From: a bacterium
GTDB taxonomy: Bacteria; Patescibacteriota; Minisyncoccia; Phycocordibacterales; JAUSHB01
Assembly (NCBI GenBank): GCA_030648955.1
Contig: JAUSHB010000012.1
Coordinates: 1 to 47,314 of the forward strand
DNA length: 47,314 nucleotides
Reading direction: 5' to 3'
In this document: positions 1 through 47,314 of the stretch, in pieces
Numbering within the stretch: position 1 is the stretch's first letter
Layout: the number at the start of each line of letters is the position of its first letter
Translations under genes and position numbers: made by a program
The notes under the pieces: model-generated
What the model saw: the letters and a program-made list of their open reading frames with translations, nothing else
Databases searched by the model: none
Told to the model about the DNA's origin: nothing

Positions 1-210
1 TCCGCTTCGCGGTGGGGGGGGGTGGGGGGAGGAGACGCGAGAAAAATGTAAGGAAATTTTTTGGTTTTTGCACACGCGAGTCCGCGAGCGTGTCCGAGGC
101 GCATTCCTTCGCTTCACCACGCAATCGGAGCGTACGATTCAGTTTCAAGCCACCACGCGCTCCGCGCGTGCGAAGTGGGTTCGCGCAAAGGCTAATACAT
201 CACCGTTTGA

Positions 211-232
211 GCCTGCCTACCGGCAGGTAGGC
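211..232. repeat. GCCTGCC-type dispersed palindrome, copy 1
   Basis: A near-perfect 22-bp palindrome whose core is CCTACCGGCAGG. Related copies lie at 7085-7114, 35438-35455, 38325-38342 (inside a coding sequence) and 43735-43775. Sequence and spacing suggest a REP-like dispersed repeat. Confidence 0.8.
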
Positions 233-366
233 TTCGTGAAACTTGGAATCCCCACGTTGATTTTGTGCCCCATTTGTGGGACTATTAGGAATATTGAATA
301 CAAAAATCCCAACATTTTTGACCATTGTGCGCATTGCAAAAATGTTGAATGTTTTCACTAATAAAT

Positions 367-375
367 TGCTAAAAT
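367..375 (+). promoter_or_regulatory. Extended -10 promoter, predicted leaderless start
   Basis: TGcTAAAAT ends 6 nt before the ATG at 382, so the expected transcription start falls on or next to the A of the start codon. There is no Shine-Dalgarno sequence and no obvious -35 box. Confidence 0.6.
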
Positions 376-381
376 AGTCTT

Positions 382-1839
382 ATGAAAAAAACACTCCCAA
401 TAATAATTATTATTCTAATCATCGTTGGTTTTGGTGTGGCGTGGAAGATCACAAAAAAAGAAGTGCCGGTATCAGTTGTGACAAATTTTGCAGAATGTGC
501 GGCCGCCGGCAATCCGGTAATGGAATCCTATCCCCGCCAGTGCCGACATGGTAACCAAACATTTAGAGAAGAAATTGGCAATGAGTTTGAAAAAAAGGAT
601 CTCATTCGCATTGACTCTCCGCGTCCCAACCAAATTATTTCAAGTCCGCTTAGTATAAAAGGGCAGGCGCGGGGGAATTGGTTTTTTGAAGCAAGTTTTC
701 CGGTGGTACTTACAAATTGGGACGGGCTGATTATCGCCCAAGGAATCGCAACGGCAAAAGGCGAGTGGATGACTACCAATTTTGTTCCGTTTGAAGCAAT
801 ACTCACCTTTACGGTAGATACAAACACATACAGTAACAACGGCACACTCATTTTGAAAAAAGATAATCCGTCCGGTATTCCAGCAAACGATGACGCGCTT
901 GAAATACCGGTGATGTTTGCCGGAGTCACATCACCCCCTAAGGCTTGTAGTCAAGAAGCAAAGCTTTGCTCTGATGGCTCGGCGGTGGGGCGCACTGGTC
1001 CGAACTGCGAATTCGCAAAATGTCCAGGAGTTACTTCGAAGCCCGCCACCGAATGCACGAAAGATTCCGATTGCCCCTCATCACAATATATATGCCAAGA
1101 AACACAAGGCACAGGAACCGTCTGTCCCAGCACCGACCCAACATGCGTTCCTACCCATAGTGTTATAGCCGGTGAATGTAAGTTTAAGGCTGGTAATCGC
1201 TGTACTGCGGATTTGGATTGTGCTTCCGGAAATGTATGTAGTAAAAATGTTTGTACGAGTCCGATTGGAAGACAATGTACTGGACCAAGTGACACGAGCT
1301 GTCCTACGGATTTTACTTGCGTACAAAGTTGCGGTCCACCAGTGGTGAGATATCCCGACGACACACCTCCCTCATACTTTTGCCAACTCAGCGGATATGT
1401 TCGCATGTGTCCCATTTGTCTTGCTAAAAATACCTTGATAGATACACCACTTGGTGGGATAGTAGTACAGGATTTAGTAAAGGGTGCACGGGTTTGGACG
1501 GTCAACAATTCTGGCAAGCGCGTTATTGGGACAGTTATCGAGACAAGCAAAACACCAGTTCCGTCGAATCACAAAGTAGTGAAGCTTGCTCTTGATGATG
1601 GTCGTACGCTTTTCGTTTCCCCCGGTCACCCGACCATTGATGGGCGCATGGTGGGAGATCTCGCTTTGGGTGATATGTACGACGGTGCCTGGGTAGTCTC
1701 CATAGATCGAGTGGATTACCGCGAGGGCTTTACCTACGATATCTTGTCCTCTGGTGAAACCGGTTTTTACTTTGCCAATGACATTCTTCTTGATAGCACC
1801 CTGCGTCCTCAAGCAAGTGTATTATTGGATAAAAAATAA
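382..1839 (+). CDS. Secreted Gmad2-domain protein with Cys-rich middle and C-terminal Hint domain
   Basis: 485 aa. An N-terminal signal anchor (residues 4-22, mostly I/L/V) is followed by a Cys-containing NFAEC...PRQC motif often seen in CPR surface proteins. A Gmad2-like immunoglobulin fold follows at about 75-165 (IRIDSPRPNQ...). Several Cys-rich segments (about 185-345) look like short disulphide modules. From Cys346 (CLAKNTLIDTP) to about 474 the sequence matches a Hint domain of the hedgehog/intein fold, with the first-block Cys, a GHP motif in the middle and YDILSSGETGFYFAN near the end. Hint domains cleave or splice the peptide bond before that Cys. The usual terminal His-Asn pair is not evident (LLDST is present), so N-S shift or N-terminal cleavage is likelier than splicing. 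The protein is probably displayed outside the membrane. Domain calls are from motif reading. Confidence 0.8.
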   Translation: MKKTLPIIIIILIIVGFGVAWKITKKEVPVSVVTNFAECAAAGNPVMESYPRQCRHGNQTFREEIGNEFEKKDLIRIDSPRPNQIISSPLSIKGQARGNWFFEASFPVVLTNWDGLIIAQGIATAKGEWMTTNFVPFEAILTFTVDTNTYSNNGTLILKKDNPSGIPANDDALEIPVMFAGVTSPPKACSQEAKLCSDGSAVGRTGPNCEFAKCPGVTSKPATECTKDSDCPSSQYICQETQGTGTVCPSTDPTCVPTHSVIAGECKFKAGNRCTADLDCASGNVCSKNVCTSPIGRQCTGPSDTSCPTDFTCVQSCGPPVVRYPDDTPPSYFCQLSGYVRMCPICLAKNTLIDTPLGGIVVQDLVKGARVWTVNNSGKRVIGTVIETSKTPVPSNHKVVKLALDDGRTLFVSPGHPTIDGRMVGDLALGDMYDGAWVVSIDRVDYREGFTYDILSSGETGFYFANDILLDSTLRPQASVLLDKK

Positions 1840-1852
1840 ATTAACAAAACAT

Positions 1853-2242
1853 ATGAAAAAAATACTACCGATAATTATCCTCACTCTCGTTATTTTTGGA
1901 CTAGGTATGTGGTGGTTCTCGAGTAACAATTACACAAACACTGGAGAAATCCCAACGTCAGCGGACAATGCGCCCCCGGGCAGTATTCACAACTTGCCGG
2001 TGCCTGTCGCTGTCTCCACGGTGCGCTCACTTGTTGCGCGTGAACTTGGCATTAGCGAGGGCGTGGTGATAGTAATGACTGCGTATGAAAAAAATTGGCC
2101 CGATGGCTGTCTCGGACTTGGTGGCGACAAAATGTGTACACAAGCAATTGTCCCCGGCTACGAAGTCACCGTGCAAGCGAAAGGGGGAGAGCGCATCTAC
2201 CGTACCAACGCTGACGGTACGATTCTGCAACGAGAGAAATAA
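1853..2242 (+). CDS. Small membrane-anchored secreted protein
   Basis: 129 aa starting MKKILPIIIL, 13 nt after the previous stop, so probably in the same transcript. An N-terminal membrane anchor (about 4-22) precedes a linker. The extracellular domain contains the motif WPDGCLGLGGDKMCTQAIVPGYEV, given here in abbreviated sense only: two Cys that could form a disulphide, then a G-E-x-x-Y-R-T-N-A-D-G-T end. Comparable Trp-Pro-Asp-Gly-Cys proteins occur as uncharacterised secreted proteins in cyanobacteria and CPR bacteria, and no function is established. An in-frame upstream start at 1754 would overlap the preceding gene by 86 nt and is disfavoured. Confidence 0.75.
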   Translation: MKKILPIIILTLVIFGLGMWWFSSNNYTNTGEIPTSADNAPPGSIHNLPVPVAVSTVRSLVARELGISEGVVIVMTAYEKNWPDGCLGLGGDKMCTQAIVPGYEVTVQAKGGERIYRTNADGTILQREK

Positions 2243-2277
2243 CTTTTTGATTATCAGTATATACAAAGTTTAATTAT

Positions 2278-3090
2278 ATGAAAAATTTAGTTATTTTAGG
2301 AGTGTTGATGTTTGGAGTTACTTTTCAAGTTTATGCACAAGGGGTAATGATGGGAGGGGTGGTGAATACAGAAGTTGATAGTGAGGTCAATGCCGGCGAA
2401 GCAGATGTCAAGATAAATGCGGACGCTCACATGGAGGCAAATATGCGTGCGGGAGAGAGTAAATCGCAACAGGGTACTACGACAAAAGTAGACAAGACTT
2501 CTCCCCAAATGATTAAGATTAATGCTTCTGGTATGCATGACGATGAAGACGGAGATGGTGGGGTAGCCGTAATGCAAAACAACCAGAGTGATTTAGAGTT
2601 TTTGCGTAAAAATGCTATTTCGGTACATGCGGTAGAAGTACGCGGATGGGATCCAAAACAAAAGCAGGAATTTCTTGCTTCGATGAAAACATACGCAGAG
2701 GTGCGATCGGGACAGGAACTTGAAAACTTTGCAAAAGGGGTACTTTTGAAAGATGATAATATGGCGTCGATTGACGTAGAAGAAGAGGGAACATCCGTTG
2801 CATATAATATGCCCGCAAAATTTTTTGGTATGTTCAACTCTTCTCTACAAGCGCGTATTCATGCAGATGCAGAAGGACAGATACGTGCAAAGTATCCATG
2901 GTACGGCTTCCTCTTTAAAAAGATGGCGAGCACAAGTAAGATTGAGGCTGATGTGAAAACCGCACTTCCCGAAGTAGAGGATGAAGTTCTTGTGGGTTTT
3001 GAACATCGGGCACAAGTACTCCTCACCGTCAGTAATGTATTGAAGGTATCGCATGAATCCTCAATGAATTCGATTCGTAATATGAAGTAA
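2278..3090 (+). CDS. Secreted protein of unknown function
   Basis: 270 aa with a clear signal peptide (MKNLVILGVLMFGVTFQVYA, cleavage near residue 21). Residues 25-110 are rich in Ala, Glu, Asp, Lys and Met and look flexible or helical. The second half (about 115-270) is a mixed alpha/beta domain with a YPWYGFLF segment and an HRAQVLLTVSNVLKV C-terminal helix. I recognise no named family. Similar proteins with a long charged N-terminal part are common in Parcubacteria. It follows the two surface proteins on the same strand with a 35-nt gap and may share their transcript. Confidence 0.7.
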   Translation: MKNLVILGVLMFGVTFQVYAQGVMMGGVVNTEVDSEVNAGEADVKINADAHMEANMRAGESKSQQGTTTKVDKTSPQMIKINASGMHDDEDGDGGVAVMQNNQSDLEFLRKNAISVHAVEVRGWDPKQKQEFLASMKTYAEVRSGQELENFAKGVLLKDDNMASIDVEEEGTSVAYNMPAKFFGMFNSSLQARIHADAEGQIRAKYPWYGFLFKKMASTSKIEADVKTALPEVEDEVLVGFEHRAQVLLTVSNVLKVSHESSMNSIRNMK

Positions 3091-3129
3091 TTAAATCGGG
3101 ATATCAGTGAGATTGAACGTCAACAATCT

Positions 3130-3837
3130 ATGACATTGATCATCCTTAAAAGAAAATTACGATCATACGCATCACCTAAACGTAAAAAAATCAACGAATG
3201 GTTTTTTAAAACAGGCAAAGGACACTATGGACACGGTGATGTATTTATTGGTGTCTCTAATCCTGATTGTCGCAAGGTGGCAAAACAGTTTCAATATATC
3301 GCTTTTCCAGAAGTTAAAAAACTACTGCAATCAAAAATTCATGAGGATCGATTCACGGCACTTCTGATATTGGTAAATAAATTTGAGGCAGGTGACGATC
3401 ATGAGAAAAGAGAGGTTTACAAATTTTATCTGAAACATTTGGAATTTGTCAATAATTGGGATTTAGTTGATACATCTGCATACAAAATTGTGGGCGCATA
3501 TATAGTGAAACATCCCCAAGAAGGTCAGAAGTTGAGTAGATATGCTCTATCGAAAAATTTATGGGAGCGCAGATTATCTATTGTTGCAACCTTCGCACTC
3601 ATTAGGAAAGGAGAGTTTGCGTGGACGATGAAAAACGCGAAGGCGTTGCTTGTTGACTCTCATGATCTCACCCATAAAGCAGTGGGGTGGATGTTGCGAG
3701 AAGTGTGGAAGCGAGACCATGCCCTCGCGGAGTCTTTTTTAATAAAAAACTATTCGAGCATCCCACGGACAACATTACGATATGCCATAGAGCGTATGAA
3801 AAAGGGCAAGCGCAAACAATTTTTGAAAGGGTTTTAA
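3130..3837 (+). CDS. AlkD-like DNA alkylation repair glycosylase
   Basis: 235 aa, the usual length of AlkD proteins, built of HEAT-like helical repeats. AlkD excises N3- and N7-alkylated purines by contacting the backbone and not by base flipping. Key residues known from Bacillus cereus AlkD appear at matching places: Trp110 and Asp114 in NNWDLVD, Arg148 in WERRLS and Trp187 in VGWMLREVW. The protein is therefore probably catalytically competent. The start at 3130 gives a normal N-terminus, and a 39-nt gap separates it from the secreted protein upstream. It is soluble and cytoplasmic, and no operon partner in repair is visible. Confidence 0.88.
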   Translation: MTLIILKRKLRSYASPKRKKINEWFFKTGKGHYGHGDVFIGVSNPDCRKVAKQFQYIAFPEVKKLLQSKIHEDRFTALLILVNKFEAGDDHEKREVYKFYLKHLEFVNNWDLVDTSAYKIVGAYIVKHPQEGQKLSRYALSKNLWERRLSIVATFALIRKGEFAWTMKNAKALLVDSHDLTHKAVGWMLREVWKRDHALAESFLIKNYSSIPRTTLRYAIERMKKGKRKQFLKGF

Positions 3838-3884
3838 GTTTGTGCTACCATGGTAGGGAAATTAATTTTTAACTATAAAAATAT

Positions 3885-4283
3885 ATGAATAGAGTTGTAC
3901 ATTTTGAAATTCAAGCAGATGAACCGGAACGTGCGGCAAAATTTTATCGAGAAGTATTCAACTGGAAAATAGAGAAATGGCCCGGGTCAGATATGGAATA
4001 CTGGATGGTGATGACTGCTCCAAAAGAAAGCACCGAGCTGGGTATTAATGGGGGGCTATTGAAAAGATCTGCAAAAATGCCTCCCAAGGAATGTGGCACA
4101 AACTCATTTGTGTGCACGATGCACGTGGATAATTTTGATGAAATTGCTAAGAAAATAGAAACTGCTGGCGGAATAGTTGCAATGCCGAAATTTGCGCTTC
4201 TTGGTATGGCATGGCAAGGGTACTTTATTGACACGGAGGGTAATACATTCGGCATACATCAACCCGATGAGAATGCGAAATAA
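3885..4283 (+). CDS. VOC (glyoxalase/bleomycin resistance) superfamily protein
   Basis: 132 aa with the paired beta-alpha-beta-beta-beta modules of the vicinal oxygen chelate fold: VVHFEIQADEPERAAKFYREVFNW at the start and YFIDTEGNTFGIHQ at the end. His6 and Glu8 (HFE) and the late His in GIHQ are candidate metal ligands. The substrate cannot be predicted; the closest-looking relatives are annotated only as VOC family proteins. A -10-like TATAAA lies 5 nt before the ATG, so a leaderless transcript is possible. A separate 12-bp palindrome (CTACCATGGTAG) lies upstream at about 3845-3856. Confidence 0.85.
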   Translation: MNRVVHFEIQADEPERAAKFYREVFNWKIEKWPGSDMEYWMVMTAPKESTELGINGGLLKRSAKMPPKECGTNSFVCTMHVDNFDEIAKKIETAGGIVAMPKFALLGMAWQGYFIDTEGNTFGIHQPDENAK

Positions 4284-4335
4284 AGCCCTATAATAGGGTA
4301 ATGATATTTTTGGATTACTGTCGAATTTCGTGGCG

Positions 4336-4344
4336 TGGTATACT
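4336..4344 (+). promoter_or_regulatory. Extended -10 promoter TGgTATACT
   Basis: TGgTATACT lies upstream of the membrane protein gene. The same nine-base box recurs at 24744-24752 and, with one change, upstream of pth (13639-13647). The predicted transcript start leaves a leader of about 20 nt before the ATG at 4374. Confidence 0.6.
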
Positions 4345-4373
4345 TTGATGTATATAAACTAACAATAATTATC

Positions 4374-4826
4374 ATGGATATCAAAGACCATACTCATTCG
4401 GACAAGCTCGAGCGATACAGCTTCGTTTGGTCGGAAGTGCGACTCATTATTGCCGCCGTGGCGTTATTTCTTGGTGGCGTTCCCCCGGTGCTGAAATTTT
4501 TTCCTGTTTCAGGTTTTTACGGACCTGTAAGCTCGCTTCTTAATCTCTGTTGGATTATTTCTGGCATTGCGGCAGGGTATCTTCTGTATCGATGGTATAT
4601 TGGTCATCAGGTTGTGTTTGGTGGGAAGGATACAAAGGATACCGTAGCATTTTTTGTGAGCGTTGTTTCAGGTCTTAATCTCGGTATTGCGGGTCTTCTC
4701 GGCAAAAACATTGGAATGTCTATTTCCTCAAATAAAATTATTTTTATTCTCGTTGGCTTGCTGTATCTTGCAGCTGCATATCATCTCTACACTCGATGGA
4801 AAACGCGAGGGGAGAAGGTGTTTTAA
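4374..4826 (+). CDS. Four-helix integral membrane protein
   Basis: 150 aa. A hydrophilic N-terminus (MDIKDHTHSDKLERYSFVWSE) precedes four hydrophobic stretches at about 23-45, 52-75, 92-113 and 120-140, with a charged C-terminus. No recognisable catalytic motif. The ATG at 4374 is preferred over an upstream GTG at 4335, which would lie inside the predicted -10 promoter box. Function unknown. It is the last protein gene before tRNA-Val. Confidence 0.75.
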   Translation: MDIKDHTHSDKLERYSFVWSEVRLIIAAVALFLGGVPPVLKFFPVSGFYGPVSSLLNLCWIISGIAAGYLLYRWYIGHQVVFGGKDTKDTVAFFVSVVSGLNLGIAGLLGKNIGMSISSNKIIFILVGLLYLAAAYHLYTRWKTRGEKVF

Positions 4827-4908
4827 ATTTTCCAGTTTTGGTGTAGTATCTAGAAAATCTAAATGGGCGGGTTATTTTGTCTATATAGGCAAGCTTGCTT
4901 AGATATAC

Positions 4909-4981
4909 GGGCGGTTAGCTCAGTTGGTAGAGCATTCGCTTGACGTGCGAAGGGTCGGAGGTTCGAGTCCTCCACCGCCCA
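4909..4981 (+). tRNA. tRNA-Val (GAC)
   Basis: 73 nt forming a full cloverleaf: GGGCGGT/ACCGCCC acceptor stem, D arm, anticodon loop TTGACGT with GAC at 4942-4944, and T arm GGTTCGAGTCC. The 3' CCA is not encoded (the sequence after the discriminator A is CAA). An intrinsic terminator follows immediately, then a tRNA-linked fold-back element. Confidence 0.96.
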
Positions 4982-4988
4982 CAAACAT

Positions 4989-5023
4989 TAGGCGGCAATG
5001 TAAAGCATTGGCGCCTTTTTGTT
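4989..5023 (+). terminator. Terminator of tRNA-Val
   Basis: A hairpin of AGGCGGCAATG against CATTGGCGCCT with a TAAAG loop, followed by TTTTTGTTTG. It ends the tRNA transcript before the fold-back element begins. Confidence 0.85.
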
Positions 5024-5033
5024 TGTGTGGCAA

Positions 5034-5233
5034 GGTGGAGGACTCGAAAGACGGAGGCGGTATACAAGACGAGCGACATTGTTTTCTTATGAGCAAGGCG
5101 AGTTAGAAAACAAGAAGTACTCTTGTGGTGTGGAGCGAGTACTTGTCGCCGAGTCGGGGTCGAGAGTACTTTGCATTTTGCGACGAAAGGGAGCAAAATG
5201 CTTAGTAACTCGTGACCAAGCCCATCGCCCACA
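5034..5233. repeat. tRNA-linked fold-back element, tRNA-Val copy
   Basis: Reading away from tRNA-Val, an inverted copy of the T-arm 3' half is met first (GGTGGAGGACTCGAA, 15 nt, 5034-5048). The shared core follows in reverse sense (CGAGTCGGGGTCGAG, 5150-5164). At the far end is GTGACCAA (5212-5219) followed by a decayed direct copy of the tRNA end (CGCCCACA). Two internal hairpins differ from those of the other copies. This is the longest member (about 200 bp). No coding capacity is apparent. Confidence 0.75.
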
Positions 5234-5323
5234 GTGAGTTTACGAAAAAAGTAGTTCTGTGGTATTGATTTTATCCCTTGTTTTGCAGGGCTTTTGTCGG
5301 TGTTGTTTAGTATCCACAACCGC

Positions 5324-5352
5324 TTGCAATTTTCAAATTACCAATGTATATT
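5324..5352 (+). promoter_or_regulatory. Canonical promoter TTGCAA-N17-TATATT with no gene behind it
   Basis: The -35 box TTGCAA (5324-5329) and the -10 box TATATT (5347-5352) are separated by 17 nt. The predicted transcript would start near 5359 and run straight into the hairpin at 5369-5410, giving an RNA of roughly 50 nt. No reading frame fits before the hairpin. Confidence 0.55.
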
Positions 5353-5368
5353 ATAGGGGTATCAATAC

Positions 5369-5410
5369 GAAAAAGGACCCGAACGGTGTCAGTGCCTAAG
5401 GGGCCTTTTT
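5369..5410. terminator. Hairpin/terminator between a short plus transcript and the NYN gene
   Basis: GAAAAAGGACCC pairs with GGGGCCTTTTTC, 12 bp with one mismatch, across a 17-nt loop containing GGTGTCA. The T run follows on the plus strand. The hairpin overlaps the last codons of the minus-strand NYN gene and could act on both strands. Confidence 0.6.
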
Positions 5411-5935
5411 CATTTGTGGGGCGTGAGCTATTTTAGCTTTAACGTCTACATCCTCAAGATAACTAAAAAATTCACCACCCAGACTGTTGTAAAGAGAAGA
5501 AGCAAATTCTTTGTTGGGGAATAGCATTTTTCCAAAACACCCCTTCTTTATGAGAAAATCAACTATCTTTTTATAATCTCCGTCTCCTGAAACAATAAAA
5601 ACTTTTCCAAAAGGTTCATTTTCTATCAACTTTTTCATGATTCCAAATATAATGTCGCAATCGACATTCCCCTTTTTCTTACCTTTCAACGCTGAAGAAT
5701 GTTCTCTAAAAGAAAGTATAAAACCGGCTTTTTGAAGACTGTCATACAAATCTTGTTCACCTTCAGAAACGAAACCTAAAAAATAATACGCTTCGGCAAT
5801 CTTATATTTATCTGACAAATAAGTACGAAACTTCTTATGGTTAACAGACCAGCCTTTTTCTCTAGTGCCTAAATGTAAATTTTGACCGTCAATAAAAGCA
5901 ATATTATTATGCAGATCCTTTTTTTCTTTTGTCAT
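5396..5935 (-). CDS. NYN-domain ribonuclease (LabA/DUF88-like)
   Basis: 179 aa. The NYN fold, a PIN-like RNase fold, is marked by FIDGQNL (Asp16, Asn19), GNVDCD (Asp92, Asp94) and SGDGDY (Asp118, Asp120). These carboxylates would bind the catalytic metal, so all the expected acidic residues are present. The RNA target is unknown; relatives act in RNA turnover or toxin-like roles. The ATG at 5935 is chosen over an in-frame GTG at 5953 because the six extra residues are not conserved-looking, though neither start has a clear Shine-Dalgarno sequence. It stands alone, convergent to a short predicted plus-strand transcript. Confidence 0.88.
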   Translation of the reverse strand: MTKEKKDLHNNIAFIDGQNLHLGTREKGWSVNHKKFRTYLSDKYKIAEAYYFLGFVSEGEQDLYDSLQKAGFILSFREHSSALKGKKKGNVDCDIIFGIMKKLIENEPFGKVFIVSGDGDYKKIVDFLIKKGCFGKMLFPNKEFASSLYNSLGGEFFSYLEDVDVKAKIAHAPQMKKAP

Positions 5936-6048
5936 TACGTTAGAGTCTACCACTAAAAGGGAAAATAATAAATTATTTTTTTTAAAACAACATCCTTCTC
6001 TATGTAGAAACTACAAAGAGGGGGATATCCAAGAGATTTTCTTTCCCC

Positions 6049-6972
6049 CTACTTCGCCGTCAGCGTCAAATAAATATCCTCAACCGCCCGCACAGCATCT
6101 CCGCAGGCGATATTGTTTTGGTGATAGAGAACGTTTGTACAATCTCCAGCTGCCCAAATACCAGGGACATTTGTCTTCTGTGTCCATGGGTCAATTATCG
6201 CGTGTCCGAATTTGTCCATTTCAACAATTCCTTTTACAAATTCTGTAGCAGGAATTTGACCAATCTCAACAAAGATTCCTCCCGTAGGAAGTTCCACGTG
6301 TTCTCCTGTTTTTTTATCTTTATATACAATCATCGTAACCATCGCTTCTCCTTTGACCTCAAGAATTTCTACGCTGTTTAACGCTTTCATTTTTGAGTTC
6401 TGTAAAACTTTTTCGATAGTAATCGGATCTGCGCGAAATGTTTCACTCGCGTCAAGGAGGGTTACGCTTTTAGTATAAGCAAGGAGTTGTGCAGCAGTCT
6501 CAAACCCGGCGTTTCCGCCGCCGATAACCACCACGTCTCTTCCCGAGAATAGCGGCCCGTCACATGAAGCGCAGTAGGTAATCCCTTTATTTTCGAATTT
6601 CTCTGCGCCAGGTACAGTAATCTTGCGTCGCATGCTTCCTGTCGCTATAAGTACGGTTTTCCCTGTGTAGGTAATCTTATCTGTTGTCACCGCAAACCCA
6701 TTTTCTCGTTTCTCAATTCCTGTGACCTTCTCACCTTCTTTTATATCCAAAATGCTATCTTTGTATGCTTCGAGGTGATTTTTTAGATTCATTGCGAGAT
6801 CAGTGCCACTTATGGAAACGGTACCAATCCAATTTTGAATATCCATAGAAACAGTGGATTGCCCGCCAAACTCTTTTGTAATGGAAAGCGTCTTAAGTCG
6901 CTTGCGTGCTGCATAAACTCCTGCCCCTGTACCTGCGGGTCCACCACCGATAATAATAAGGTCGTAATCCAT
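6049..6972 (-). CDS. trxB: Thioredoxin reductase-like FAD oxidoreductase
   Basis: 307 aa, typical TrxB length. The FAD-binding motif GGGPAGTGAGVYAAR is at 10-23, the redox-active CASC (Cys134, Cys137) follows, then a second nucleotide-binding motif GGGNAGFETA (151-160) and a C-terminal FAD motif GIWAAGDCTN. Its expected role is to reduce thioredoxin or a similar protein in the cytoplasm. The HRRxxFRA motif that grips the 2'-phosphate of NADPH in classical TrxB is replaced by LLDASETFRADP, so NADH or another donor is plausible (inference). The start MDYDLIIIGG is chosen over an upstream in-frame start 48 nt earlier because it places the FAD motif normally. Confidence 0.92.
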   Translation of the reverse strand: MDYDLIIIGGGPAGTGAGVYAARKRLKTLSITKEFGGQSTVSMDIQNWIGTVSISGTDLAMNLKNHLEAYKDSILDIKEGEKVTGIEKRENGFAVTTDKITYTGKTVLIATGSMRRKITVPGAEKFENKGITYCASCDGPLFSGRDVVVIGGGNAGFETAAQLLAYTKSVTLLDASETFRADPITIEKVLQNSKMKALNSVEILEVKGEAMVTMIVYKDKKTGEHVELPTGGIFVEIGQIPATEFVKGIVEMDKFGHAIIDPWTQKTNVPGIWAAGDCTNVLYHQNNIACGDAVRAVEDIYLTLTAK

Positions 6973-7024
6973 AGTGTAAAAATGTATAACGTATAATGTA
7001 TAAAGTATAGCGTATAACAAAAAA

Positions 7025-7090
7025 AGCTTCTAGCTCCGCAAGCTTCTTAAGTTTTAAATTTCCCCAATCTTTTGAAGCTACTGAAGCCTG
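7025..7090. repeat. AGCTTC/GAAGCT hairpin repeat, degenerate copy
   Basis: On the minus strand this reads AGCTTCAAAAG ... CTTAAGAAGCTT ... GAGCTAGAAGC. It is related to the clearer copies at 10702-10763 and 19278-19349 and lies between trxB and ftsZ. Confidence 0.6.
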
Positions 7091-7114
7091 TCTGCAAAGT
7101 TTACGCGGGCAGGC
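7085..7114. repeat. GCCTGCC-type palindrome, copy 2
   Basis: GCCTGTCTGC and GCGGGCAGGC flank a 10-nt loop. This is a hairpin member of the dispersed palindrome family, just downstream of ftsZ. Confidence 0.6.
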
Positions 7115-7130
7115 TAAAAAGTTTCGGAAG

Positions 7131-8279
7131 CTATTTCTTATTTCTCCTTAAAAATGCTGGCACAGCATTCCAATTTTCTTCCTCATCGGACACAATAGGT
7201 TTTTCAACTCTCTCTATCTTTTCTATTGGTTTTGGAGACGAGATCATACTGTTGTGTATTTCCCGTTTTTCTTTTTTTTGTTCCGCGTCCTGTGCGATTT
7301 GGAATAGAGATTTTTTGATACCATCTTCATGAAAACCCGAAGCGATGACAGTAATCTTGATCTCATTTTTCTTGAGTTTTTCATCCCGAATCGCACCGAA
7401 AATAATTTTAGCATCTTTGTCGACCGACTCGGTAATAATCTTCGCGGCCTCCTGAATTTCATGCATTGTTAAATCATCACCTCCTGCAATCGCGAAGAGG
7501 ACTCCACGCGCACCGTTTATAGAAAGCTCAAGAAGGGGAGAATTAATGGCAGATGTGGCGGCATCGTGCGCTCGGCGTTCACCCGTTGCTGTTCCAATAC
7601 CCATTAATGCGCTTCCCGCGTTTGACATAACTGCGCGAATATCCGCAAAGTCTACGTTAATAATTCCTGGAGTTGTAATAAGATCTGAAATACCTTCAAC
7701 AGCTTGGCGCAATATTTCATCACACATAGAGAATGCAGCTCGAAATGTTGCAGATTTGTCGACGACTGTAAGAATCCGATCATTGGGGATTACTATCAGA
7801 GCATCAACTTCTTTTGCGAGGTCTTCGAGTCCTTGGTCTGCAATACGTCCACGTTGTGAACCTTCAAAAAAGAAAGGCTTGGTTACTACTGCGACTGCAA
7901 GTGCTCCTTGCTCTCGTGCGATTTGCGCTACGATGGGGGATGCGCCAGTTCCTGTGCCTCCGCCTAAACCGCATGCGATGAATACCATGTCAGCCCCCTT
8001 GATTGCTTCTTGGATTTCTTCTTTAGTTTCTTCCGCAGCTCTTTTTCCAATCTCCGGATTCATACCTGTTCCGAGACCGCGCGTGAGATTTTTCCCGATG
8101 TGAATTTTTCTTTTGGCAAGAGAATTATGAAGATCTTGCGCGTCAGTATTCATCACAATGAATTCAACCCCTCGCACTTTTGAGTTCACCATGTGGTTTA
8201 CTGCATTTCGTCCCGAGCCTCCGACGCCAATGACTTTAATCCGCGCGAAACTTTCGATTTCAGGTTCTATTTTGGGCAT
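7131..8279 (-). CDS. ftsZ: Cell division protein FtsZ
   Basis: 382 aa tubulin-like GTPase that polymerises into the Z ring at midcell. The GTP-binding signature GGGTGTGASP, the N-terminal IKVIGVGGSGRNAVN, and the T7-loop region (NVDFADIRAVM) are intact. A linker rich in Lys and Glu leads to the conserved C-terminal peptide WNAVPAFLRRNKK, the docking site for FtsA. The ATG at 8279 gives a normal N-terminus (MPKIEPEIESFARIKVIG). No Shine-Dalgarno sequence precedes it. It is transcribed in the same direction as ftsA, but a divergent small gene with its own signals lies between the two, so ftsZ probably has its own promoter. Confidence 0.98.
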   Translation of the reverse strand: MPKIEPEIESFARIKVIGVGGSGRNAVNHMVNSKVRGVEFIVMNTDAQDLHNSLAKRKIHIGKNLTRGLGTGMNPEIGKRAAEETKEEIQEAIKGADMVFIACGLGGGTGTGASPIVAQIAREQGALAVAVVTKPFFFEGSQRGRIADQGLEDLAKEVDALIVIPNDRILTVVDKSATFRAAFSMCDEILRQAVEGISDLITTPGIINVDFADIRAVMSNAGSALMGIGTATGERRAHDAATSAINSPLLELSINGARGVLFAIAGGDDLTMHEIQEAAKIITESVDKDAKIIFGAIRDEKLKKNEIKITVIASGFHEDGIKKSLFQIAQDAEQKKEKREIHNSMISSPKPIEKIERVEKPIVSDEEENWNAVPAFLRRNKK

Positions 8280-8367
8280 AAATGATGTGAAAATTAAAGT
8301 GTATTAGAAAAAAATTGATATGAAAAGGTGAACCCATCATAACAAACGGAAAAGAAAATGGAAGGGT

Positions 8368-8395
8368 TTGACAAAAATAAATATAATGTTATTGT
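8368..8395 (+). promoter_or_regulatory. Canonical promoter TTGACA-N16-TATTGT
   Basis: TTGACA (8368-8373) and TATTGT (8390-8395) are separated by 16 nt, upstream of the 78-aa gene. TATTGT is also the -10 box of csrA. An alternative TATAAT at 8382 is too close to the -35 box. Confidence 0.6.
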
Positions 8396-8445
8396 ACGAT
8401 GTAGTCCCCACCAACATTTGTAAGTTCATTCCAAAAGAGGTATCT

Positions 8446-8682
8446 ATGAATATTTATGCCAAAAGCGGCGACCAAGTTGTTTTTTTGTATCCCGATAATG
8501 GGTACTCTTACGACGAAAGAAATGCGAAAAAACACTTAAAGGTTGGTCAGGTTTATACAGTAGATCGCACTGAAGTTGGTGGTTCGCATACCGATGTGTA
8601 TCTCCAAGAAATCCCAAGTGTTGCATTCAATAGTGTCCACTTTGAGGATTATATAGAGAATCCTCTTCTGCCGGCTGCGTAA
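8446..8682 (+). CDS. Small conserved-looking protein between ftsA and ftsZ
   Basis: 78 aa (MNIYAKSGDQVVFLYPDNGY...). The start is fixed by AAGAGG (8434-8439), 6 nt before the ATG, so in-frame codons upstream from 8368 are excluded. It is a compact beta-rich soluble protein with the pattern V-x-Y-P-x-N-G-Y, AKKHLKVGQVYTVD and SHTDVYLQEIP, which suggests a small barrel of the kind seen in phage and bacterial accessory proteins. No function known. It has its own promoter and terminator, is convergent with ftsA and divergent from ftsZ, and breaks the usual ftsA-ftsZ pair. Confidence 0.82.
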   Translation: MNIYAKSGDQVVFLYPDNGYSYDERNAKKHLKVGQVYTVDRTEVGGSHTDVYLQEIPSVAFNSVHFEDYIENPLLPAA

Positions 8683-8716
8683 TTTCTATAGTACTAAAAT
8701 ACTATTTAAAAATTAC

Positions 8717-8745
8717 AAAACACTCACCCAAAGGTGAGTGTTTTT
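8717..8745. terminator. Bidirectional terminator
   Basis: AAAACACTCACC and GGTGAGTGTTTTT form a perfect stem with a CAAA loop. It ends the small plus-strand gene, and ftsA on the other strand, which stops at 8747. Confidence 0.9.
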
Positions 8746-8746
8746 A

Positions 8747-9907
8747 CTACGGCATCAATTCCTTAAGCCACCCTTTTACCATGCTCCATGCGGGGCTTCC
8801 AATACTTGCGCTACGTGAGGGACGTCGATCCATAAATCCGTATACACAAAGACCGTATGCCACAAACCACGAAGAATCTCTGATTTGACCTTTTTGGTTA
8901 GTAAGTAGGAAAGGGGTTGCTATTTTCGATGGAAGCTTGAGCGTTGCGCGCGCAAGATCTTCGATTGTTCCAATACCTGCTCCGCCTCCAGTAATAATGA
9001 CACCAGCGGGCAAAAGTTCATTCCTCCCGATTTTTTTAAGATGTGCTTCGACTAACTCAAAAATATCAGAAAGTCGCGCCTCAATGATTTCGTCCAGTTT
9101 TTTTCTTGAATGATTATCTGACAAGTTTCCGAGTTTCAAGCGCTCAGCTTCTTCAAGCGGGATTTTGAGACCGAGCGCGATGTCGTTAGTAATATCCGTT
9201 GAACCAATGGGGAACACTTGAAGTGATATCGGAGTGTCATCATCAAACACTGCGAGTGAAACGGTCTCTGCGCCAATATTGACCAAGACACATCCGACAA
9301 CACGTTGTTTTTTAGAAAGGGCAATAAGACTTGCGGCGATAGGTGCCGCGACAATATCAATAACATCAACGCCGGCTTCTTCAACAGTATGCACCAGATC
9401 GTTTAAATGTTGTTGCAGGCAGGTGATAAACAATGTCTTTACCTCAAGTTTTGTCCCCTTCATTCCTTCCGGTTTTCCAAGGACTTCTTTGCCGTCGAGT
9501 TTGAATTTAATGGGAATGGTGTCGATTATTTTTTTGTTTTGAATATTAGGGAGATTGTCTTCACTCGATTTGTAAATTTTTTCCATATCAAGCTCTGTCA
9601 CTTCGCTGTCCGCGCGTGAAATGACTGTGGTACCGTTTGAAACGAGCGATTCGAGACTGATACCACCGATAGAGAGATATGCATTTTTAATGCTAATGCC
9701 GGAAGATTTTTCAGCGGAGCGAACCGCTACGCTTATAGATTCAACCGCGTCTCGCTCGTTGATGATATAGCCATGACGGAGTCCTCTTGATTCAGACATA
9801 CCCGTGCCGATGATATGTGGCGCTCCATTGCCTTTAATCAACTCAGAAACAACCACGCGAACGGCGTGTGTTCCAACATCTATTCCGGTGATAATATTTC
9901 TTGCCAT
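8747..9907 (-). CDS. ftsA: Cell division protein FtsA
   Basis: 386 aa actin-like ATPase that tethers FtsZ to the membrane. Visible features are the phosphate-1 motif GIDVGTHAVRVVV (residues 6-18), the 1C domain, the phosphate-2 region VLVNIGAETVSLAVF, the adenosine motif VIITGGGAGIGTIEDLA and a C-terminal amphipathic helix (WSMVKGWLKELMP) for membrane binding. The start MARNIITGID is chosen; the in-frame extension upstream lacks a Shine-Dalgarno sequence and is not FtsA-like. ybeY lies 58 nt upstream on the same strand. The gene is separated from ftsZ by a small gene on the other strand. Confidence 0.97.
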   Translation of the reverse strand: MARNIITGIDVGTHAVRVVVSELIKGNGAPHIIGTGMSESRGLRHGYIINERDAVESISVAVRSAEKSSGISIKNAYLSIGGISLESLVSNGTTVISRADSEVTELDMEKIYKSSEDNLPNIQNKKIIDTIPIKFKLDGKEVLGKPEGMKGTKLEVKTLFITCLQQHLNDLVHTVEEAGVDVIDIVAAPIAASLIALSKKQRVVGCVLVNIGAETVSLAVFDDDTPISLQVFPIGSTDITNDIALGLKIPLEEAERLKLGNLSDNHSRKKLDEIIEARLSDIFELVEAHLKKIGRNELLPAGVIITGGGAGIGTIEDLARATLKLPSKIATPFLLTNQKGQIRDSSWFVAYGLCVYGFMDRRPSRSASIGSPAWSMVKGWLKELMP

Positions 9908-9965
9908 AATAAATAACCTACAAACAACAATCACAATCAGTTGCTCAATTTTACACAACTGGAAT

Positions 9966-10340
9966 TCATATCTTGAAATATTTGATTAATTTTGCTTCCT
10001 TTCCCTCCATCTTACTACCATGAACGAAACCTTTCAAATGGTACAAGGCGTGGATAAACAGTAGGCCGATGAATTTTGGATACTCATACCCAAAAATGGG
10101 GGCGTCTGCGCGGGATTGTTTTAGGTCAATAAAAATCTCCCCCTCCAGCTTTCTCAAGGGAAACGAAAGGACATTGGTTGGAGAATTTTTTCCACGGTAT
10201 GTTTTGTTGAGACGTTGTGATTCCTTGTTCCCAATGCATACCAACGAGAGCTCGTATCGCTCTCCGAGTACCTTATTTTTCATTTTAAGAAAAGGCAAGC
10301 GGGGAAGCTTGCCGTTAGTCTTATTGGTTATCGTAAGCAT
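9966..10340 (-). CDS. ybeY: Endoribonuclease YbeY (rRNA maturation)
   Basis: 124 aa, somewhat shorter than the usual ~150. The single-metal site is seen as His97-x3-His101-x5-His107 in IHALYHLKGFVHGSKME, a variant of the family HGxLHLxGYDH motif with Ala in place of the first Gly and Gly-Phe-Val in the middle. NVLSFPL and GEIFIDL are family motifs. YbeY takes part in 16S rRNA 3'-end processing and ribosome quality control. It sits 44 nt downstream of rpsU on the same strand and upstream of ftsA, which suits a translation/division operon. Confidence 0.93.
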   Translation of the reverse strand: MLTITNKTNGKLPRLPFLKMKNKVLGERYELSLVCIGNKESQRLNKTYRGKNSPTNVLSFPLRKLEGEIFIDLKQSRADAPIFGYEYPKFIGLLFIHALYHLKGFVHGSKMEGKEAKLIKYFKI

Positions 10341-10384
10341 TTATTGTAATTTCTAATGGGGCTTACCTCCATACCCGTGGGGGC

Positions 10385-10636
10385 TTATTTTCGATACCTG
10401 ACCTCCTCCTTTATTTTTCCCAGCTTTTTGAGTTTTTCAATCTCCTTCTTTCGGTTTATCGATTTTAGCGTCTTCATTTTTCTTTTAAGTCGTGAAAGGG
10501 GTCGTTCACGATACGTAACCCCGCGCACACGCGGAAGGACGCCCGAACCTTGCACCCGCTTGGTGAATCTGCGAATCAAGCTCGCCGTGCTCTCGTTCGG
10601 ATTCTTTTTTACTTCTACGTTGATTGATATAGCCAT
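10385..10636 (-). CDS. rpsU: Small ribosomal subunit protein bS21
   Basis: 83 aa, starting MAISINVEVKKNPNE. The central STASLIRRFTKRVQGSG is the bS21 signature, and the basic C-terminal helix (RLKRKMKTLKSINRKKEIEKLKKLGKI) contacts 16S rRNA. The PRVRGVTYRERP segment is typical of CPR bS21. The start at 10636 is preferred over an in-frame TTG at 10675. It is probably co-transcribed with ybeY and ftsA. Confidence 0.96.
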   Translation of the reverse strand: MAISINVEVKKNPNESTASLIRRFTKRVQGSGVLPRVRGVTYRERPLSRLKRKMKTLKSINRKKEIEKLKKLGKIKEEVRYRK

Positions 10637-10701
10637 ATAAGCTACTAGGTTACCATAACAAGATTTTGATTTCAAGGGGTATGTATCGTATAAGAAATTC
10701 A

Positions 10702-10763
10702 GAGCTTCGACAGCTTCATGAGCTTCAAAAGCTTAAGAAGCTAAAAGCTATTGAAGCTAAAAA
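10702..10763. repeat. AGCTTC/GAAGCT hairpin repeat
   Basis: A run of alternating AGCTTC and GAAGCT words (AGAGCTTC, ATGAGCTTCAAAAGCTTA, AGAAGCTAAAAGCT) between hisS and rpsU. It is closely related to 19278-19349 and more distantly to 7025-7090. It can fold into a long hairpin. Confidence 0.8.
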
Positions 10764-10765
10764 GA

Positions 10766-12184
10766 CTACTTCATCTTCTTGATATATTCAGGAAGTTCTT
10801 CGATTTTGATCGTATCTTGTGAGCGAGTGTTCATATCACGTACAATGACTGTTCCTTCCAGTGCTTCCTTTTGGCCGAAAATAACCGTGTAGGGAATCTT
10901 GAGGCGTTCTGCAACAGAAAGTTGAGCACCCAAACTATCCTTGGATAGAGATTGCATGATGGGGATACGCGCCTTTCGTAGGATTTCAATAATGGAGAGA
11001 CTTTTTAATTTTGCTTCAAAGCCGAATTGGATGAAATAAACTTTTGGTTTTTTTATGATTCTCGGCTCAAGCGGCTTGTGTTTGGGCGACATAATGACGC
11101 GATCCACACCAATTGAACCTCCAACTCCCGCAACGTCTTTTTTACTCGCAAGATTTTTTGCAAGGTAGTCATACCTTCCGCCTGATGCAAGTGCCAACGG
11201 TTCCGGACCCTGCACGTCTTTCTTTTTTTCATTGTTTTCTCTTGGAGCTTCGACTCCATTGGAAGCAGGAACGTTGTCCACTCCTACTACCTTGTTAGTA
11301 TCTTCCCTAGAATCCTCTATCGGTTTTTCATCCTCGCTGTCAATGATTTCAAACACGGTGCGTGTGTAATAATCAAACCCGCGTACCAAATGGTGGTTGA
11401 TGCGATAGGAAATGCTCATTGCTTCAAGGTACTCGAGTACTTCCTTGAAGTGGTCTCTGCATGGACCACACAGTGAGCTCATTGATTGAGGCGCGCCCTG
11501 TTTAATGGGAATGCATTTAGGGTCCTTGCAGTCAAGCACGCGAAGAGGATTTTTTTTCATACGCTCTCGACAATCTGCGCATATTTCATTGATGTGCTTG
11601 CGGTAATAGGAAATGAGATCTTTTGTGTATCCGGGACGGCACTCTTTGTCGCCAATACTGTTTACCATCAATATGGTATTTTTAAAACCCGCTTCATCAA
11701 GAATGAGAAGTAGTGTACGCATCACAATTGCGTCGGCGATGCTTTTGGGAGATCCCAACATTTCGATACCAAATTGATAAAATTGTCTGAACCTCCCGCG
11801 TTGTGGTTTTTCATGTCGCAAAAAAGGGCCATAGTAATAAAGCATTACGGGCTGGGGCCACGAGTTCATTCCATTTTCTATGTATGCTCGTACTACTGAT
11901 GCAGTGCCTTCTGGGCGAATGGCAAGGTGGTCTCCACCTTTGGTGCGCAATGTGTACATTTCTTTGTCTATAACATCGGTTCCTTCTCCGATACCGGAAG
12001 TAAACACTCCTTCGTGCTCTAATATAGGCGTTTCGATAGGCTTGAAGCCATAATAGACAGCAACTTCTGCCGCTTTTTCAAAAAATCCCTGAAATTTGTA
12101 GAAGTCGTGATCAAAAAGATCCCGCATTCCTCTTGGTGTACTAAACGGTTCTTTCTTTCCTGATTTTGTTTTTTCTTTTGCCAC
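10766..12184 (-). CDS. hisS: Histidyl-tRNA synthetase
   Basis: 472 aa class II synthetase that charges tRNA-His. Motif 1 (TPRGMRDLFDHD), motif 2 (FLRHEKPQRGRFRQFYQFGIE), the His-specific VRGFDYYTRTVFE and SGGRYDYL segments, and motif 3 (GVGGSIGVDRV) are all present, followed by the anticodon-binding domain. A Cys-rich segment (CADCRERM...DCKDPKC) could bind zinc, as in some relatives. Unusually, about 48 charged, low-complexity residues (about 281-329, Glu/Asp/Asn/Lys rich) are inserted between VFEI and LASGGRY, close to the active site. The start codon is GTG at 12184 with no Shine-Dalgarno sequence. It lies 41 nt downstream of lepB. Confidence 0.97.
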   Translation of the reverse strand: MAKEKTKSGKKEPFSTPRGMRDLFDHDFYKFQGFFEKAAEVAVYYGFKPIETPILEHEGVFTSGIGEGTDVIDKEMYTLRTKGGDHLAIRPEGTASVVRAYIENGMNSWPQPVMLYYYGPFLRHEKPQRGRFRQFYQFGIEMLGSPKSIADAIVMRTLLLILDEAGFKNTILMVNSIGDKECRPGYTKDLISYYRKHINEICADCRERMKKNPLRVLDCKDPKCIPIKQGAPQSMSSLCGPCRDHFKEVLEYLEAMSISYRINHHLVRGFDYYTRTVFEIIDSEDEKPIEDSREDTNKVVGVDNVPASNGVEAPRENNEKKKDVQGPEPLALASGGRYDYLAKNLASKKDVAGVGGSIGVDRVIMSPKHKPLEPRIIKKPKVYFIQFGFEAKLKSLSIIEILRKARIPIMQSLSKDSLGAQLSVAERLKIPYTVIFGQKEALEGTVIVRDMNTRSQDTIKIEELPEYIKKMK

Positions 12185-12225
12185 GAAATTTTATGTAAGA
12201 ATTAATTGTTTTTCGGCAAGTTTTA

Positions 12226-12813
12226 TTAATTGAAGTCTCCCGGCAATACCGAAGCACTCGCGATGGGAAGGAGGCGTATAAGTGCGCGTCCTACGACGAG
12301 ATCACGTGGCACGACACCCCAATAACGTGAATCAGAGCTTGCCGCGCGATTGTCTCCCATGACAAAATATTCTCCTTCGCCAAGCATTTTTGTCATCGTG
12401 TCATTTTTTGAAAATTTTATATATGGTTCACTGATGGCAAGTCCTTCGGGGTATTGTGCGTTGACGATGGTCACCGTGCCTTTGTTTATGACCACGTTTT
12501 CATGGGGAAGTCCGATTACGCGTTTTATGAAAAATTTAGTGGTGTCTTTTGGGTAACGGAGAATTATTACATCCCCGCGTTTTGGGTCACCGAGATGATA
12601 GGAAATTTCGTCGACAATGAGATATTGACCGGTGGCGAATGTTGGGTCCATGGAACTTCCACTTACAATAAAGGGCTGTGCGATGAACATACGAATCGGC
12701 GTTACGATCGCAAGTGCAAGGACGATAAACTTTATTGTGTCCAAGAGCGAGCCCCCCTTTTTCTGCAATTCCTGTTCTGGTTTTGTCTGAAGATTATGTT
12801 GTTGTTCATCCAT
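12226..12813 (-). CDS. lepB: Signal peptidase I
   Basis: 195 aa. A single N-terminal membrane helix (about 27-47) is followed by box B SGSSMDPT with catalytic Ser54 and box D with general-base Lys97 (FIKRVIGLP). Boxes C and E (GDVIILRYP, GDNRAASSDSRYWG) are also present. It cleaves signal peptides of exported proteins on the outer face of the cytoplasmic membrane, and would process the many secreted proteins in this window. A TTGCTT-N17-TACTAT promoter is seen about 60 nt upstream. hisS follows closely, and the two may be co-transcribed. Confidence 0.97.
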   Translation of the reverse strand: MDEQQHNLQTKPEQELQKKGGSLLDTIKFIVLALAIVTPIRMFIAQPFIVSGSSMDPTFATGQYLIVDEISYHLGDPKRGDVIILRYPKDTTKFFIKRVIGLPHENVVINKGTVTIVNAQYPEGLAISEPYIKFSKNDTMTKMLGEGEYFVMGDNRAASSDSRYWGVVPRDLVVGRALIRLLPIASASVLPGDFN

Positions 12814-12930
12814 AGGGAGTTTTTGTTGTATTTAGGCTCACATGTCCGAATTCAGTGCTCACATAGTAGTACAAAAATCATTACAAAGCAAATGCATGCC
12901 AATTTCAACAACATGGAATTATGAGCAAAA

Positions 12931-12962
12931 TAAAACGCCTTCCCAATAAGAAAGGCGCTTAA
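12931..12962 (-). terminator. Terminator of the secreted-protein gene at 12983-13516
   Basis: On the minus strand GCGCCTT and AAGGCGT flank a short loop, followed by TTTATTTTG. It separates the upstream gene from lepB. Confidence 0.75.
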
Positions 12963-12982
12963 GAAACGTAAGAGAAAAATTT

Positions 12983-13516
12983 TCAGAGGTAGAGCATACC
13001 GAAAAAATATTTGCAATTCATAAAATCTTTCCACATGATTTGCCAGAGAGTTTCGTATCCCAGCCTTGCATAATATTGCTCGAACTGACTTTTTGTCTTG
13101 AGCTCCATTGCTTCGAGGTCAAATAATTTTTCCTCCCCATTGAACTTTATGGAAATGGCATTATGGTTACGCCATGCAAAGAATGAATACATTTCCCAGA
13201 CAACCATGCGAGTACCGTTGTTTATGACACCGACCGCGCAAATTCCCCTTGGTTCACCATGATGGTAAATAATACTCTTGATATTCTCATCATTCTTTAC
13301 AAAGAGTACGGATACTTCCGATGAAGAGGCAAAATACTTTCCATTGGATAATGGAATACCTGTATTTTTCGCATCAAATTTTTTTTGTGTTGCTTGTACG
13401 ATTTCATCTGCGCGCGTATTGTCGTCTAAAGATAGAGATTCTGAAGCAATACGTGCAAACGTGGCTATGGGGATAAACAAAATCAACATCAGAAGAAGAT
13501 ACTGCTTGGTTCTCAT
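12983..13516 (-). CDS. Secreted protein of unknown function, cassette type
   Basis: 177 aa with a signal peptide (MRTKQYLLLMLILFIPIATFA). The mature part is a mixed-fold domain with GKYFASSSEVSVLFV and RMVVWEMYSFFAWRNHN segments and two Cys. No family recognised. The start is supported by GAGGTGA 5 nt upstream. It has its own promoter (TTGAAC-N17-GAATAT) and terminator, so it is a stand-alone unit. It is divergent from pth, with a 16-bp hairpin between the two genes. Confidence 0.75.
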   Translation of the reverse strand: MRTKQYLLLMLILFIPIATFARIASESLSLDDNTRADEIVQATQKKFDAKNTGIPLSNGKYFASSSEVSVLFVKNDENIKSIIYHHGEPRGICAVGVINNGTRMVVWEMYSFFAWRNHNAISIKFNGEEKLFDLEAMELKTKSQFEQYYARLGYETLWQIMWKDFMNCKYFFGMLYL

Positions 13517-13577
13517 AAGTCACCTCAAATTTTCTGGGTTCTATTTTTATATTCTCACAAACGGTGTGATAGTTCAA

Positions 13578-13614
13578 CCCCATAGGAAGTTGTCAGCAAC
13601 AACTTCCTATGGGG
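13578..13614. repeat. Perfect 16-bp inverted repeat
   Basis: CCCCATAGGAAGTTGT and ACAACTTCCTATGGGG flank CAGCA. There is no T run, so it is not a standard terminator. It lies between divergent promoters (the secreted protein gene and pth) and overlaps the region just upstream of the former's -35 box. Confidence 0.85.
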
Positions 13615-13638
13615 TCAATCGTGTTATCTACCACGGCG

Positions 13639-13647
13639 TGGTATTAT
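13639..13647 (+). promoter_or_regulatory. Extended -10 promoter of pth
   Basis: TGgTATTAT is the same class of box as at 4336 and 24744. The predicted leader is about 25-30 nt. Confidence 0.55.
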
Positions 13648-13680
13648 CTTTTTATATTATTTGTCATCACCGCAAAAATT

Positions 13681-14271
13681 ATGTCATACATCATCGCAGG
13701 GCTTGGAAATCCGGGAGAGAAATACGAAGGGACGCGCCATAATACGGGGCGTCTTGTGCTTGAACACTTTGCGAAAAAAATAGAAGCGGGGGAGTGGGAG
13801 GAGAACAAAAAGATAAAAGCACGCGTTGCAGAAGGGAAAATCGGAAGAGAAAAAATCACCCTTGTCGAACCGGAGGCGTTTATGAACAATTCAGGCAAAA
13901 GCTTGACCTCACTGGTAAAAAGCAAAAAAGCCGCGGGAGAGCTTGTGGTAATCTATGACGACCTCGATCTCCCGCTCGGGACACTCAAACTTTCATTTGA
14001 TCGCGGTTCGGGCGGGCATCGCGGGCTCGAATCAATTATTAAGGCGCTCAAGACGCGCGCATTTATCCGTCTTCGTGTGGGCGTTTCTCCTTCAACTCCG
14101 TCAGGAAAGCTCAAAAAACCTTCAGGTGAGAAAGCAGTAATCGATTTTATTTTGGGGAAGTGGAAGCCGAAAGAAGTTGAGGCGTTCAAAAAGATACTCA
14201 AAAAAAGCACAGATGCGCTCACGCTGATTGTTTCCGAAGGGCGAGAAAAGGCAATGGGGGAGATAAACTAG
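13681..14271 (+). CDS. pth: Peptidyl-tRNA hydrolase
   Basis: 196 aa. Pth releases peptidyl-tRNA that drops off ribosomes. The catalytic His20 lies in GTRHNTG, the FMNNSG motif and YDDLDLPLG (the conserved Asp pair) are present, and GGHRGLESI binds substrate. The start at MSYIIAGLGNPG is normal for the family; an in-frame extension to 13609 would add a non-homologous hydrophobic segment. It is monocistronic, as far as can be seen. Confidence 0.97.
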   Translation: MSYIIAGLGNPGEKYEGTRHNTGRLVLEHFAKKIEAGEWEENKKIKARVAEGKIGREKITLVEPEAFMNNSGKSLTSLVKSKKAAGELVVIYDDLDLPLGTLKLSFDRGSGGHRGLESIIKALKTRAFIRLRVGVSPSTPSGKLKKPSGEKAVIDFILGKWKPKEVEAFKKILKKSTDALTLIVSEGREKAMGEIN

Positions 14272-14406
14272 TTAAAAAGTTGAAAGTTTTAAAGTTGAAA
14301 GGAAGACAAAAAACCGAGGGGACTTACGCGGAAAAAACCAACAACTTACAATTAATCAAAAAAGCTGAATAAGTATCAAGGTTCAACTCTGATACAGACT
14401 AAACAA

Positions 14407-14481
14407 ATGAAAGTATCACTTAAAGAAAAGCCATTACGATACGCGGGACAATCACTTGATGAAAAAATCTGCCATACATAG
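14407..14481 (+). pseudogene. 24-codon gene remnant cut off by a palindrome
   Basis: ATG at 14407 opens MKVSLKEKPLRYAGQSLDEK and then stops inside the palindrome that begins at 14476. The N-terminus looks like the beginning of a longer protein (a charged segment with R-Y-x-G-Q-S-L-D-E, reminiscent of NERD-domain proteins, low confidence). Beyond the palindrome no continuation is found before the terminator at 14546. Either a remnant truncated by insertion of the palindromic sequence or chance. Confidence 0.3.
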
Positions 14482-14527
14482 GTTAAACCTATGTAGTTGT
14501 AAAGTTACATAGGGTACCCCTATGTAA
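14476..14527. repeat. Paired ACATAGG palindromes
   Basis: ACATAGGTT-A-AACCTATGT (14476-14494) and TTACATAGGGTACCCCTATGTAA (14505-14527) give four ACATAGG words in alternating orientation within 52 bp. The arrangement suggests an operator or a nested hairpin. Confidence 0.7.
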
Positions 14528-14545
14528 TCTATAGAACAACCTTAC

Positions 14546-14583
14546 AATAAAAAAATCCAAGGGCATCCCTTGGATTTTTTTAT
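14546..14583. terminator. Bidirectional terminator downstream of rpsA
   Basis: AAAAAATCCAAGGG and CCCTTGGATTTTTTT form a stem with a short loop, with T runs available on both strands. It terminates rpsA (minus strand, ending 14611). Confidence 0.9.
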
Positions 14584-14610
14584 ACTACGCTGACTAGTTT
14601 TTAGCTACTC

Positions 14611-15741
14611 TTATTTACTTTCCGCCTTCTTGCTTTCATCAATGAACGCAAGGGTCATTTTTTGGTCTTTCGGTTCAAATACCATAATTTGGAATGTGTA
14701 GGTCTTGCCGAGTTCTAGCGCCGCCTTGAGTTTGTCCGCAGAGCCGAATTCTGAAACATGGACAAGTCCCGCAACACCTTCTTCAATGGCGACGAGTGCG
14801 CCATATTGATTGAATTTAATTACGACGCCCTTTACAATCTCTCCCTTCTTGTATTTCTTCTCCGCATTTTTCCACGGATTTTCTTTGAGCGCCTTAATGG
14901 AGAGTGAAACTTTTCCGTCTTTGATCTCAATGATCTTTACTTTTACCTTATCACCAACCTTGAAAAGTTTTCTTGGATCTTCGACGAGCGCCCAATCAAT
15001 TTCGGAAATGTGAACGAGCCCTTCGAGACCATCCTCGACTTTGACGAACACGCCGAAGTCGACAATCCCGGTGATGGTGCCGTCAATTTCTTCACCCACC
15101 TTGTATCGCTCAATAATTTCCTTCTTTTCTTTTTGGTTCGGATCTTTTTCGGAGAAAATAAGTTTCCCTTCTTTGGGAAGCGCGGAAATAATAGAGACCG
15201 TGATTTTGGTTCCAATGAGTTTTTTCAATTCCTCAAGAATTCTATTCTTGTCGCCGTCTTCAACACGAGGATAATGCTCGGTCTTAAGTTGGGATGCGGG
15301 CAAGAATCCTTGAATGCCTTGCCACTCGAGAATGAGTCCGCCCTTGTTCGCATCTTTGATAGGGATTTCAAGAACTGTTTTATTTTTGATTGCTTCTTCC
15401 GCTTCCTCCCATGTGCGCGCTTGGCGAGCTTCTTTGAGCGAGAGCTCGACATAGCCGTCTTCGTTTTCGCGGTCAACGACTTTTGCGCTGATGACGTCAC
15501 CTACATTGAGTTTCTTGATGACATCGCGTGCGTTCATAAACTCACGCCCATAAATAATAGCGGTACCAAATGTCCCTAAGTCAACGTAGACGGAAGATTT
15601 TTCTATATTTACAACTGTACCTTCAACCAAGTCGTCCTTCTGGGGAAGTTCGGGAGTGTTCTTGAGAAGTTCCCCCATAATGGAAGTTGGTTGCAAGGGT
15701 AATATTTGCGCTGCCTCGTTTTCTGTAATTGTTTTTGTCAT
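14611..15741 (-). CDS. rpsA: Ribosomal protein bS1-like (four S1 domains)
   Basis: 376 aa with four S1/OB domains at about 38-105, 120-200, 215-285 and 300-370. The third (GEEIDGTITGIVDFGVFVKVEDGLEGLVHISE) is the most canonical, and the second (KGGLILEWQGIQGFLPAS) is the divergent type that docks S1 on the ribosome in classical S1. It probably delivers mRNA to the 30S subunit, which matters in a genome with many genes lacking Shine-Dalgarno sequences. It ends with a short Lys/Glu tail. The ATG at 15741 is preceded by CAAAAT 8 nt upstream, so a nearly leaderless mRNA is possible. A large hairpin lies immediately upstream. Confidence 0.95.
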   Translation of the reverse strand: MTKTITENEAAQILPLQPTSIMGELLKNTPELPQKDDLVEGTVVNIEKSSVYVDLGTFGTAIIYGREFMNARDVIKKLNVGDVISAKVVDRENEDGYVELSLKEARQARTWEEAEEAIKNKTVLEIPIKDANKGGLILEWQGIQGFLPASQLKTEHYPRVEDGDKNRILEELKKLIGTKITVSIISALPKEGKLIFSEKDPNQKEKKEIIERYKVGEEIDGTITGIVDFGVFVKVEDGLEGLVHISEIDWALVEDPRKLFKVGDKVKVKIIEIKDGKVSLSIKALKENPWKNAEKKYKKGEIVKGVVIKFNQYGALVAIEEGVAGLVHVSEFGSADKLKAALELGKTYTFQIMVFEPKDQKMTLAFIDESKKAESK

Positions 15742-15754
15742 AAAGTTTATTTTG

Positions 15755-15811
15755 ACCTAACACCATTTTCGAAAACATAGAAACCTCCATGATTCAAAAA
15801 TGGTGTCAGGT
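15755..15811. repeat. Large inverted repeat with GGTGTCA core upstream of rpsA
   Basis: Arms of 19 nt (ACCTAACACCATTTTCGAA, and the reverse of TTCAAAAATGGTGTCAGGT) with two mismatches enclose a 19-nt loop. The word GGTGTCA recurs at 5382-5388 and, reversed, at 15978-15984. It looks like a REP/MITE-type hairpin; alternatively it folds in an rpsA leader. Confidence 0.65.
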
Positions 15812-16085
15812 TCTATATTTTTGTAATCACGCTTTGCGTGAGCAAAAAATAAAAAATCCCGCACGAAGCGGGTATTATTGAAATACGCTTCAGGGTCTCT
15901 TGAAAGGTCGCGCTCCGTGCATCCTTCAAAAGGGTTATCCTTTCTGCATTAATAATTTATTCAACTGTCCAAAAACCAGAGTTGACACCAGTGTACATTA
16001 AAAAGGTTTTTTTGCAAATCTCCATCTTTATGAGTGAGGTTACTTTGATATTGGCGGAGGGGGTGAAAAGAAACGAGAAAGAAGC
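15812..16085. other. rpsA upstream intergenic region
   Basis: No protein gene is seen. On the minus strand a candidate structured segment (about 15876-15960, with complementary CTTTTGAAGG and CCTTTCAAGAG) precedes a small GC hairpin with a T run. This could be a small RNA or leader, but no strong promoter is visible in front of it. Confidence 0.4.
15845..15873 (-). terminator. Possible terminator or attenuator in front of rpsA
   Basis: On the minus strand CCCGC-TTCGT-GCGGG is followed by ATTTTTTATTTTTTG. The stem is only 5 bp but all G-C. It lies about 100 nt upstream of the rpsA start codon. Confidence 0.5.
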
Positions 16086-16117
16086 AAAAAAACAGGGGGA
16101 CTTGAGCGTCCCCCTGG
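16086..16117 (-). terminator. Terminator of the 353-aa secreted-protein gene
   Basis: A perfect 9-bp stem, CAGGGGGAC and GTCCCCCTG, followed on the minus strand by TTTTTTT. Confidence 0.93.
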
Positions 16118-16148
16118 TGTATGCCTTGCGGCATACGGTATGTTTTTG

Positions 16149-17210
16149 TTATTTACTTGCTGTTTTGTCTGACGGTGCTTTGACGGCCACATCAATCGAC
16201 GAGAAAATGATGCTCGGGATCAAGGTGTTCTTGGCGAATGCAATATAGCCTGAATCCCAGAAGTACAATTGCATGCGCCACATCTGACCATAGTGTACCA
16301 CCTTGACGTTGTCGCCGTCTTTATAGACGATGACTTCGAGCGGGATGGCTGTGGCATGGTCTACGCCGGGATACGGCGCATCCTTTGATTTGCCATCGCT
16401 CCGGAAGTCGGAGTTGATGCGGATGCACTTGTTCTCGGTGTAGTCATTGCTGATGCCGAAGTAGACCGCGTTCGTTCCCACAGGGATTTTACTCAACAGA
16501 CGCCAGCCGGATGAATCGTCGGTGCCTTTGTCTTGACTGGCCTTGAACGCATTTTCCACACGTGCAACAACGGCGTCGAAGTTTTCAGCTTTGTCGGTGA
16601 AGACTTCATTCTGGCTTTCCTTCCAGTTACGGAACTTGGCCATCATTTTGGCAGGACCATCGCCGTTGAACTTTTGCAATGCACTCCGGGAACGTACAGG
16701 TTCGAGTTGCACGGATACCTGCGTGCCCGGGACCTTGGCGGTGACATCTGTGATTTCTTTCGCCACCGCTTTTGCTGCGGAAACCAATTCCAAGCAATGA
16801 AGAGATTTCATGCTCTTGTTGCAGTAGTAGACTTCCGCATGTGCTTCAGGATTTGCCATGTTGATATGGACCTTCTTGCCCTCACCGTACTCATACACAC
16901 CGATGCGTAAGATTTGCGCCGAAATTGTATCCGGCGATTCGTCTTTGGCAGCCTGCATATAGGTCGGTGACGTCAGGACATAGACACGGGCCTTTTGTTG
17001 TTTGTCATCATAGATGAGGTCGCGCTTTGTGTGGTACGTCAGTTTGGATTCGCCGAGTGCCTTTTCCAGTGCAGCCGTCGTTTCTTCAAAAGAACCTGAA
17101 GCCTCGAGGACTCGTACGAATATACCAAGATCTTTATCATCAGAAGCCGCTTGCGCGCCGAGGGAGGTGAACAGAAAAACTGCAAAAAATAACAAGTTTT
17201 TAAAGTACAT
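16149..17210 (-). CDS. Secreted protein of unknown function, possibly DUF302-like, cassette type
   Basis: 353 aa. The signal peptide MYFKNLLFFAVFLFTSLGAQA is cleaved before ASDDKD. The segment at about 33-115 (SGSFEETTAALEKALGESKLTYHTK...) recalls DUF302-like domains; the rest is unrecognised. Three Cys are spaced in the middle and late parts. The start at 17210 is fixed by AAAGGAGAAGG just upstream; the in-frame ATG at 17228 lies before this site and is excluded. Promoter, Shine-Dalgarno sequence and terminator are all textbook-strong, and the gene looks more GC-rich than its surroundings, suggesting a transferred or specially regulated unit. Confidence 0.8.
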   Translation of the reverse strand: MYFKNLLFFAVFLFTSLGAQAASDDKDLGIFVRVLEASGSFEETTAALEKALGESKLTYHTKRDLIYDDKQQKARVYVLTSPTYMQAAKDESPDTISAQILRIGVYEYGEGKKVHINMANPEAHAEVYYCNKSMKSLHCLELVSAAKAVAKEITDVTAKVPGTQVSVQLEPVRSRSALQKFNGDGPAKMMAKFRNWKESQNEVFTDKAENFDAVVARVENAFKASQDKGTDDSSGWRLLSKIPVGTNAVYFGISNDYTENKCIRINSDFRSDGKSKDAPYPGVDHATAIPLEVIVYKDGDNVKVVHYGQMWRMQLYFWDSGYIAFAKNTLIPSIIFSSIDVAVKAPSDKTASK

Positions 17211-17282
17211 AACCTTCTCCTTTCCCATTTTTCAGGGAATAGTTGGTTGGCATTAACTACACGATTGTAGCTAATTACCATA

Positions 17283-17311
17283 AATTCTACCAGATACAAA
17301 ATATTTGTCAA
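17283..17311 (-). promoter_or_regulatory. Strong promoter TTGACA-N17-TAGAAT
   Basis: On the minus strand the -35 box TTGACA (17311-17306) and -10 box TAGAAT (17288-17283) are separated by 17 nt, with a TGG extension before the -10. It drives the secreted-protein gene, leaving a leader of about 65 nt. Confidence 0.88.
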
Positions 17312-17328
17312 CCCCACATGAGGGTGTA

Positions 17329-17341
17329 AATTCAGTGCTCA
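17329..17341. repeat. 13-nt word shared with the lepB leader
   Basis: AATTCAGTGCTCA is identical at 12849-12861, in the leader of lepB. In both places a GTAC(A) A-rich stretch follows within 35 nt. It could be a common operator or a duplicated promoter fragment. Confidence 0.45.
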
Positions 17342-17417
17342 AAATCTGATAACATTGTACAAAAAATACATAAGATTTTGTGCAATTCACTACATGAAGC
17401 GAAATAAATAAATAAAA

Positions 17418-17453
17418 TAAAAAAAATGAGCGGCTACAACTGTAGCCGCTCGA
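17418..17453 (-). terminator. Terminator of the 13-codon mini-cistron
   Basis: GAGCGGCTACA and TGTAGCCGCTC form a stem with a 2-3 nt loop, followed on the minus strand by CATTTTTTTTA. It is a strong intrinsic terminator. Confidence 0.9.
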
Positions 17454-17457
17454 AGTA

Positions 17458-17499
17458 TTAGCGAGGATTAGGGCACAAATTATCATCTAGCATTCGCAA
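17458..17499 (-). CDS. 13-codon mini-cistron (MRMLDDNLCPNPR)
   Basis: A TTG start at 17499 lies 8 nt after a perfect AAGGAGG (17514-17508), and the frame stops after 13 codons just before the terminator. An ATG two codons later would lie 14 nt from the Shine-Dalgarno sequence, too far. The leader and first codons (GTCGACGCATTGCGAATGC) resemble those of the 44-codon gene at 18077 (GTCAACGTATGCGAATGC), so both peptides begin MRM. It could be a leader peptide, a short secreted or toxic peptide, or a decayed cassette. No function is claimed. Confidence 0.5.
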   Translation of the reverse strand: MRMLDDNLCPNPR

Positions 17500-17570
17500 T
17501 GCGTCGACCTCCTTTGGCATTTTTGCCGTTGTTGAAAAAATAAATTACTCAATAGATCAAATCTTCAAGA

Positions 17571-17598
17571 ATTCTATCGCATTGATTAAATCTGTCAA
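17571..17598 (-). promoter_or_regulatory. Promoter TTGACA-N16-TAGAAT of the 13-codon cistron
   Basis: On the minus strand TTGACA (17598-17593) and TAGAAT (17576-17571) are spaced by 16 nt. The predicted leader before the Shine-Dalgarno sequence is about 50 nt. Confidence 0.75.
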
Positions 17599-17599
17599 T

Positions 17600-17825
17600 C
17601 TGTCGTGGTAAAAATATATGTCCCCGCGGCAAGCCGACGGGGTAATGCTCGGAACTCCCCGCTTATACAAAAGCGTGGCAAAGCTGCGCGGTATTGACCT
17701 ATATTAGCTCCTCGGCTTGGAAATGGAAATGTAGGAACATTTCCATTTCACACCACGGGAGTACTTCCAATTTTTACACTCGCTTTGCGAGTAAGAAATT
17801 TAGGTCGCTCGCCCTACGTCGCGAA
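17600..17825. other. Intergenic hairpin region
   Basis: No gene is seen. It contains a CCCCGCGGC/GCCGACGGGG hairpin (about 17622-17642) and a perfect 12-13 bp inverted repeat, AAATGGAAATGT and ACATTTCCATTT (17721-17748). These look like remnants of repeat elements between two cassettes. Confidence 0.55.
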
Positions 17826-17829
17826 TAAA

Positions 17830-17866
17830 AAAGGCGACCACACATGTGTTTCATGTGGTCGCCCCT
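17830..17866 (-). terminator. Terminator of the 44-codon gene
   Basis: On the minus strand GGCGACCACA and TGTGGTCGCC form a stem followed by TTTTTTATT. Confidence 0.9.
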
Positions 17867-17942
17867 GTAGAAATGGCGCTGACAACGTCATCTTATTGGC
17901 TTATACCGGCCTTTACGGTATGCCAGATGTCGGTGGTCATGG

Positions 17943-18077
17943 TCAGGCCATGTTGCCGGCGCTTTCGCGGGCGCCGATCGTCGTCGAAGTTATATGCACA
18001 GACATGCCGCAGGTTTCGCCGCGGGCCAGGTTGAGGTTGCTCTTGGTTACTATGGAAGTTGTTTCTTGCATTCGCAT
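17943..18077 (-). CDS. 44-aa small protein with strong expression signals
   Basis: 44 aa beginning MRMQETTSIVTKSNLNLARG and ending GARESAGNMA, with a single Cys. The start at 18077 is fixed by AAGGAG with a 7-nt spacer. It has a near-ideal promoter 60 nt upstream and a strong terminator downstream. Base composition is GC-rich compared with the neighbourhood. A competing 75-codon frame in this region lacks a ribosome binding site. The peptide has no membrane segment or signal peptide; its Thr/Ser-rich centre (TSIVTKS, HITSTTIG) is unusual. It could be a regulatory or modified peptide. Unrecognised. Confidence 0.6.
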   Translation of the reverse strand: MRMQETTSIVTKSNLNLARGETCGMSVHITSTTIGARESAGNMA

Positions 18078-18137
18078 ACGTTGACTCCTTCCCCGACATG
18101 GGGTTTTGGTTGAAGGGCACTGCTCTTACTGCTGGAG

Positions 18138-18166
18138 ATTATACACCCCCCCAGGAAAATTGTCAA
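18138..18166 (-). promoter_or_regulatory. Consensus promoter TTGACA-N17-TATAAT
   Basis: On the minus strand TTGACA (18166-18161) and TATAAT (18143-18138) match both consensus hexamers exactly with the optimal 17-nt spacing. It lies directly downstream of csrA. Confidence 0.92.
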
Positions 18167-18199
18167 GTATTAGAGGAAATTTGTCTCAAAATTCTCTTA

Positions 18200-18412
18200 T
18201 CACCGTGGCGTATGGTTGCCAGGCATCGGATGAACTACGCCGGCTTCTTTTTCTTTCTTTATCCGCTCGTATACTTCTTCTCGATGAACGGGGATTTTTT
18301 TAGGCGCAATAACGCCGATGCGGACTTGATTTCCCTTGATTCCAAGTACTGTGACTTGAACTTCGTCGCCGATATTCAAGGTCTCGCCGATCCTTCGGGT
18401 TAAGATTAGCAT
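18200..18412 (-). CDS. csrA: Carbon storage regulator CsrA
   Basis: 70 aa, [25 protein letters not shown], an intact CsrA. The RNA-binding beta-1 strand (LILTRR) and Arg44 in [10 protein letters not shown] are present. CsrA dimers bind GGA motifs, typically overlapping Shine-Dalgarno sequences, and block or remodel translation. The start at 18412 follows GGAGG by 7 nt, so csrA itself carries a GGA at its start, consistent with self-control. The C-terminus is about 9 residues longer than the usual 61. It lies at the head of a run of minus-strand cassettes whose leaders all contain AAGGA(G). Confidence 0.95.
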
Positions 18413-18458
18413 ATTGTGCCCTCCAAGGCAGTTGATGTGTGAAGTGCTACTAAAATTC

Positions 18459-18487
18459 ACAATAACACGCCTTTAGTTTTTTTGCAA
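18459..18487 (-). promoter_or_regulatory. csrA promoter TTGCAA-N17-TATTGT
   Basis: The -35 box TTGCAA (18487-18482) and -10 box TATTGT (18464-18459) are spaced by 17 nt on the minus strand, about 45 nt upstream of the csrA start. Confidence 0.7.
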
Positions 18488-18525
18488 CCCCCGCCCTCAC
18501 CCATAAAGCCATTGAACTTGCCTGA

Positions 18526-18550
18526 ATTTTGGAAGCCTTGCTTCCAAAAT
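18526..18550. repeat. GGAAG hairpin, copy 1
   Basis: ATTTTGGAAG-CCTTG-CTTCCAAAAT is a perfect 10-bp inverted repeat. A sister copy lies after gyrA (22264-22286). Confidence 0.8.
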
Positions 18551-18607
18551 CAGACAAAAACACCATATCTATGGGCATATCGCATATTTTCATATTTTTA
18601 AAAAATC

Positions 18608-18616
18608 TGGTACAAT
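18608..18616 (+). promoter_or_regulatory. Extended -10 promoter, predicted leaderless start
   Basis: TGgTACAAT ends 8 nt before the ATG at 18625. No Shine-Dalgarno sequence is present. Confidence 0.65.
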
Positions 18617-18624
18617 ACGCTCTT

Positions 18625-19266
18625 ATGATTATCACGTACTATGGCGGGGAGTTTTTTAAAATACAGACGGGAGATATAACTATCGCATTCAACCCGATTG
18701 GTAAGGATTCTACATTCAAAACATCACGATTTGGTGCAAACATCGCTCTTGTTTCTCTCAACCACGATGATTTTAACGGTTCTGACCAACTTTCCTATGG
18801 AGATAAAGTGCCGTTTGTTATTTCCGGACCTGGCGAATATGAAGTGGGGGGAATTTTTATCAAAGGATTTCCAGCGGAGACGGTGTATAAAAAAGAAAAG
18901 CGAATTAATACAATTTATTCTGTATTATTTGACAATATTTCACTTTGTTTTCTCGGGGCATTGTCTGACCCAAAATCTATCGGAAGTGAAATCAAAGAAG
19001 GAGTCGGTGATGTCGACATTCTTTTTGTTCCTGTTGGCGACGGGGATGTGTTGGGGCCCTCGACTGCGCACGAAGTATCGCTTTTATTCAACCCCAAAAT
19101 GGTGATCCCGATGCATTTTGAGGGTAGTGGGAAAAGTGGTTTGCTCGCAACGTTTCTCAAGGAAGCTGGTGATGGTGCCGAAACTCTTGATAAACTTACT
19201 ATTAAGAAAAAAGATCTTGAAGGTAAGGAAGGCGATATTGTGGTGCTCAAGAACAATGCAGACTAA
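18625..19266 (+). CDS. MBL-fold metallo-hydrolase-like protein
   Basis: 213 aa starting MIITYYGGEFFKIQTGDITIAFNP. The repeated beta-strand pattern, the SLNHDDFN segment (in place of the canonical HxHxDH), the GPGEYEVGGIFIKG motif and the VIPMHFEG end are those of the UlaG-like branch of the metallo-beta-lactamase fold common next to gyrA in Parcubacteria. The metal-binding motif is reduced (NHDDF), so hydrolase activity is uncertain. The start at 18625 places translation directly at the predicted transcript start; an extension to 18529 is disfavoured because it would cover the promoter and a hairpin. Confidence 0.82.
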   Translation: MIITYYGGEFFKIQTGDITIAFNPIGKDSTFKTSRFGANIALVSLNHDDFNGSDQLSYGDKVPFVISGPGEYEVGGIFIKGFPAETVYKKEKRINTIYSVLFDNISLCFLGALSDPKSIGSEIKEGVGDVDILFVPVGDGDVLGPSTAHEVSLLFNPKMVIPMHFEGSGKSGLLATFLKEAGDGAETLDKLTIKKKDLEGKEGDIVVLKNNAD

Positions 19267-19277
19267 TCCCGGCAGAA

Positions 19278-19349
19278 AAGAGCTTCATCATGAGCTTCCC
19301 GAGCTTCAAAAGCTTCCGAAGCTTAAGAAGCTAACGAAGCTAAAAGCTT
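19278..19349. repeat. AGCTTC/GAAGCT hairpin repeat
   Basis: AGAGCTTC, ATGAGCTTCC, GAGCTTCAAAAGCTT, CTTAAGAAGCTA and GAAGCTAAAAGCTT words form an imperfect long palindrome. It is homologous to 10702-10763. Confidence 0.85.
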
Positions 19350-19389
19350 AATTCTTAACTTTCTACATTTATAACTTTCAAACTCACTC

Positions 19390-19749
19390 ATGTGGATCCA
19401 ATTGCGAAATCTCCAAAATAAACCCTTGCACACGCGCAAAATGATTCTTTATGTTTCTACGGTTGTGATATTTTTCATCGTCGTACTTTTCTGGATTCTT
19501 CTTTTAAATATACAAAAAGCGAACGAAACGAATGTGCCCCGCGAGGGAATTCTTTCTCCCTTTGATGGCATCAAAGAGACATTTACCAAGATGTTTGAAA
19601 ATATTAGTACATCAAATATTCCTGCTATATCTCCAGCTCGAGAGAAATTAACACCAGAAAGCTTTAATAGTTTTGGAGAATCCCCAAAAACTTTACAAGC
19701 TTCAACGACCATAAAAGCAGAAGAAGCTAACGACACAAGAGGCTATTGA
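19390..19749 (+). CDS. Single-pass membrane protein
   Basis: 119 aa. A basic N-terminus (about 1-17), one membrane helix (about 18-40, YVSTVVIFFIVVLFWILLL) and an external Ser/Thr/Pro-rich tail. No known domain. It lies between the MBL gene and gyrA on the same strand, an arrangement that looks conserved in related genomes (inference from memory). Function unknown. Confidence 0.7.
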   Translation: MWIQLRNLQNKPLHTRKMILYVSTVVIFFIVVLFWILLLNIQKANETNVPREGILSPFDGIKETFTKMFENISTSNIPAISPAREKLTPESFNSFGESPKTLQASTTIKAEEANDTRGY

Positions 19750-19773
19750 GTCCCTTTAATTCTGTTTCCAATG

Positions 19774-19782
19774 TGCTAGAAT
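19774..19782 (+). promoter_or_regulatory. gyrA extended -10 promoter, predicted leaderless start
   Basis: TGcTAGAAT is followed by 8 nt and then the ATG at 19791. The intervening AAGAAAAT is not a convincing Shine-Dalgarno sequence. Confidence 0.65.
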
Positions 19783-19790
19783 AAGAAAAT

Positions 19791-22259
19791 ATGGCAGAAA
19801 AAAAGGCTCCCCACGAGGAAGCCCCAGTCCACAAAGGAATAATTCCTGTTGAAATAAGCTCCGAAATGAAGGAGTCTTATTTAGACTATGCGATGTCGGT
19901 GATCACTCAACGCGCGCTTCCGGATGTGCGCGATGGACTCAAGCCCGTACACCGGCGCATCCTTTTTGCGATGCAAGAAGCTGGGCTGGTAGCCTCCGCT
20001 CGTTTTAGGAAGTCTGCGACAATCGTTGGAGATGTACTTGGTAAATATCATCCGCACGGAGATTCATCGGTGTACGATGCGATGGTAAAAATGGCCCAGC
20101 TTTTTTCGTTGCGTTACCCGCTTGTCTTGGGTCAGGGAAATTTTGGTTCTATCGATGGTGATCCTCCTGCGGCATATCGTTATACCGAGGCAAAGATGTC
20201 TCGAATTTCAGGCGAGGTATTGAAAGATCTTGATAAAAATACTGTCGATTTTCGTCCCAACTATGACGGTTCACGCAAAGAACCAAGTGTATTACCGTCG
20301 GTCGTACCGAACTTGCTCTTAAACGGCACGTTGGGTATTGCCGTTGGTATGGCGACGAATATTCCGCCTCACAACCTAGGTGAAGTTGTTGATGCGCTAC
20401 TCCACTTGAGTGAGAATCCTGATGCTACAACGAATGATTTGTTAAAATTTGTGAAAGGACCAGATTTTCCAACGGGGGGAATTGTGTTCGGCGAAAAAGA
20501 TATTCACCATGCGTATGCATCAGGAAGAGGCGGTGTGGTATGCCGAGGCGAAGCGGAAATAATTGAAGAGAAAAATGCAAACCAGATCATCATCACCTCG
20601 CTCCCGTTCCGTGTAAACAAGTCAGATCTCATTGTCTCAATTGCGGATCTGGTGCGTGAAAAGAAAATTGAAGGGATCAAGGGGCTTCGTGATGAATCCG
20701 CAAAAGGAGACATTCGCATTGCCATCGATCTGAAGAGCGGTTCACACCCGCAAGAAGTGCTGAATTATTTATATAAGCATACCGAACTTGAGTCGGCGTT
20801 CCACTACAACATGCTTGCGCTCGTTGACGGCGTTCCTCAAACGCTTTCACTCAAAACAATGCTCCATGAGTTTATTGGACATCGACAGGTTGTTGTAAGA
20901 CGTCGAACGCAGTTTGATCTCACGCGCGCCGAAGAACGAGCCCATATCCTCGAGGGACTCAAAAAAGCGCTCGACCACATCGACAAAATCATCAAGCTCA
21001 TCAAGGCATCAAAGGATACGCCAGCTGCACATAGTAATCTCATGCGGGAATTCAAATTTTCCGACGTACAGGCGACTGCAATTCTTGAGATGAGACTTCA
21101 GAAACTTGCCGGTCTTGAGCGTAGGGCGATTGAGCTTGAACTCGAAGAGAAACTAAAACTCATTAAAGAGCTCAAGGAACTTTTAGCAAGCCCAAAAAAG
21201 ATTTTTGAAGTTATCAAAAAAGAACTTCGAGATATTAAAGAGAAATATGGCGATGAGCGTCGCACTAGAGTTGTAAAACATGGTGCAAAATCGATTTCTC
21301 TTGAAGATATCATTCCTGACGAGGAATCCATTTTGGTATTTACGAGTGGGGGATATGTGAAGCGTACAAACCCAAATGAATACAGAAGGCAAAAACGTGG
21401 TGGCGTGGGTGTTATTGATCTTGATACCAAAGAAGAAGATTTCATAACGATGTTAATCGGAGCGACTACGCACAACGACCTTCTGTTCTTCTCTGACAAA
21501 GGCAAGGCATATCAGATTAAAATGTATGACATTCCCGAAGGACGACGTGCAACAAAAGGGAAATCAATCATGAATTTTATTTCGTTGGGAAGTGATGAAA
21601 AGGTCACTTCGATTCTTGCAATGCCCCGAGCGACAAAAGAAACAAAAGGGGGGACGCTTTCACTCGCAATGGTTACTCGACAAGGGGTAGTCAAAAAAGT
21701 CTCTGCGGAAAGTTTCAAAGATGTGCGTCGGAGCGGACTTATGGCAATAAAGCTTGGTACGGGTGATCAGCTTCTCTCTGCTTTGTTTGTTGAGAAAGGT
21801 GACAACATAATGCTTGCAACGGGACGAGGGCAAGCAATCCGCTTTAAAGAATCTGATGTGCGTGAGATGGGACGCGCGGCAGGGGGTGTCCGTGGAATGA
21901 AATTGCGTAAAGGGGACTATATCATTGGTGCTGACATAGTGAAAAAAGAGTACACCAAAGCCACGTTCTTGGTCATGGGAGAAAACGGTTATGGTAAAAA
22001 AACTCCTGTTTCTGAATACAAAATTCAACACCGAGGAGGTTCGGGTATCAAGACTGCTAAAGTCACACCAAAAATCGGCAATTTGATTGTTGCTAAGGTT
22101 GTAACCGAAGCAGAAGAAGAACTCGTCGCTATTTCCAAGAAAAGTCAAGTTATACGAACAGATTTAAGTAGTGTTCCGTCTCTCGGGAGACAGACACAAG
22201 GTGTAAAAATTTTGAAACCGCGCCCGGGAGACAGTTTAGCGTCACTTATTGTTATGTAA
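19791..22259 (+). CDS. gyrA: DNA gyrase subunit A
   Basis: 822 aa. The catalytic Tyr131 lies in [11 protein letters not shown], which makes the transient DNA-protein bond. The quinolone-resistance region reads [20 protein letters not shown]. The C-terminal DNA-wrapping beta-pinwheel carries a GyrA box of the form QKRGGVG (about residue 533). With GyrB it introduces negative supercoils. The N-terminus ([22 protein letters not shown]) has a short charged extension. gyrB is not in the window. Confidence 0.98.
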
Positions 22260-22263
22260 GGGG

Positions 22264-22286
22264 ATTTGGAAGTCCTGCTTCCAAAT
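22264..22286. repeat. GGAAG hairpin, copy 2
   Basis: ATTTGGAAG-TCCTG-CTTCCAAAT is a perfect 9-bp inverted repeat 5 nt after the gyrA stop. It lacks a T run but may protect or terminate the transcript. It is related to 18526-18550. Confidence 0.75.
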
Positions 22287-22395
22287 TCTAAAAAGCTGTT
22301 GAAACTAGTGAAGTTTTTGTAAAAATAATACTTTCATTGTGCAACATGGCATCTTTGATATATAATTATATTGTTAACCACACAATGTATATCCT

Positions 22396-22926
22396 ATGAC
22401 TTTCTCCGATCCTCAAAAAAATATACAACAATTTGGTCTAACAGAAGGCATGAAGATTGCAGATCTGGGTGCCGGTTCTGCCGCTTACACGCTTGCAGCC
22501 GCAGCTCAAGTGGGAACTTCTGGTCGCGTATATGCAGTCGAAGTCCAAAAAGAGCTTTTATCAAATATAAAAAATATGGCTGCAAAACAAGGATTTTTTA
22601 ATGTCGAAGTAATTTGGGGAGATATAGAACGTTTGGGGGGAACAAAAATTAAAGACCACGTTCTTGATGCAGTTATTGTATCAAATGTGTTATTTCAAGC
22701 TGAAGATAAACGAGGGGTTGTGGCAGAAGTAAGACGGATACTCAAGCCGAAAGGTCGCGTTCTTGTCGTTGATTGGAAAGATTCCTTCGGAGGAATGGGT
22801 CCGCATGTTGATCAAGTAATGAGTGAACAGACTGCTCGGGATCTTTTTGAAAATGATGGTTTTACATTAGATCGTTTTATTTCATCAGGAGATCATCATT
22901 ATGGGTTTGTGGCAGTCAAACAATGA
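22396..22926 (+). CDS. Class I SAM-dependent methyltransferase
   Basis: 176 aa. Motif I IADLGAGSAAYTLAAA (residues 21-36) binds S-adenosylmethionine, GRVYAVEVQ carries the acidic residue at the end of beta-2, and DAVIVSNVLFQ and GRVLVVDWK are motifs IV and VI. UbiE/COQ5-like in shape, but the acceptor is unknown. It sits immediately upstream of the solute-binding protein and the pilin-like array and is on the same strand, so it may be part of that unit. A TATAAT at about 22361 could serve as promoter. Confidence 0.9.
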   Translation: MTFSDPQKNIQQFGLTEGMKIADLGAGSAAYTLAAAAQVGTSGRVYAVEVQKELLSNIKNMAAKQGFFNVEVIWGDIERLGGTKIKDHVLDAVIVSNVLFQAEDKRGVVAEVRRILKPKGRVLVVDWKDSFGGMGPHVDQVMSEQTARDLFENDGFTLDRFISSGDHHYGFVAVKQ

Positions 22927-22982
22927 ATTCACTTAGAGATACCATGGTTATGAATTTTTGGCACAATCTTTAAAAATTTATC

Positions 22983-24302
22983 ATGAAAGAAGCAAAAGGA
23001 TTTCAGCTCGCAATTCTTGGTACATTCGGAGCTTTTATATTTCTCGGTGTTCTTGCGTTTGCGGGAATATTGCCAGGATTTAGCAATAAGGCAACCAAAG
23101 ACAATCTTTTTTTAGGAAATGTGACCATTTGGGGAACATTGCCTCAGGCGCAGTTGATGAACATTTTTGAAGATTTTAATAATGAGAATAAAAAAATTGT
23201 CACGGTTACTTATTTCGAAAAAAGCAAGGGAACATTTGAAAGGGAACTCATAGAAGCTCTTGCTGATGGTATCGGTCCGGACATGATACTCCTTTCACAG
23301 GATTACATTGTTCGACATCGCAATAAAATATATCCAATTCCTTACGAAGTGTATCCGGAACGAGACCTTAAAACTAATTTTATTGAGGAGGGAGAATTAT
23401 ATTTGGGAGATACAGGAATCTACGCAGTTCCGTTTGTTGTTGATCCTTTGGTGATGTATTGGAATCGGGACATGTTTTCGTCGGCGCTTATCAGCACCCC
23501 GCCGTCTTATTGGGATGAATTTTTTGGTCTTGCGAAGATTCTTACAAAAATTGACAATAGTTCGAATATTAAAAAGAGCCTTGTTTCATTTGGAGAATAT
23601 GATAACGTCGCAAATGCAAAAGAGATTCTCTCAATGCTGATGATGCAGGCGGGGAGTTCCATTGTCAGTCAAGAGGGAGGTGTGTATCGTTCGACATTGT
23701 CATCAAACGAGAGCAACGGCGTATCTCCCGGGGAAGAAGCATTTAGGTTTTATACAGAATTTTCAAATCCCACCAAAACATCATATTCATGGAATCGCTC
23801 ACTTCTGTATTCGCGAGATATGTTTACTACTGGGGACCTCGCGCTCTATTTTGGTTTTGCAAGTGAATATGGAAGTCTCCAGAAGAAAAATCCTCATCTA
23901 AATTTCGACGTAACTACTGTACCGCAAACACGAACCGCAGACCGCAAACTTACTTTCGGCAAGATGCAGGGACTCTCCATTCTCAAGAGTTCGAAAATAT
24001 TATCTGCAGATCTTGCAGCTTTGCAGATTTTATCGAACAAAGATGTCGTTGCATCCGCCTCAACGGCGCTCAATCTTCCTCCAGTCCGTCGCGAGCTTCT
24101 TTCTCAAAGACCAAAAGAGTCATACCTTTCAGTATTCTACGATGGAGCCCTTTTGAGCAAGGGGTGGCTTGATCCATCACCTAGTGATACAAACGCAATA
24201 TTTAACGAAATTGTCCAAGATATCACTTCAGGAAGACGAAAATTAAGCAATGCAGTTGAAAATGGCAATGCGTTATTGGAAAAACTTTTAAGAAAATTAT
24301 AA
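22983..24302 (+). CDS. Membrane-anchored extracellular solute-binding protein
   Basis: 439 aa. One N-terminal membrane helix (about 8-30) anchors a periplasmic-binding fold: VTIWGTLPQAQLMNIFEDFNNEN at the start, GPDMILLSQDYI, and YAVPFVVDPLVMYWNRDMF, all typical of family 1 (sugar-type) binding proteins. No lipobox Cys is seen, so the anchor is the helix. No ABC permease or ATPase is nearby. Instead six pilin-like genes follow, the first 6 nt after the stop, so the protein probably works with that surface system and not with a classical importer (inference). Confidence 0.87.
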   Translation: MKEAKGFQLAILGTFGAFIFLGVLAFAGILPGFSNKATKDNLFLGNVTIWGTLPQAQLMNIFEDFNNENKKIVTVTYFEKSKGTFERELIEALADGIGPDMILLSQDYIVRHRNKIYPIPYEVYPERDLKTNFIEEGELYLGDTGIYAVPFVVDPLVMYWNRDMFSSALISTPPSYWDEFFGLAKILTKIDNSSNIKKSLVSFGEYDNVANAKEILSMLMMQAGSSIVSQEGGVYRSTLSSNESNGVSPGEEAFRFYTEFSNPTKTSYSWNRSLLYSRDMFTTGDLALYFGFASEYGSLQKKNPHLNFDVTTVPQTRTADRKLTFGKMQGLSILKSSKILSADLAALQILSNKDVVASASTALNLPPVRRELLSQRPKESYLSVFYDGALLSKGWLDPSPSDTNAIFNEIVQDITSGRRKLSNAVENGNALLEKLLRKL

Positions 24303-24308
24303 AAAAAT

Positions 24309-24713
24309 ATGCAACTCGCAAAATCACGAGTATCTAAAAAGAAAATATACGCATTAGGCGCAATAGTATTGGCCTTATCCGTGCTTCTTGCTCCCGTGTA
24401 TGCATCTGCGGCAATTGTGCCGTGTGGGGGCTCGGGTCAACCTTCCTGTAGTTTTGATTATCTTATCGTACTCATCAAGAATATCGTCACATTCCTTCTC
24501 TTCAGTCTCGCAGTTCCCCTCGCCGCAATATCATTTGCTGTTGCAGGCGTCATGATTCTTACCGCAGGAGACAATTCTGGGCAAGTATCGAGAGCAAAAG
24601 AAATTTTCTGGAATGTTTTGATTGGTCTTATTGTTGCACTTTCTGCATGGTTGATTGTGACCGCGATTACATCGGCGCTTCAATCTTCGAGCGTGCCGTC
24701 ATACTTGAAGTGA
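24309..24713 (+). CDS. VirB2/TrbC-like pilin family protein 1
   Basis: 134 aa. Signal sequence to about residue 36 (...LLAPVYASA), then a Cys pair (VPCGGSGQPSC) and two membrane helices (about 55-85 and 97-120) joined by a short polar hairpin (GDNSGQVSRAKEIF). This is the topology of type IV secretion pilins (TrbC/VirB2). Only 6 nt separate it from the solute-binding protein gene, so the two are probably co-translated. Confidence 0.8.
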   Translation: MQLAKSRVSKKKIYALGAIVLALSVLLAPVYASAAIVPCGGSGQPSCSFDYLIVLIKNIVTFLLFSLAVPLAAISFAVAGVMILTAGDNSGQVSRAKEIFWNVLIGLIVALSAWLIVTAITSALQSSSVPSYLK

Positions 24714-24743
24714 TGTAAGACAATTTTCTCAAATTTAGCCCTG

Positions 24744-24752
24744 TGGTATACT
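24744..24752 (+). promoter_or_regulatory. Extended -10 promoter TGgTATACT
   Basis: Identical to the box at 4336-4344. It would start a transcript about 20 nt upstream of the pilin-like gene at 24778. Confidence 0.6.
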
Positions 24753-24777
24753 GTTTTTAAGTTATTAATAAAAAAAT

Positions 24778-25170
24778 ATGGTTACAATAAATAAAATATT
24801 TTGGTACATGGTTGCTTCTTTCTTTACTTTACCGCAAATTATCCTTGCGAATACCCATGGTCCGGGCACGGGAGGTACGACCGGTCCTGGGACAACGGGC
24901 GGGGGTGCTTCGTTTCCTAACCCCATAAAATATGCAACGTTTATGGATTTTGTGCAGGCAATTTTGCAAGTAGTCCTTAAAATCGGCATCCCCGTTGCCG
25001 CGATGTTTATTATCTACAGCGGGTTTCTTTTTGTGAAAGCGCAAGGAAATGAATCAGAGCTGACGAAAGCAAAAAGCGCTTTCACCTATGCGGTTATCGG
25101 GACGGCGATACTTCTCGGTTCATGGTTATTGGCGGAAGGGATAGGTAGCACGATTGAAAGTTTGAAATAA
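24778..25170 (+). CDS. VirB2/TrbC-like pilin family protein 2
   Basis: 130 aa. Signal sequence (about 1-23), then a striking Gly/Thr/Pro linker (GPGTGGTTGPGTTGGGASFP), then two membrane helices separated by QGNESELTKAKSAF. The same fold as the neighbours, but the Gly-rich exposed segment is unique to this copy and suggests surface display or flexible packing. Confidence 0.8.
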   Translation: MVTINKIFWYMVASFFTLPQIILANTHGPGTGGTTGPGTTGGGASFPNPIKYATFMDFVQAILQVVLKIGIPVAAMFIIYSGFLFVKAQGNESELTKAKSAFTYAVIGTAILLGSWLLAEGIGSTIESLK

Positions 25171-25195
25171 TGAACTATTTGGATAGAGAATAGCC

Positions 25196-25630
25196 ATGCT
25201 ACAAAAATCAATACATAACAATAAGTCCCAGGGCAGGATTCCAACGTCTATTATCAACCGCCTCAAGATTCCTCAAGGTCGGAAATTTGCAACGTTCGTT
25301 GTTGTTTTGGCGACACTTTTTATGTTTCCAGCGTTTGCTTTTGCGACAACCTTATCAGACTTCGTTGCTTTTTTTGTGGATCAAATTTTAAATCCGCTGA
25401 TTGTGGTTATTGTTGGTCTCGCGGTCGTGTATTGGTTGTGGGGAATCAGTAAATATATCTTGCATGCGGATGACGCCAAGGCAAGAGAAGAGGGGAGAAG
25501 CATGATGATTATGGGGGTTATTGCTATATTTGTAATGGTTTCAATGTGGGGGCTTATTAATGTTTTAACTGCCACATTTAAGCTTGATTCAAGCTCGGGT
25601 CTTCCCGATGCAGAGGAATTCTTACCGTAA
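25196..25630 (+). CDS. VirB2/TrbC-like pilin family protein 3
   Basis: 144 aa. A long basic N-terminus (about 1-30) precedes a signal/membrane segment ending FAFA, then two helices with the connecting loop HADDAKAREEGRSMM. The motif PLIVVIVGLAVVYWLWGISKYI is shared with proteins 4-6. A short acidic tail follows. The basic N-terminus could be partly an overlong start, since ATG/TTG alternatives are limited. Confidence 0.75.
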   Translation: MLQKSIHNNKSQGRIPTSIINRLKIPQGRKFATFVVVLATLFMFPAFAFATTLSDFVAFFVDQILNPLIVVIVGLAVVYWLWGISKYILHADDAKAREEGRSMMIMGVIAIFVMVSMWGLINVLTATFKLDSSSGLPDAEEFLP

Positions 25631-25712
25631 AAATAGATTACATGGTCTGTATGCAACATACAGATTTATCGAAAGAGAAATGTTCATTATGTTAATAAAT
25701 AAGAAAAATACC

Positions 25713-26057
25713 ATGAGAAAAATATTTTATACCGCCACAGCCTCCATCATGTTAGTCCCGTTTATTGTCCAAGGGGTAACCATTAGAGATGAGTTGCTTC
25801 TCGTGGTCGCATACATTAACATATTCATTCCTTTTCTCACTGTTCTGGGGACGCTGTATGTAGTATGGGGTGTGTTTCAGTTTATTCGTTCCGCAGGGGA
25901 TGAAAAGGCTGTTACAGAAGGAAGGAATAGAATCGTCTTCGGTATCGTCGGTTTATTTGTGATGATATCAATATGGGGTTTTGTTAATCTTTTAGTAAAT
26001 TCCCTGAAACTACCTTCAGACACTATTCCCAAAATTCCTCTTATTGGGTCTATGTAG
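25713..26057 (+). CDS. VirB2/TrbC-like pilin family protein 4
   Basis: 114 aa from MRKIFYTATASIML, which gives a normal signal peptide (cleavage near VQG). Upstream in-frame ATGs at 25680 and 25689 are possible. Two helices flank the loop SAGDEKAVTEGRNRI, and the TLYVVWGVFQFI and ISIWGFVNLLVNSL strings closely match protein 5, indicating a duplication. The last few residues are Pro-rich. Confidence 0.77.
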   Translation: MRKIFYTATASIMLVPFIVQGVTIRDELLLVVAYINIFIPFLTVLGTLYVVWGVFQFIRSAGDEKAVTEGRNRIVFGIVGLFVMISIWGFVNLLVNSLKLPSDTIPKIPLIGSM

Positions 26058-26135
26058 ATTGGGTGGCGGTGCGTGTCTTCTACTGCCAAGGTAAGTTTTT
26101 TTAGAAAATTTTGCTTATTGAGAAACTAGGGGTTA

Positions 26136-26144
26136 TGTTATAAT
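26136..26144 (+). promoter_or_regulatory. Extended -10 promoter TGtTATAAT within the pilin array
   Basis: A consensus extended -10 lies about 135 nt upstream of protein 5 and creates a separate transcript with an unusually long leader. The leader contains a run of C (26152-26160) and a CCTA...TAGG stem. Confidence 0.65.
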
Positions 26145-26280
26145 AATCCACACCCCCCCCTTGTAGTAATGAGCCTATTTTAATACTATAGGGGAAGGTT
26201 TCGGCATCAGTTGGTTTTTCCAAGATATAGGTCGGTAAAATTATGCAAAGTTAATATTATTAAGTAAAAGAATTTAAAAA

Positions 26281-26655
26281 ATGAAAAAATACTTTTTAGC
26301 GTTTTTATTAGGTTTCTCGGCAGTTCCTTTTGTTGGTAGTGCCGCTGCTACTGTTGGGACTATTGGACAATTGCTTAAGTGGTTCACTGACCTTATTAAT
26401 GCAATCATCCCCTTTCTTCTTGTAGTCGCCACTCTGTATGTTATTTGGGGAATCTTCCAGTTTGTTACCGCCGCAGGAGATGAAGAAGGGCGTAAAACAG
26501 GGCGCGATAAGATGATTTACGGTATCATCGGACTATTCCTCATGTTGTCAGTATGGGGTCTCGTTAATCTTTTGGTAGGATCTCTTGGGTTTACTGATAC
26601 CACAATACAAGCACCACCTGTATTGAATATTCCTGCTGCAACAACCAATATCTAA
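26281..26655 (+). CDS. VirB2/TrbC-like pilin family protein 5
   Basis: 124 aa. Signal peptide to about residue 22, then two helices with the loop AAGDEEGRKTGRDKM. The central TLYVIWGIFQFV and LSVWGLVNLLVGSL are nearly identical to protein 4, while the ends differ. It has its own promoter, so it may be the more strongly expressed subunit. Confidence 0.8.
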   Translation: MKKYFLAFLLGFSAVPFVGSAAATVGTIGQLLKWFTDLINAIIPFLLVVATLYVIWGIFQFVTAAGDEEGRKTGRDKMIYGIIGLFLMLSVWGLVNLLVGSLGFTDTTIQAPPVLNIPAATTNI

Positions 26656-26678
26656 ATGGAATCCAACGTTCATCCTTT

Positions 26679-26927
26679 ATGTCAGATTTAGACACACTAA
26701 TTGACAAAATCGGTAAGAATATCTTGGATCCTCTTATCGTTCTTTTGTTCGGTTTTGCTGTTATTTACTTTCTATGGGGCGCGTTTGAATTCATTCGGGA
26801 CTATGATAGTCCTGAAGCGAGGAGGACGGGTGCACAGCACATGCTCTGGGGGATCATCGGGATGTTCATCATGGTATCCGCATTCGGAATCATGAACCTC
26901 GTTGGTGATACCATTACTTCAATATAG
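26679..26927 (+). CDS. VirB2/TrbC-like pilin family protein 6 (no signal peptide)
   Basis: 82 aa. The two-helix core (PLIVLLFGFAVIYFLWGAFEFI ... MLWGIIGMFIMVSAFGIMNL) and the loop DYDSPEARRTGAQH match the other members, but there is no signal peptide; the N-terminus is MSDLDTLIDKIGKN. It could be a membrane-retained component or an accessory of the same assembly. It starts 23 nt after protein 5 and is followed by a terminator. Confidence 0.77.
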   Translation: MSDLDTLIDKIGKNILDPLIVLLFGFAVIYFLWGAFEFIRDYDSPEARRTGAQHMLWGIIGMFIMVSAFGIMNLVGDTITSI

Positions 26928-26965
26928 CCTCTAAAGGCATAAAGACTAAAAATAAAGGAATTAAA

Positions 26966-26996
26966 AAATCTCCCAACTCAATCGGGGGATTTTTTA
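26966..26996 (+). terminator. Terminator of the pilin-like array
   Basis: AAAAATCTCCC pairs with GGGGGATTTTTT around an AACTCAATC loop, with a T run on the plus strand. Confidence 0.85.
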
Positions 26997-27014
26997 ATGC
27001 GCATACAATAAGCA

Positions 27015-27048
27015 AAAAGAAAACCCCGTCGTAATAAAACGACGGGGC
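27015..27048 (-). terminator. Terminator of the SPFH/membrane pair
   Basis: CCCCGTCGT and ACGACGGGG form a 9-bp stem. On the minus strand TTTTCTTTTT follows. Confidence 0.9.
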
Positions 27049-27060
27049 AAATGAACTAAA

Positions 27061-27927
27061 TCACGAATGGTGTTTCATAATAACCTTAACACTCACTTTT
27101 CTCCCTTTCTGTTTTGGCGGCTCAACTTGTACTCGGTAATCACTCACTACAGTTACCCCCTTCAGCTCTGGATATTTTTCTATGTCAATGATTGAGCTTT
27201 GAATTTCCGGACCACAGGGAACAGTATTGGTGTACGGAATCCCCCTGACTTTGAATTTTACTCGCAGTATGACATTTTCAGCACAATCAAAGTCAGTTTT
27301 TATTAGGTTTAGTGGAAAACGGAATTCTTGTGACGGTGTAAACTCATGCGCAACGAGTACGACACTCGATTCACCACGTGCTACTGCTTGCGCAACATAT
27401 TTTGGTTTTTGGGGTCCCGCTTCAAACAAAAGAAGGGCACCAAGCATCATAAAAGTGACAAATGACACTTTCGCTGAGGCAATAACAAGAACTGATATCG
27501 CTACAGCATTCCAAAATATGAACCACTTCCAGTGATCTGTTGCCACTTGTTTCCATAGCGTCGAGTCAAAGGACCATATTGCCACGAGGAATACTAACCA
27601 TGCACATAGGATGACAAATTTGACCCAGTAAAAGCTTCCATCCGCCAAGGAGCTACGTGGTATCGGAGTTACCTTTTTGGTGTCCATGCCCTTAGTGCTC
27701 TCTACCTCACTCGTTTTTGTGGTCGTATTTTTTAACTTACCCCAAACACGTGATGAAAAGAGAGCAATAACAAAAAATGCTAGAACACCAAGAATCACAA
27801 TCAATATAGAGATGGCCGTTAATTCAAAATAAAACTTTGCCGTCTCTATACCAACAGGGTCGAAAAGATAAAAATAGATACCAATAAGCACGAGAAGAAG
27901 TGTAAACAAAATTTTAATCCATCTCAT
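27061..27927 (-). CDS. Membrane protein partnered with SPFH protein
   Basis: 288 aa with about four membrane helices (around 5-22, 33-58, 103-122 and 135-165), then a cytoplasmic or external beta-rich domain (about 190-288) ending in a basic tail. Unrecognised family. The start ATG overlaps the stop of the SPFH gene by 4 nt, so translation is coupled and the two products probably interact. The membrane-plus-soluble design recalls NfeD-like partners of SPFH proteins, but no NfeD motif is seen. Confidence 0.78.
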   Translation of the reverse strand: MRWIKILFTLLLVLIGIYFYLFDPVGIETAKFYFELTAISILIVILGVLAFFVIALFSSRVWGKLKNTTTKTSEVESTKGMDTKKVTPIPRSSLADGSFYWVKFVILCAWLVFLVAIWSFDSTLWKQVATDHWKWFIFWNAVAISVLVIASAKVSFVTFMMLGALLLFEAGPQKPKYVAQAVARGESSVVLVAHEFTPSQEFRFPLNLIKTDFDCAENVILRVKFKVRGIPYTNTVPCGPEIQSSIIDIEKYPELKGVTVVSDYRVQVEPPKQKGRKVSVKVIMKHHS

Positions 27928-29162
27928 GGGGCACCTCCCTCAGGTTTAGTTGTATCCTGATCTCCTTGTGTATCTTTTTCCGCATCTTTCCCCTTCACGG
28001 ATGTAAGAATTGCAGAAAGTAATCTTGTCTGTTGATCTACGGACGATTTTCCATCCCCCGCAGAATCAAATATGACAACATTTCCTTTCTCTCCCGCTTT
28101 TTCCATCGCCTCAAGGCGACGAATTTGCGGACCATAGGGGAATTTCTCAATCGCGGTGTAACGCTTGTCGATTGCATCCGCGTCAGCCTCGGCGCGTTTT
28201 TTTATTGCCACGGCATACGCTTCTGCCTTTTGATATTCAACATAGATTGCAGTTACTGCCGCTTGAACATCTCCCTTTTCGTCGACAAGATCAACGGTAA
28301 GCATTTGCGCGCTTACAATCTCAACTCCAAGAAGTCTTAAAACTCCCTCCGGTTTACCATCCTTATCCTTTTTCCCTTTAACTTCCGTGTTCAATTGAAC
28401 AATAGCATCCGAGAAAGTTCCCTTATCAGCGATTCCCTCAGGACTTGTTTCGGCGCGTAAATCATTAAAATCTCTCACGCCGACATAATCCTTCGTACGA
28501 CTTAAGCTATATTTCTGTAGCTGAATAAACCAGTCAACATTTTCAAAGAGTGCTATTTGCGGATAGACGACTCTCACAAAAAGAGAGAACTGTACATTTA
28601 CCCGTACATTACCGCCGAGTAATGGATTCCCCTGAATTTTCAAAGTGGTTCCCGTTTCTGCCTCTTTCGCTAAGACGGCATACTCGGCCGTACTCACATA
28701 AAAGAAGTCAGTTGGCTCATCGCGTGGGATGAGTTCGGGGTCTTTTTTGGCAGGATCCCATTCATCCCACCGGAATTCGTACCGATAGACCTTATAAATC
28801 GGCCAAATTCCGATGTAGTACATACCGAGTGATTTCTCAATCAACCCCAGGAATCCTTTGTGTTCTGAATCGCCATCAACTATCCCCCATGTGTTTAGTT
28901 TAGTGTCCCACTCCAGGTGCCGTCCTTTCAGTGCAATAATGAACTTGTGGAACTCACCTCCTTCGGTGATGATTTGTCCACGTTTATTTTCCTTGTAGGC
29001 GCCACCCTTCATAACCACATATCCTTGTCCTTCTTGAGGGAACATGAAGAATATTTTGGCATGAGCCAGTAGCCACAATATGACTAAAAGAATGACCCCT
29101 AAGAAGGTAAGAATTAGCCCTACGCTAGCAGAGAGTAAGAGCAGAGAAATGATACCGTTCAT
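27924..29162 (-). CDS. SPFH/band-7 domain membrane protein
   Basis: 412 aa. An N-terminal membrane segment (about 5-35) is followed by an SPFH/band-7 region (about 140-310) and then an Ala/Glu-rich helical region (about 300-345, YVEYQKAEAYAVAIKKRAEADADAIDKRY) typical of stomatin-like coiled coils. SPFH proteins form ring-like membrane scaffolds and control membrane proteases or secretion. The C-terminus is charged and disordered (KDAEKDTQGDQDTTKPEGG). AGGAGG 5 nt upstream fixes the start. First gene of a two-gene cassette. Confidence 0.85.
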   Translation of the reverse strand: MNGIISLLLLSASVGLILTFLGVILLVILWLLAHAKIFFMFPQEGQGYVVMKGGAYKENKRGQIITEGGEFHKFIIALKGRHLEWDTKLNTWGIVDGDSEHKGFLGLIEKSLGMYYIGIWPIYKVYRYEFRWDEWDPAKKDPELIPRDEPTDFFYVSTAEYAVLAKEAETGTTLKIQGNPLLGGNVRVNVQFSLFVRVVYPQIALFENVDWFIQLQKYSLSRTKDYVGVRDFNDLRAETSPEGIADKGTFSDAIVQLNTEVKGKKDKDGKPEGVLRLLGVEIVSAQMLTVDLVDEKGDVQAAVTAIYVEYQKAEAYAVAIKKRAEADADAIDKRYTAIEKFPYGPQIRRLEAMEKAGEKGNVVIFDSAGDGKSSVDQQTRLLSAILTSVKGKDAEKDTQGDQDTTKPEGGAP

Positions 29163-29229
29163 TGCAACCTCCTAATCAGAAAGAAAAATGAAATATTAAG
29201 CTGTCAAAAACCCAACCTATCTGGGTGAA

Positions 29230-29258
29230 ACTATACAGGAGAAATACAAATAAGTCAA
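29230..29258 (-). promoter_or_regulatory. Promoter TTGACT-N17-TATAGT of the SPFH operon
   Basis: On the minus strand TTGACT (29258-29253) and TATAGT (29235-29230) are separated by 17 nt, about 65 nt upstream of the SPFH start. Confidence 0.8.
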
Positions 29259-29263
29259 GTTTT

Positions 29264-29383
29264 TTGTACCGTGGGAGTAGGCTTGGTCACAAATTCGCTA
29301 CGCTCATAAGTGCCTCCTGCCCGGACTCGCCTGCCGTACTTGCTTCGCTTCGTACGACATGGCTCCGCCTTTCAAATCTCCAC
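29264..29383. repeat. tRNA-linked fold-back element, tRNA-Leu(CAG) distal copy
   Basis: The left end TGTACCGTGGGAG (a variant of the tRNA-Leu 3' end) runs into TTGGTCAC (29283-29290). The core variant GGACTCG follows, and the right end is GGCTCCGCCTTTCAAATCTCC, shown here as its two parts CTCCGCCTTTC and TTCAAATCTC (29371-29380), an inverted T-arm copy. It is a second, tandem element beyond 29436-29536. Confidence 0.72.
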
Positions 29384-29449
29384 GCAACGCAAGCAGTTGC
29401 GTTGCTCCCACAGCACTGCGTTTATTTCATTTACTTGTGCTGTGGGAGG
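29384..29449. repeat. Hairpins between the two tandem fold-back elements
   Basis: GCAACGCAA-GCAG-TTGCGTTGC (29384-29405) is a perfect hairpin. CTCCCACAGCAC (29405-29416) is complementary to GTGCTGTGGGAG (29438-29449), the direct tRNA-end copy of the neighbouring element. Thus the distal element treats the proximal element's tRNA-end copy as its own 'tRNA'. Confidence 0.6.
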
Positions 29450-29536
29450 AGACTTGGTCACAAATAATTTTCTGCTGAAAATTTTCGCGACCCCGCCTCG
29501 CGCCGCCGCGCTCCGGCCTTCAAATCTCTCCCGTGT
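29436..29536. repeat. tRNA-linked fold-back element, tRNA-Leu(CAG) proximal copy
   Basis: The distal end GTGCTGTGGGAG matches the tRNA 3' end (GTGCCGTGGGAG at 29585-29596, 11 of 12). TTGGTCAC follows (29454-29461), then an AT-rich hairpin, the core TCGCGACCCCGCCTCG (29485-29500), CTCCGGCCTTC, and an inverted T-arm copy TTCAAATCTCTCCC (29519-29532). About 100 bp. Confidence 0.8.
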
Positions 29537-29585
29537 CCACAAACAAACAGATTCGCCTCGCTTCACGAGGCTTATCTAATGTTTG

Positions 29586-29667
29586 TGCCGTGGGAGAGAT
29601 TTGAACTCTCAAGCCTTGCGGCATACGCTTCTGAAGCGTACGCGTATACCAGTTCCGCCACCACGGC
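29586..29667 (-). tRNA. tRNA-Leu (CAG)
   Basis: 82 nt class II tRNA with a long variable arm. The acceptor GCCGTGG/CCACGGC, anticodon loop TTCAGAA (CAG) and T arm AGTTCAAATCT are intact. CCA is not encoded (ACAAAC follows). A TATAAT box about 12 nt upstream (plus-strand 29679-29684) is the likely -10. Confidence 0.94.
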
Positions 29668-29714
29668 AGGATTTATGGATTATATCCTAAAATGAGAAAT
29701 ACAATAAAATTTTT

Positions 29715-29816
29715 GTGGGCTAGGGAGGACTTGAATCTTACAGATTCGGTACAGGTTTCGTATTTTTTCGGATTACTTAATCCTCAAAAATATACTCAAC
29801 CTTTTCAAGTCCTCTC
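29715..29816. repeat. tRNA-linked fold-back element, tRNA-Leu(UAG) copy
   Basis: A 21-nt perfect direct repeat of the tRNA 3' end, beginning GTGGGCTAGGGAGG (29715-29735 versus 29863-29883). Then comes AT-rich sequence with two short hairpins, and an inverted T-arm copy TTTTCAAGTCCTC (29803-29814). This copy lacks the TTGGTCAC and CGCGACC core, so it shares only the end architecture. Confidence 0.72.
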
Positions 29817-29860
29817 ACGCAAAACACGCAGGTGTCTTACTCCCTGACATCAATTCGTTC

Positions 29861-29945
29861 TGGTGGGCTAGGGAGGACTTGAACCTCCATGGGTTACCCC
29901 GTTGCGTCCTAAGCGCAGTGCGTCTACCAATTTCGCCACTAGCCC
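29861..29945 (-). tRNA. tRNA-Leu (TAG), CCA encoded
   Basis: 85 nt including an encoded CCA. Acceptor GGGCTAG/CTAGCCC, anticodon loop CTTAGGA (TAG), long variable arm and T arm GGTTCAAGTCC. One of two tRNAs here with genomic CCA. Confidence 0.94.
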
Positions 29946-29970
29946 AAATTACATCACTACACCATGCTAC

Positions 29971-30108
29971 TCGTCGTCACAAGTATTTTTCCTGACGGAA
30001 AAATCTCGCGACCCCGGCTCGCGGTTTTTGCCTTGAGCAAGCTCAAACAAAAACAGCGCTGCGCCTCGGACAAGCTAAAAATCTCCCGCAGGGAAAATTT
30101 TTTACGCT
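29971..30108. repeat. tRNA-linked fold-back element, degenerate distal copy near tRNA-Lys
   Basis: It carries GTCACAAG, a hairpin ATTTTTCCTGACGGAAAAAT (29985-30004), the core TCGCGACCCCGGCTCG (30005-30020) and a GC hairpin. The tRNA-derived ends are eroded. It abuts the tRNA-Lys element, so again two elements sit in tandem. Confidence 0.5.
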
Positions 30109-30233
30109 TGTCCGCCCGGCAGTCTTGGTCACGAGTTACTAATCCTTTTATTTCACTTCGTTCACAAAAGTCTAAGTACTCGCGACCCCGCCTCGTTGTC
30201 GCTGCGCGACATACTGCGGCTTTCAAATCCTGA
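30109..30233. repeat. tRNA-linked fold-back element, tRNA-Lys copy
   Basis: The direct copy GTCCGCCCGGCAG (30110-30122) equals the tRNA-Lys end at 30284-30296. TTGGTCAC (30125-30132), CGAGTTACT ... AAGTACTCG as an inverted pair, the core CGCGACCCCGCCTCG (30181-30195), a GTCGCTGCGCGAC hairpin, GCGGCTTTC and the inverted T-arm copy TTTCAAATCCTG (30221-30232) follow in order. This is the clearest member. Confidence 0.85.
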
Positions 30234-30284
30234 CGCAAGTAAAGAAGTTTACTTGCTCCGGGCGAACCACTCGTTTCACTCGGG

Positions 30285-30357
30285 TCCGCCCGGCAGGATT
30301 TGAACCTGCGACCATCTCCTTAAGAGGGAGTTGCTCTACCAACTGAGCTACGGGCGG
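30285..30357 (-). tRNA. tRNA-Lys (CTT)
   Basis: 73 nt. Acceptor CCGCCCG/CGGGCGG, D arm AGCTCAGTTGGTAGAGC, anticodon loop CTCTTAA (CTT) and T arm GGTTCAAATCC. CCA is not encoded (ACCCG). Confidence 0.95.
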
Positions 30358-30664
30358 ATATAAAAACGTACGGTGTTTTCTGGCTCCATATTGCAGATTT
30401 CGGTTTTTTGAATGAGTTGAGTATAAATCATTCCTTTGAATATTTCAATGAATGAAAATAAAAAATTTCGCGTACATCCCTGATTATTTTATAAAGGTCT
30501 TAATTGAGTACCAAGTTTTAGTTGTCCACAATGTACTTCATGTGACACTACGTGCTACGATATTAAAATGTATTTTATTAGCTGAGAGGATTAGAGATGA
30601 GCCTTTCTTGAGATTCGAAGTTTCTTTTAGTACCAACTTATTACGTGTTTAGCGAAAAAGTATT
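30358..30664. other. Intergenic region before the propeller protein
   Basis: 307 bp, AT-rich. It must hold the tRNA-Lys promoter (minus) and the promoter of the large surface protein (plus). A 66-codon frame at 30452-30652 is present but has no ribosome binding site or recognisable similarity. No repeat or RNA gene is recognised. Confidence 0.45.
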
Positions 30665-33600
30665 ATGCACAAGCATTTTTATACGACTAAATTTATCGCG
30701 GGAGCAATAATTTTTACCGCACTTATTTTTCCAAATATTTCGTTTGCGGTTTGTACCGTTGGGTTTAGCGGTCCTGCATCAAACATAGCCGATACAGGTG
30801 GAGACGGGAACGGCTTTCAAAGTAATCCAGCTAATGCCTATACCGCCAATGATGTATATGCAGTTGATACTAATAGCGGTACCCAAAATGGCACTCAGTG
30901 CACGAGTCCCGGAAAGGATCGACATAAATTTTTTAACTACGGCTTCAGTCTGCCCTCGGGAGCAACGATTGATGGGATTGAAGTACAGCTCGTAGGAAAA
31001 GTGGACAGCACGACCGGTGCACCGAAAATGTGCGCGGAATTATCGTGGGATGGAGGTTCTAATTGGACAATCGGCGCCGAAGGGGTCTTAACGACCCCCA
31101 CATTGAAGAAATCTAACACTGTTTATACATTAGGTGGTCCAACAAATACATGGGGCAGAAATTGGGCCTTTGATGAACTAAGCAACTCCAACTTTCTCTT
31201 GCGCTTGACCAATGTCGCGAGCAACAACTCACGTGATTTTTCTTTGGATTTTGCAGGAGTGAAAGTGACGTGTACAGCGCCAACGCTTCCTCAAGTATCA
31301 TTTGCTACTACAACCTCATTCGGGAGCGAAAATCTTGCAATCAGTGATATCCTCGTTTCTCTAAATATGATAGCAACGCAAACAGTGACCGTTGATTGGG
31401 CTGTTGTTTCCGGTGGTACAGCGATGTACGGAACGGATTATTCAATACACTTATCTACTACGACGAGTGGAGTTCTATCATTCGAACCTGGTGAAGTTTC
31501 GAAAACAATACGTATAGCAACCGTGTCTGATAATGACGCTACTGAGGGTGATGAAACGGTGATGCTTGAATTAAGTAATCCTAGCGCTAACGTAACTCTT
31601 GGATCAAATACTTCTCTCACTTTCACTATCTACGATACTCCACCGAGAGGTATCGTTGGAGATTTTACTGCTGACATCGTACTTGGCCAGCGGGACCATA
31701 CAGAATCTACCACAAACACAGTGGTGCCCAAGCATGTTTTCAACGCGGGTGGCGTTGTGGTGGATCGCTCCGTCGGCAGTGGAGTCAATGGCCGGGCTTA
31801 TGTATGGGATGGGGGTAACAATCGAATCTTAGGGTTTAATCTTGATAGCTGTTATGCGACACCAGGTGAGGCATGTATGCCGGCATTAGTCATCGGTCAG
31901 CCTACGGGTACGGGTTACGGTTCGTGTAATCAGGATGCAAGTATGTCGCGATATCCTTATCTGGCGCCAGCTAGTGCCAGCACTATTTGTGGGACGGCGG
32001 CGTGGTATATCAGCCCGAAGGAAATGGCGCGTCGCTCCAGCATGGCAGTGGACCAGACTACAGGGGATCTTTACGTTCCCGATTTTGAGAACAATCGAGT
32101 CCTTGTTTTTGAAAAGCCGTTTGATAATAGTCCAGGTAAAACACCTACTATCGCGGACGATGTCATAGGTCAAGATGATTTTTCTGGAGTATATTGCAAT
32201 AAGGTTCCATATAAACGCAAGGGCGGTGACATAGACCCTAGCACCCCTATCGCCAATCCGAGTGCTTCATCGCTGTGTGCCATGTCTGAATGGTATTCCC
32301 AAGGTTTCGGGGTAGCTCTTGATACCTGGGGAAATCTTTGGGTTGCAGATGGTGGAAATAATCGGGTGTTGCGTTTTCCCAAGAACCTGGCCACGAATAA
32401 AATCAGCAAGTCCGCTGATCTGGTGCTGGGGCAATCCAATTTTACCTCGCGCACGGGCGGAACCGGGTTGACTCGTATGCAAGCGCCAACCTCACTGGCG
32501 TTTGGGCCTACTGGCAAGCTGTATGTCGCGGATGGATCGACTCAGAATCAAGATAATTCAGTATATCCCAATAGTCGCGTTATTGTGTTCACGCCCCAGT
32601 TTACAAATGGTATGACGGGAACTCTTTTTTCAGGAGGAGGTAGTACGGAGTTTAAAAGGCCATATATTACCAGTGTCAGCGCAGTCTCTGGTCTTAACGG
32701 TCTTTGGATTAGCCATTGGGTGCCGGATGTATCTACACCGACATATATTCCACAGCATTTTGAGGTAGAACAATTTGATTGGAATGGAAATTTAATTAAA
32801 ACTCTTCCGGTGTGGTTGGACGCAGGTGGTGGCTTCGTAGCAAATTCTTTTGATAGTTCGATCGACGTCGATGTCGGAGGAAATGTTTTGGTACCAGGAG
32901 GGCGCGATGCGAACAACGTGGTGATTTATTCAGCGCCCTATTCAGTCCAGCCCACCACCTTGTTGCCACCGTCGTTTATGTACAATCCGACCTCGAACAG
33001 TCATTTGTTTTATGCCGGCGGTATTGCAACCGCGTCGAATCAGCTCTATGTAGCTGACGGTCACAGAATCATGATCTGGAATAACCTGGATTATTTGACC
33101 AACGGTAAGGCAGCTGACAGTTTCATCGGACAAGTAGATTTTAATTCCTCTAACTATCTATTCAACGGCAATAATTCCTATGCACAAATGAAGGTTGACT
33201 CTAAACAGAGGCTATGGGTAGCGAGCAATAATCGTATCTTTGTGTATCAAACCCCGCTCTATACCTGGAGCAAGCCGATTAAAGTGATTCGGGGACCGCT
33301 TGGTGTATTAAACAGCACAGACCAAATTCAAAATCTTTCCGTCAACGGAAGAGAAATTGGCATTGTTCCCACAGTTACCGCAGATGATCAGGACTTCTTG
33401 TGGGTATCACAACCATTTGAGCATCGCGTGCTACGAATTCGAGATCCTCTTGGTACAACACCTCTTGTTGATGTAGTGCTCGGACAGACTAATATTACGG
33501 ATACTAACTGTAATCATGGCGCTAGTGTTCCACAGACGGCTTTAGATTTGCTTTGTTATCCATATAATTTATCTCTTGATCAAAATAAAGATTTATACGT

Positions 33601-34633
33601 GTCGGATCATATTACCGAAGGAGCTGGAAATATGCGAATGCTCATGTTTCAAACATCAAGTACTTCAACATTTCCTGTAGACAACAGCGATGTGCTTTAT
33701 GCGCCATTTGCTTACAAAGCATTTCCAAGTCCACAAGCAACGTATGAAGCGGCGTTCAATACTGGCAATGGTGTTGACCGCATGATCGTGGGGTATGACA
33801 GCTATGGTGGTCTTTCGCCGTTTGTGGGCATTTACGAGAATCCAGGACTAACAAGTGTGACCACACCAACGTGTATACTTCCTTCTGGGGAATCGGATTG
33901 TTACCTCAATGACCACACAACTTTGGCGGGTGCTACCACATTCGATCAATTGGGAAACCTCTATGTGGGTGACGCAAATCGTACCAAGGTGTTTATTTAC
34001 AAACAACCGTTCTCAAGTACTGGAGGTAGTCAAGGTCCGCAATTTCCTGAAATGACTCAAATATCATCACACATTACTATGTCGAGTGATGATGCATACA
34101 CCTGTGGGAGTTATACTACTACAAATGATGCGTTTACTATGGTCGGGCATAACACACAATGTCCAGGCGGATCTGCTGACGCTGTCGCAGGACTACGTTT
34201 CAACAGTATCAATATCCCTTCGATGGCTATCATTGACCATGCAACAATAATTTACAAACCAACATGGTTTAATTCGTATACGGAATCTCTAAATATAAAA
34301 ATAAATGGAGTCGCTGATGCGAACGCGAATCCGACGACATTTTCAACGGAAGTTCCCTTGAATACGTTGCCCCTCATTAGTGATGGGGGAACGGGTCTGC
34401 CTGTTACCGTTTATCTTGACGATAGCGAAAATGGTCTTTGGAAAACCGAACACTGGCACGCCGCTCCAAATCTCACAAGTATTGTGCAAAATATGATAGG
34501 CCAGCCTGGATGGGTCTCTGGAAACTCTATGGCATTCTTGATCTCAAACGATGGCACGCCAAACGAGCGCTCGTTTATTGGATTTGATTATAATCCTGAC
34601 GAAGCTCCAATTCTCTATATTCAGTACCACTAA
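30665..34633 (+). CDS. Giant secreted protein: Calx-beta domain, NHL-like propeller, C-terminal beta domain
   Basis: 1322 aa. A signal peptide (about 1-28, ending SFA) precedes a jelly-roll-like domain (about 30-205) and a Calx-beta domain (about 208-325, including TYGTDYS-like and SDNDATEGDETVMLEL strings that bind calcium). About eight NHL-type repeats follow (about 330-1120; examples LYVPDFENNRVLVF, LWVADGGNNRVLRF, LYVGDANRTKVFIY), expected to close into one or two beta-propellers. The C-terminal domain (about 1130-1322) with NLTSIVQNMIGQPGWVSGNS resembles the DNRLRE-type adhesion/stalk domain. It is likely a surface or secreted adhesin or scaffold. It stands alone and ends at a terminator; there is no LPXTG or other anchor, so its attachment is unclear. 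Confidence 0.85.
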   Translation: MHKHFYTTKFIAGAIIFTALIFPNISFAVCTVGFSGPASNIADTGGDGNGFQSNPANAYTANDVYAVDTNSGTQNGTQCTSPGKDRHKFFNYGFSLPSGATIDGIEVQLVGKVDSTTGAPKMCAELSWDGGSNWTIGAEGVLTTPTLKKSNTVYTLGGPTNTWGRNWAFDELSNSNFLLRLTNVASNNSRDFSLDFAGVKVTCTAPTLPQVSFATTTSFGSENLAISDILVSLNMIATQTVTVDWAVVSGGTAMYGTDYSIHLSTTTSGVLSFEPGEVSKTIRIATVSDNDATEGDETVMLELSNPSANVTLGSNTSLTFTIYDTPPRGIVGDFTADIVLGQRDHTESTTNTVVPKHVFNAGGVVVDRSVGSGVNGRAYVWDGGNNRILGFNLDSCYATPGEACMPALVIGQPTGTGYGSCNQDASMSRYPYLAPASASTICGTAAWYISPKEMARRSSMAVDQTTGDLYVPDFENNRVLVFEKPFDNSPGKTPTIADDVIGQDDFSGVYCNKVPYKRKGGDIDPSTPIANPSASSLCAMSEWYSQGFGVALDTWGNLWVADGGNNRVLRFPKNLATNKISKSADLVLGQSNFTSRTGGTGLTRMQAPTSLAFGPTGKLYVADGSTQNQDNSVYPNSRVIVFTPQFTNGMTGTLFSGGGSTEFKRPYITSVSAVSGLNGLWISHWVPDVSTPTYIPQHFEVEQFDWNGNLIKTLPVWLDAGGGFVANSFDSSIDVDVGGNVLVPGGRDANNVVIYSAPYSVQPTTLLPPSFMYNPTSNSHLFYAGGIATASNQLYVADGHRIMIWNNLDYLTNGKAADSFIGQVDFNSSNYLFNGNNSYAQMKVDSKQRLWVASNNRIFVYQTPLYTWSKPIKVIRGPLGVLNSTDQIQNLSVNGREIGIVPTVTADDQDFLWVSQPFEHRVLRIRDPLGTTPLVDVVLGQTNITDTNCNHGASVPQTALDLLCYPYNLSLDQNKDLYVSDHITEGAGNMRMLMFQTSSTSTFPVDNSDVLYAPFAYKAFPSPQATYEAAFNTGNGVDRMIVGYDSYGGLSPFVGIYENPGLTSVTTPTCILPSGESDCYLNDHTTLAGATTFDQLGNLYVGDANRTKVFIYKQPFSSTGGSQGPQFPEMTQISSHITMSSDDAYTCGSYTTTNDAFTMVGHNTQCPGGSADAVAGLRFNSINIPSMAIIDHATIIYKPTWFNSYTESLNIKINGVADANANPTTFSTEVPLNTLPLISDGGTGLPVTVYLDDSENGLWKTEHWHAAPNLTSIVQNMIGQPGWVSGNSMAFLISNDGTPNERSFIGFDYNPDEAPILYIQYH

Positions 34634-34653
34634 TATAATTATTTTAGATTAAT

Positions 34654-34692
34654 CTCAAAAACAGAAGGACTTTTGAGGCCTCCTGTTTTTGA
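34654..34692 (+). terminator. Terminator of the propeller protein gene
   Basis: TCAAAAACAGAAGG and CCTCCTGTTTTTGA pair around ACTTTTGAGG. A T run is part of the 3' arm. Confidence 0.75.
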
Positions 34693-34822
34693 TGTGATAT
34701 TTTGTGAAGTCTTTAAAAACCGTTCAGTTTGATATTGGTGCGGTATTCTTGAATTAGTCAGAACACATTTCATCGTCGCCGAGCGAAGCGAGGCGAACCA
34801 AAATTCTTTGACTTTTCCTACG

Positions 34823-34952
34823 TGGTGCCGGGGGTGGGAATCCTTCTCATCCAAAATTTTCAAATCGTGAGACGATATATGAAAATTTTTCCTTCGAAGC
34901 CGGCCACTTTTGCTTCATCCTTCGGCGCAAAAGTTGGCTTCGATTCCCGTGG
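34823..34952. repeat. tRNA-linked fold-back element, tRNA-Leu(UAA) copy
   Basis: A 20-of-20 direct copy of the tRNA 3' end including its encoded CCA (TGGTGCCGGGGGTGGGAATC, 34823-34842 versus 35000-35019). Two internal hairpins follow (AAAATTTT...AAAATTTTT, and GCCACTTTTGC against GCGCAAAAGTTGGC), then the inverted T-arm copy TTCGATTCCC (34939-34948). The core motif is not conserved. Confidence 0.78.
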
Positions 34953-34999
34953 AAACAAATAACGATTTTAAGACGCAGAAAATGCGTCAAAAATCGTTA
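34953..34999 (-). terminator. Terminator of tRNA-Leu(UAA)
   Basis: On the minus strand AACGATTTTTGACGCA and TGCGTCTTAAAATCGTT form a long stem, followed by ATTTGTTTC. It starts right after the encoded CCA. Confidence 0.75.
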
Positions 35000-35086
35000 T
35001 GGTGCCGGGGGTGGGAATCGAACCCACACGAGCTTTCGCTCTCAAGATTTTAAGTCTTGTATGTCTACCGATTTCATCACCCCGGC
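35000..35086 (-). tRNA. tRNA-Leu (TAA), CCA encoded
   Basis: 87 nt including CCA. Acceptor GCCGGGG/CCCCGGC, anticodon loop CTTAAAA (TAA), long variable arm and T arm GGTTCGATTCC. Confidence 0.95.
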
Positions 35087-35172
35087 ATATGAGAGTCAAA
35101 AGTTCATAAAGTTCAAAGTTTATAAAGCCAGACATGCATTACTTTACAAACTTTATAAACTTTTAACTTCTG

Positions 35173-35275
35173 TTGAGGCCTGGGCGGATTGGTCACAAAT
35201 AAATTTTCTGATAAAAATTTTTCGCGACCTCGCCTCGCTGTCGCAGGGCGACATGCTCCGGCTTTCAATTCCCGA
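35173..35275. repeat. tRNA-linked fold-back element, tRNA-Cys copy
   Basis: The direct copy TTGAGGCCTGGGCGG (35173-35187) equals the tRNA-Cys end at 35336-35350 (15 of 15). TTGGTCAC (35189-35196), an AT-rich hairpin, the core CGCGACCTCGCCTCG (35223-35237), a GTCGCAGGGCGAC hairpin, CTCCGGCTTTC and the inverted T-arm copy TTTCAATTCCCG (35263-35274) follow in the same order as in the tRNA-Lys copy. Confidence 0.85.
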
Positions 35276-35338
35276 CACAAGACAAGCGGTTGCCTTGTTC
35301 CCACGCCTCCGGAACTCCCATTGCAGGGAGTTTCCTTG

Positions 35339-35410
35339 AGGCCTGGGCGGGAATTGAACCCGCGCATATCTCTTTTGCAGAGAGACGCCTTACCACTTGG
35401 CTACCAGGCC
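35339..35410 (-). tRNA. tRNA-Cys (GCA)
   Basis: 72 nt. Acceptor GGCCTGG/CCAGGCC, anticodon loop CTGCAAA (GCA), T arm GGTTCAATTCC and the discriminator U73 expected for Cys. CCA is not encoded. Confidence 0.95.
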
Positions 35411-35437
35411 ATGCTTAGTCCCAGACCGAAGAGAGGT

Positions 35438-35455
35438 CTGCCTACCGGCAGGCAG
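35438..35455. repeat. GCCTGCC-type palindrome, copy 3
   Basis: CTGCCTACCGGCAGGCAG upstream of tRNA-Cys. It shares the CCTACCGGCAGG core with copies 1 and 4. Confidence 0.75.
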
Positions 35456-35530
35456 TTGGTAGGGAAGAGTTCCGCACAAATTTTTTCACCGCACGGCGCT
35501 CTTAGTTCGTATTACTGAACTTTCATTATT

Positions 35531-35854
35531 CTAGTGTTTTATACCAAGCTCGTCAATTTTTTGGCGTGTTTTTTCACCGATGTCTATTTCAAAATTAACA
35601 ACGGGAATCACGCGCGTGCGCGCGTGTGATTTAAGATAACCGCGAAATTCGCTACGTTTTCGTTTTAAGAATTCGAGTGCGTGACGTTCTTCTGATTCAG
35701 GGAGTACGGTGATAAATATAATAGCGTGTTTGAGTTTTTGTTCCATCATGCATCGCGTAACCGTAATCAGGGATACATTACTCGATTCTATTTGGACAAA
35801 TTGAGCCGCAAGCTTGCGAATCAATTCCTCGAGTTTTTGTTGGCGTACCGCCAT
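35531..35854 (-). CDS. rbfA: Ribosome-binding factor A
   Basis: 107 aa KH-like protein needed for late 30S maturation near helix 1 of 16S rRNA. Family features: an N-terminal helix (RQQKLEELIRKLAAQFVQIES), the SLITVTRCMMEQKLKHAIIFITVLP strands and the RVIPVVNFEID strand. It follows infB by 3 nt on the same strand, the classic infB-rbfA pair, so the two are translationally coupled. Confidence 0.93.
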   Translation of the reverse strand: MAVRQQKLEELIRKLAAQFVQIESSNVSLITVTRCMMEQKLKHAIIFITVLPESEERHALEFLKRKRSEFRGYLKSHARTRVIPVVNFEIDIGEKTRQKIDELGIKH

Positions 35855-35857
35855 ATG

Positions 35858-37402
35858 TTATTTTCGTACGAGAATAAATGATTCGATTGTATCTCCTCGT
35901 GCAATTTCAATTTTCGATTCTATCATTGTTCCGAACTCATTTCCTTCAATAACTTCATCAGTAGAAAGTTTTTGACGTTGAAGTTCAATAATCTTGCCTC
36001 GACCAATTTCATGCTCGCGTCTGATAATTTTTACAATAGATTTTGCTTTAAGTACTCCCATAGTGACGCGCCCGCCGACAACTTGTTTATTTTTATTTTT
36101 ACTGAACATTTTTAAAATCTCTGCCTGACCGGTCATTTCTTCAGTCTCGACGCGCGGTGTTCTGCGCTCAATTTCTTTCTGTAACCACTCACTTATTTTA
36201 TAAATAATATTAAATATGACTACATTTGCTCCATGTCGTTCTGCCAGCTGCGAAACATTTCCATCTACACTGACATGAAATCCTATAATAATCGGTTCAT
36301 GAAAACCTGCCACTGTTTTAACGTCGTTTTCAGATATAGTGCCAACTCCTTTCTGAACAAGCTTTATTTTCACCTTTTCAGTATCAAGACCGCTAATCTC
36401 TTTTTCTATTGCTTCAAGAGTTCCCACAACATCTGTTTTAATAATGAGCGGGATTATTACGACGCTCATCTCTTCTTCCGTACTTTCGCTCTCGGGTGTA
36501 ATCGTAGATAAAGCGGGTGTTTTTTGAGCGGTTGATCGTGAATTAGTAAGATATGATTCAATAGCAACTTCCGCTTCTTTTTTTGATGCATACGTCTTAA
36601 ATGGAGCTCCGATAGTAGGAATTTTTTGCCAGCCAGTGATTCGTATGGGTGAAGAGAATGATGCCTCGTCGATATTTTTACCAAGAAAATTTTCCATCAT
36701 GCGTACAGGAGTGAAAGAATCTTCGGCGACGACATAAGACCCCTTTTCTAGTGTACCGTCTTCAATGATGAGTGTGGCAGAAATTCCTCTTTTAGGATTA
36801 AGACTTGACTCGATAACAACACCTTCCGCAGGCTTTGTTTTGTCTCCTTTAAGTTCCGCGAGTTCTGCGACAAGAAGCATCATATCGAGTAATTCTGGCA
36901 CCCCCTTGCCTGATTTTGCAGATATTGGCATACAGGGGACATCACCACCATATCCTTCAATATAAATTTCATGCTCAGCCATTTCTTGCTTTACCCGCTC
37001 TACATTCGCATTAGGTTTATCAATTTTGGTTATGGCAACAATAAAAGAAATACCAGCTTCCTTGATACACTTGAGTGCTTCTGTGGTCTGTTGTTTGACT
37101 CCATCTTCTGCAGAAATAACGAGGACTGCAATATCTGCAATGTTTGCTCCGCGGGATCTCATATTTGAAAATGCCTGATGGCCAGGTGTATCAAGAAATG
37201 TGATCGTTTTTGTACCGCCTTCTTTTGTTGGATGAATAACTTCGTATGCCGAAAGATGTTGGGTGATGCCGCCAGATTCTCCTCCTACAATATTACTTTT
37301 TCGAATATAATCGAGAAGCGTTGATTTTCCATGGTCAATATGCCCCATGATGGTAATGATGGGGGGACGTTCTGCAATTGCTTTGTTTTTTAATTTCTCC
37401 AT
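35858..37402 (-). CDS. infB: Translation initiation factor IF-2, short form
   Basis: 514 aa. IF-2 is the GTPase that places initiator tRNA on the ribosome. G1 reads GHIDHGKST (about 20-28), G3 DTPGHQAF, G4 TKID (canonical is NKxD) and G5 SAKSGKG. Domains II-IV follow, ending in the tRNA-binding C2 region (KIEIARGDTIESF). The long N-terminal IF2N region of other bacteria is missing, since the G domain begins at residue 14. The ATG at 37402 is chosen because the longer in-frame start adds only an unlikely hydrophobic stretch. The G4 Asn-to-Thr change is worth noting but appears tolerated in some CPR IF-2s (from memory). Confidence 0.96.
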   Translation of the reverse strand: MEKLKNKAIAERPPIITIMGHIDHGKSTLLDYIRKSNIVGGESGGITQHLSAYEVIHPTKEGGTKTITFLDTPGHQAFSNMRSRGANIADIAVLVISAEDGVKQQTTEALKCIKEAGISFIVAITKIDKPNANVERVKQEMAEHEIYIEGYGGDVPCMPISAKSGKGVPELLDMMLLVAELAELKGDKTKPAEGVVIESSLNPKRGISATLIIEDGTLEKGSYVVAEDSFTPVRMMENFLGKNIDEASFSSPIRITGWQKIPTIGAPFKTYASKKEAEVAIESYLTNSRSTAQKTPALSTITPESESTEEEMSVVIIPLIIKTDVVGTLEAIEKEISGLDTEKVKIKLVQKGVGTISENDVKTVAGFHEPIIIGFHVSVDGNVSQLAERHGANVVIFNIIYKISEWLQKEIERRTPRVETEEMTGQAEILKMFSKNKNKQVVGGRVTMGVLKAKSIVKIIRREHEIGRGKIIELQRQKLSTDEVIEGNEFGTMIESKIEIARGDTIESFILVRK

Positions 37403-37511
37403 GTTGCAAAGTAAAAGTTTAAAAATCAAAATGTAAAATCATAGTTCAAAATTTAAAGATGCAATGCTTGCATGTTTAAATTTCTTATCTATAATTTTTT
37501 AGTTTTCTTTT

Positions 37512-37982
37512 TTAATTTGTATTGAGCGAATCCTTCGCATTCTGCAAAGCGCTTCTTTCTTCTCCCGAAAGTTCATACGACGAAGCGAGGCTTTTTATAG
37601 GCTTTGCGTAAATGCTTACGTGCTCACGAGAGTATAGGCTTGAAATAACTACCCCGTCTCCTTCTTCATTGAGAAAGGCGGTTGCAAAACTTTGGTTGCT
37701 TCCGGAATTTTTGAAAGGATTAAAACGAACCGTTTCGATACCGCGGATGCTTTTTTTAAGTTTTTGATTGATAGTCTTCAAATATTCTGAAACATTTTTT
37801 TGTGAAGCGTCAACGCGTTCAATTCCTTCTTTCACGTGGACAATGGTATCCTCAAGACTTTTCGCATCTTTCCCATAAAGAAACCTATTGAGACGTCGCT
37901 GTAACCACATAATCCATAGGGCGAGAGCGATAATAAAACCCATAAGAATATACATAATAATTAGTGTGGTTGCCTCTGTCAT
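37512..37982 (-). CDS. DUF4446 family membrane protein
   Basis: 156 aa. One N-terminal membrane helix (about 6-28), a coiled-coil linker (about 40-75) and the DUF4446 core: VRFNPFKNSGSNQSFATAFLNEEGDGVVISSLYSREHVSIYAKPI. Function unknown; the family is widespread in Firmicutes and CPR. TATAAT (plus 37993-37998) ends 10 nt before the ATG, giving a very short leader. Confidence 0.88.
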   Translation of the reverse strand: MTEATTLIIMYILMGFIIALALWIMWLQRRLNRFLYGKDAKSLEDTIVHVKEGIERVDASQKNVSEYLKTINQKLKKSIRGIETVRFNPFKNSGSNQSFATAFLNEEGDGVVISSLYSREHVSIYAKPIKSLASSYELSGEERSALQNAKDSLNTN

Positions 37983-38038
37983 ACAGATGAAGATTATACA
38001 TCACGCCACACTCTTTTGCAAAAAAATCATTTTATCAC

Positions 38039-38044
38039 TAGAAT
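38039..38044 (+). promoter_or_regulatory. -10 box TAGAAT, predicted leaderless nifS
   Basis: TAGAAT ends 8 nt before the ATG at 38053. It lies close to the divergent -10 of the DUF4446 gene. Confidence 0.55.
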
Positions 38045-38052
38045 ACGTGGGT

Positions 38053-39267
38053 ATGAAGGCGAACAAAAGAATCTATTTAGACCACGCTGCCGCGACACCG
38101 CTTGACCCGCGTGTGTTTGCGGCAATGAAGCCATTCATGACGAAAGAATTTGGAAATCCTAGCACGTTATATCGCGAGGGAGTTGTCGCAAAGAACGCGG
38201 TATTTCTTGCACGGAAAAAAATCGCGGAGATTCTTTTTGCACACCCAGACGAGATTATTTTTACCAGTAGTGGGACAGAAGGAAATAATCTTGCGATTCA
38301 GGGAATTGTTAATAGTGCACCATACCTACCGGCAGGCAGGCGAGAAAAATTGGGGGAGAAGAACCCACACATCATAACAAGTGTGATTGAACATCCATCA
38401 GTACTCGCGGGGTGTAAAGCACTTGAAGGTTGGGGAGTTGCAGTTTCGTATATCGGAGTGGACGGCAATGGAATCATCAAGCTCGACGAACTAAAGAAAG
38501 CGCTCCGAAAAGAAACAGTACTTGTTTCAATTATGTATGCAAACAATGAAATCGGTACGATAGAACCAATTCGTGAAATTGCAAAAATTATTCGTATATG
38601 GAGAAAACACAACAGTACTTCATTTCCCTATATTCATACTGATGCATGTCAGGCGGCAAACTATCTTCCTCTTCATGTTGAACGACTCGGTATTGATTTG
38701 CTTACACTCAATGGATCAAAAATATATGGACCGAAAGGAATGGGCGCATTGTTTGTACGTCGCGGTGTTCCTCTATCGCCGTTTATCTATGGCGGAGGAC
38801 AAGAGCGAGGGCTTCGACCAGGCACAGAGAACGTGGCGGGGATTGTGGGACTTGCGGAAGCACTTGGGATTGCAGAAACCATGAAAGAAAAAGAATCAAA
38901 GCGACTTACAACACTTCGCGATTATTTTATCTCGTCAATGTTTAAGAAAATTCCCGGCGTGATACTCAACGGGGATCGAATCGAGCGTTCACCCAACAAC
39001 GTAAACGTTTCCATTCCGGGGATTGAAAGCGATCACCTTATTATTGAGCTTGATGCGCATGGAATCGCCGCATCCGCTCGCAGTGCATGCAAAAGTATGG
39101 ACGAAGAAGGCTCTCATGTTATTATGGCGTTAGGACGGAACACAATTGGAACTGAAAGCGGTATTCGATTTACGCTCGGAAGAAGTACCACCAAGAAAGA
39201 TACTGATTATGCCATCGCAGTGTTATCACAATTGGTAAAGAAATTAAAAAATATTAAAAGTTTATAA
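38053..39267 (+). CDS. nifS: Cysteine desulfurase (NifS/IscS-like)
   Basis: 404 aa PLP enzyme that moves sulfur from cysteine for Fe-S clusters and tRNA thiolation. The PLP Lys223 lies in NGSKIYGPKG, His in TDACQ-type context follows HTDACQAANY, and the catalytic Cys346 is in SARSACKSM. The N-terminus MKANKRIYLDHAAATPLDPRV is typical. Oddly, residues about 91-97 (YLPAGRR) are encoded by a copy of the dispersed GCCTGCC palindrome (38325-38342), inserted in frame in a surface loop between the HAPYL-like and EHPSV motifs. The longer in-frame start at 37888 overlaps a divergent gene and is rejected. It is followed 9 nt later by the superoxide dismutase gene. Confidence 0.95.
   Translation: MKANKRIYLDHAAATPLDPRVFAAMKPFMTKEFGNPSTLYREGVVAKNAVFLARKKIAEILFAHPDEIIFTSSGTEGNNLAIQGIVNSAPYLPAGRREKLGEKNPHIITSVIEHPSVLAGCKALEGWGVAVSYIGVDGNGIIKLDELKKALRKETVLVSIMYANNEIGTIEPIREIAKIIRIWRKHNSTSFPYIHTDACQAANYLPLHVERLGIDLLTLNGSKIYGPKGMGALFVRRGVPLSPFIYGGGQERGLRPGTENVAGIVGLAEALGIAETMKEKESKRLTTLRDYFISSMFKKIPGVILNGDRIERSPNNVNVSIPGIESDHLIIELDAHGIAASARSACKSMDEEGSHVIMALGRNTIGTESGIRFTLGRSTTKKDTDYAIAVLSQLVKKLKNIKSL
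38325..38342. repeat. GCCTGCC-type palindrome inside nifS, copy 4
   Basis: CCTACCGGCAGGCAGGCG is in frame within the cysteine desulfurase gene and is read as part of YLPAGRRE. It shares its core with copies 1 and 3. Confidence 0.8.
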
Positions 39268-39276
39268 GCAAAAAAT

Positions 39277-39861
39277 ATGAATTACGAACCCAAAAAATAC
39301 GATTTATTACTGGGAATGACGGGTTTCAGCGACCAACTTCTCAAAAACCACTTTACGCTATATGAAGGATATGTAGCGAACACGAATAAAATTTCTGTAC
39401 TTCTTAAAGAAATGACAGCGGCAGGGAAGGCGGCGACTCCTGAATATGCGGAACTTAAGCGCAGGTTTGGGTGGGAGTACAATGGTATGCGTTTGCATGA
39501 ATTATATTTTGGAAACATGGCAAAGGATGCCAAGAAACTTGATCAAAATTCCCCGCTCGCAAAAAAAATAACCGAAGAGTTCGGTTCAATGGAAAACTGG
39601 GAAGCTGATTTTAAGAGTACTGGCACGATGCGTGGTATCGGCTGGGTCATACTTTCGCATGATACAACAACAGATACGCTCTTCAATGTATGGATCAACG
39701 AACACGATGTAGGTCACTTGGCTGGGGCAACACCCATTCTCGTACTTGATGTGTTTGAGCACGCCTATATGATCGACTACGGACTTAAAAAAGCAGATTA
39801 CATTACTACCTTTATGAGTGCGGTTAATTGGAGAGAAGCGGAGAAGAGATTCAAAGCATAA
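39277..39861 (+). CDS. sod: Fe/Mn superoxide dismutase
   Basis: 194 aa. The metal ligands are visible: His25 in KNHFTLYEGYV, His74 in RLHELYF, Asp158 and His162 in LDVFEHAY. It disproportionates superoxide in the cytoplasm. Length is near the family norm (about 200). It sits 9 nt behind the cysteine desulfurase, suggesting co-transcription for Fe-S protection (inference). Confidence 0.95.
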   Translation: MNYEPKKYDLLLGMTGFSDQLLKNHFTLYEGYVANTNKISVLLKEMTAAGKAATPEYAELKRRFGWEYNGMRLHELYFGNMAKDAKKLDQNSPLAKKITEEFGSMENWEADFKSTGTMRGIGWVILSHDTTTDTLFNVWINEHDVGHLAGATPILVLDVFEHAYMIDYGLKKADYITTFMSAVNWREAEKRFKA

Positions 39862-40026
39862 AATCTATTGCATACCAAAGGGTTTTCTTGTAGTATCGAA
39901 GTAATGGAATCCCGTTGGGGAATTAGATGGAAGAATTATCAATTTACAATTTTCAATCAATTACTAATGAGCTAATTTTTAAGCATTCAAACGTTAAAAA
40001 TTTACTGAGAATTAGAAATTAACCAG

Positions 40027-40941
40027 ATGGACCAACTCAATAAACATCAAATCATACTTCTCACACTTCTTATTACTTTCGTGACCTCGATCGCGACGGG
40101 AATTGTTACTGTGACCCTTCTCGAAAAAGCCCCTCCGGGGATTACTCAAACCATCAATCGTGTCGTTGAACATACCATTGAAAGGATTGTTCCGACCGAA
40201 ACAGGCAAAGCAACCGTAGTAACCGAGCGCATTATCATCAAAGAAGAGGATCTTATCGTTAAAGCGGTTGAAGAAAATTCAAAAAGTATGATTACACTCC
40301 GAGGAATAAGCGCCGAAGGAGTAGAGCAACATCTAGGGCTTGGGTTTTTTGTCTCGGCTGATGGATTGGCAGTAACAGCGAGGGGGGTTGTTGACGGAGT
40401 GTCGCCTGAAAGTTTGGCAGCTCTTTATGGCGGTAAACATTTAAGTGTCCAAATTCTTCCACAAGGGGGAGGCAGTGATTTTACTCTTTTAAAAATTTCT
40501 CCTCCGCAGAATGAAGATAAAAATGTCTCCACGACTACATCTGATACAAAAAAAGTTGCCGATAAATTTGTTTTCACATCCGTATCTCTTTCAGACTCAA
40601 ATCAAATCAAACTTGGGCAAACAGCAATATTTTTGGGTGGTATAAAAGGAACAACGGTAGTTACCGGAATTGTGTCCGATCTCATTACAGAAACAAAAAC
40701 CAATGAAACAACCAAAAAAGAAGAAACTCATTTCCGTGCAATCAAAACAAGCGCGAATCTTTCACGCAATAGTGCTGGTGCGCCTCTGATTACCATGGAA
40801 GGCTCTGTGGCAGGAATTATGATTATAGATCCGGTAACCGGTGTTGATACAGCGGCACCGATCAATGACATAAAAGAAGCTATTATTGCCATTACCCCCA
40901 AGAAAGAAGCTGATCCGTCAGTAAAGACTTCCTCAAATTAA
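40027..40941 (+). CDS. HtrA-like S1C peptidase homologue lacking the catalytic His
   Basis: 304 aa. One N-terminal membrane helix (about 10-32), a Lys/Glu-rich linker, and a trypsin-like fold from about 75 to 290. The family pattern GxGFxVSxDGLxVTNxHVV is here GLGFFVSADGLAVTARGVV, so Gly120 replaces the catalytic His. Asp151 (DFTLLKI) and Ser249 (RNSAGAPLI) remain, although GNSGGP has become RNSAGAP. No PDZ domain follows. It is probably a non-catalytic, membrane-anchored scaffold or chaperone. An 85-nt spacer precedes it, including a short upstream frame. Confidence 0.82.
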   Translation: MDQLNKHQIILLTLLITFVTSIATGIVTVTLLEKAPPGITQTINRVVEHTIERIVPTETGKATVVTERIIIKEEDLIVKAVEENSKSMITLRGISAEGVEQHLGLGFFVSADGLAVTARGVVDGVSPESLAALYGGKHLSVQILPQGGGSDFTLLKISPPQNEDKNVSTTTSDTKKVADKFVFTSVSLSDSNQIKLGQTAIFLGGIKGTTVVTGIVSDLITETKTNETTKKEETHFRAIKTSANLSRNSAGAPLITMEGSVAGIMIIDPVTGVDTAAPINDIKEAIIAITPKKEADPSVKTSSN

Positions 40942-41040
40942 AGTTGACAGAATTTTGGGAGTCTTGTACAATATTTTCATAAAATTTTTTATAATTGGCA
41001 GTAGTGAATATAGTCATTTTACATTTTGACATTTACACTT

Positions 41041-41046
41041 TAAAAT
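41041..41046 (+). promoter_or_regulatory. -10 box TAAAAT, predicted leaderless clp gene
   Basis: TAAAAT ends 6 nt before the ATG at 41053. No Shine-Dalgarno sequence intervenes. Confidence 0.55.
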
Positions 41047-41052
41047 CATCAT

Positions 41053-43725
41053 ATGCCTCCATTCAGCAATTTCACATCAAAGGCGCGAGAAGCGATTCGT
41101 AAATCACACGAGTTTGCTGTTGAGCGTGGCCAGAATCATGTAACCCCCGTGCATCTTCTTACTGCACTCATTACGCAGGAAGAAAGCATGGTGATCTCAA
41201 TCCTCGATAAGCTCGAAGTGGACACGATGCTTCTTGCGGATTCTTTAGTTGAAACCATTGAATCAGCTCCCGCACAGAGCACGCTCTCGCCGTCATATCA
41301 GATTTATCTTACGCAAGAATTCGGACAAGTGCTTGAGGGAGCGGGGAAAATTGCCGCGTATCTCAAGGATGAATTCGTTTCCACCGAACATCTCTTTATT
41401 GCTATTCTTGATGTTCCAGGGCAGGCACGTGAGGTTCTTGCGCGTTTTAGAATTGACCGTGAGAGTGTTATGCGTGTTTTACAAGAACTCAAATCAAGTA
41501 ATATTACGGACGTAAGCACGCCGAAAAAATTTCGTTATGTTTCAAAATTTACGCGCAATCTCACGAAACTCGCATCGCAAGACAAGCTCGATCCGGTCAT
41601 TGGACGCGACGATGAAATCGCTCGCATTATGCAGATCCTTTCTCGAAGGACAAAAAATAATCCAATCTTGATCGGGGAGGCAGGCGTTGGAAAAACCGCA
41701 GTTGTAGAAGGTCTTGCTATCCGCATGTCAAAGGGTGATGTGCCGGAATCTCTCAAAGATAAGGAGCTCGTTTCTCTCGACCTCGGGTCATTGATTGCGG
41801 GCACAAAATATCGCGGTGAATTTGAAGACCGATTGAAGAAGATTATGAAAGAAATAGAAAAGTCTGATGGTAAGATCATTCTTTTTATTGATGAAATTCA
41901 TACTATCGTGGGAGCTGGTGCGGCAGAAGGTTCTATGGACGCGTCAAATATGCTTAAACCTGCTCTCTCACGTGGCGAACTTCGCGCTATCGGTGCGACA
42001 ACGCTCAAAGAGTATCAACGACACATTGAGAAAGATCCAGCGCTTACACGACGTTTTCAGCCAGTGCACGTGAATGAGCCGTCAATTGAAGATGCGGTAG
42101 CTATTTTGCGCGGACTTAAAGAAAAATACGAATTATTCCATGGTGTGCGAATTACCGATGATGCTATCTTGGCGGCGGTAAACTTGAGTAGTCGTTATAT
42201 TTCCGATCGATTCTTGCCGGACAAGGCGGTGGATCTTATTGATGAAGCCGCGTCAGCGCTTCGCATCTCGCTTGAGAACAAGCCGCCAGTCTTGGAAGAT
42301 ACCTATCGCAAAATCATGCGGCTTGAAATCGAAAAAGAAGCACTCAAGAAAGAGGTGGAAAATAATGAAGGCAAAAAAGCTAGAGAACGTGTCAAGAAAA
42401 TCGATAAAGAAATCGCTGATCTGAAAGAAAAGATTCGTGAAATTGAACTTCGTTGGAAAAATGAAAAAGAAATTGTGGGTGATATCCGCTCCATTAAAAA
42501 AAGTCTCGAATCGCTCCGTCTTGAGGCGGAAGCTGCGGAAATGAAGGCGGACCTTTCGCTTGCCGCGGAAATCAGATACGGTAAAATCCCTTCACTCGAA
42601 AAAGATCTCAAGGCAAAAAGCGCACGGTTGAAGAAACTTCAGAAATCACGCCGCATTCTCAAGGAAGAAATCATGGAGCAGGATATTGCGGATATTGTTT
42701 CGCGTTGGACGGGTATTCCGGTAACAAAAATGCTTGAAGAGGAAGCCGAGAAATTGAATAAGATAGAAGCTGAACTTTCAAAACGCGTTATCGGTCAGCG
42801 AGATGCAGTGCAGAAAATCGCTGATGCGGTGAAGCGTTCGCGCGCGGGTATCGCCGACCCAAATCGCCCCATCGGTTCATTCATTTTTCTCGGACCTACG
42901 GGAGTGGGGAAGACGGAACTTTCAAAAGCGCTTGCAGAATTTATGTTCAATGATGAAAAATCACTTATCCGCATCGACATGTCCGAGTTTATGGAACGCC
43001 ATTCTGTTTCAAAACTGATTGGTTCGCCACCAGGATATGTTGGACATGAAGAAGGAAACAACATTACAGAAACGATTCGCCATCGCCCCTATTCAGTAAT
43101 TTTGTTTGACGAAATAGAAAAGGCGCATCCAGAAGTATTTAACATATTACTTCAGGTGTTTGATAATGGATATCTCACCGATTCAAAGGGACGCAAGGTG
43201 AATTTCCGAAATTCAGTTATCATTCTCACGTCAAATATTGGGGCTGAACATATCGATCGGATGAAGACGATTGGGTTTAGCAGTGACGACAGTAAGGCGG
43301 ACTATGAAGATGCAAAAACAAAGGTGATGGAAAGCTTGAAAGATTATTTCAGGCCGGAATTCTTAAACCGCTTGGACGAGATTATCATCTTCGATATTCT
43401 TTCTCCCGAAGCGATCAAAGAGATCGTGAAGATTCAAATCGGAATGACGAAAAAACGTCTTCTTGAAAAAGAGATTAAGCTCAATCTTTCTCCGGAAGTG
43501 CTCGCGTACTTGGCGAAAGAGGGGTACAACCCGCAATACGGCGCGCGTCCCTTGAAGCGAATCATTCAAAATAAAATTCTTACTCCCGTTGCGTCACTGA
43601 TGATCTCCCGCGGTGTACTTCGTGGCGGCACGGTGTCGGTTGACATGAAGGGGGAGGAACTTGCTATCTCGGTTGAGAAGGGGAAAGTGGTGGTGAAAGA
43701 GGAGAAGGAGAAGGTTATGGTGTAG
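41053..43725 (+). CDS. ClpB/ClpC-like AAA+ unfoldase
   Basis: 890 aa. A Clp N-domain (about 1-145), AAA1 (Walker [11 protein letters not shown] around 208-217, Walker [11 protein letters not shown]), a long helical middle domain (about 400-540, Lys/Glu coiled coils with [14 protein letters not shown]) and AAA2 (Walker [10 protein letters not shown], 614-622; arginine finger region [14 protein letters not shown]). The middle-domain length and its YGKIPxLE motif are those of ClpB disaggregases. AAA2 however carries an IGF motif (740-742, [10 protein letters not shown]) at the position where ClpC/ClpA/ClpX dock onto ClpP, a loop normally absent from ClpB. It may therefore unfold substrates for ClpP as well as rescue aggregates. 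Confidence 0.9.
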
Positions 43726-43734
43726 AAGTGTAGA

Positions 43735-43775
43735 GCCTGCCTGCGCCGGGGAGTATAACGACGCGGCAGGCAGGC
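43735..43775. repeat. GCCTGCC-type palindrome, copy 5
   Basis: GCCTGCCTGC and GCAGGCAGGC, perfectly complementary over 10 bp, flank a 21-nt loop, just after the clp gene stop. Confidence 0.8.
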
Positions 43776-43804
43776 GTAAATCGTAGAACGGGGAACGTTA
43801 AAAA

Positions 43805-43838
43805 TTAAAACACCTCAACTTTGGTTGGGGTGTTTTAA
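43805..43838 (+). terminator. Terminator of the clp gene
   Basis: TTAAAACACCTCAAC pairs with GGTTGGGGTGTTTTAA around a short loop; the T run is on the 3' arm. Confidence 0.9.
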
Positions 43839-43892
43839 TGATTGTGCGTAGCTTGAGACAAATTCGGAAGGATTTTACTTAATGAGAAAATA

Positions 43893-43935
43893 TAAAAATA
43901 GAGCCCCGAGCAGAAATAAATTCTGCAGGGGGCTC
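43893..43935 (-). terminator. Terminator of the 89-aa gene
   Basis: GAGCCCC-GAGCAGAA and TTCTGC-AGGGGGCTC pair across ATAAA. On the minus strand TATTTTTATATTTT follows. Confidence 0.85.
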
Positions 43936-43999
43936 ACGATACAGTGAACGAAGTGATTTAACTATGAATTAAGCAACCTGACGGGTGGTGGAAGATATA

Positions 44000-44269
44000 C
44001 TATGCCGCCCACTTATTGCCGTTGTTTTCGTAGAAGTCCTCCTGTCGGTTGGCCTCTTTGGTGGATATCACATAGAGGTATTGGCGGTCTCGCTCGTCGG
44101 AATCGCCCAATGTTATACCGGGATCATCGCAGAGATTCTTGACCTTGTTACGGATGGACATCAGTTTCTTTCGGTCTTCCTCCGTGGGCTGGGCGGGCGG
44201 GTTTTCCGTCAATGGAATGAGTTCCTTAGCCAACTCAGCGATACGGGGGTGCATGGTGTTCGACAGCAT
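44000..44269 (-). CDS. 89-aa soluble protein, cassette type
   Basis: 89 aa. An N-terminal Pro-rich stretch, then helical, charged sequence (PTEEDRKKLMSIRNKVKNL) and a C-terminal YLYVISTKEANRQEDFYEN. No signal peptide and no known family. Start fixed by AAAGGAGGT with 6 nt spacing. It has a near-consensus promoter and a terminator, and looks more GC-rich than its neighbours. Confidence 0.75.
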   Translation of the reverse strand: MLSNTMHPRIAELAKELIPLTENPPAQPTEEDRKKLMSIRNKVKNLCDDPGITLGDSDERDRQYLYVISTKEANRQEDFYENNGNKWAA

Positions 44270-44327
44270 TGAGTTACCTCCTTTTTTCAGATATCGTGTG
44301 AAAAATTGACTTCTATAAACTTATGCT

Positions 44328-44356
44328 ATTATACACATAATATATCTATTTGTCAA
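44328..44356 (-). promoter_or_regulatory. Consensus promoter TTGACA-N17-TATAAT
   Basis: Both hexamers exact on the minus strand (44356-44351 and 44333-44328), spaced 17 nt. A GGGGGGG run precedes the -35 box. A match of this quality is not seen in front of the core genes of this window. Confidence 0.93.
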
Positions 44357-44371
44357 CCCCCCCGTAATTAT

Positions 44372-44515
44372 TTTGTGCGCCGGGTAGGATTGGTCACGAG
44401 TTACTAAGTGTTCTCGATTGCTTTGCAATCTGCGAGCACTAAGTACTCGCGACCCCGACTCGCAGCCCCACACAAAGTGTGGGGACCCGCTGCTCCGTCT
44501 TTCGAATCCTACCCG
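44372..44515. repeat. tRNA-linked fold-back element, tRNA-Tyr copy
   Basis: The direct copy of the tRNA end is 19 of 20 (44372-44391 versus 44566-44585). TTGGTCAC (44390-44397), an imperfect 20-bp stem (CGAGTTACTAAGTG...GAGCACTAAGTACTCG), the core CGCGACCCCGACTCG (44448-44462), a CCCCACACAAAGTGTGGGG hairpin, CTCCGTCTTTC and the inverted T-arm copy TTCGAATCCTACCCG (44501-44515) follow. The two ends pair perfectly over 11 bp, and both carry the same change relative to the tRNA (GGTAGG/CCTACC in place of GGCAGG/CCTGCC). Confidence 0.88.
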
Positions 44516-44519
44516 TCTG

Positions 44520-44564
44520 CTACAAAATAAAAGTCGCCCAATGTTTTCACATCGGACTCCTTTA
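44520..44564 (-). terminator. Terminator of tRNA-Tyr
   Basis: On the minus strand AAAATAAAGGAGTC-CGATGT and ACAT...GACTTTTATTTT pair, ending in a T-rich tail, between the tRNA and its fold-back element. Confidence 0.7.
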
Positions 44565-44569
44565 TTTTG

Positions 44570-44653
44570 TGCGCCGGGCAGGATTCGAACCTGCGTAGGC
44601 ATAAAGCCGCTTGATTTACAGTCAAGTGCGATTGACCACTCCGCCACCGACGC
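44570..44653 (-). tRNA. tRNA-Tyr (GTA)
   Basis: 84 nt class II tRNA. Acceptor GCGTCGG/CCGGCGC with one G-U pair, anticodon loop CTGTAAA (GTA), long variable arm and T arm GGTTCGAATCC. CCA is not encoded (ACAAAA). Confidence 0.94.
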
Positions 44654-44710
44654 ATGGGAACGAATGTATTCTAAATCATATTGCTCTGTTTGTGAAGCTT
44701 CGTGTAGGGA

Positions 44711-44739
44711 TTGACGTATCGGCATATTATCGTTAGTAT
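44711..44739 (+). promoter_or_regulatory. Promoter TTGACG-N17-TAGTAT
   Basis: It drives the nuclease-like gene at 44785, leaving a leader of about 40 nt. Confidence 0.8.
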
Positions 44740-44784
44740 GTGCACCAGACACAAATTTCTTCCAACCTGATGAGGAGAATTTTT

Positions 44785-45195
44785 ATGGGTAACGTGAGCC
44801 TCAAGGGACTTTTTCGGAAAATAGGAAAGGAGCGTGGTAAAAGTAATGAAGATAGGTTCTTTGAAGTATTTAAAGGCTATAGAGTACCCAGTGAATTTCC
44901 CCCATGGTTTTCTGGGATACAGAAATCAACCAGGGAGCAAGATTATTTTCGTCGGATTGATGCTGTGGCTCTTACCAATGATGTTGGGAAAATTTATCTT
45001 CAAATCAAAAGCTCAAAAGGTGGTGTTAAAAAATTTGAAGAACATCAGAAAAAACATCCCAGACCCGAATGGATATTTCCTATTATCATTCGATCCACTG
45101 ATACCGATGTCGAGATTGCAAAAAATACCCGCCGTGTTCTGTCGCAAGCTCGTCAAGAAATCTTAAAACATCGAAATCGTTCCAATTACAATTAG
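44785..45195 (+). CDS. Small PD-(D/E)XK-like nuclease candidate, cassette type
   Basis: 136 aa. GAGGAG (44772-44777) with 7-nt spacing fixes the ATG at 44785 and excludes an upstream in-frame ATG at 44740. The segment IDAVALTNDVGKIYLQIKSSKGG has the spacing of a PD-(D/E)XK active site: Asp, then after a beta-turn Q-I-K, where Gln replaces Glu as in Mrr-type enzymes. A charged helical C-terminus follows. It might be a standalone nuclease, a resolvase-like enzyme or an inactivated relative. No methylase or partner is seen beside it. Confidence 0.65.
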   Translation: MGNVSLKGLFRKIGKERGKSNEDRFFEVFKGYRVPSEFPPWFSGIQKSTREQDYFRRIDAVALTNDVGKIYLQIKSSKGGVKKFEEHQKKHPRPEWIFPIIIRSTDTDVEIAKNTRRVLSQARQEILKHRNRSNYN

Positions 45196-45198
45196 TAT

Positions 45199-45236
45199 GG
45201 CGCCTTGCTCACACAGCGGGCGCTTTTATTTTTTTG
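45199..45236 (+). terminator. Terminator of the nuclease-like gene
   Basis: GGCGCC...GGGCGC stem followed by TTTTATTTTTTTG. Confidence 0.8.
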
Positions 45237-45266
45237 TATTTGGTAAACCTTGAGTTCAAGAACTAA

Positions 45267-45295
45267 TTGCAAAATTGGTGCTTCTATGTCATTAT
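45267..45295 (+). promoter_or_regulatory. Promoter TTGCAA-N17-CATTAT
   Basis: It precedes the gene at 45350. Same TTGCAA -35 as csrA and the gene at 45868. Confidence 0.65.
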
Positions 45296-45349
45296 TTTAC
45301 CCGGTAGCACCTTTCATGAAACTAAGTTAATTTTTATAAGGAGACACAC

Positions 45350-45730
45350 GTGAAAAGTTCGGCTTCGGAGGAACCCCAAGTTCATGTTCAGGAAATTCCA
45401 AAGTCAGCGCCACAAAAGGAAGGAGAGCGACTTACTAAGGATTTTCGGGCAACCATCAAGGGGAGCGGGAGTCCAGTTGACGTTGGTTGCGCTGAATTAC
45501 GTATGCCTGAGAAAGGGATCAATGGGTCAAGGGATGCGCTTTTGATCCTCAATATTGACCCCGGTGCTCCTAATATGGATATGGTTGCACAGGTGCTCAT
45601 TGAGATCGCGAAGCAGAAAATTTCTTCTCCAGATCGTCAGTGTATGGTCATAATGTATGACGGTGTGGCATCTTCGGAATTTGCCAAGCGTTACGAAAAG
45701 TTTTCGGAAGGTATTTTTCTTACTCGCTAG
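45350..45730 (+). CDS. Soluble protein of unknown function, cassette type
   Basis: 126 aa with a GTG start 7 nt after AAGGAG. The N-terminal 40 residues are polar and probably disordered; the rest alternates beta strands and helices (DALLILNIDPG, MDMVAQVLIEIAKQKI, QCMVIMYDGVASSEFAKRYEKF), a small Rossmann-like or ACT-like pattern. No family recognised. It has its own promoter and terminator. Confidence 0.7.
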   Translation: MKSSASEEPQVHVQEIPKSAPQKEGERLTKDFRATIKGSGSPVDVGCAELRMPEKGINGSRDALLILNIDPGAPNMDMVAQVLIEIAKQKISSPDRQCMVIMYDGVASSEFAKRYEKFSEGIFLTR

Positions 45731-45743
45731 GAATATATTCTTC

Positions 45744-45777
45744 AACACCTCGCGACATGTCGCGGGGTGTTTTTTCT
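45744..45777 (+). terminator. Terminator of the 126-aa gene
   Basis: AACACCTCGCGACA and TGTCGCGGGGTGTT form a near-perfect stem followed by TTTTTTC. Confidence 0.93.
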
Positions 45778-45805
45778 TGCAATTTTATTTAAAAAATGGT
45801 ATTAT
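45777..45805 (+). promoter_or_regulatory. Promoter TTGCAA-N17-TATTAT
   Basis: Hexamers at 45777-45782 and 45800-45805. It drives the 152-aa gene at 45868 and overlaps the end of the preceding terminator, so the cassettes are packed back to back. Confidence 0.8.
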
Positions 45806-45867
45806 TTACCATAGGATAAATAAGCGAGCTTATATGCCCTTAATGTACGTAAACGTGGAGGTGTGCC

Positions 45868-46326
45868 ATGATAATACTTCCTGAAACAATACGTGGTGGC
45901 AACGATGAACAAAGCCTTTTTCTTTCAGATTTGGGGATTTATTCTGGGCAAGAATATGAAAATGCGCACAGAAGGGCGGATGTGATTATAAATTTCTCAA
46001 GTTGGTATAGTGCAGAAGGCGCATATTGGGGCGAAGGGGGGCTTTCCGTGGATGACTTTCATAATATATTTGAAGGTTTGAAAAATCATCACACGTTAGC
46101 GTTTTTTGTGGTCCCGCAGGAAATGGGGTTGCTTTGCCCCCACGAAGATATTGTTCCCGACGAAGTGGCGGAATGGTGCATGTTTATTATTACGGCCTCC
46201 TGCGTTTATGTTTTTAACGACTATAAGCCATGGACGGCAGAAGAGCTCTCTAGGAAAAACATACCTTTTCAATATGCGAAAAGGGATGACGCAAAGAGCA
46301 TCATGGCAATGTATCGCTATCATTGA
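45868..46326 (+). CDS. Protein of unknown function, cassette type
   Basis: 152 aa. GGAGGTGTGCC immediately before the ATG gives a strong start. A soluble alpha/beta protein with several aromatic-rich stretches (SSWYSAEGAYWGEGG, HTLAFFVVPQEMGLLCPHED) and three Cys. Unrecognised. The gene ends just before a GC-rich hairpin. Confidence 0.72.
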   Translation: MIILPETIRGGNDEQSLFLSDLGIYSGQEYENAHRRADVIINFSSWYSAEGAYWGEGGLSVDDFHNIFEGLKNHHTLAFFVVPQEMGLLCPHEDIVPDEVAEWCMFIITASCVYVFNDYKPWTAEELSRKNIPFQYAKRDDAKSIMAMYRYH

Positions 46327-46333
46327 TCATTCT

Positions 46334-46361
46334 TATGCCGGCACACCCCTGTGCCGGCAAT
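46334..46361 (+). terminator. Hairpin after the 152-aa gene
   Basis: TGCCGGCACA and TGTGCCGGCA form a perfect 10-bp stem; the following sequence (ATTCGTTTGCAC) is only partly T-rich, so terminator strength is uncertain. Confidence 0.6.
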
Positions 46362-46429
46362 TCGTTTGCACTTTTATGGGTTTTATAGTAACCTAGGGGA
46401 CATTACGTTAATCAATATTGAAATTTATT

Positions 46430-46588
46430 ATGTCACAAGATTTTCTTATAAAACTTGCCTGCTCTAAGTGCAAGCGTGTCAACTACTGGAGTCGCAAGAA
46501 TAAAAAGCTGGTAGAGCGTAAAATCGAGATCAAAAAGTTTTGCAAATGGTGCAAGAAGCAGACGGTGCACAAAGAGGCCAAAAAATAG
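46430..46588 (+). CDS. rpmG: Large ribosomal subunit protein bL33
   Basis: 52 aa, MSQDFLIKLACSKCKRVNYW..., too short for common length cut-offs. It has two CxxC pairs (Cys11/Cys14 and Cys38/Cys41) for a zinc, and the basic RKNKKLVERKIEIKKFCKWCKKQTVHKEAK pattern of bL33. No Shine-Dalgarno sequence, in line with other core genes. A terminator follows 4 nt after the stop, then tRNA-Trp. Confidence 0.93.
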   Translation: MSQDFLIKLACSKCKRVNYWSRKNKKLVERKIEIKKFCKWCKKQTVHKEAKK

Positions 46589-46592
46589 TTAC

Positions 46593-46618
46593 AAAAACCG
46601 GCATGACGCCGGTTTTTG
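46593..46618 (+). terminator. Terminator of rpmG
   Basis: AAAAACCGGC and GCCGGTTTTTG pair around ATGAC; T run on the plus strand. Confidence 0.92.
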
Positions 46619-46645
46619 TTTATGATATAGTCATTTTATTAAATT

Positions 46646-46716
46646 GGGCCTATAGTTCAGTGGTAGAATTTCTCTCTCCAAAAGAGAAGACCGAGGTTCG
46701 AATCCTCGTGGGCCCG
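46646..46716 (+). tRNA. tRNA-Trp (CCA)
   Basis: 71 nt. Acceptor GGGCCTA/TGGGCCC, short D loop, anticodon loop CTCCAAA (CCA) and T arm GGTTCGAATCC, with discriminator G73 as expected for Trp. CCA is not encoded. It is the only tRNA of the window without a fold-back element; a protein gene begins 5 nt later. Confidence 0.94.
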
Positions 46717-46720
46717 CAAT

Positions 46721-47158
46721 ATGGAAATATTAAGTAGTATTTTTTTAAAATTTGTATTAGATAATACTCTAGTATCTTTTGTATCATCATTTTTTATTGT
46801 TGCCGGGGGTGCAGTGCCAATCGCTATTTTGATATATCTATTTTCCAAAAAAGAGAAAAAAATATTGTTAGGACATGCTGAGGCTATAGAAAAAACGATG
46901 CCACTTCAAGAAGAACTTCTTAAAAAAATGGCTGAGGTGATTGGAAAGTCAATTAACCCTCAAAACTTTAACGAAAATATAGACAATTTTAATAAATATA
47001 TTGAAGCCCAGAACACCGTTGAAGAGAATAAGAAATTTATAAAATATGCGAAAGACTATAATTTTATATCAGCCGTGGGGCATGTTCTTAGGGCGAGCAA
47101 TTATATACCCCGGGGCATAAAAGAACATCAAGAATATTCAAAGAATTCCCCAGTCTAG
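46721..47158 (+). CDS. Membrane-anchored protein of unknown function
   Basis: 145 aa. One hydrophobic segment (about 17-42, VSFVSSFFIVAGGAVPIAILIYLF) then a soluble helical part rich in Lys/Glu (KKEKKILLGHAEAIEKTMPLQEELLKKM). No known domain. It starts 5 nt after tRNA-Trp, so it is probably read from the tRNA promoter. It is convergent with miaA; the two stops are 10 nt apart. Confidence 0.7.
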   Translation: MEILSSIFLKFVLDNTLVSFVSSFFIVAGGAVPIAILIYLFSKKEKKILLGHAEAIEKTMPLQEELLKKMAEVIGKSINPQNFNENIDNFNKYIEAQNTVEENKKFIKYAKDYNFISAVGHVLRASNYIPRGIKEHQEYSKNSPV

Positions 47159-47168
47159 TGCTATTTAG

Positions 47169-47314
47169 CTAAAATAATTTATTTAATATTAACGGATAAT
47201 CTTTTAGGAAAATTTTGGCAGTGTTTTCTATTTTTTGAGATTCAGTCGGTTTAAACCACTCAATTTCCTTATCTTTTTTAAACCAGGTCATTTGGCGTTT
47301 GGCGTAATGCCAAT
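47169..47314 (-). CDS. miaA: tRNA dimethylallyltransferase, C-terminal end (partial)
   Basis: The window ends inside this gene; only the last 48 codons are present. The sequence W-H-Y-A-K-R-Q-M-T-W-F-K-K at its start is the conserved C-terminal motif of MiaA (YAKRQxTWF), which transfers a dimethylallyl group to A37 of tRNAs reading UNN codons. The tRNA-Leu, -Cys, -Tyr and -Trp encoded here are the kind of substrates it modifies. The start lies beyond the window. Confidence 0.88.
   Translation of the reverse strand, partial: WHYAKRQMTWFKKDKEIEWFKPTESQKIENTAKIFLKDYPLILNKLF

Follow-up and report, generated by a model that had tools for sequence, protein, structure and literature searches.

Foldback elements with host-matching ends behind tRNA genes of CPR bacteria and Elusimicrobium

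Introduction

Why should the 3' flank of a tRNA gene hold two copies of the end of that same gene, one inverted and one direct, around an interior that recurs behind other tRNA genes? The question is raised by a stretch of 47,314 nucleotides (hereafter the window), i.e., contig C12 of the genome G000 (973 kb, 21 contigs, 100% complete, 47 tRNA matches). A first-pass annotation made from the letters alone had described such elements behind seven of the eight tRNA genes of the window, and had proposed either copying or site-specific insertion templated by the tRNA gene, or a structured 3' trailer RNA. A covariance model, R1, was built from nine copies.

Results

Elements of the window

All eight tRNA genes of the window were confirmed by the tRNA search. 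The covariance model recognizes seven core-bearing elements located 3' of five tRNAs (Val, Leu-CAG twice, Lys twice, Cys and Tyr); thus the full plan announced for seven of the eight tRNAs holds for five. At Leu-UAG and Leu-UAA only the host-matching arms and the direct copy are present, the interior being different and devoid of the conserved core. No element was seen behind tRNA-Trp when the 3' flanks in the window were read. The direct copy of the tRNA 3' end at the far side, as first described, was found again in these flanks. The features are the following:

4909-4982, + strand: host tRNA-Val(gac), tRNA search
5034-5232, + strand: element at tRNA-Val(gac); inverted arm 5034-5048, direct copy of the tRNA 3' end 5218-5232
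5036-5227, + strand: two-hairpin core of the tRNA-Val(gac) element, match of the covariance model
29585-29667, - strand: host tRNA-Leu(cag), tRNA search
29437-29533, - strand: element 1 at tRNA-Leu(cag); inverted arm 29519-29533, core, direct copy 29437-29455; 69.9 bits
29266-29415, - strand: element 2 (tandem) at tRNA-Leu(cag); diverged core, direct copy 29266-29284; 30.1 bits
29371-29415, - strand: inverted parts of element 2 at tRNA-Leu(cag); acceptor 29405-29415, hairpin with CTGC loop 29385-29404, T-arm 29371-29381
29715-29816, - strand: core-less element at tRNA-Leu(tag); inverted arm 29804-29816, direct copy 29715-29736; no model match
30282-30358, - strand: host tRNA-Lys(ctt), tRNA search
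30110-30268, - strand: element 1 at tRNA-Lys(ctt); core, direct copy 30110-30126; 92.6 bits
30222-30268, - strand: inverted parts of element 1 at tRNA-Lys(ctt); acceptor 30258-30268, hairpin 30235-30256, T-arm 30222-30232
29965-30078, - strand: element 2 at tRNA-Lys(ctt); arms decayed or lost; 37.3 bits
34823-34948, - strand: core-less element at tRNA-Leu(taa); inverted arm 34939-34948, direct copy 34823-34842 ending exactly with CCA
35338-35410, - strand: host tRNA-Cys(gca), tRNA search
35174-35310, - strand: element at tRNA-Cys; core, direct copy 35174-35190; 89.7 bits
35264-35310, - strand: inverted parts of the tRNA-Cys element; acceptor 35300-35310, hairpin 35277-35298, T-arm 35264-35274
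44569-44653, - strand: host tRNA-Tyr(gta), tRNA search
44368-44515, - strand: element at tRNA-Tyr; inverted arm 44501-44515, core; 77.9 bits
44368-44391, - strand: direct copy of the tRNA-Tyr element, extending beyond the tRNA end

The interior had been said to be conserved in six copies. The motif CGAGNCGRGGTCGNGA does occur six times without mismatch in the window, 0.21 occurrences being expected from dinucleotide shuffles at up to 2 mismatches, and the covariance model brings the copies to seven. The tRNA-Tyr element is atypical in that its two arms have one base in common against the tRNA. Elsewhere in G000, the genes for Leu-CAA (L050), Gln-CTG (L044) and Ser-UGA (L038) are followed by an inverted arm and a direct copy that stops at the 3' end of the tRNA, with another interior. 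Together with those of Leu-UAG and Leu-UAA, these inserts probably represent further core families that share the same machinery.

Plan and fold

On the tRNA strand the order of the parts is as follows: tRNA, usually its own terminator, inverted acceptor 3' strand, inverted T-stem/T-loop half, hairpin 1, hairpin 2 and direct copy. The elements measure about 100-200 bp and, in agreement with the first reading, contain no reading frame. The inverted copy of the 3' half of the T-arm is indeed present near the tRNA, but its extent had been underestimated: the acceptor 3' strand is copied as well, and a small hairpin with a CTGC loop often separates it from the T-stem/T-loop part. Of 81 elements, 35 contain CTGCTT or its complement in the 50 nt that precede the core; no right flank contains it. 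Hairpin 1 follows the pattern G.CGGAG ... CGAG.C and hairpin 2 the pattern GGTCGCGAG ... CTCGTGACC. The consensus of the right end is GTGACC, then comes host sequence.

Among 124 aligned copies, 28 of 29 pairs show two-sided changes. Paired cells reach 90% vs. 68% after shuffling (0 of 500 shuffles as high), and the signal is lost on sliding the partners; the part of this signal that lies in helix 1 (the arms) is due to both arms copying the same tRNA, and the inner helices constitute the independent evidence. In these inner helices G-U is counted 235 times and A-C 11 times, thus the folding strand is the tRNA-sense strand; this bias fixes the strand, and RNA and single-stranded DNA fit it alike. 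The inner helices also contain a conserved bulged A (119/121) and a conserved G.U (114/121). Relative to the tRNA, changes number 33 in the left arm against 25 in the right one, with only 3 shared. The two arms diverge independently, hence arm-arm pairing is not separately maintained. When the elements were submitted to Rfam, only tRNA was returned at the gathering score and nothing significant at a relaxed threshold.

Some elements have hairpin 2 in common and a different hairpin 1 (e.g., G026:C7 368823 and 380569), which suggests recombination among elements. One subtype, whose foldback arm is constant (CTCAATTGC..GCAATTGAG), is dispersed away from tRNAs at G026:C7 173009, 279408, 310875 and 628099, and is nested once in another element, at G026:C7 150543.

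Correspondence with the host gene

For the 81 elements with a tRNA, the mean rank of the element's own tRNA is 4.0 of 81 by the inverted arm and 9.6 by the direct copy, chance being 40 in both cases. In 40 of these 81 elements, 12 nt or more of the tRNA end (up to 89 nt) recur exactly as a direct repeat (0.5 expected). Several repeats measure exactly 21 nt, from the T-loop through CCA, while others continue through the terminator. The idea that the inverted arm tracks the tRNA and the direct copy does not was dropped, the effect being an artefact of the different end points of the arms. A protein gene offers an example: for topA of G026 the right copy runs into the apparent original gene end (LEEKKGGKKIG*) and the left copy has a new end (LAK*). 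The derivation of the ends from the host, as initially proposed, is thus supported by arm ranking, repeats and arm comparison. It is not true of every copy, since many old ones are decayed, with ends no longer matching the host, and one in G026 (Leu-GAG, see below) has a foreign arm.

Genomic and taxonomic range

G000 contains 23 R1 matches, and about 22 of its 47 tRNAs have an element. Within the same order, 25 of 31 genomes are positive, with 1 to 47 matches each. In the wider survey, GTDB genomes were first scanned for the exact motif and then searched with R1; the range found is a lower bound. Among the matches listed are many Paceibacteria, Saccharibacteria and Berkelbacteria, one WS2 genome and Elusimicrobium, so the family is not confined to CPR bacteria. 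In Elusimicrobium, sampled as one genus, copies are present in 34 of 41 genomes (0 to 9 each).

Copies nearly always lie shortly 3' of a tRNA or tmRNA, with identical orientation and junctions at nearly every site. On the 680 kb main contig of G026, 33 of 43 copies follow a same-strand tRNA or tmRNA at a distance of no more than 500 nt, for 0.6 expected by random placement. Confinement to tRNA flanks does not hold either: besides tmRNA, hosts include rplL and topA in G026 and rpsI in three other genomes, with arms matching the respective gene ends. Such copies off tRNAs mostly match the gene that they follow. A search for carriers in IMG/VR, INPHARED and PLSDB gave chance or tRNA matches only, with one exception. 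In L175, a contig of the viral catalogue, two elements lie at the edge, beside tRNA-Ser-like end copies; it is probably a prophage boundary in an Elusimicrobium-like host.

Mobility and change of target

The elements are mobile, as seen from (i) empty sites, (ii) patchiness within a genus, (iii) tandem and nested copies and (iv) different genes followed by nearly the same core. In Elusimicrobium, the Gln-Pro tRNA locus is empty in G044 (L348) and filled in G032 (L347), which bears out the early suggestion of site-specific insertion. In L347 the insert has the displaced terminator and Pro promoter of the empty site on its right, and another copy of the gene end with a terminator on its left. 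Insertion keeps the gene intact; the gene 3' end is repeated in direct orientation beyond the element, the inverted copy and the two conserved hairpins lying inside. In several right copies 4-14 unrelated nt, opposite the CTGC hairpin, separate the T-stem and acceptor parts; this is probably a junction. Serial copies at Leu-CAA and a copy nested in another at His, both in G026, demonstrate repeated insertion.

In 45 pairs of elements with cores at least 85% identical, the similarity of the arms is 0.62 and 0.58 vs. 0.58 and 0.52 for random pairs. Arms no more alike than chance around near-identical cores mean that the arms are rewritten from the new host gene. Core identity is 97% for L118 and L121, 95% for Leu-CAG of the window and L078 of another genome, and also 95% for Val-UAC of G000 and the tmRNA copy in L115. 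The core thus moves among genes and genomes, and the arms then fit the new host gene.

The Leu genes of G026 are instructive in this respect. Leu-UAG and Leu-GAG have trailer, terminator, arm and core nearly identical base by base; the Leu-GAG copy is recent, with the Leu-UAG arm still in place. At Leu-UAA the core is shared as well (98%), as is half of the terminator, and the arm matches Leu-UAA over 17 nt. Since one arm is rewritten and the other is old, arm rewriting is separable from insertion. Gene conversion is an alternative origin for the Leu-GAG flank, but the ends of the tract would have to coincide exactly with the element boundaries.

Discussion

Comparison with known systems

Integrative elements with tyrosine recombinases (ICEs, prophages) use the 3' ends of the same class of genes, i.e., tRNA, rplL and rpsI, with repeats of 12-54 bp in ICEs (PMC4701971). 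As in these, the direct repeats of the gene 3' end (here 12-89 nt) often end at the gene end, and the original end is displaced to the far side. However, the present element has neither integrase nor cargo, measures about 150 bp and contains an inverted copy of the gene end; moreover, a single core family uses dozens of different target sequences.

In integron attC sites, foldback arms form a double-stranded site on one strand, with an unpaired spacer between the boxes, an extrahelical base and a variable top (PMC2727003). attC and the folded attP of CTX phage thus resemble the present element by the foldback site on one strand, the spacer, the extrahelical base, the variable hairpin top and the serial arrays. 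In silico, the likeness extends to a single folding strand (covariation), a conserved bulged A and a variable terminal structure. On the contrary, no GTTRRRY / RYYYAAC box was found in the element consensus by inspection, no integron integrase was seen, there is no cassette gene, the arms are copied from the host gene, and it is the gene-sense strand that folds.

Bacterial MITEs, REP/BIME and Rickettsia palindromic elements are also short, gene-less, palindromic, multi-copy and patchy, but have fixed ends without any match to a host gene. Constant terminal inverted repeats of the MITE type are not found here, near-identical cores having random-like arms, and the viral, phage and plasmid sets searched contained no autonomous carrier. 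Group IIC introns insert behind terminators and at attC-like hairpins; the present element differs by having no intron core, no reverse transcriptase and no Rfam match. To our knowledge, no described element carries inverted and direct copies of the end of whichever gene is its host, and the open-licence papers searched contained no tRNA-adjacent foldback element of CPR or Elusimicrobia. As each known kind fails on a tested feature (integrase, constant terminal repeats, attC boxes, RAYT, reverse transcriptase, Rfam), the family is best regarded as a new kind. A known enzyme class may nevertheless be its driver, in which case it would fairly be seen as a tRNA-targeted integrative element.

Candidate enzymes

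Reverse transcriptases were looked for as PF00078 and tyrosine recombinases as PF00589, a test which recombinases of other families could escape. No recombinase is linked to any copy. Xer is mostly single per genome, present in nearly all genomes and without linkage to the copies; being near-universal, its presence proves nothing. PF00589 was not detected in G018, which has elements, and G002, which has the most integrases (5) of the genomes examined, has no elements. Cargo-bearing islands were ruled out in G026: no gene-end copies are found there farther off than about 300 bp, hence no large island is hidden. REP/RAYT mobilisation was rejected, RAYT (Y1 transposase) being missing from G010, G012 and G031-G034, all of which bear elements. 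PF00078 was absent from G026 (100% complete, 41 copies), G010, G011, G014, G015 and the tested Elusimicrobium genomes; a reverse transcriptase as driver was rejected because most element-rich genomes have none and the only one of G000 resembles that of a diversity-generating retroelement. This gene, at L056 (G000:C13 22897-26511), has adenine-variable repeats nearby.

Mechanism and rival explanations

The reading that we favour, tentatively and with somewhat less than even confidence, is that of gene-less non-autonomous mobile elements inserting at gene 3' ends, mainly of tRNA and tmRNA, through recombination of a folded strand, the arm being rewritten later. The gene-sense strand would fold and the gene end would pair with the inverted arm, rebuilding a double-stranded copy of the target site. 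The folded single strand would recombine with a gene end by the action of a tyrosine recombinase provided in trans, perhaps the Xer of the host. A fresh copy would initially retain its old arm, rewritten later from the adjacent gene end by inverted-repeat template switching, a process that rewrites inverted repeats and creates inverted copies (PMC8794818); copying would always run from gene to arm, the gene being fixed by selection. We infer the single-stranded intermediate, the recombinase and the template switching; recombination of a folded strand is suggested by the target spectrum and the repeats, which are like those of tyrosine integrases, and by the plan, which is like that of attC. 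Against this mechanism stand targets too diverse for one sequence-specific recombinase (topA vs. tRNAs), the 4-14 unrelated nt of some right copies, unexpected under precise recombination, the recombinase distribution described above (no copy-linked gene, G018, G002), the independent divergence of left and right arms, and the fact that no excised form was seen. That the element has no fixed ends, its arm being rewritten for each host so that base pairing, instead of protein-DNA specificity, allows one core to settle behind nearly all tRNAs and some protein genes, is a possibility in which our confidence is lower still.

The apparent want of a dedicated enzyme would be expected if hairpin-rich DNA were simply spread by template switching and by homologous or illegitimate recombination at the conserved T-loop, with natural transformation between cells. 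Template switching does create inverted copies (PMC8794818), and the unrelated nucleotides at right junctions fit as well; nevertheless, such a replication accident seems rather unlikely given a core sequence and fold strongly conserved over several phyla, uniform orientation and junctions, and insertion almost exclusively at gene 3' ends. Alternatively, an RNA that starts at a processed tRNA 3' end (trailer, terminator, inverted arm and core) could be copied by a reverse transcriptase at a nick in a second tRNA gene; the repeat of 20-60 bp would come from the stagger of the nicks, and the inverted copy from self-priming on the hairpin of the terminator. This would explain why repeats often span exactly T-loop to CCA, i.e., the mature tRNA end, why the tRNA-sense strand folds with G.U tolerated or even fixed, and why terminators sit at the foldback turn. 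We consider it unlikely in view of the absence of PF00078 from the genomes named above, and of the Leu-UAA copy of G026, whose rewritten arm beside a foreign half-terminator indicates that arm and remainder did not arise together at insertion.

A covarying fold on the tRNA-sense strand and a nearly constant location 3' of tRNAs would also suit a structured RNA useful to the host, i.e., a cis-acting trailer aiding tRNA maturation or preventing misfolding. We hold this to be improbable: half of the tRNAs of G000, whole genomes of one genus and the empty sites do without it, copies also follow rpsI, rplL and topA, nested and serial copies exist, and in L347, among other copies, the core comes after the tRNA's own terminator, which makes the trailer RNA first envisaged less likely in spite of the conserved fold. 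Decay of tandem duplicates of tRNA 3' halves would account for the direct copies of tRNA ends; in view of the inverted copies and of a conserved non-tRNA core that is also found behind protein genes, the inserts are not decayed tRNA duplicates, and the probability of this explanation is close to nil.

If the folded-strand reading is true, a family of mobile DNA, widespread in CPR bacteria and Elusimicrobium, changes its target by copying its landing site. This would bear on (i) the change of target in site-specific elements, (ii) the origin of integron-like folded sites and (iii) the architecture of tRNA loci in minimal genomes; if the target is recognized by base pairing, the insertion system would be programmable. 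Regardless of the mechanism, a large unannotated class of repeats is present at tRNA genes. Several element-bearing tRNAs have no encoded CCA. The sole Xer-type recombinase gene of G000 (L053, G000:C13 105860-109378) adjoins a gene whose product resembles a CCA-adding enzyme.
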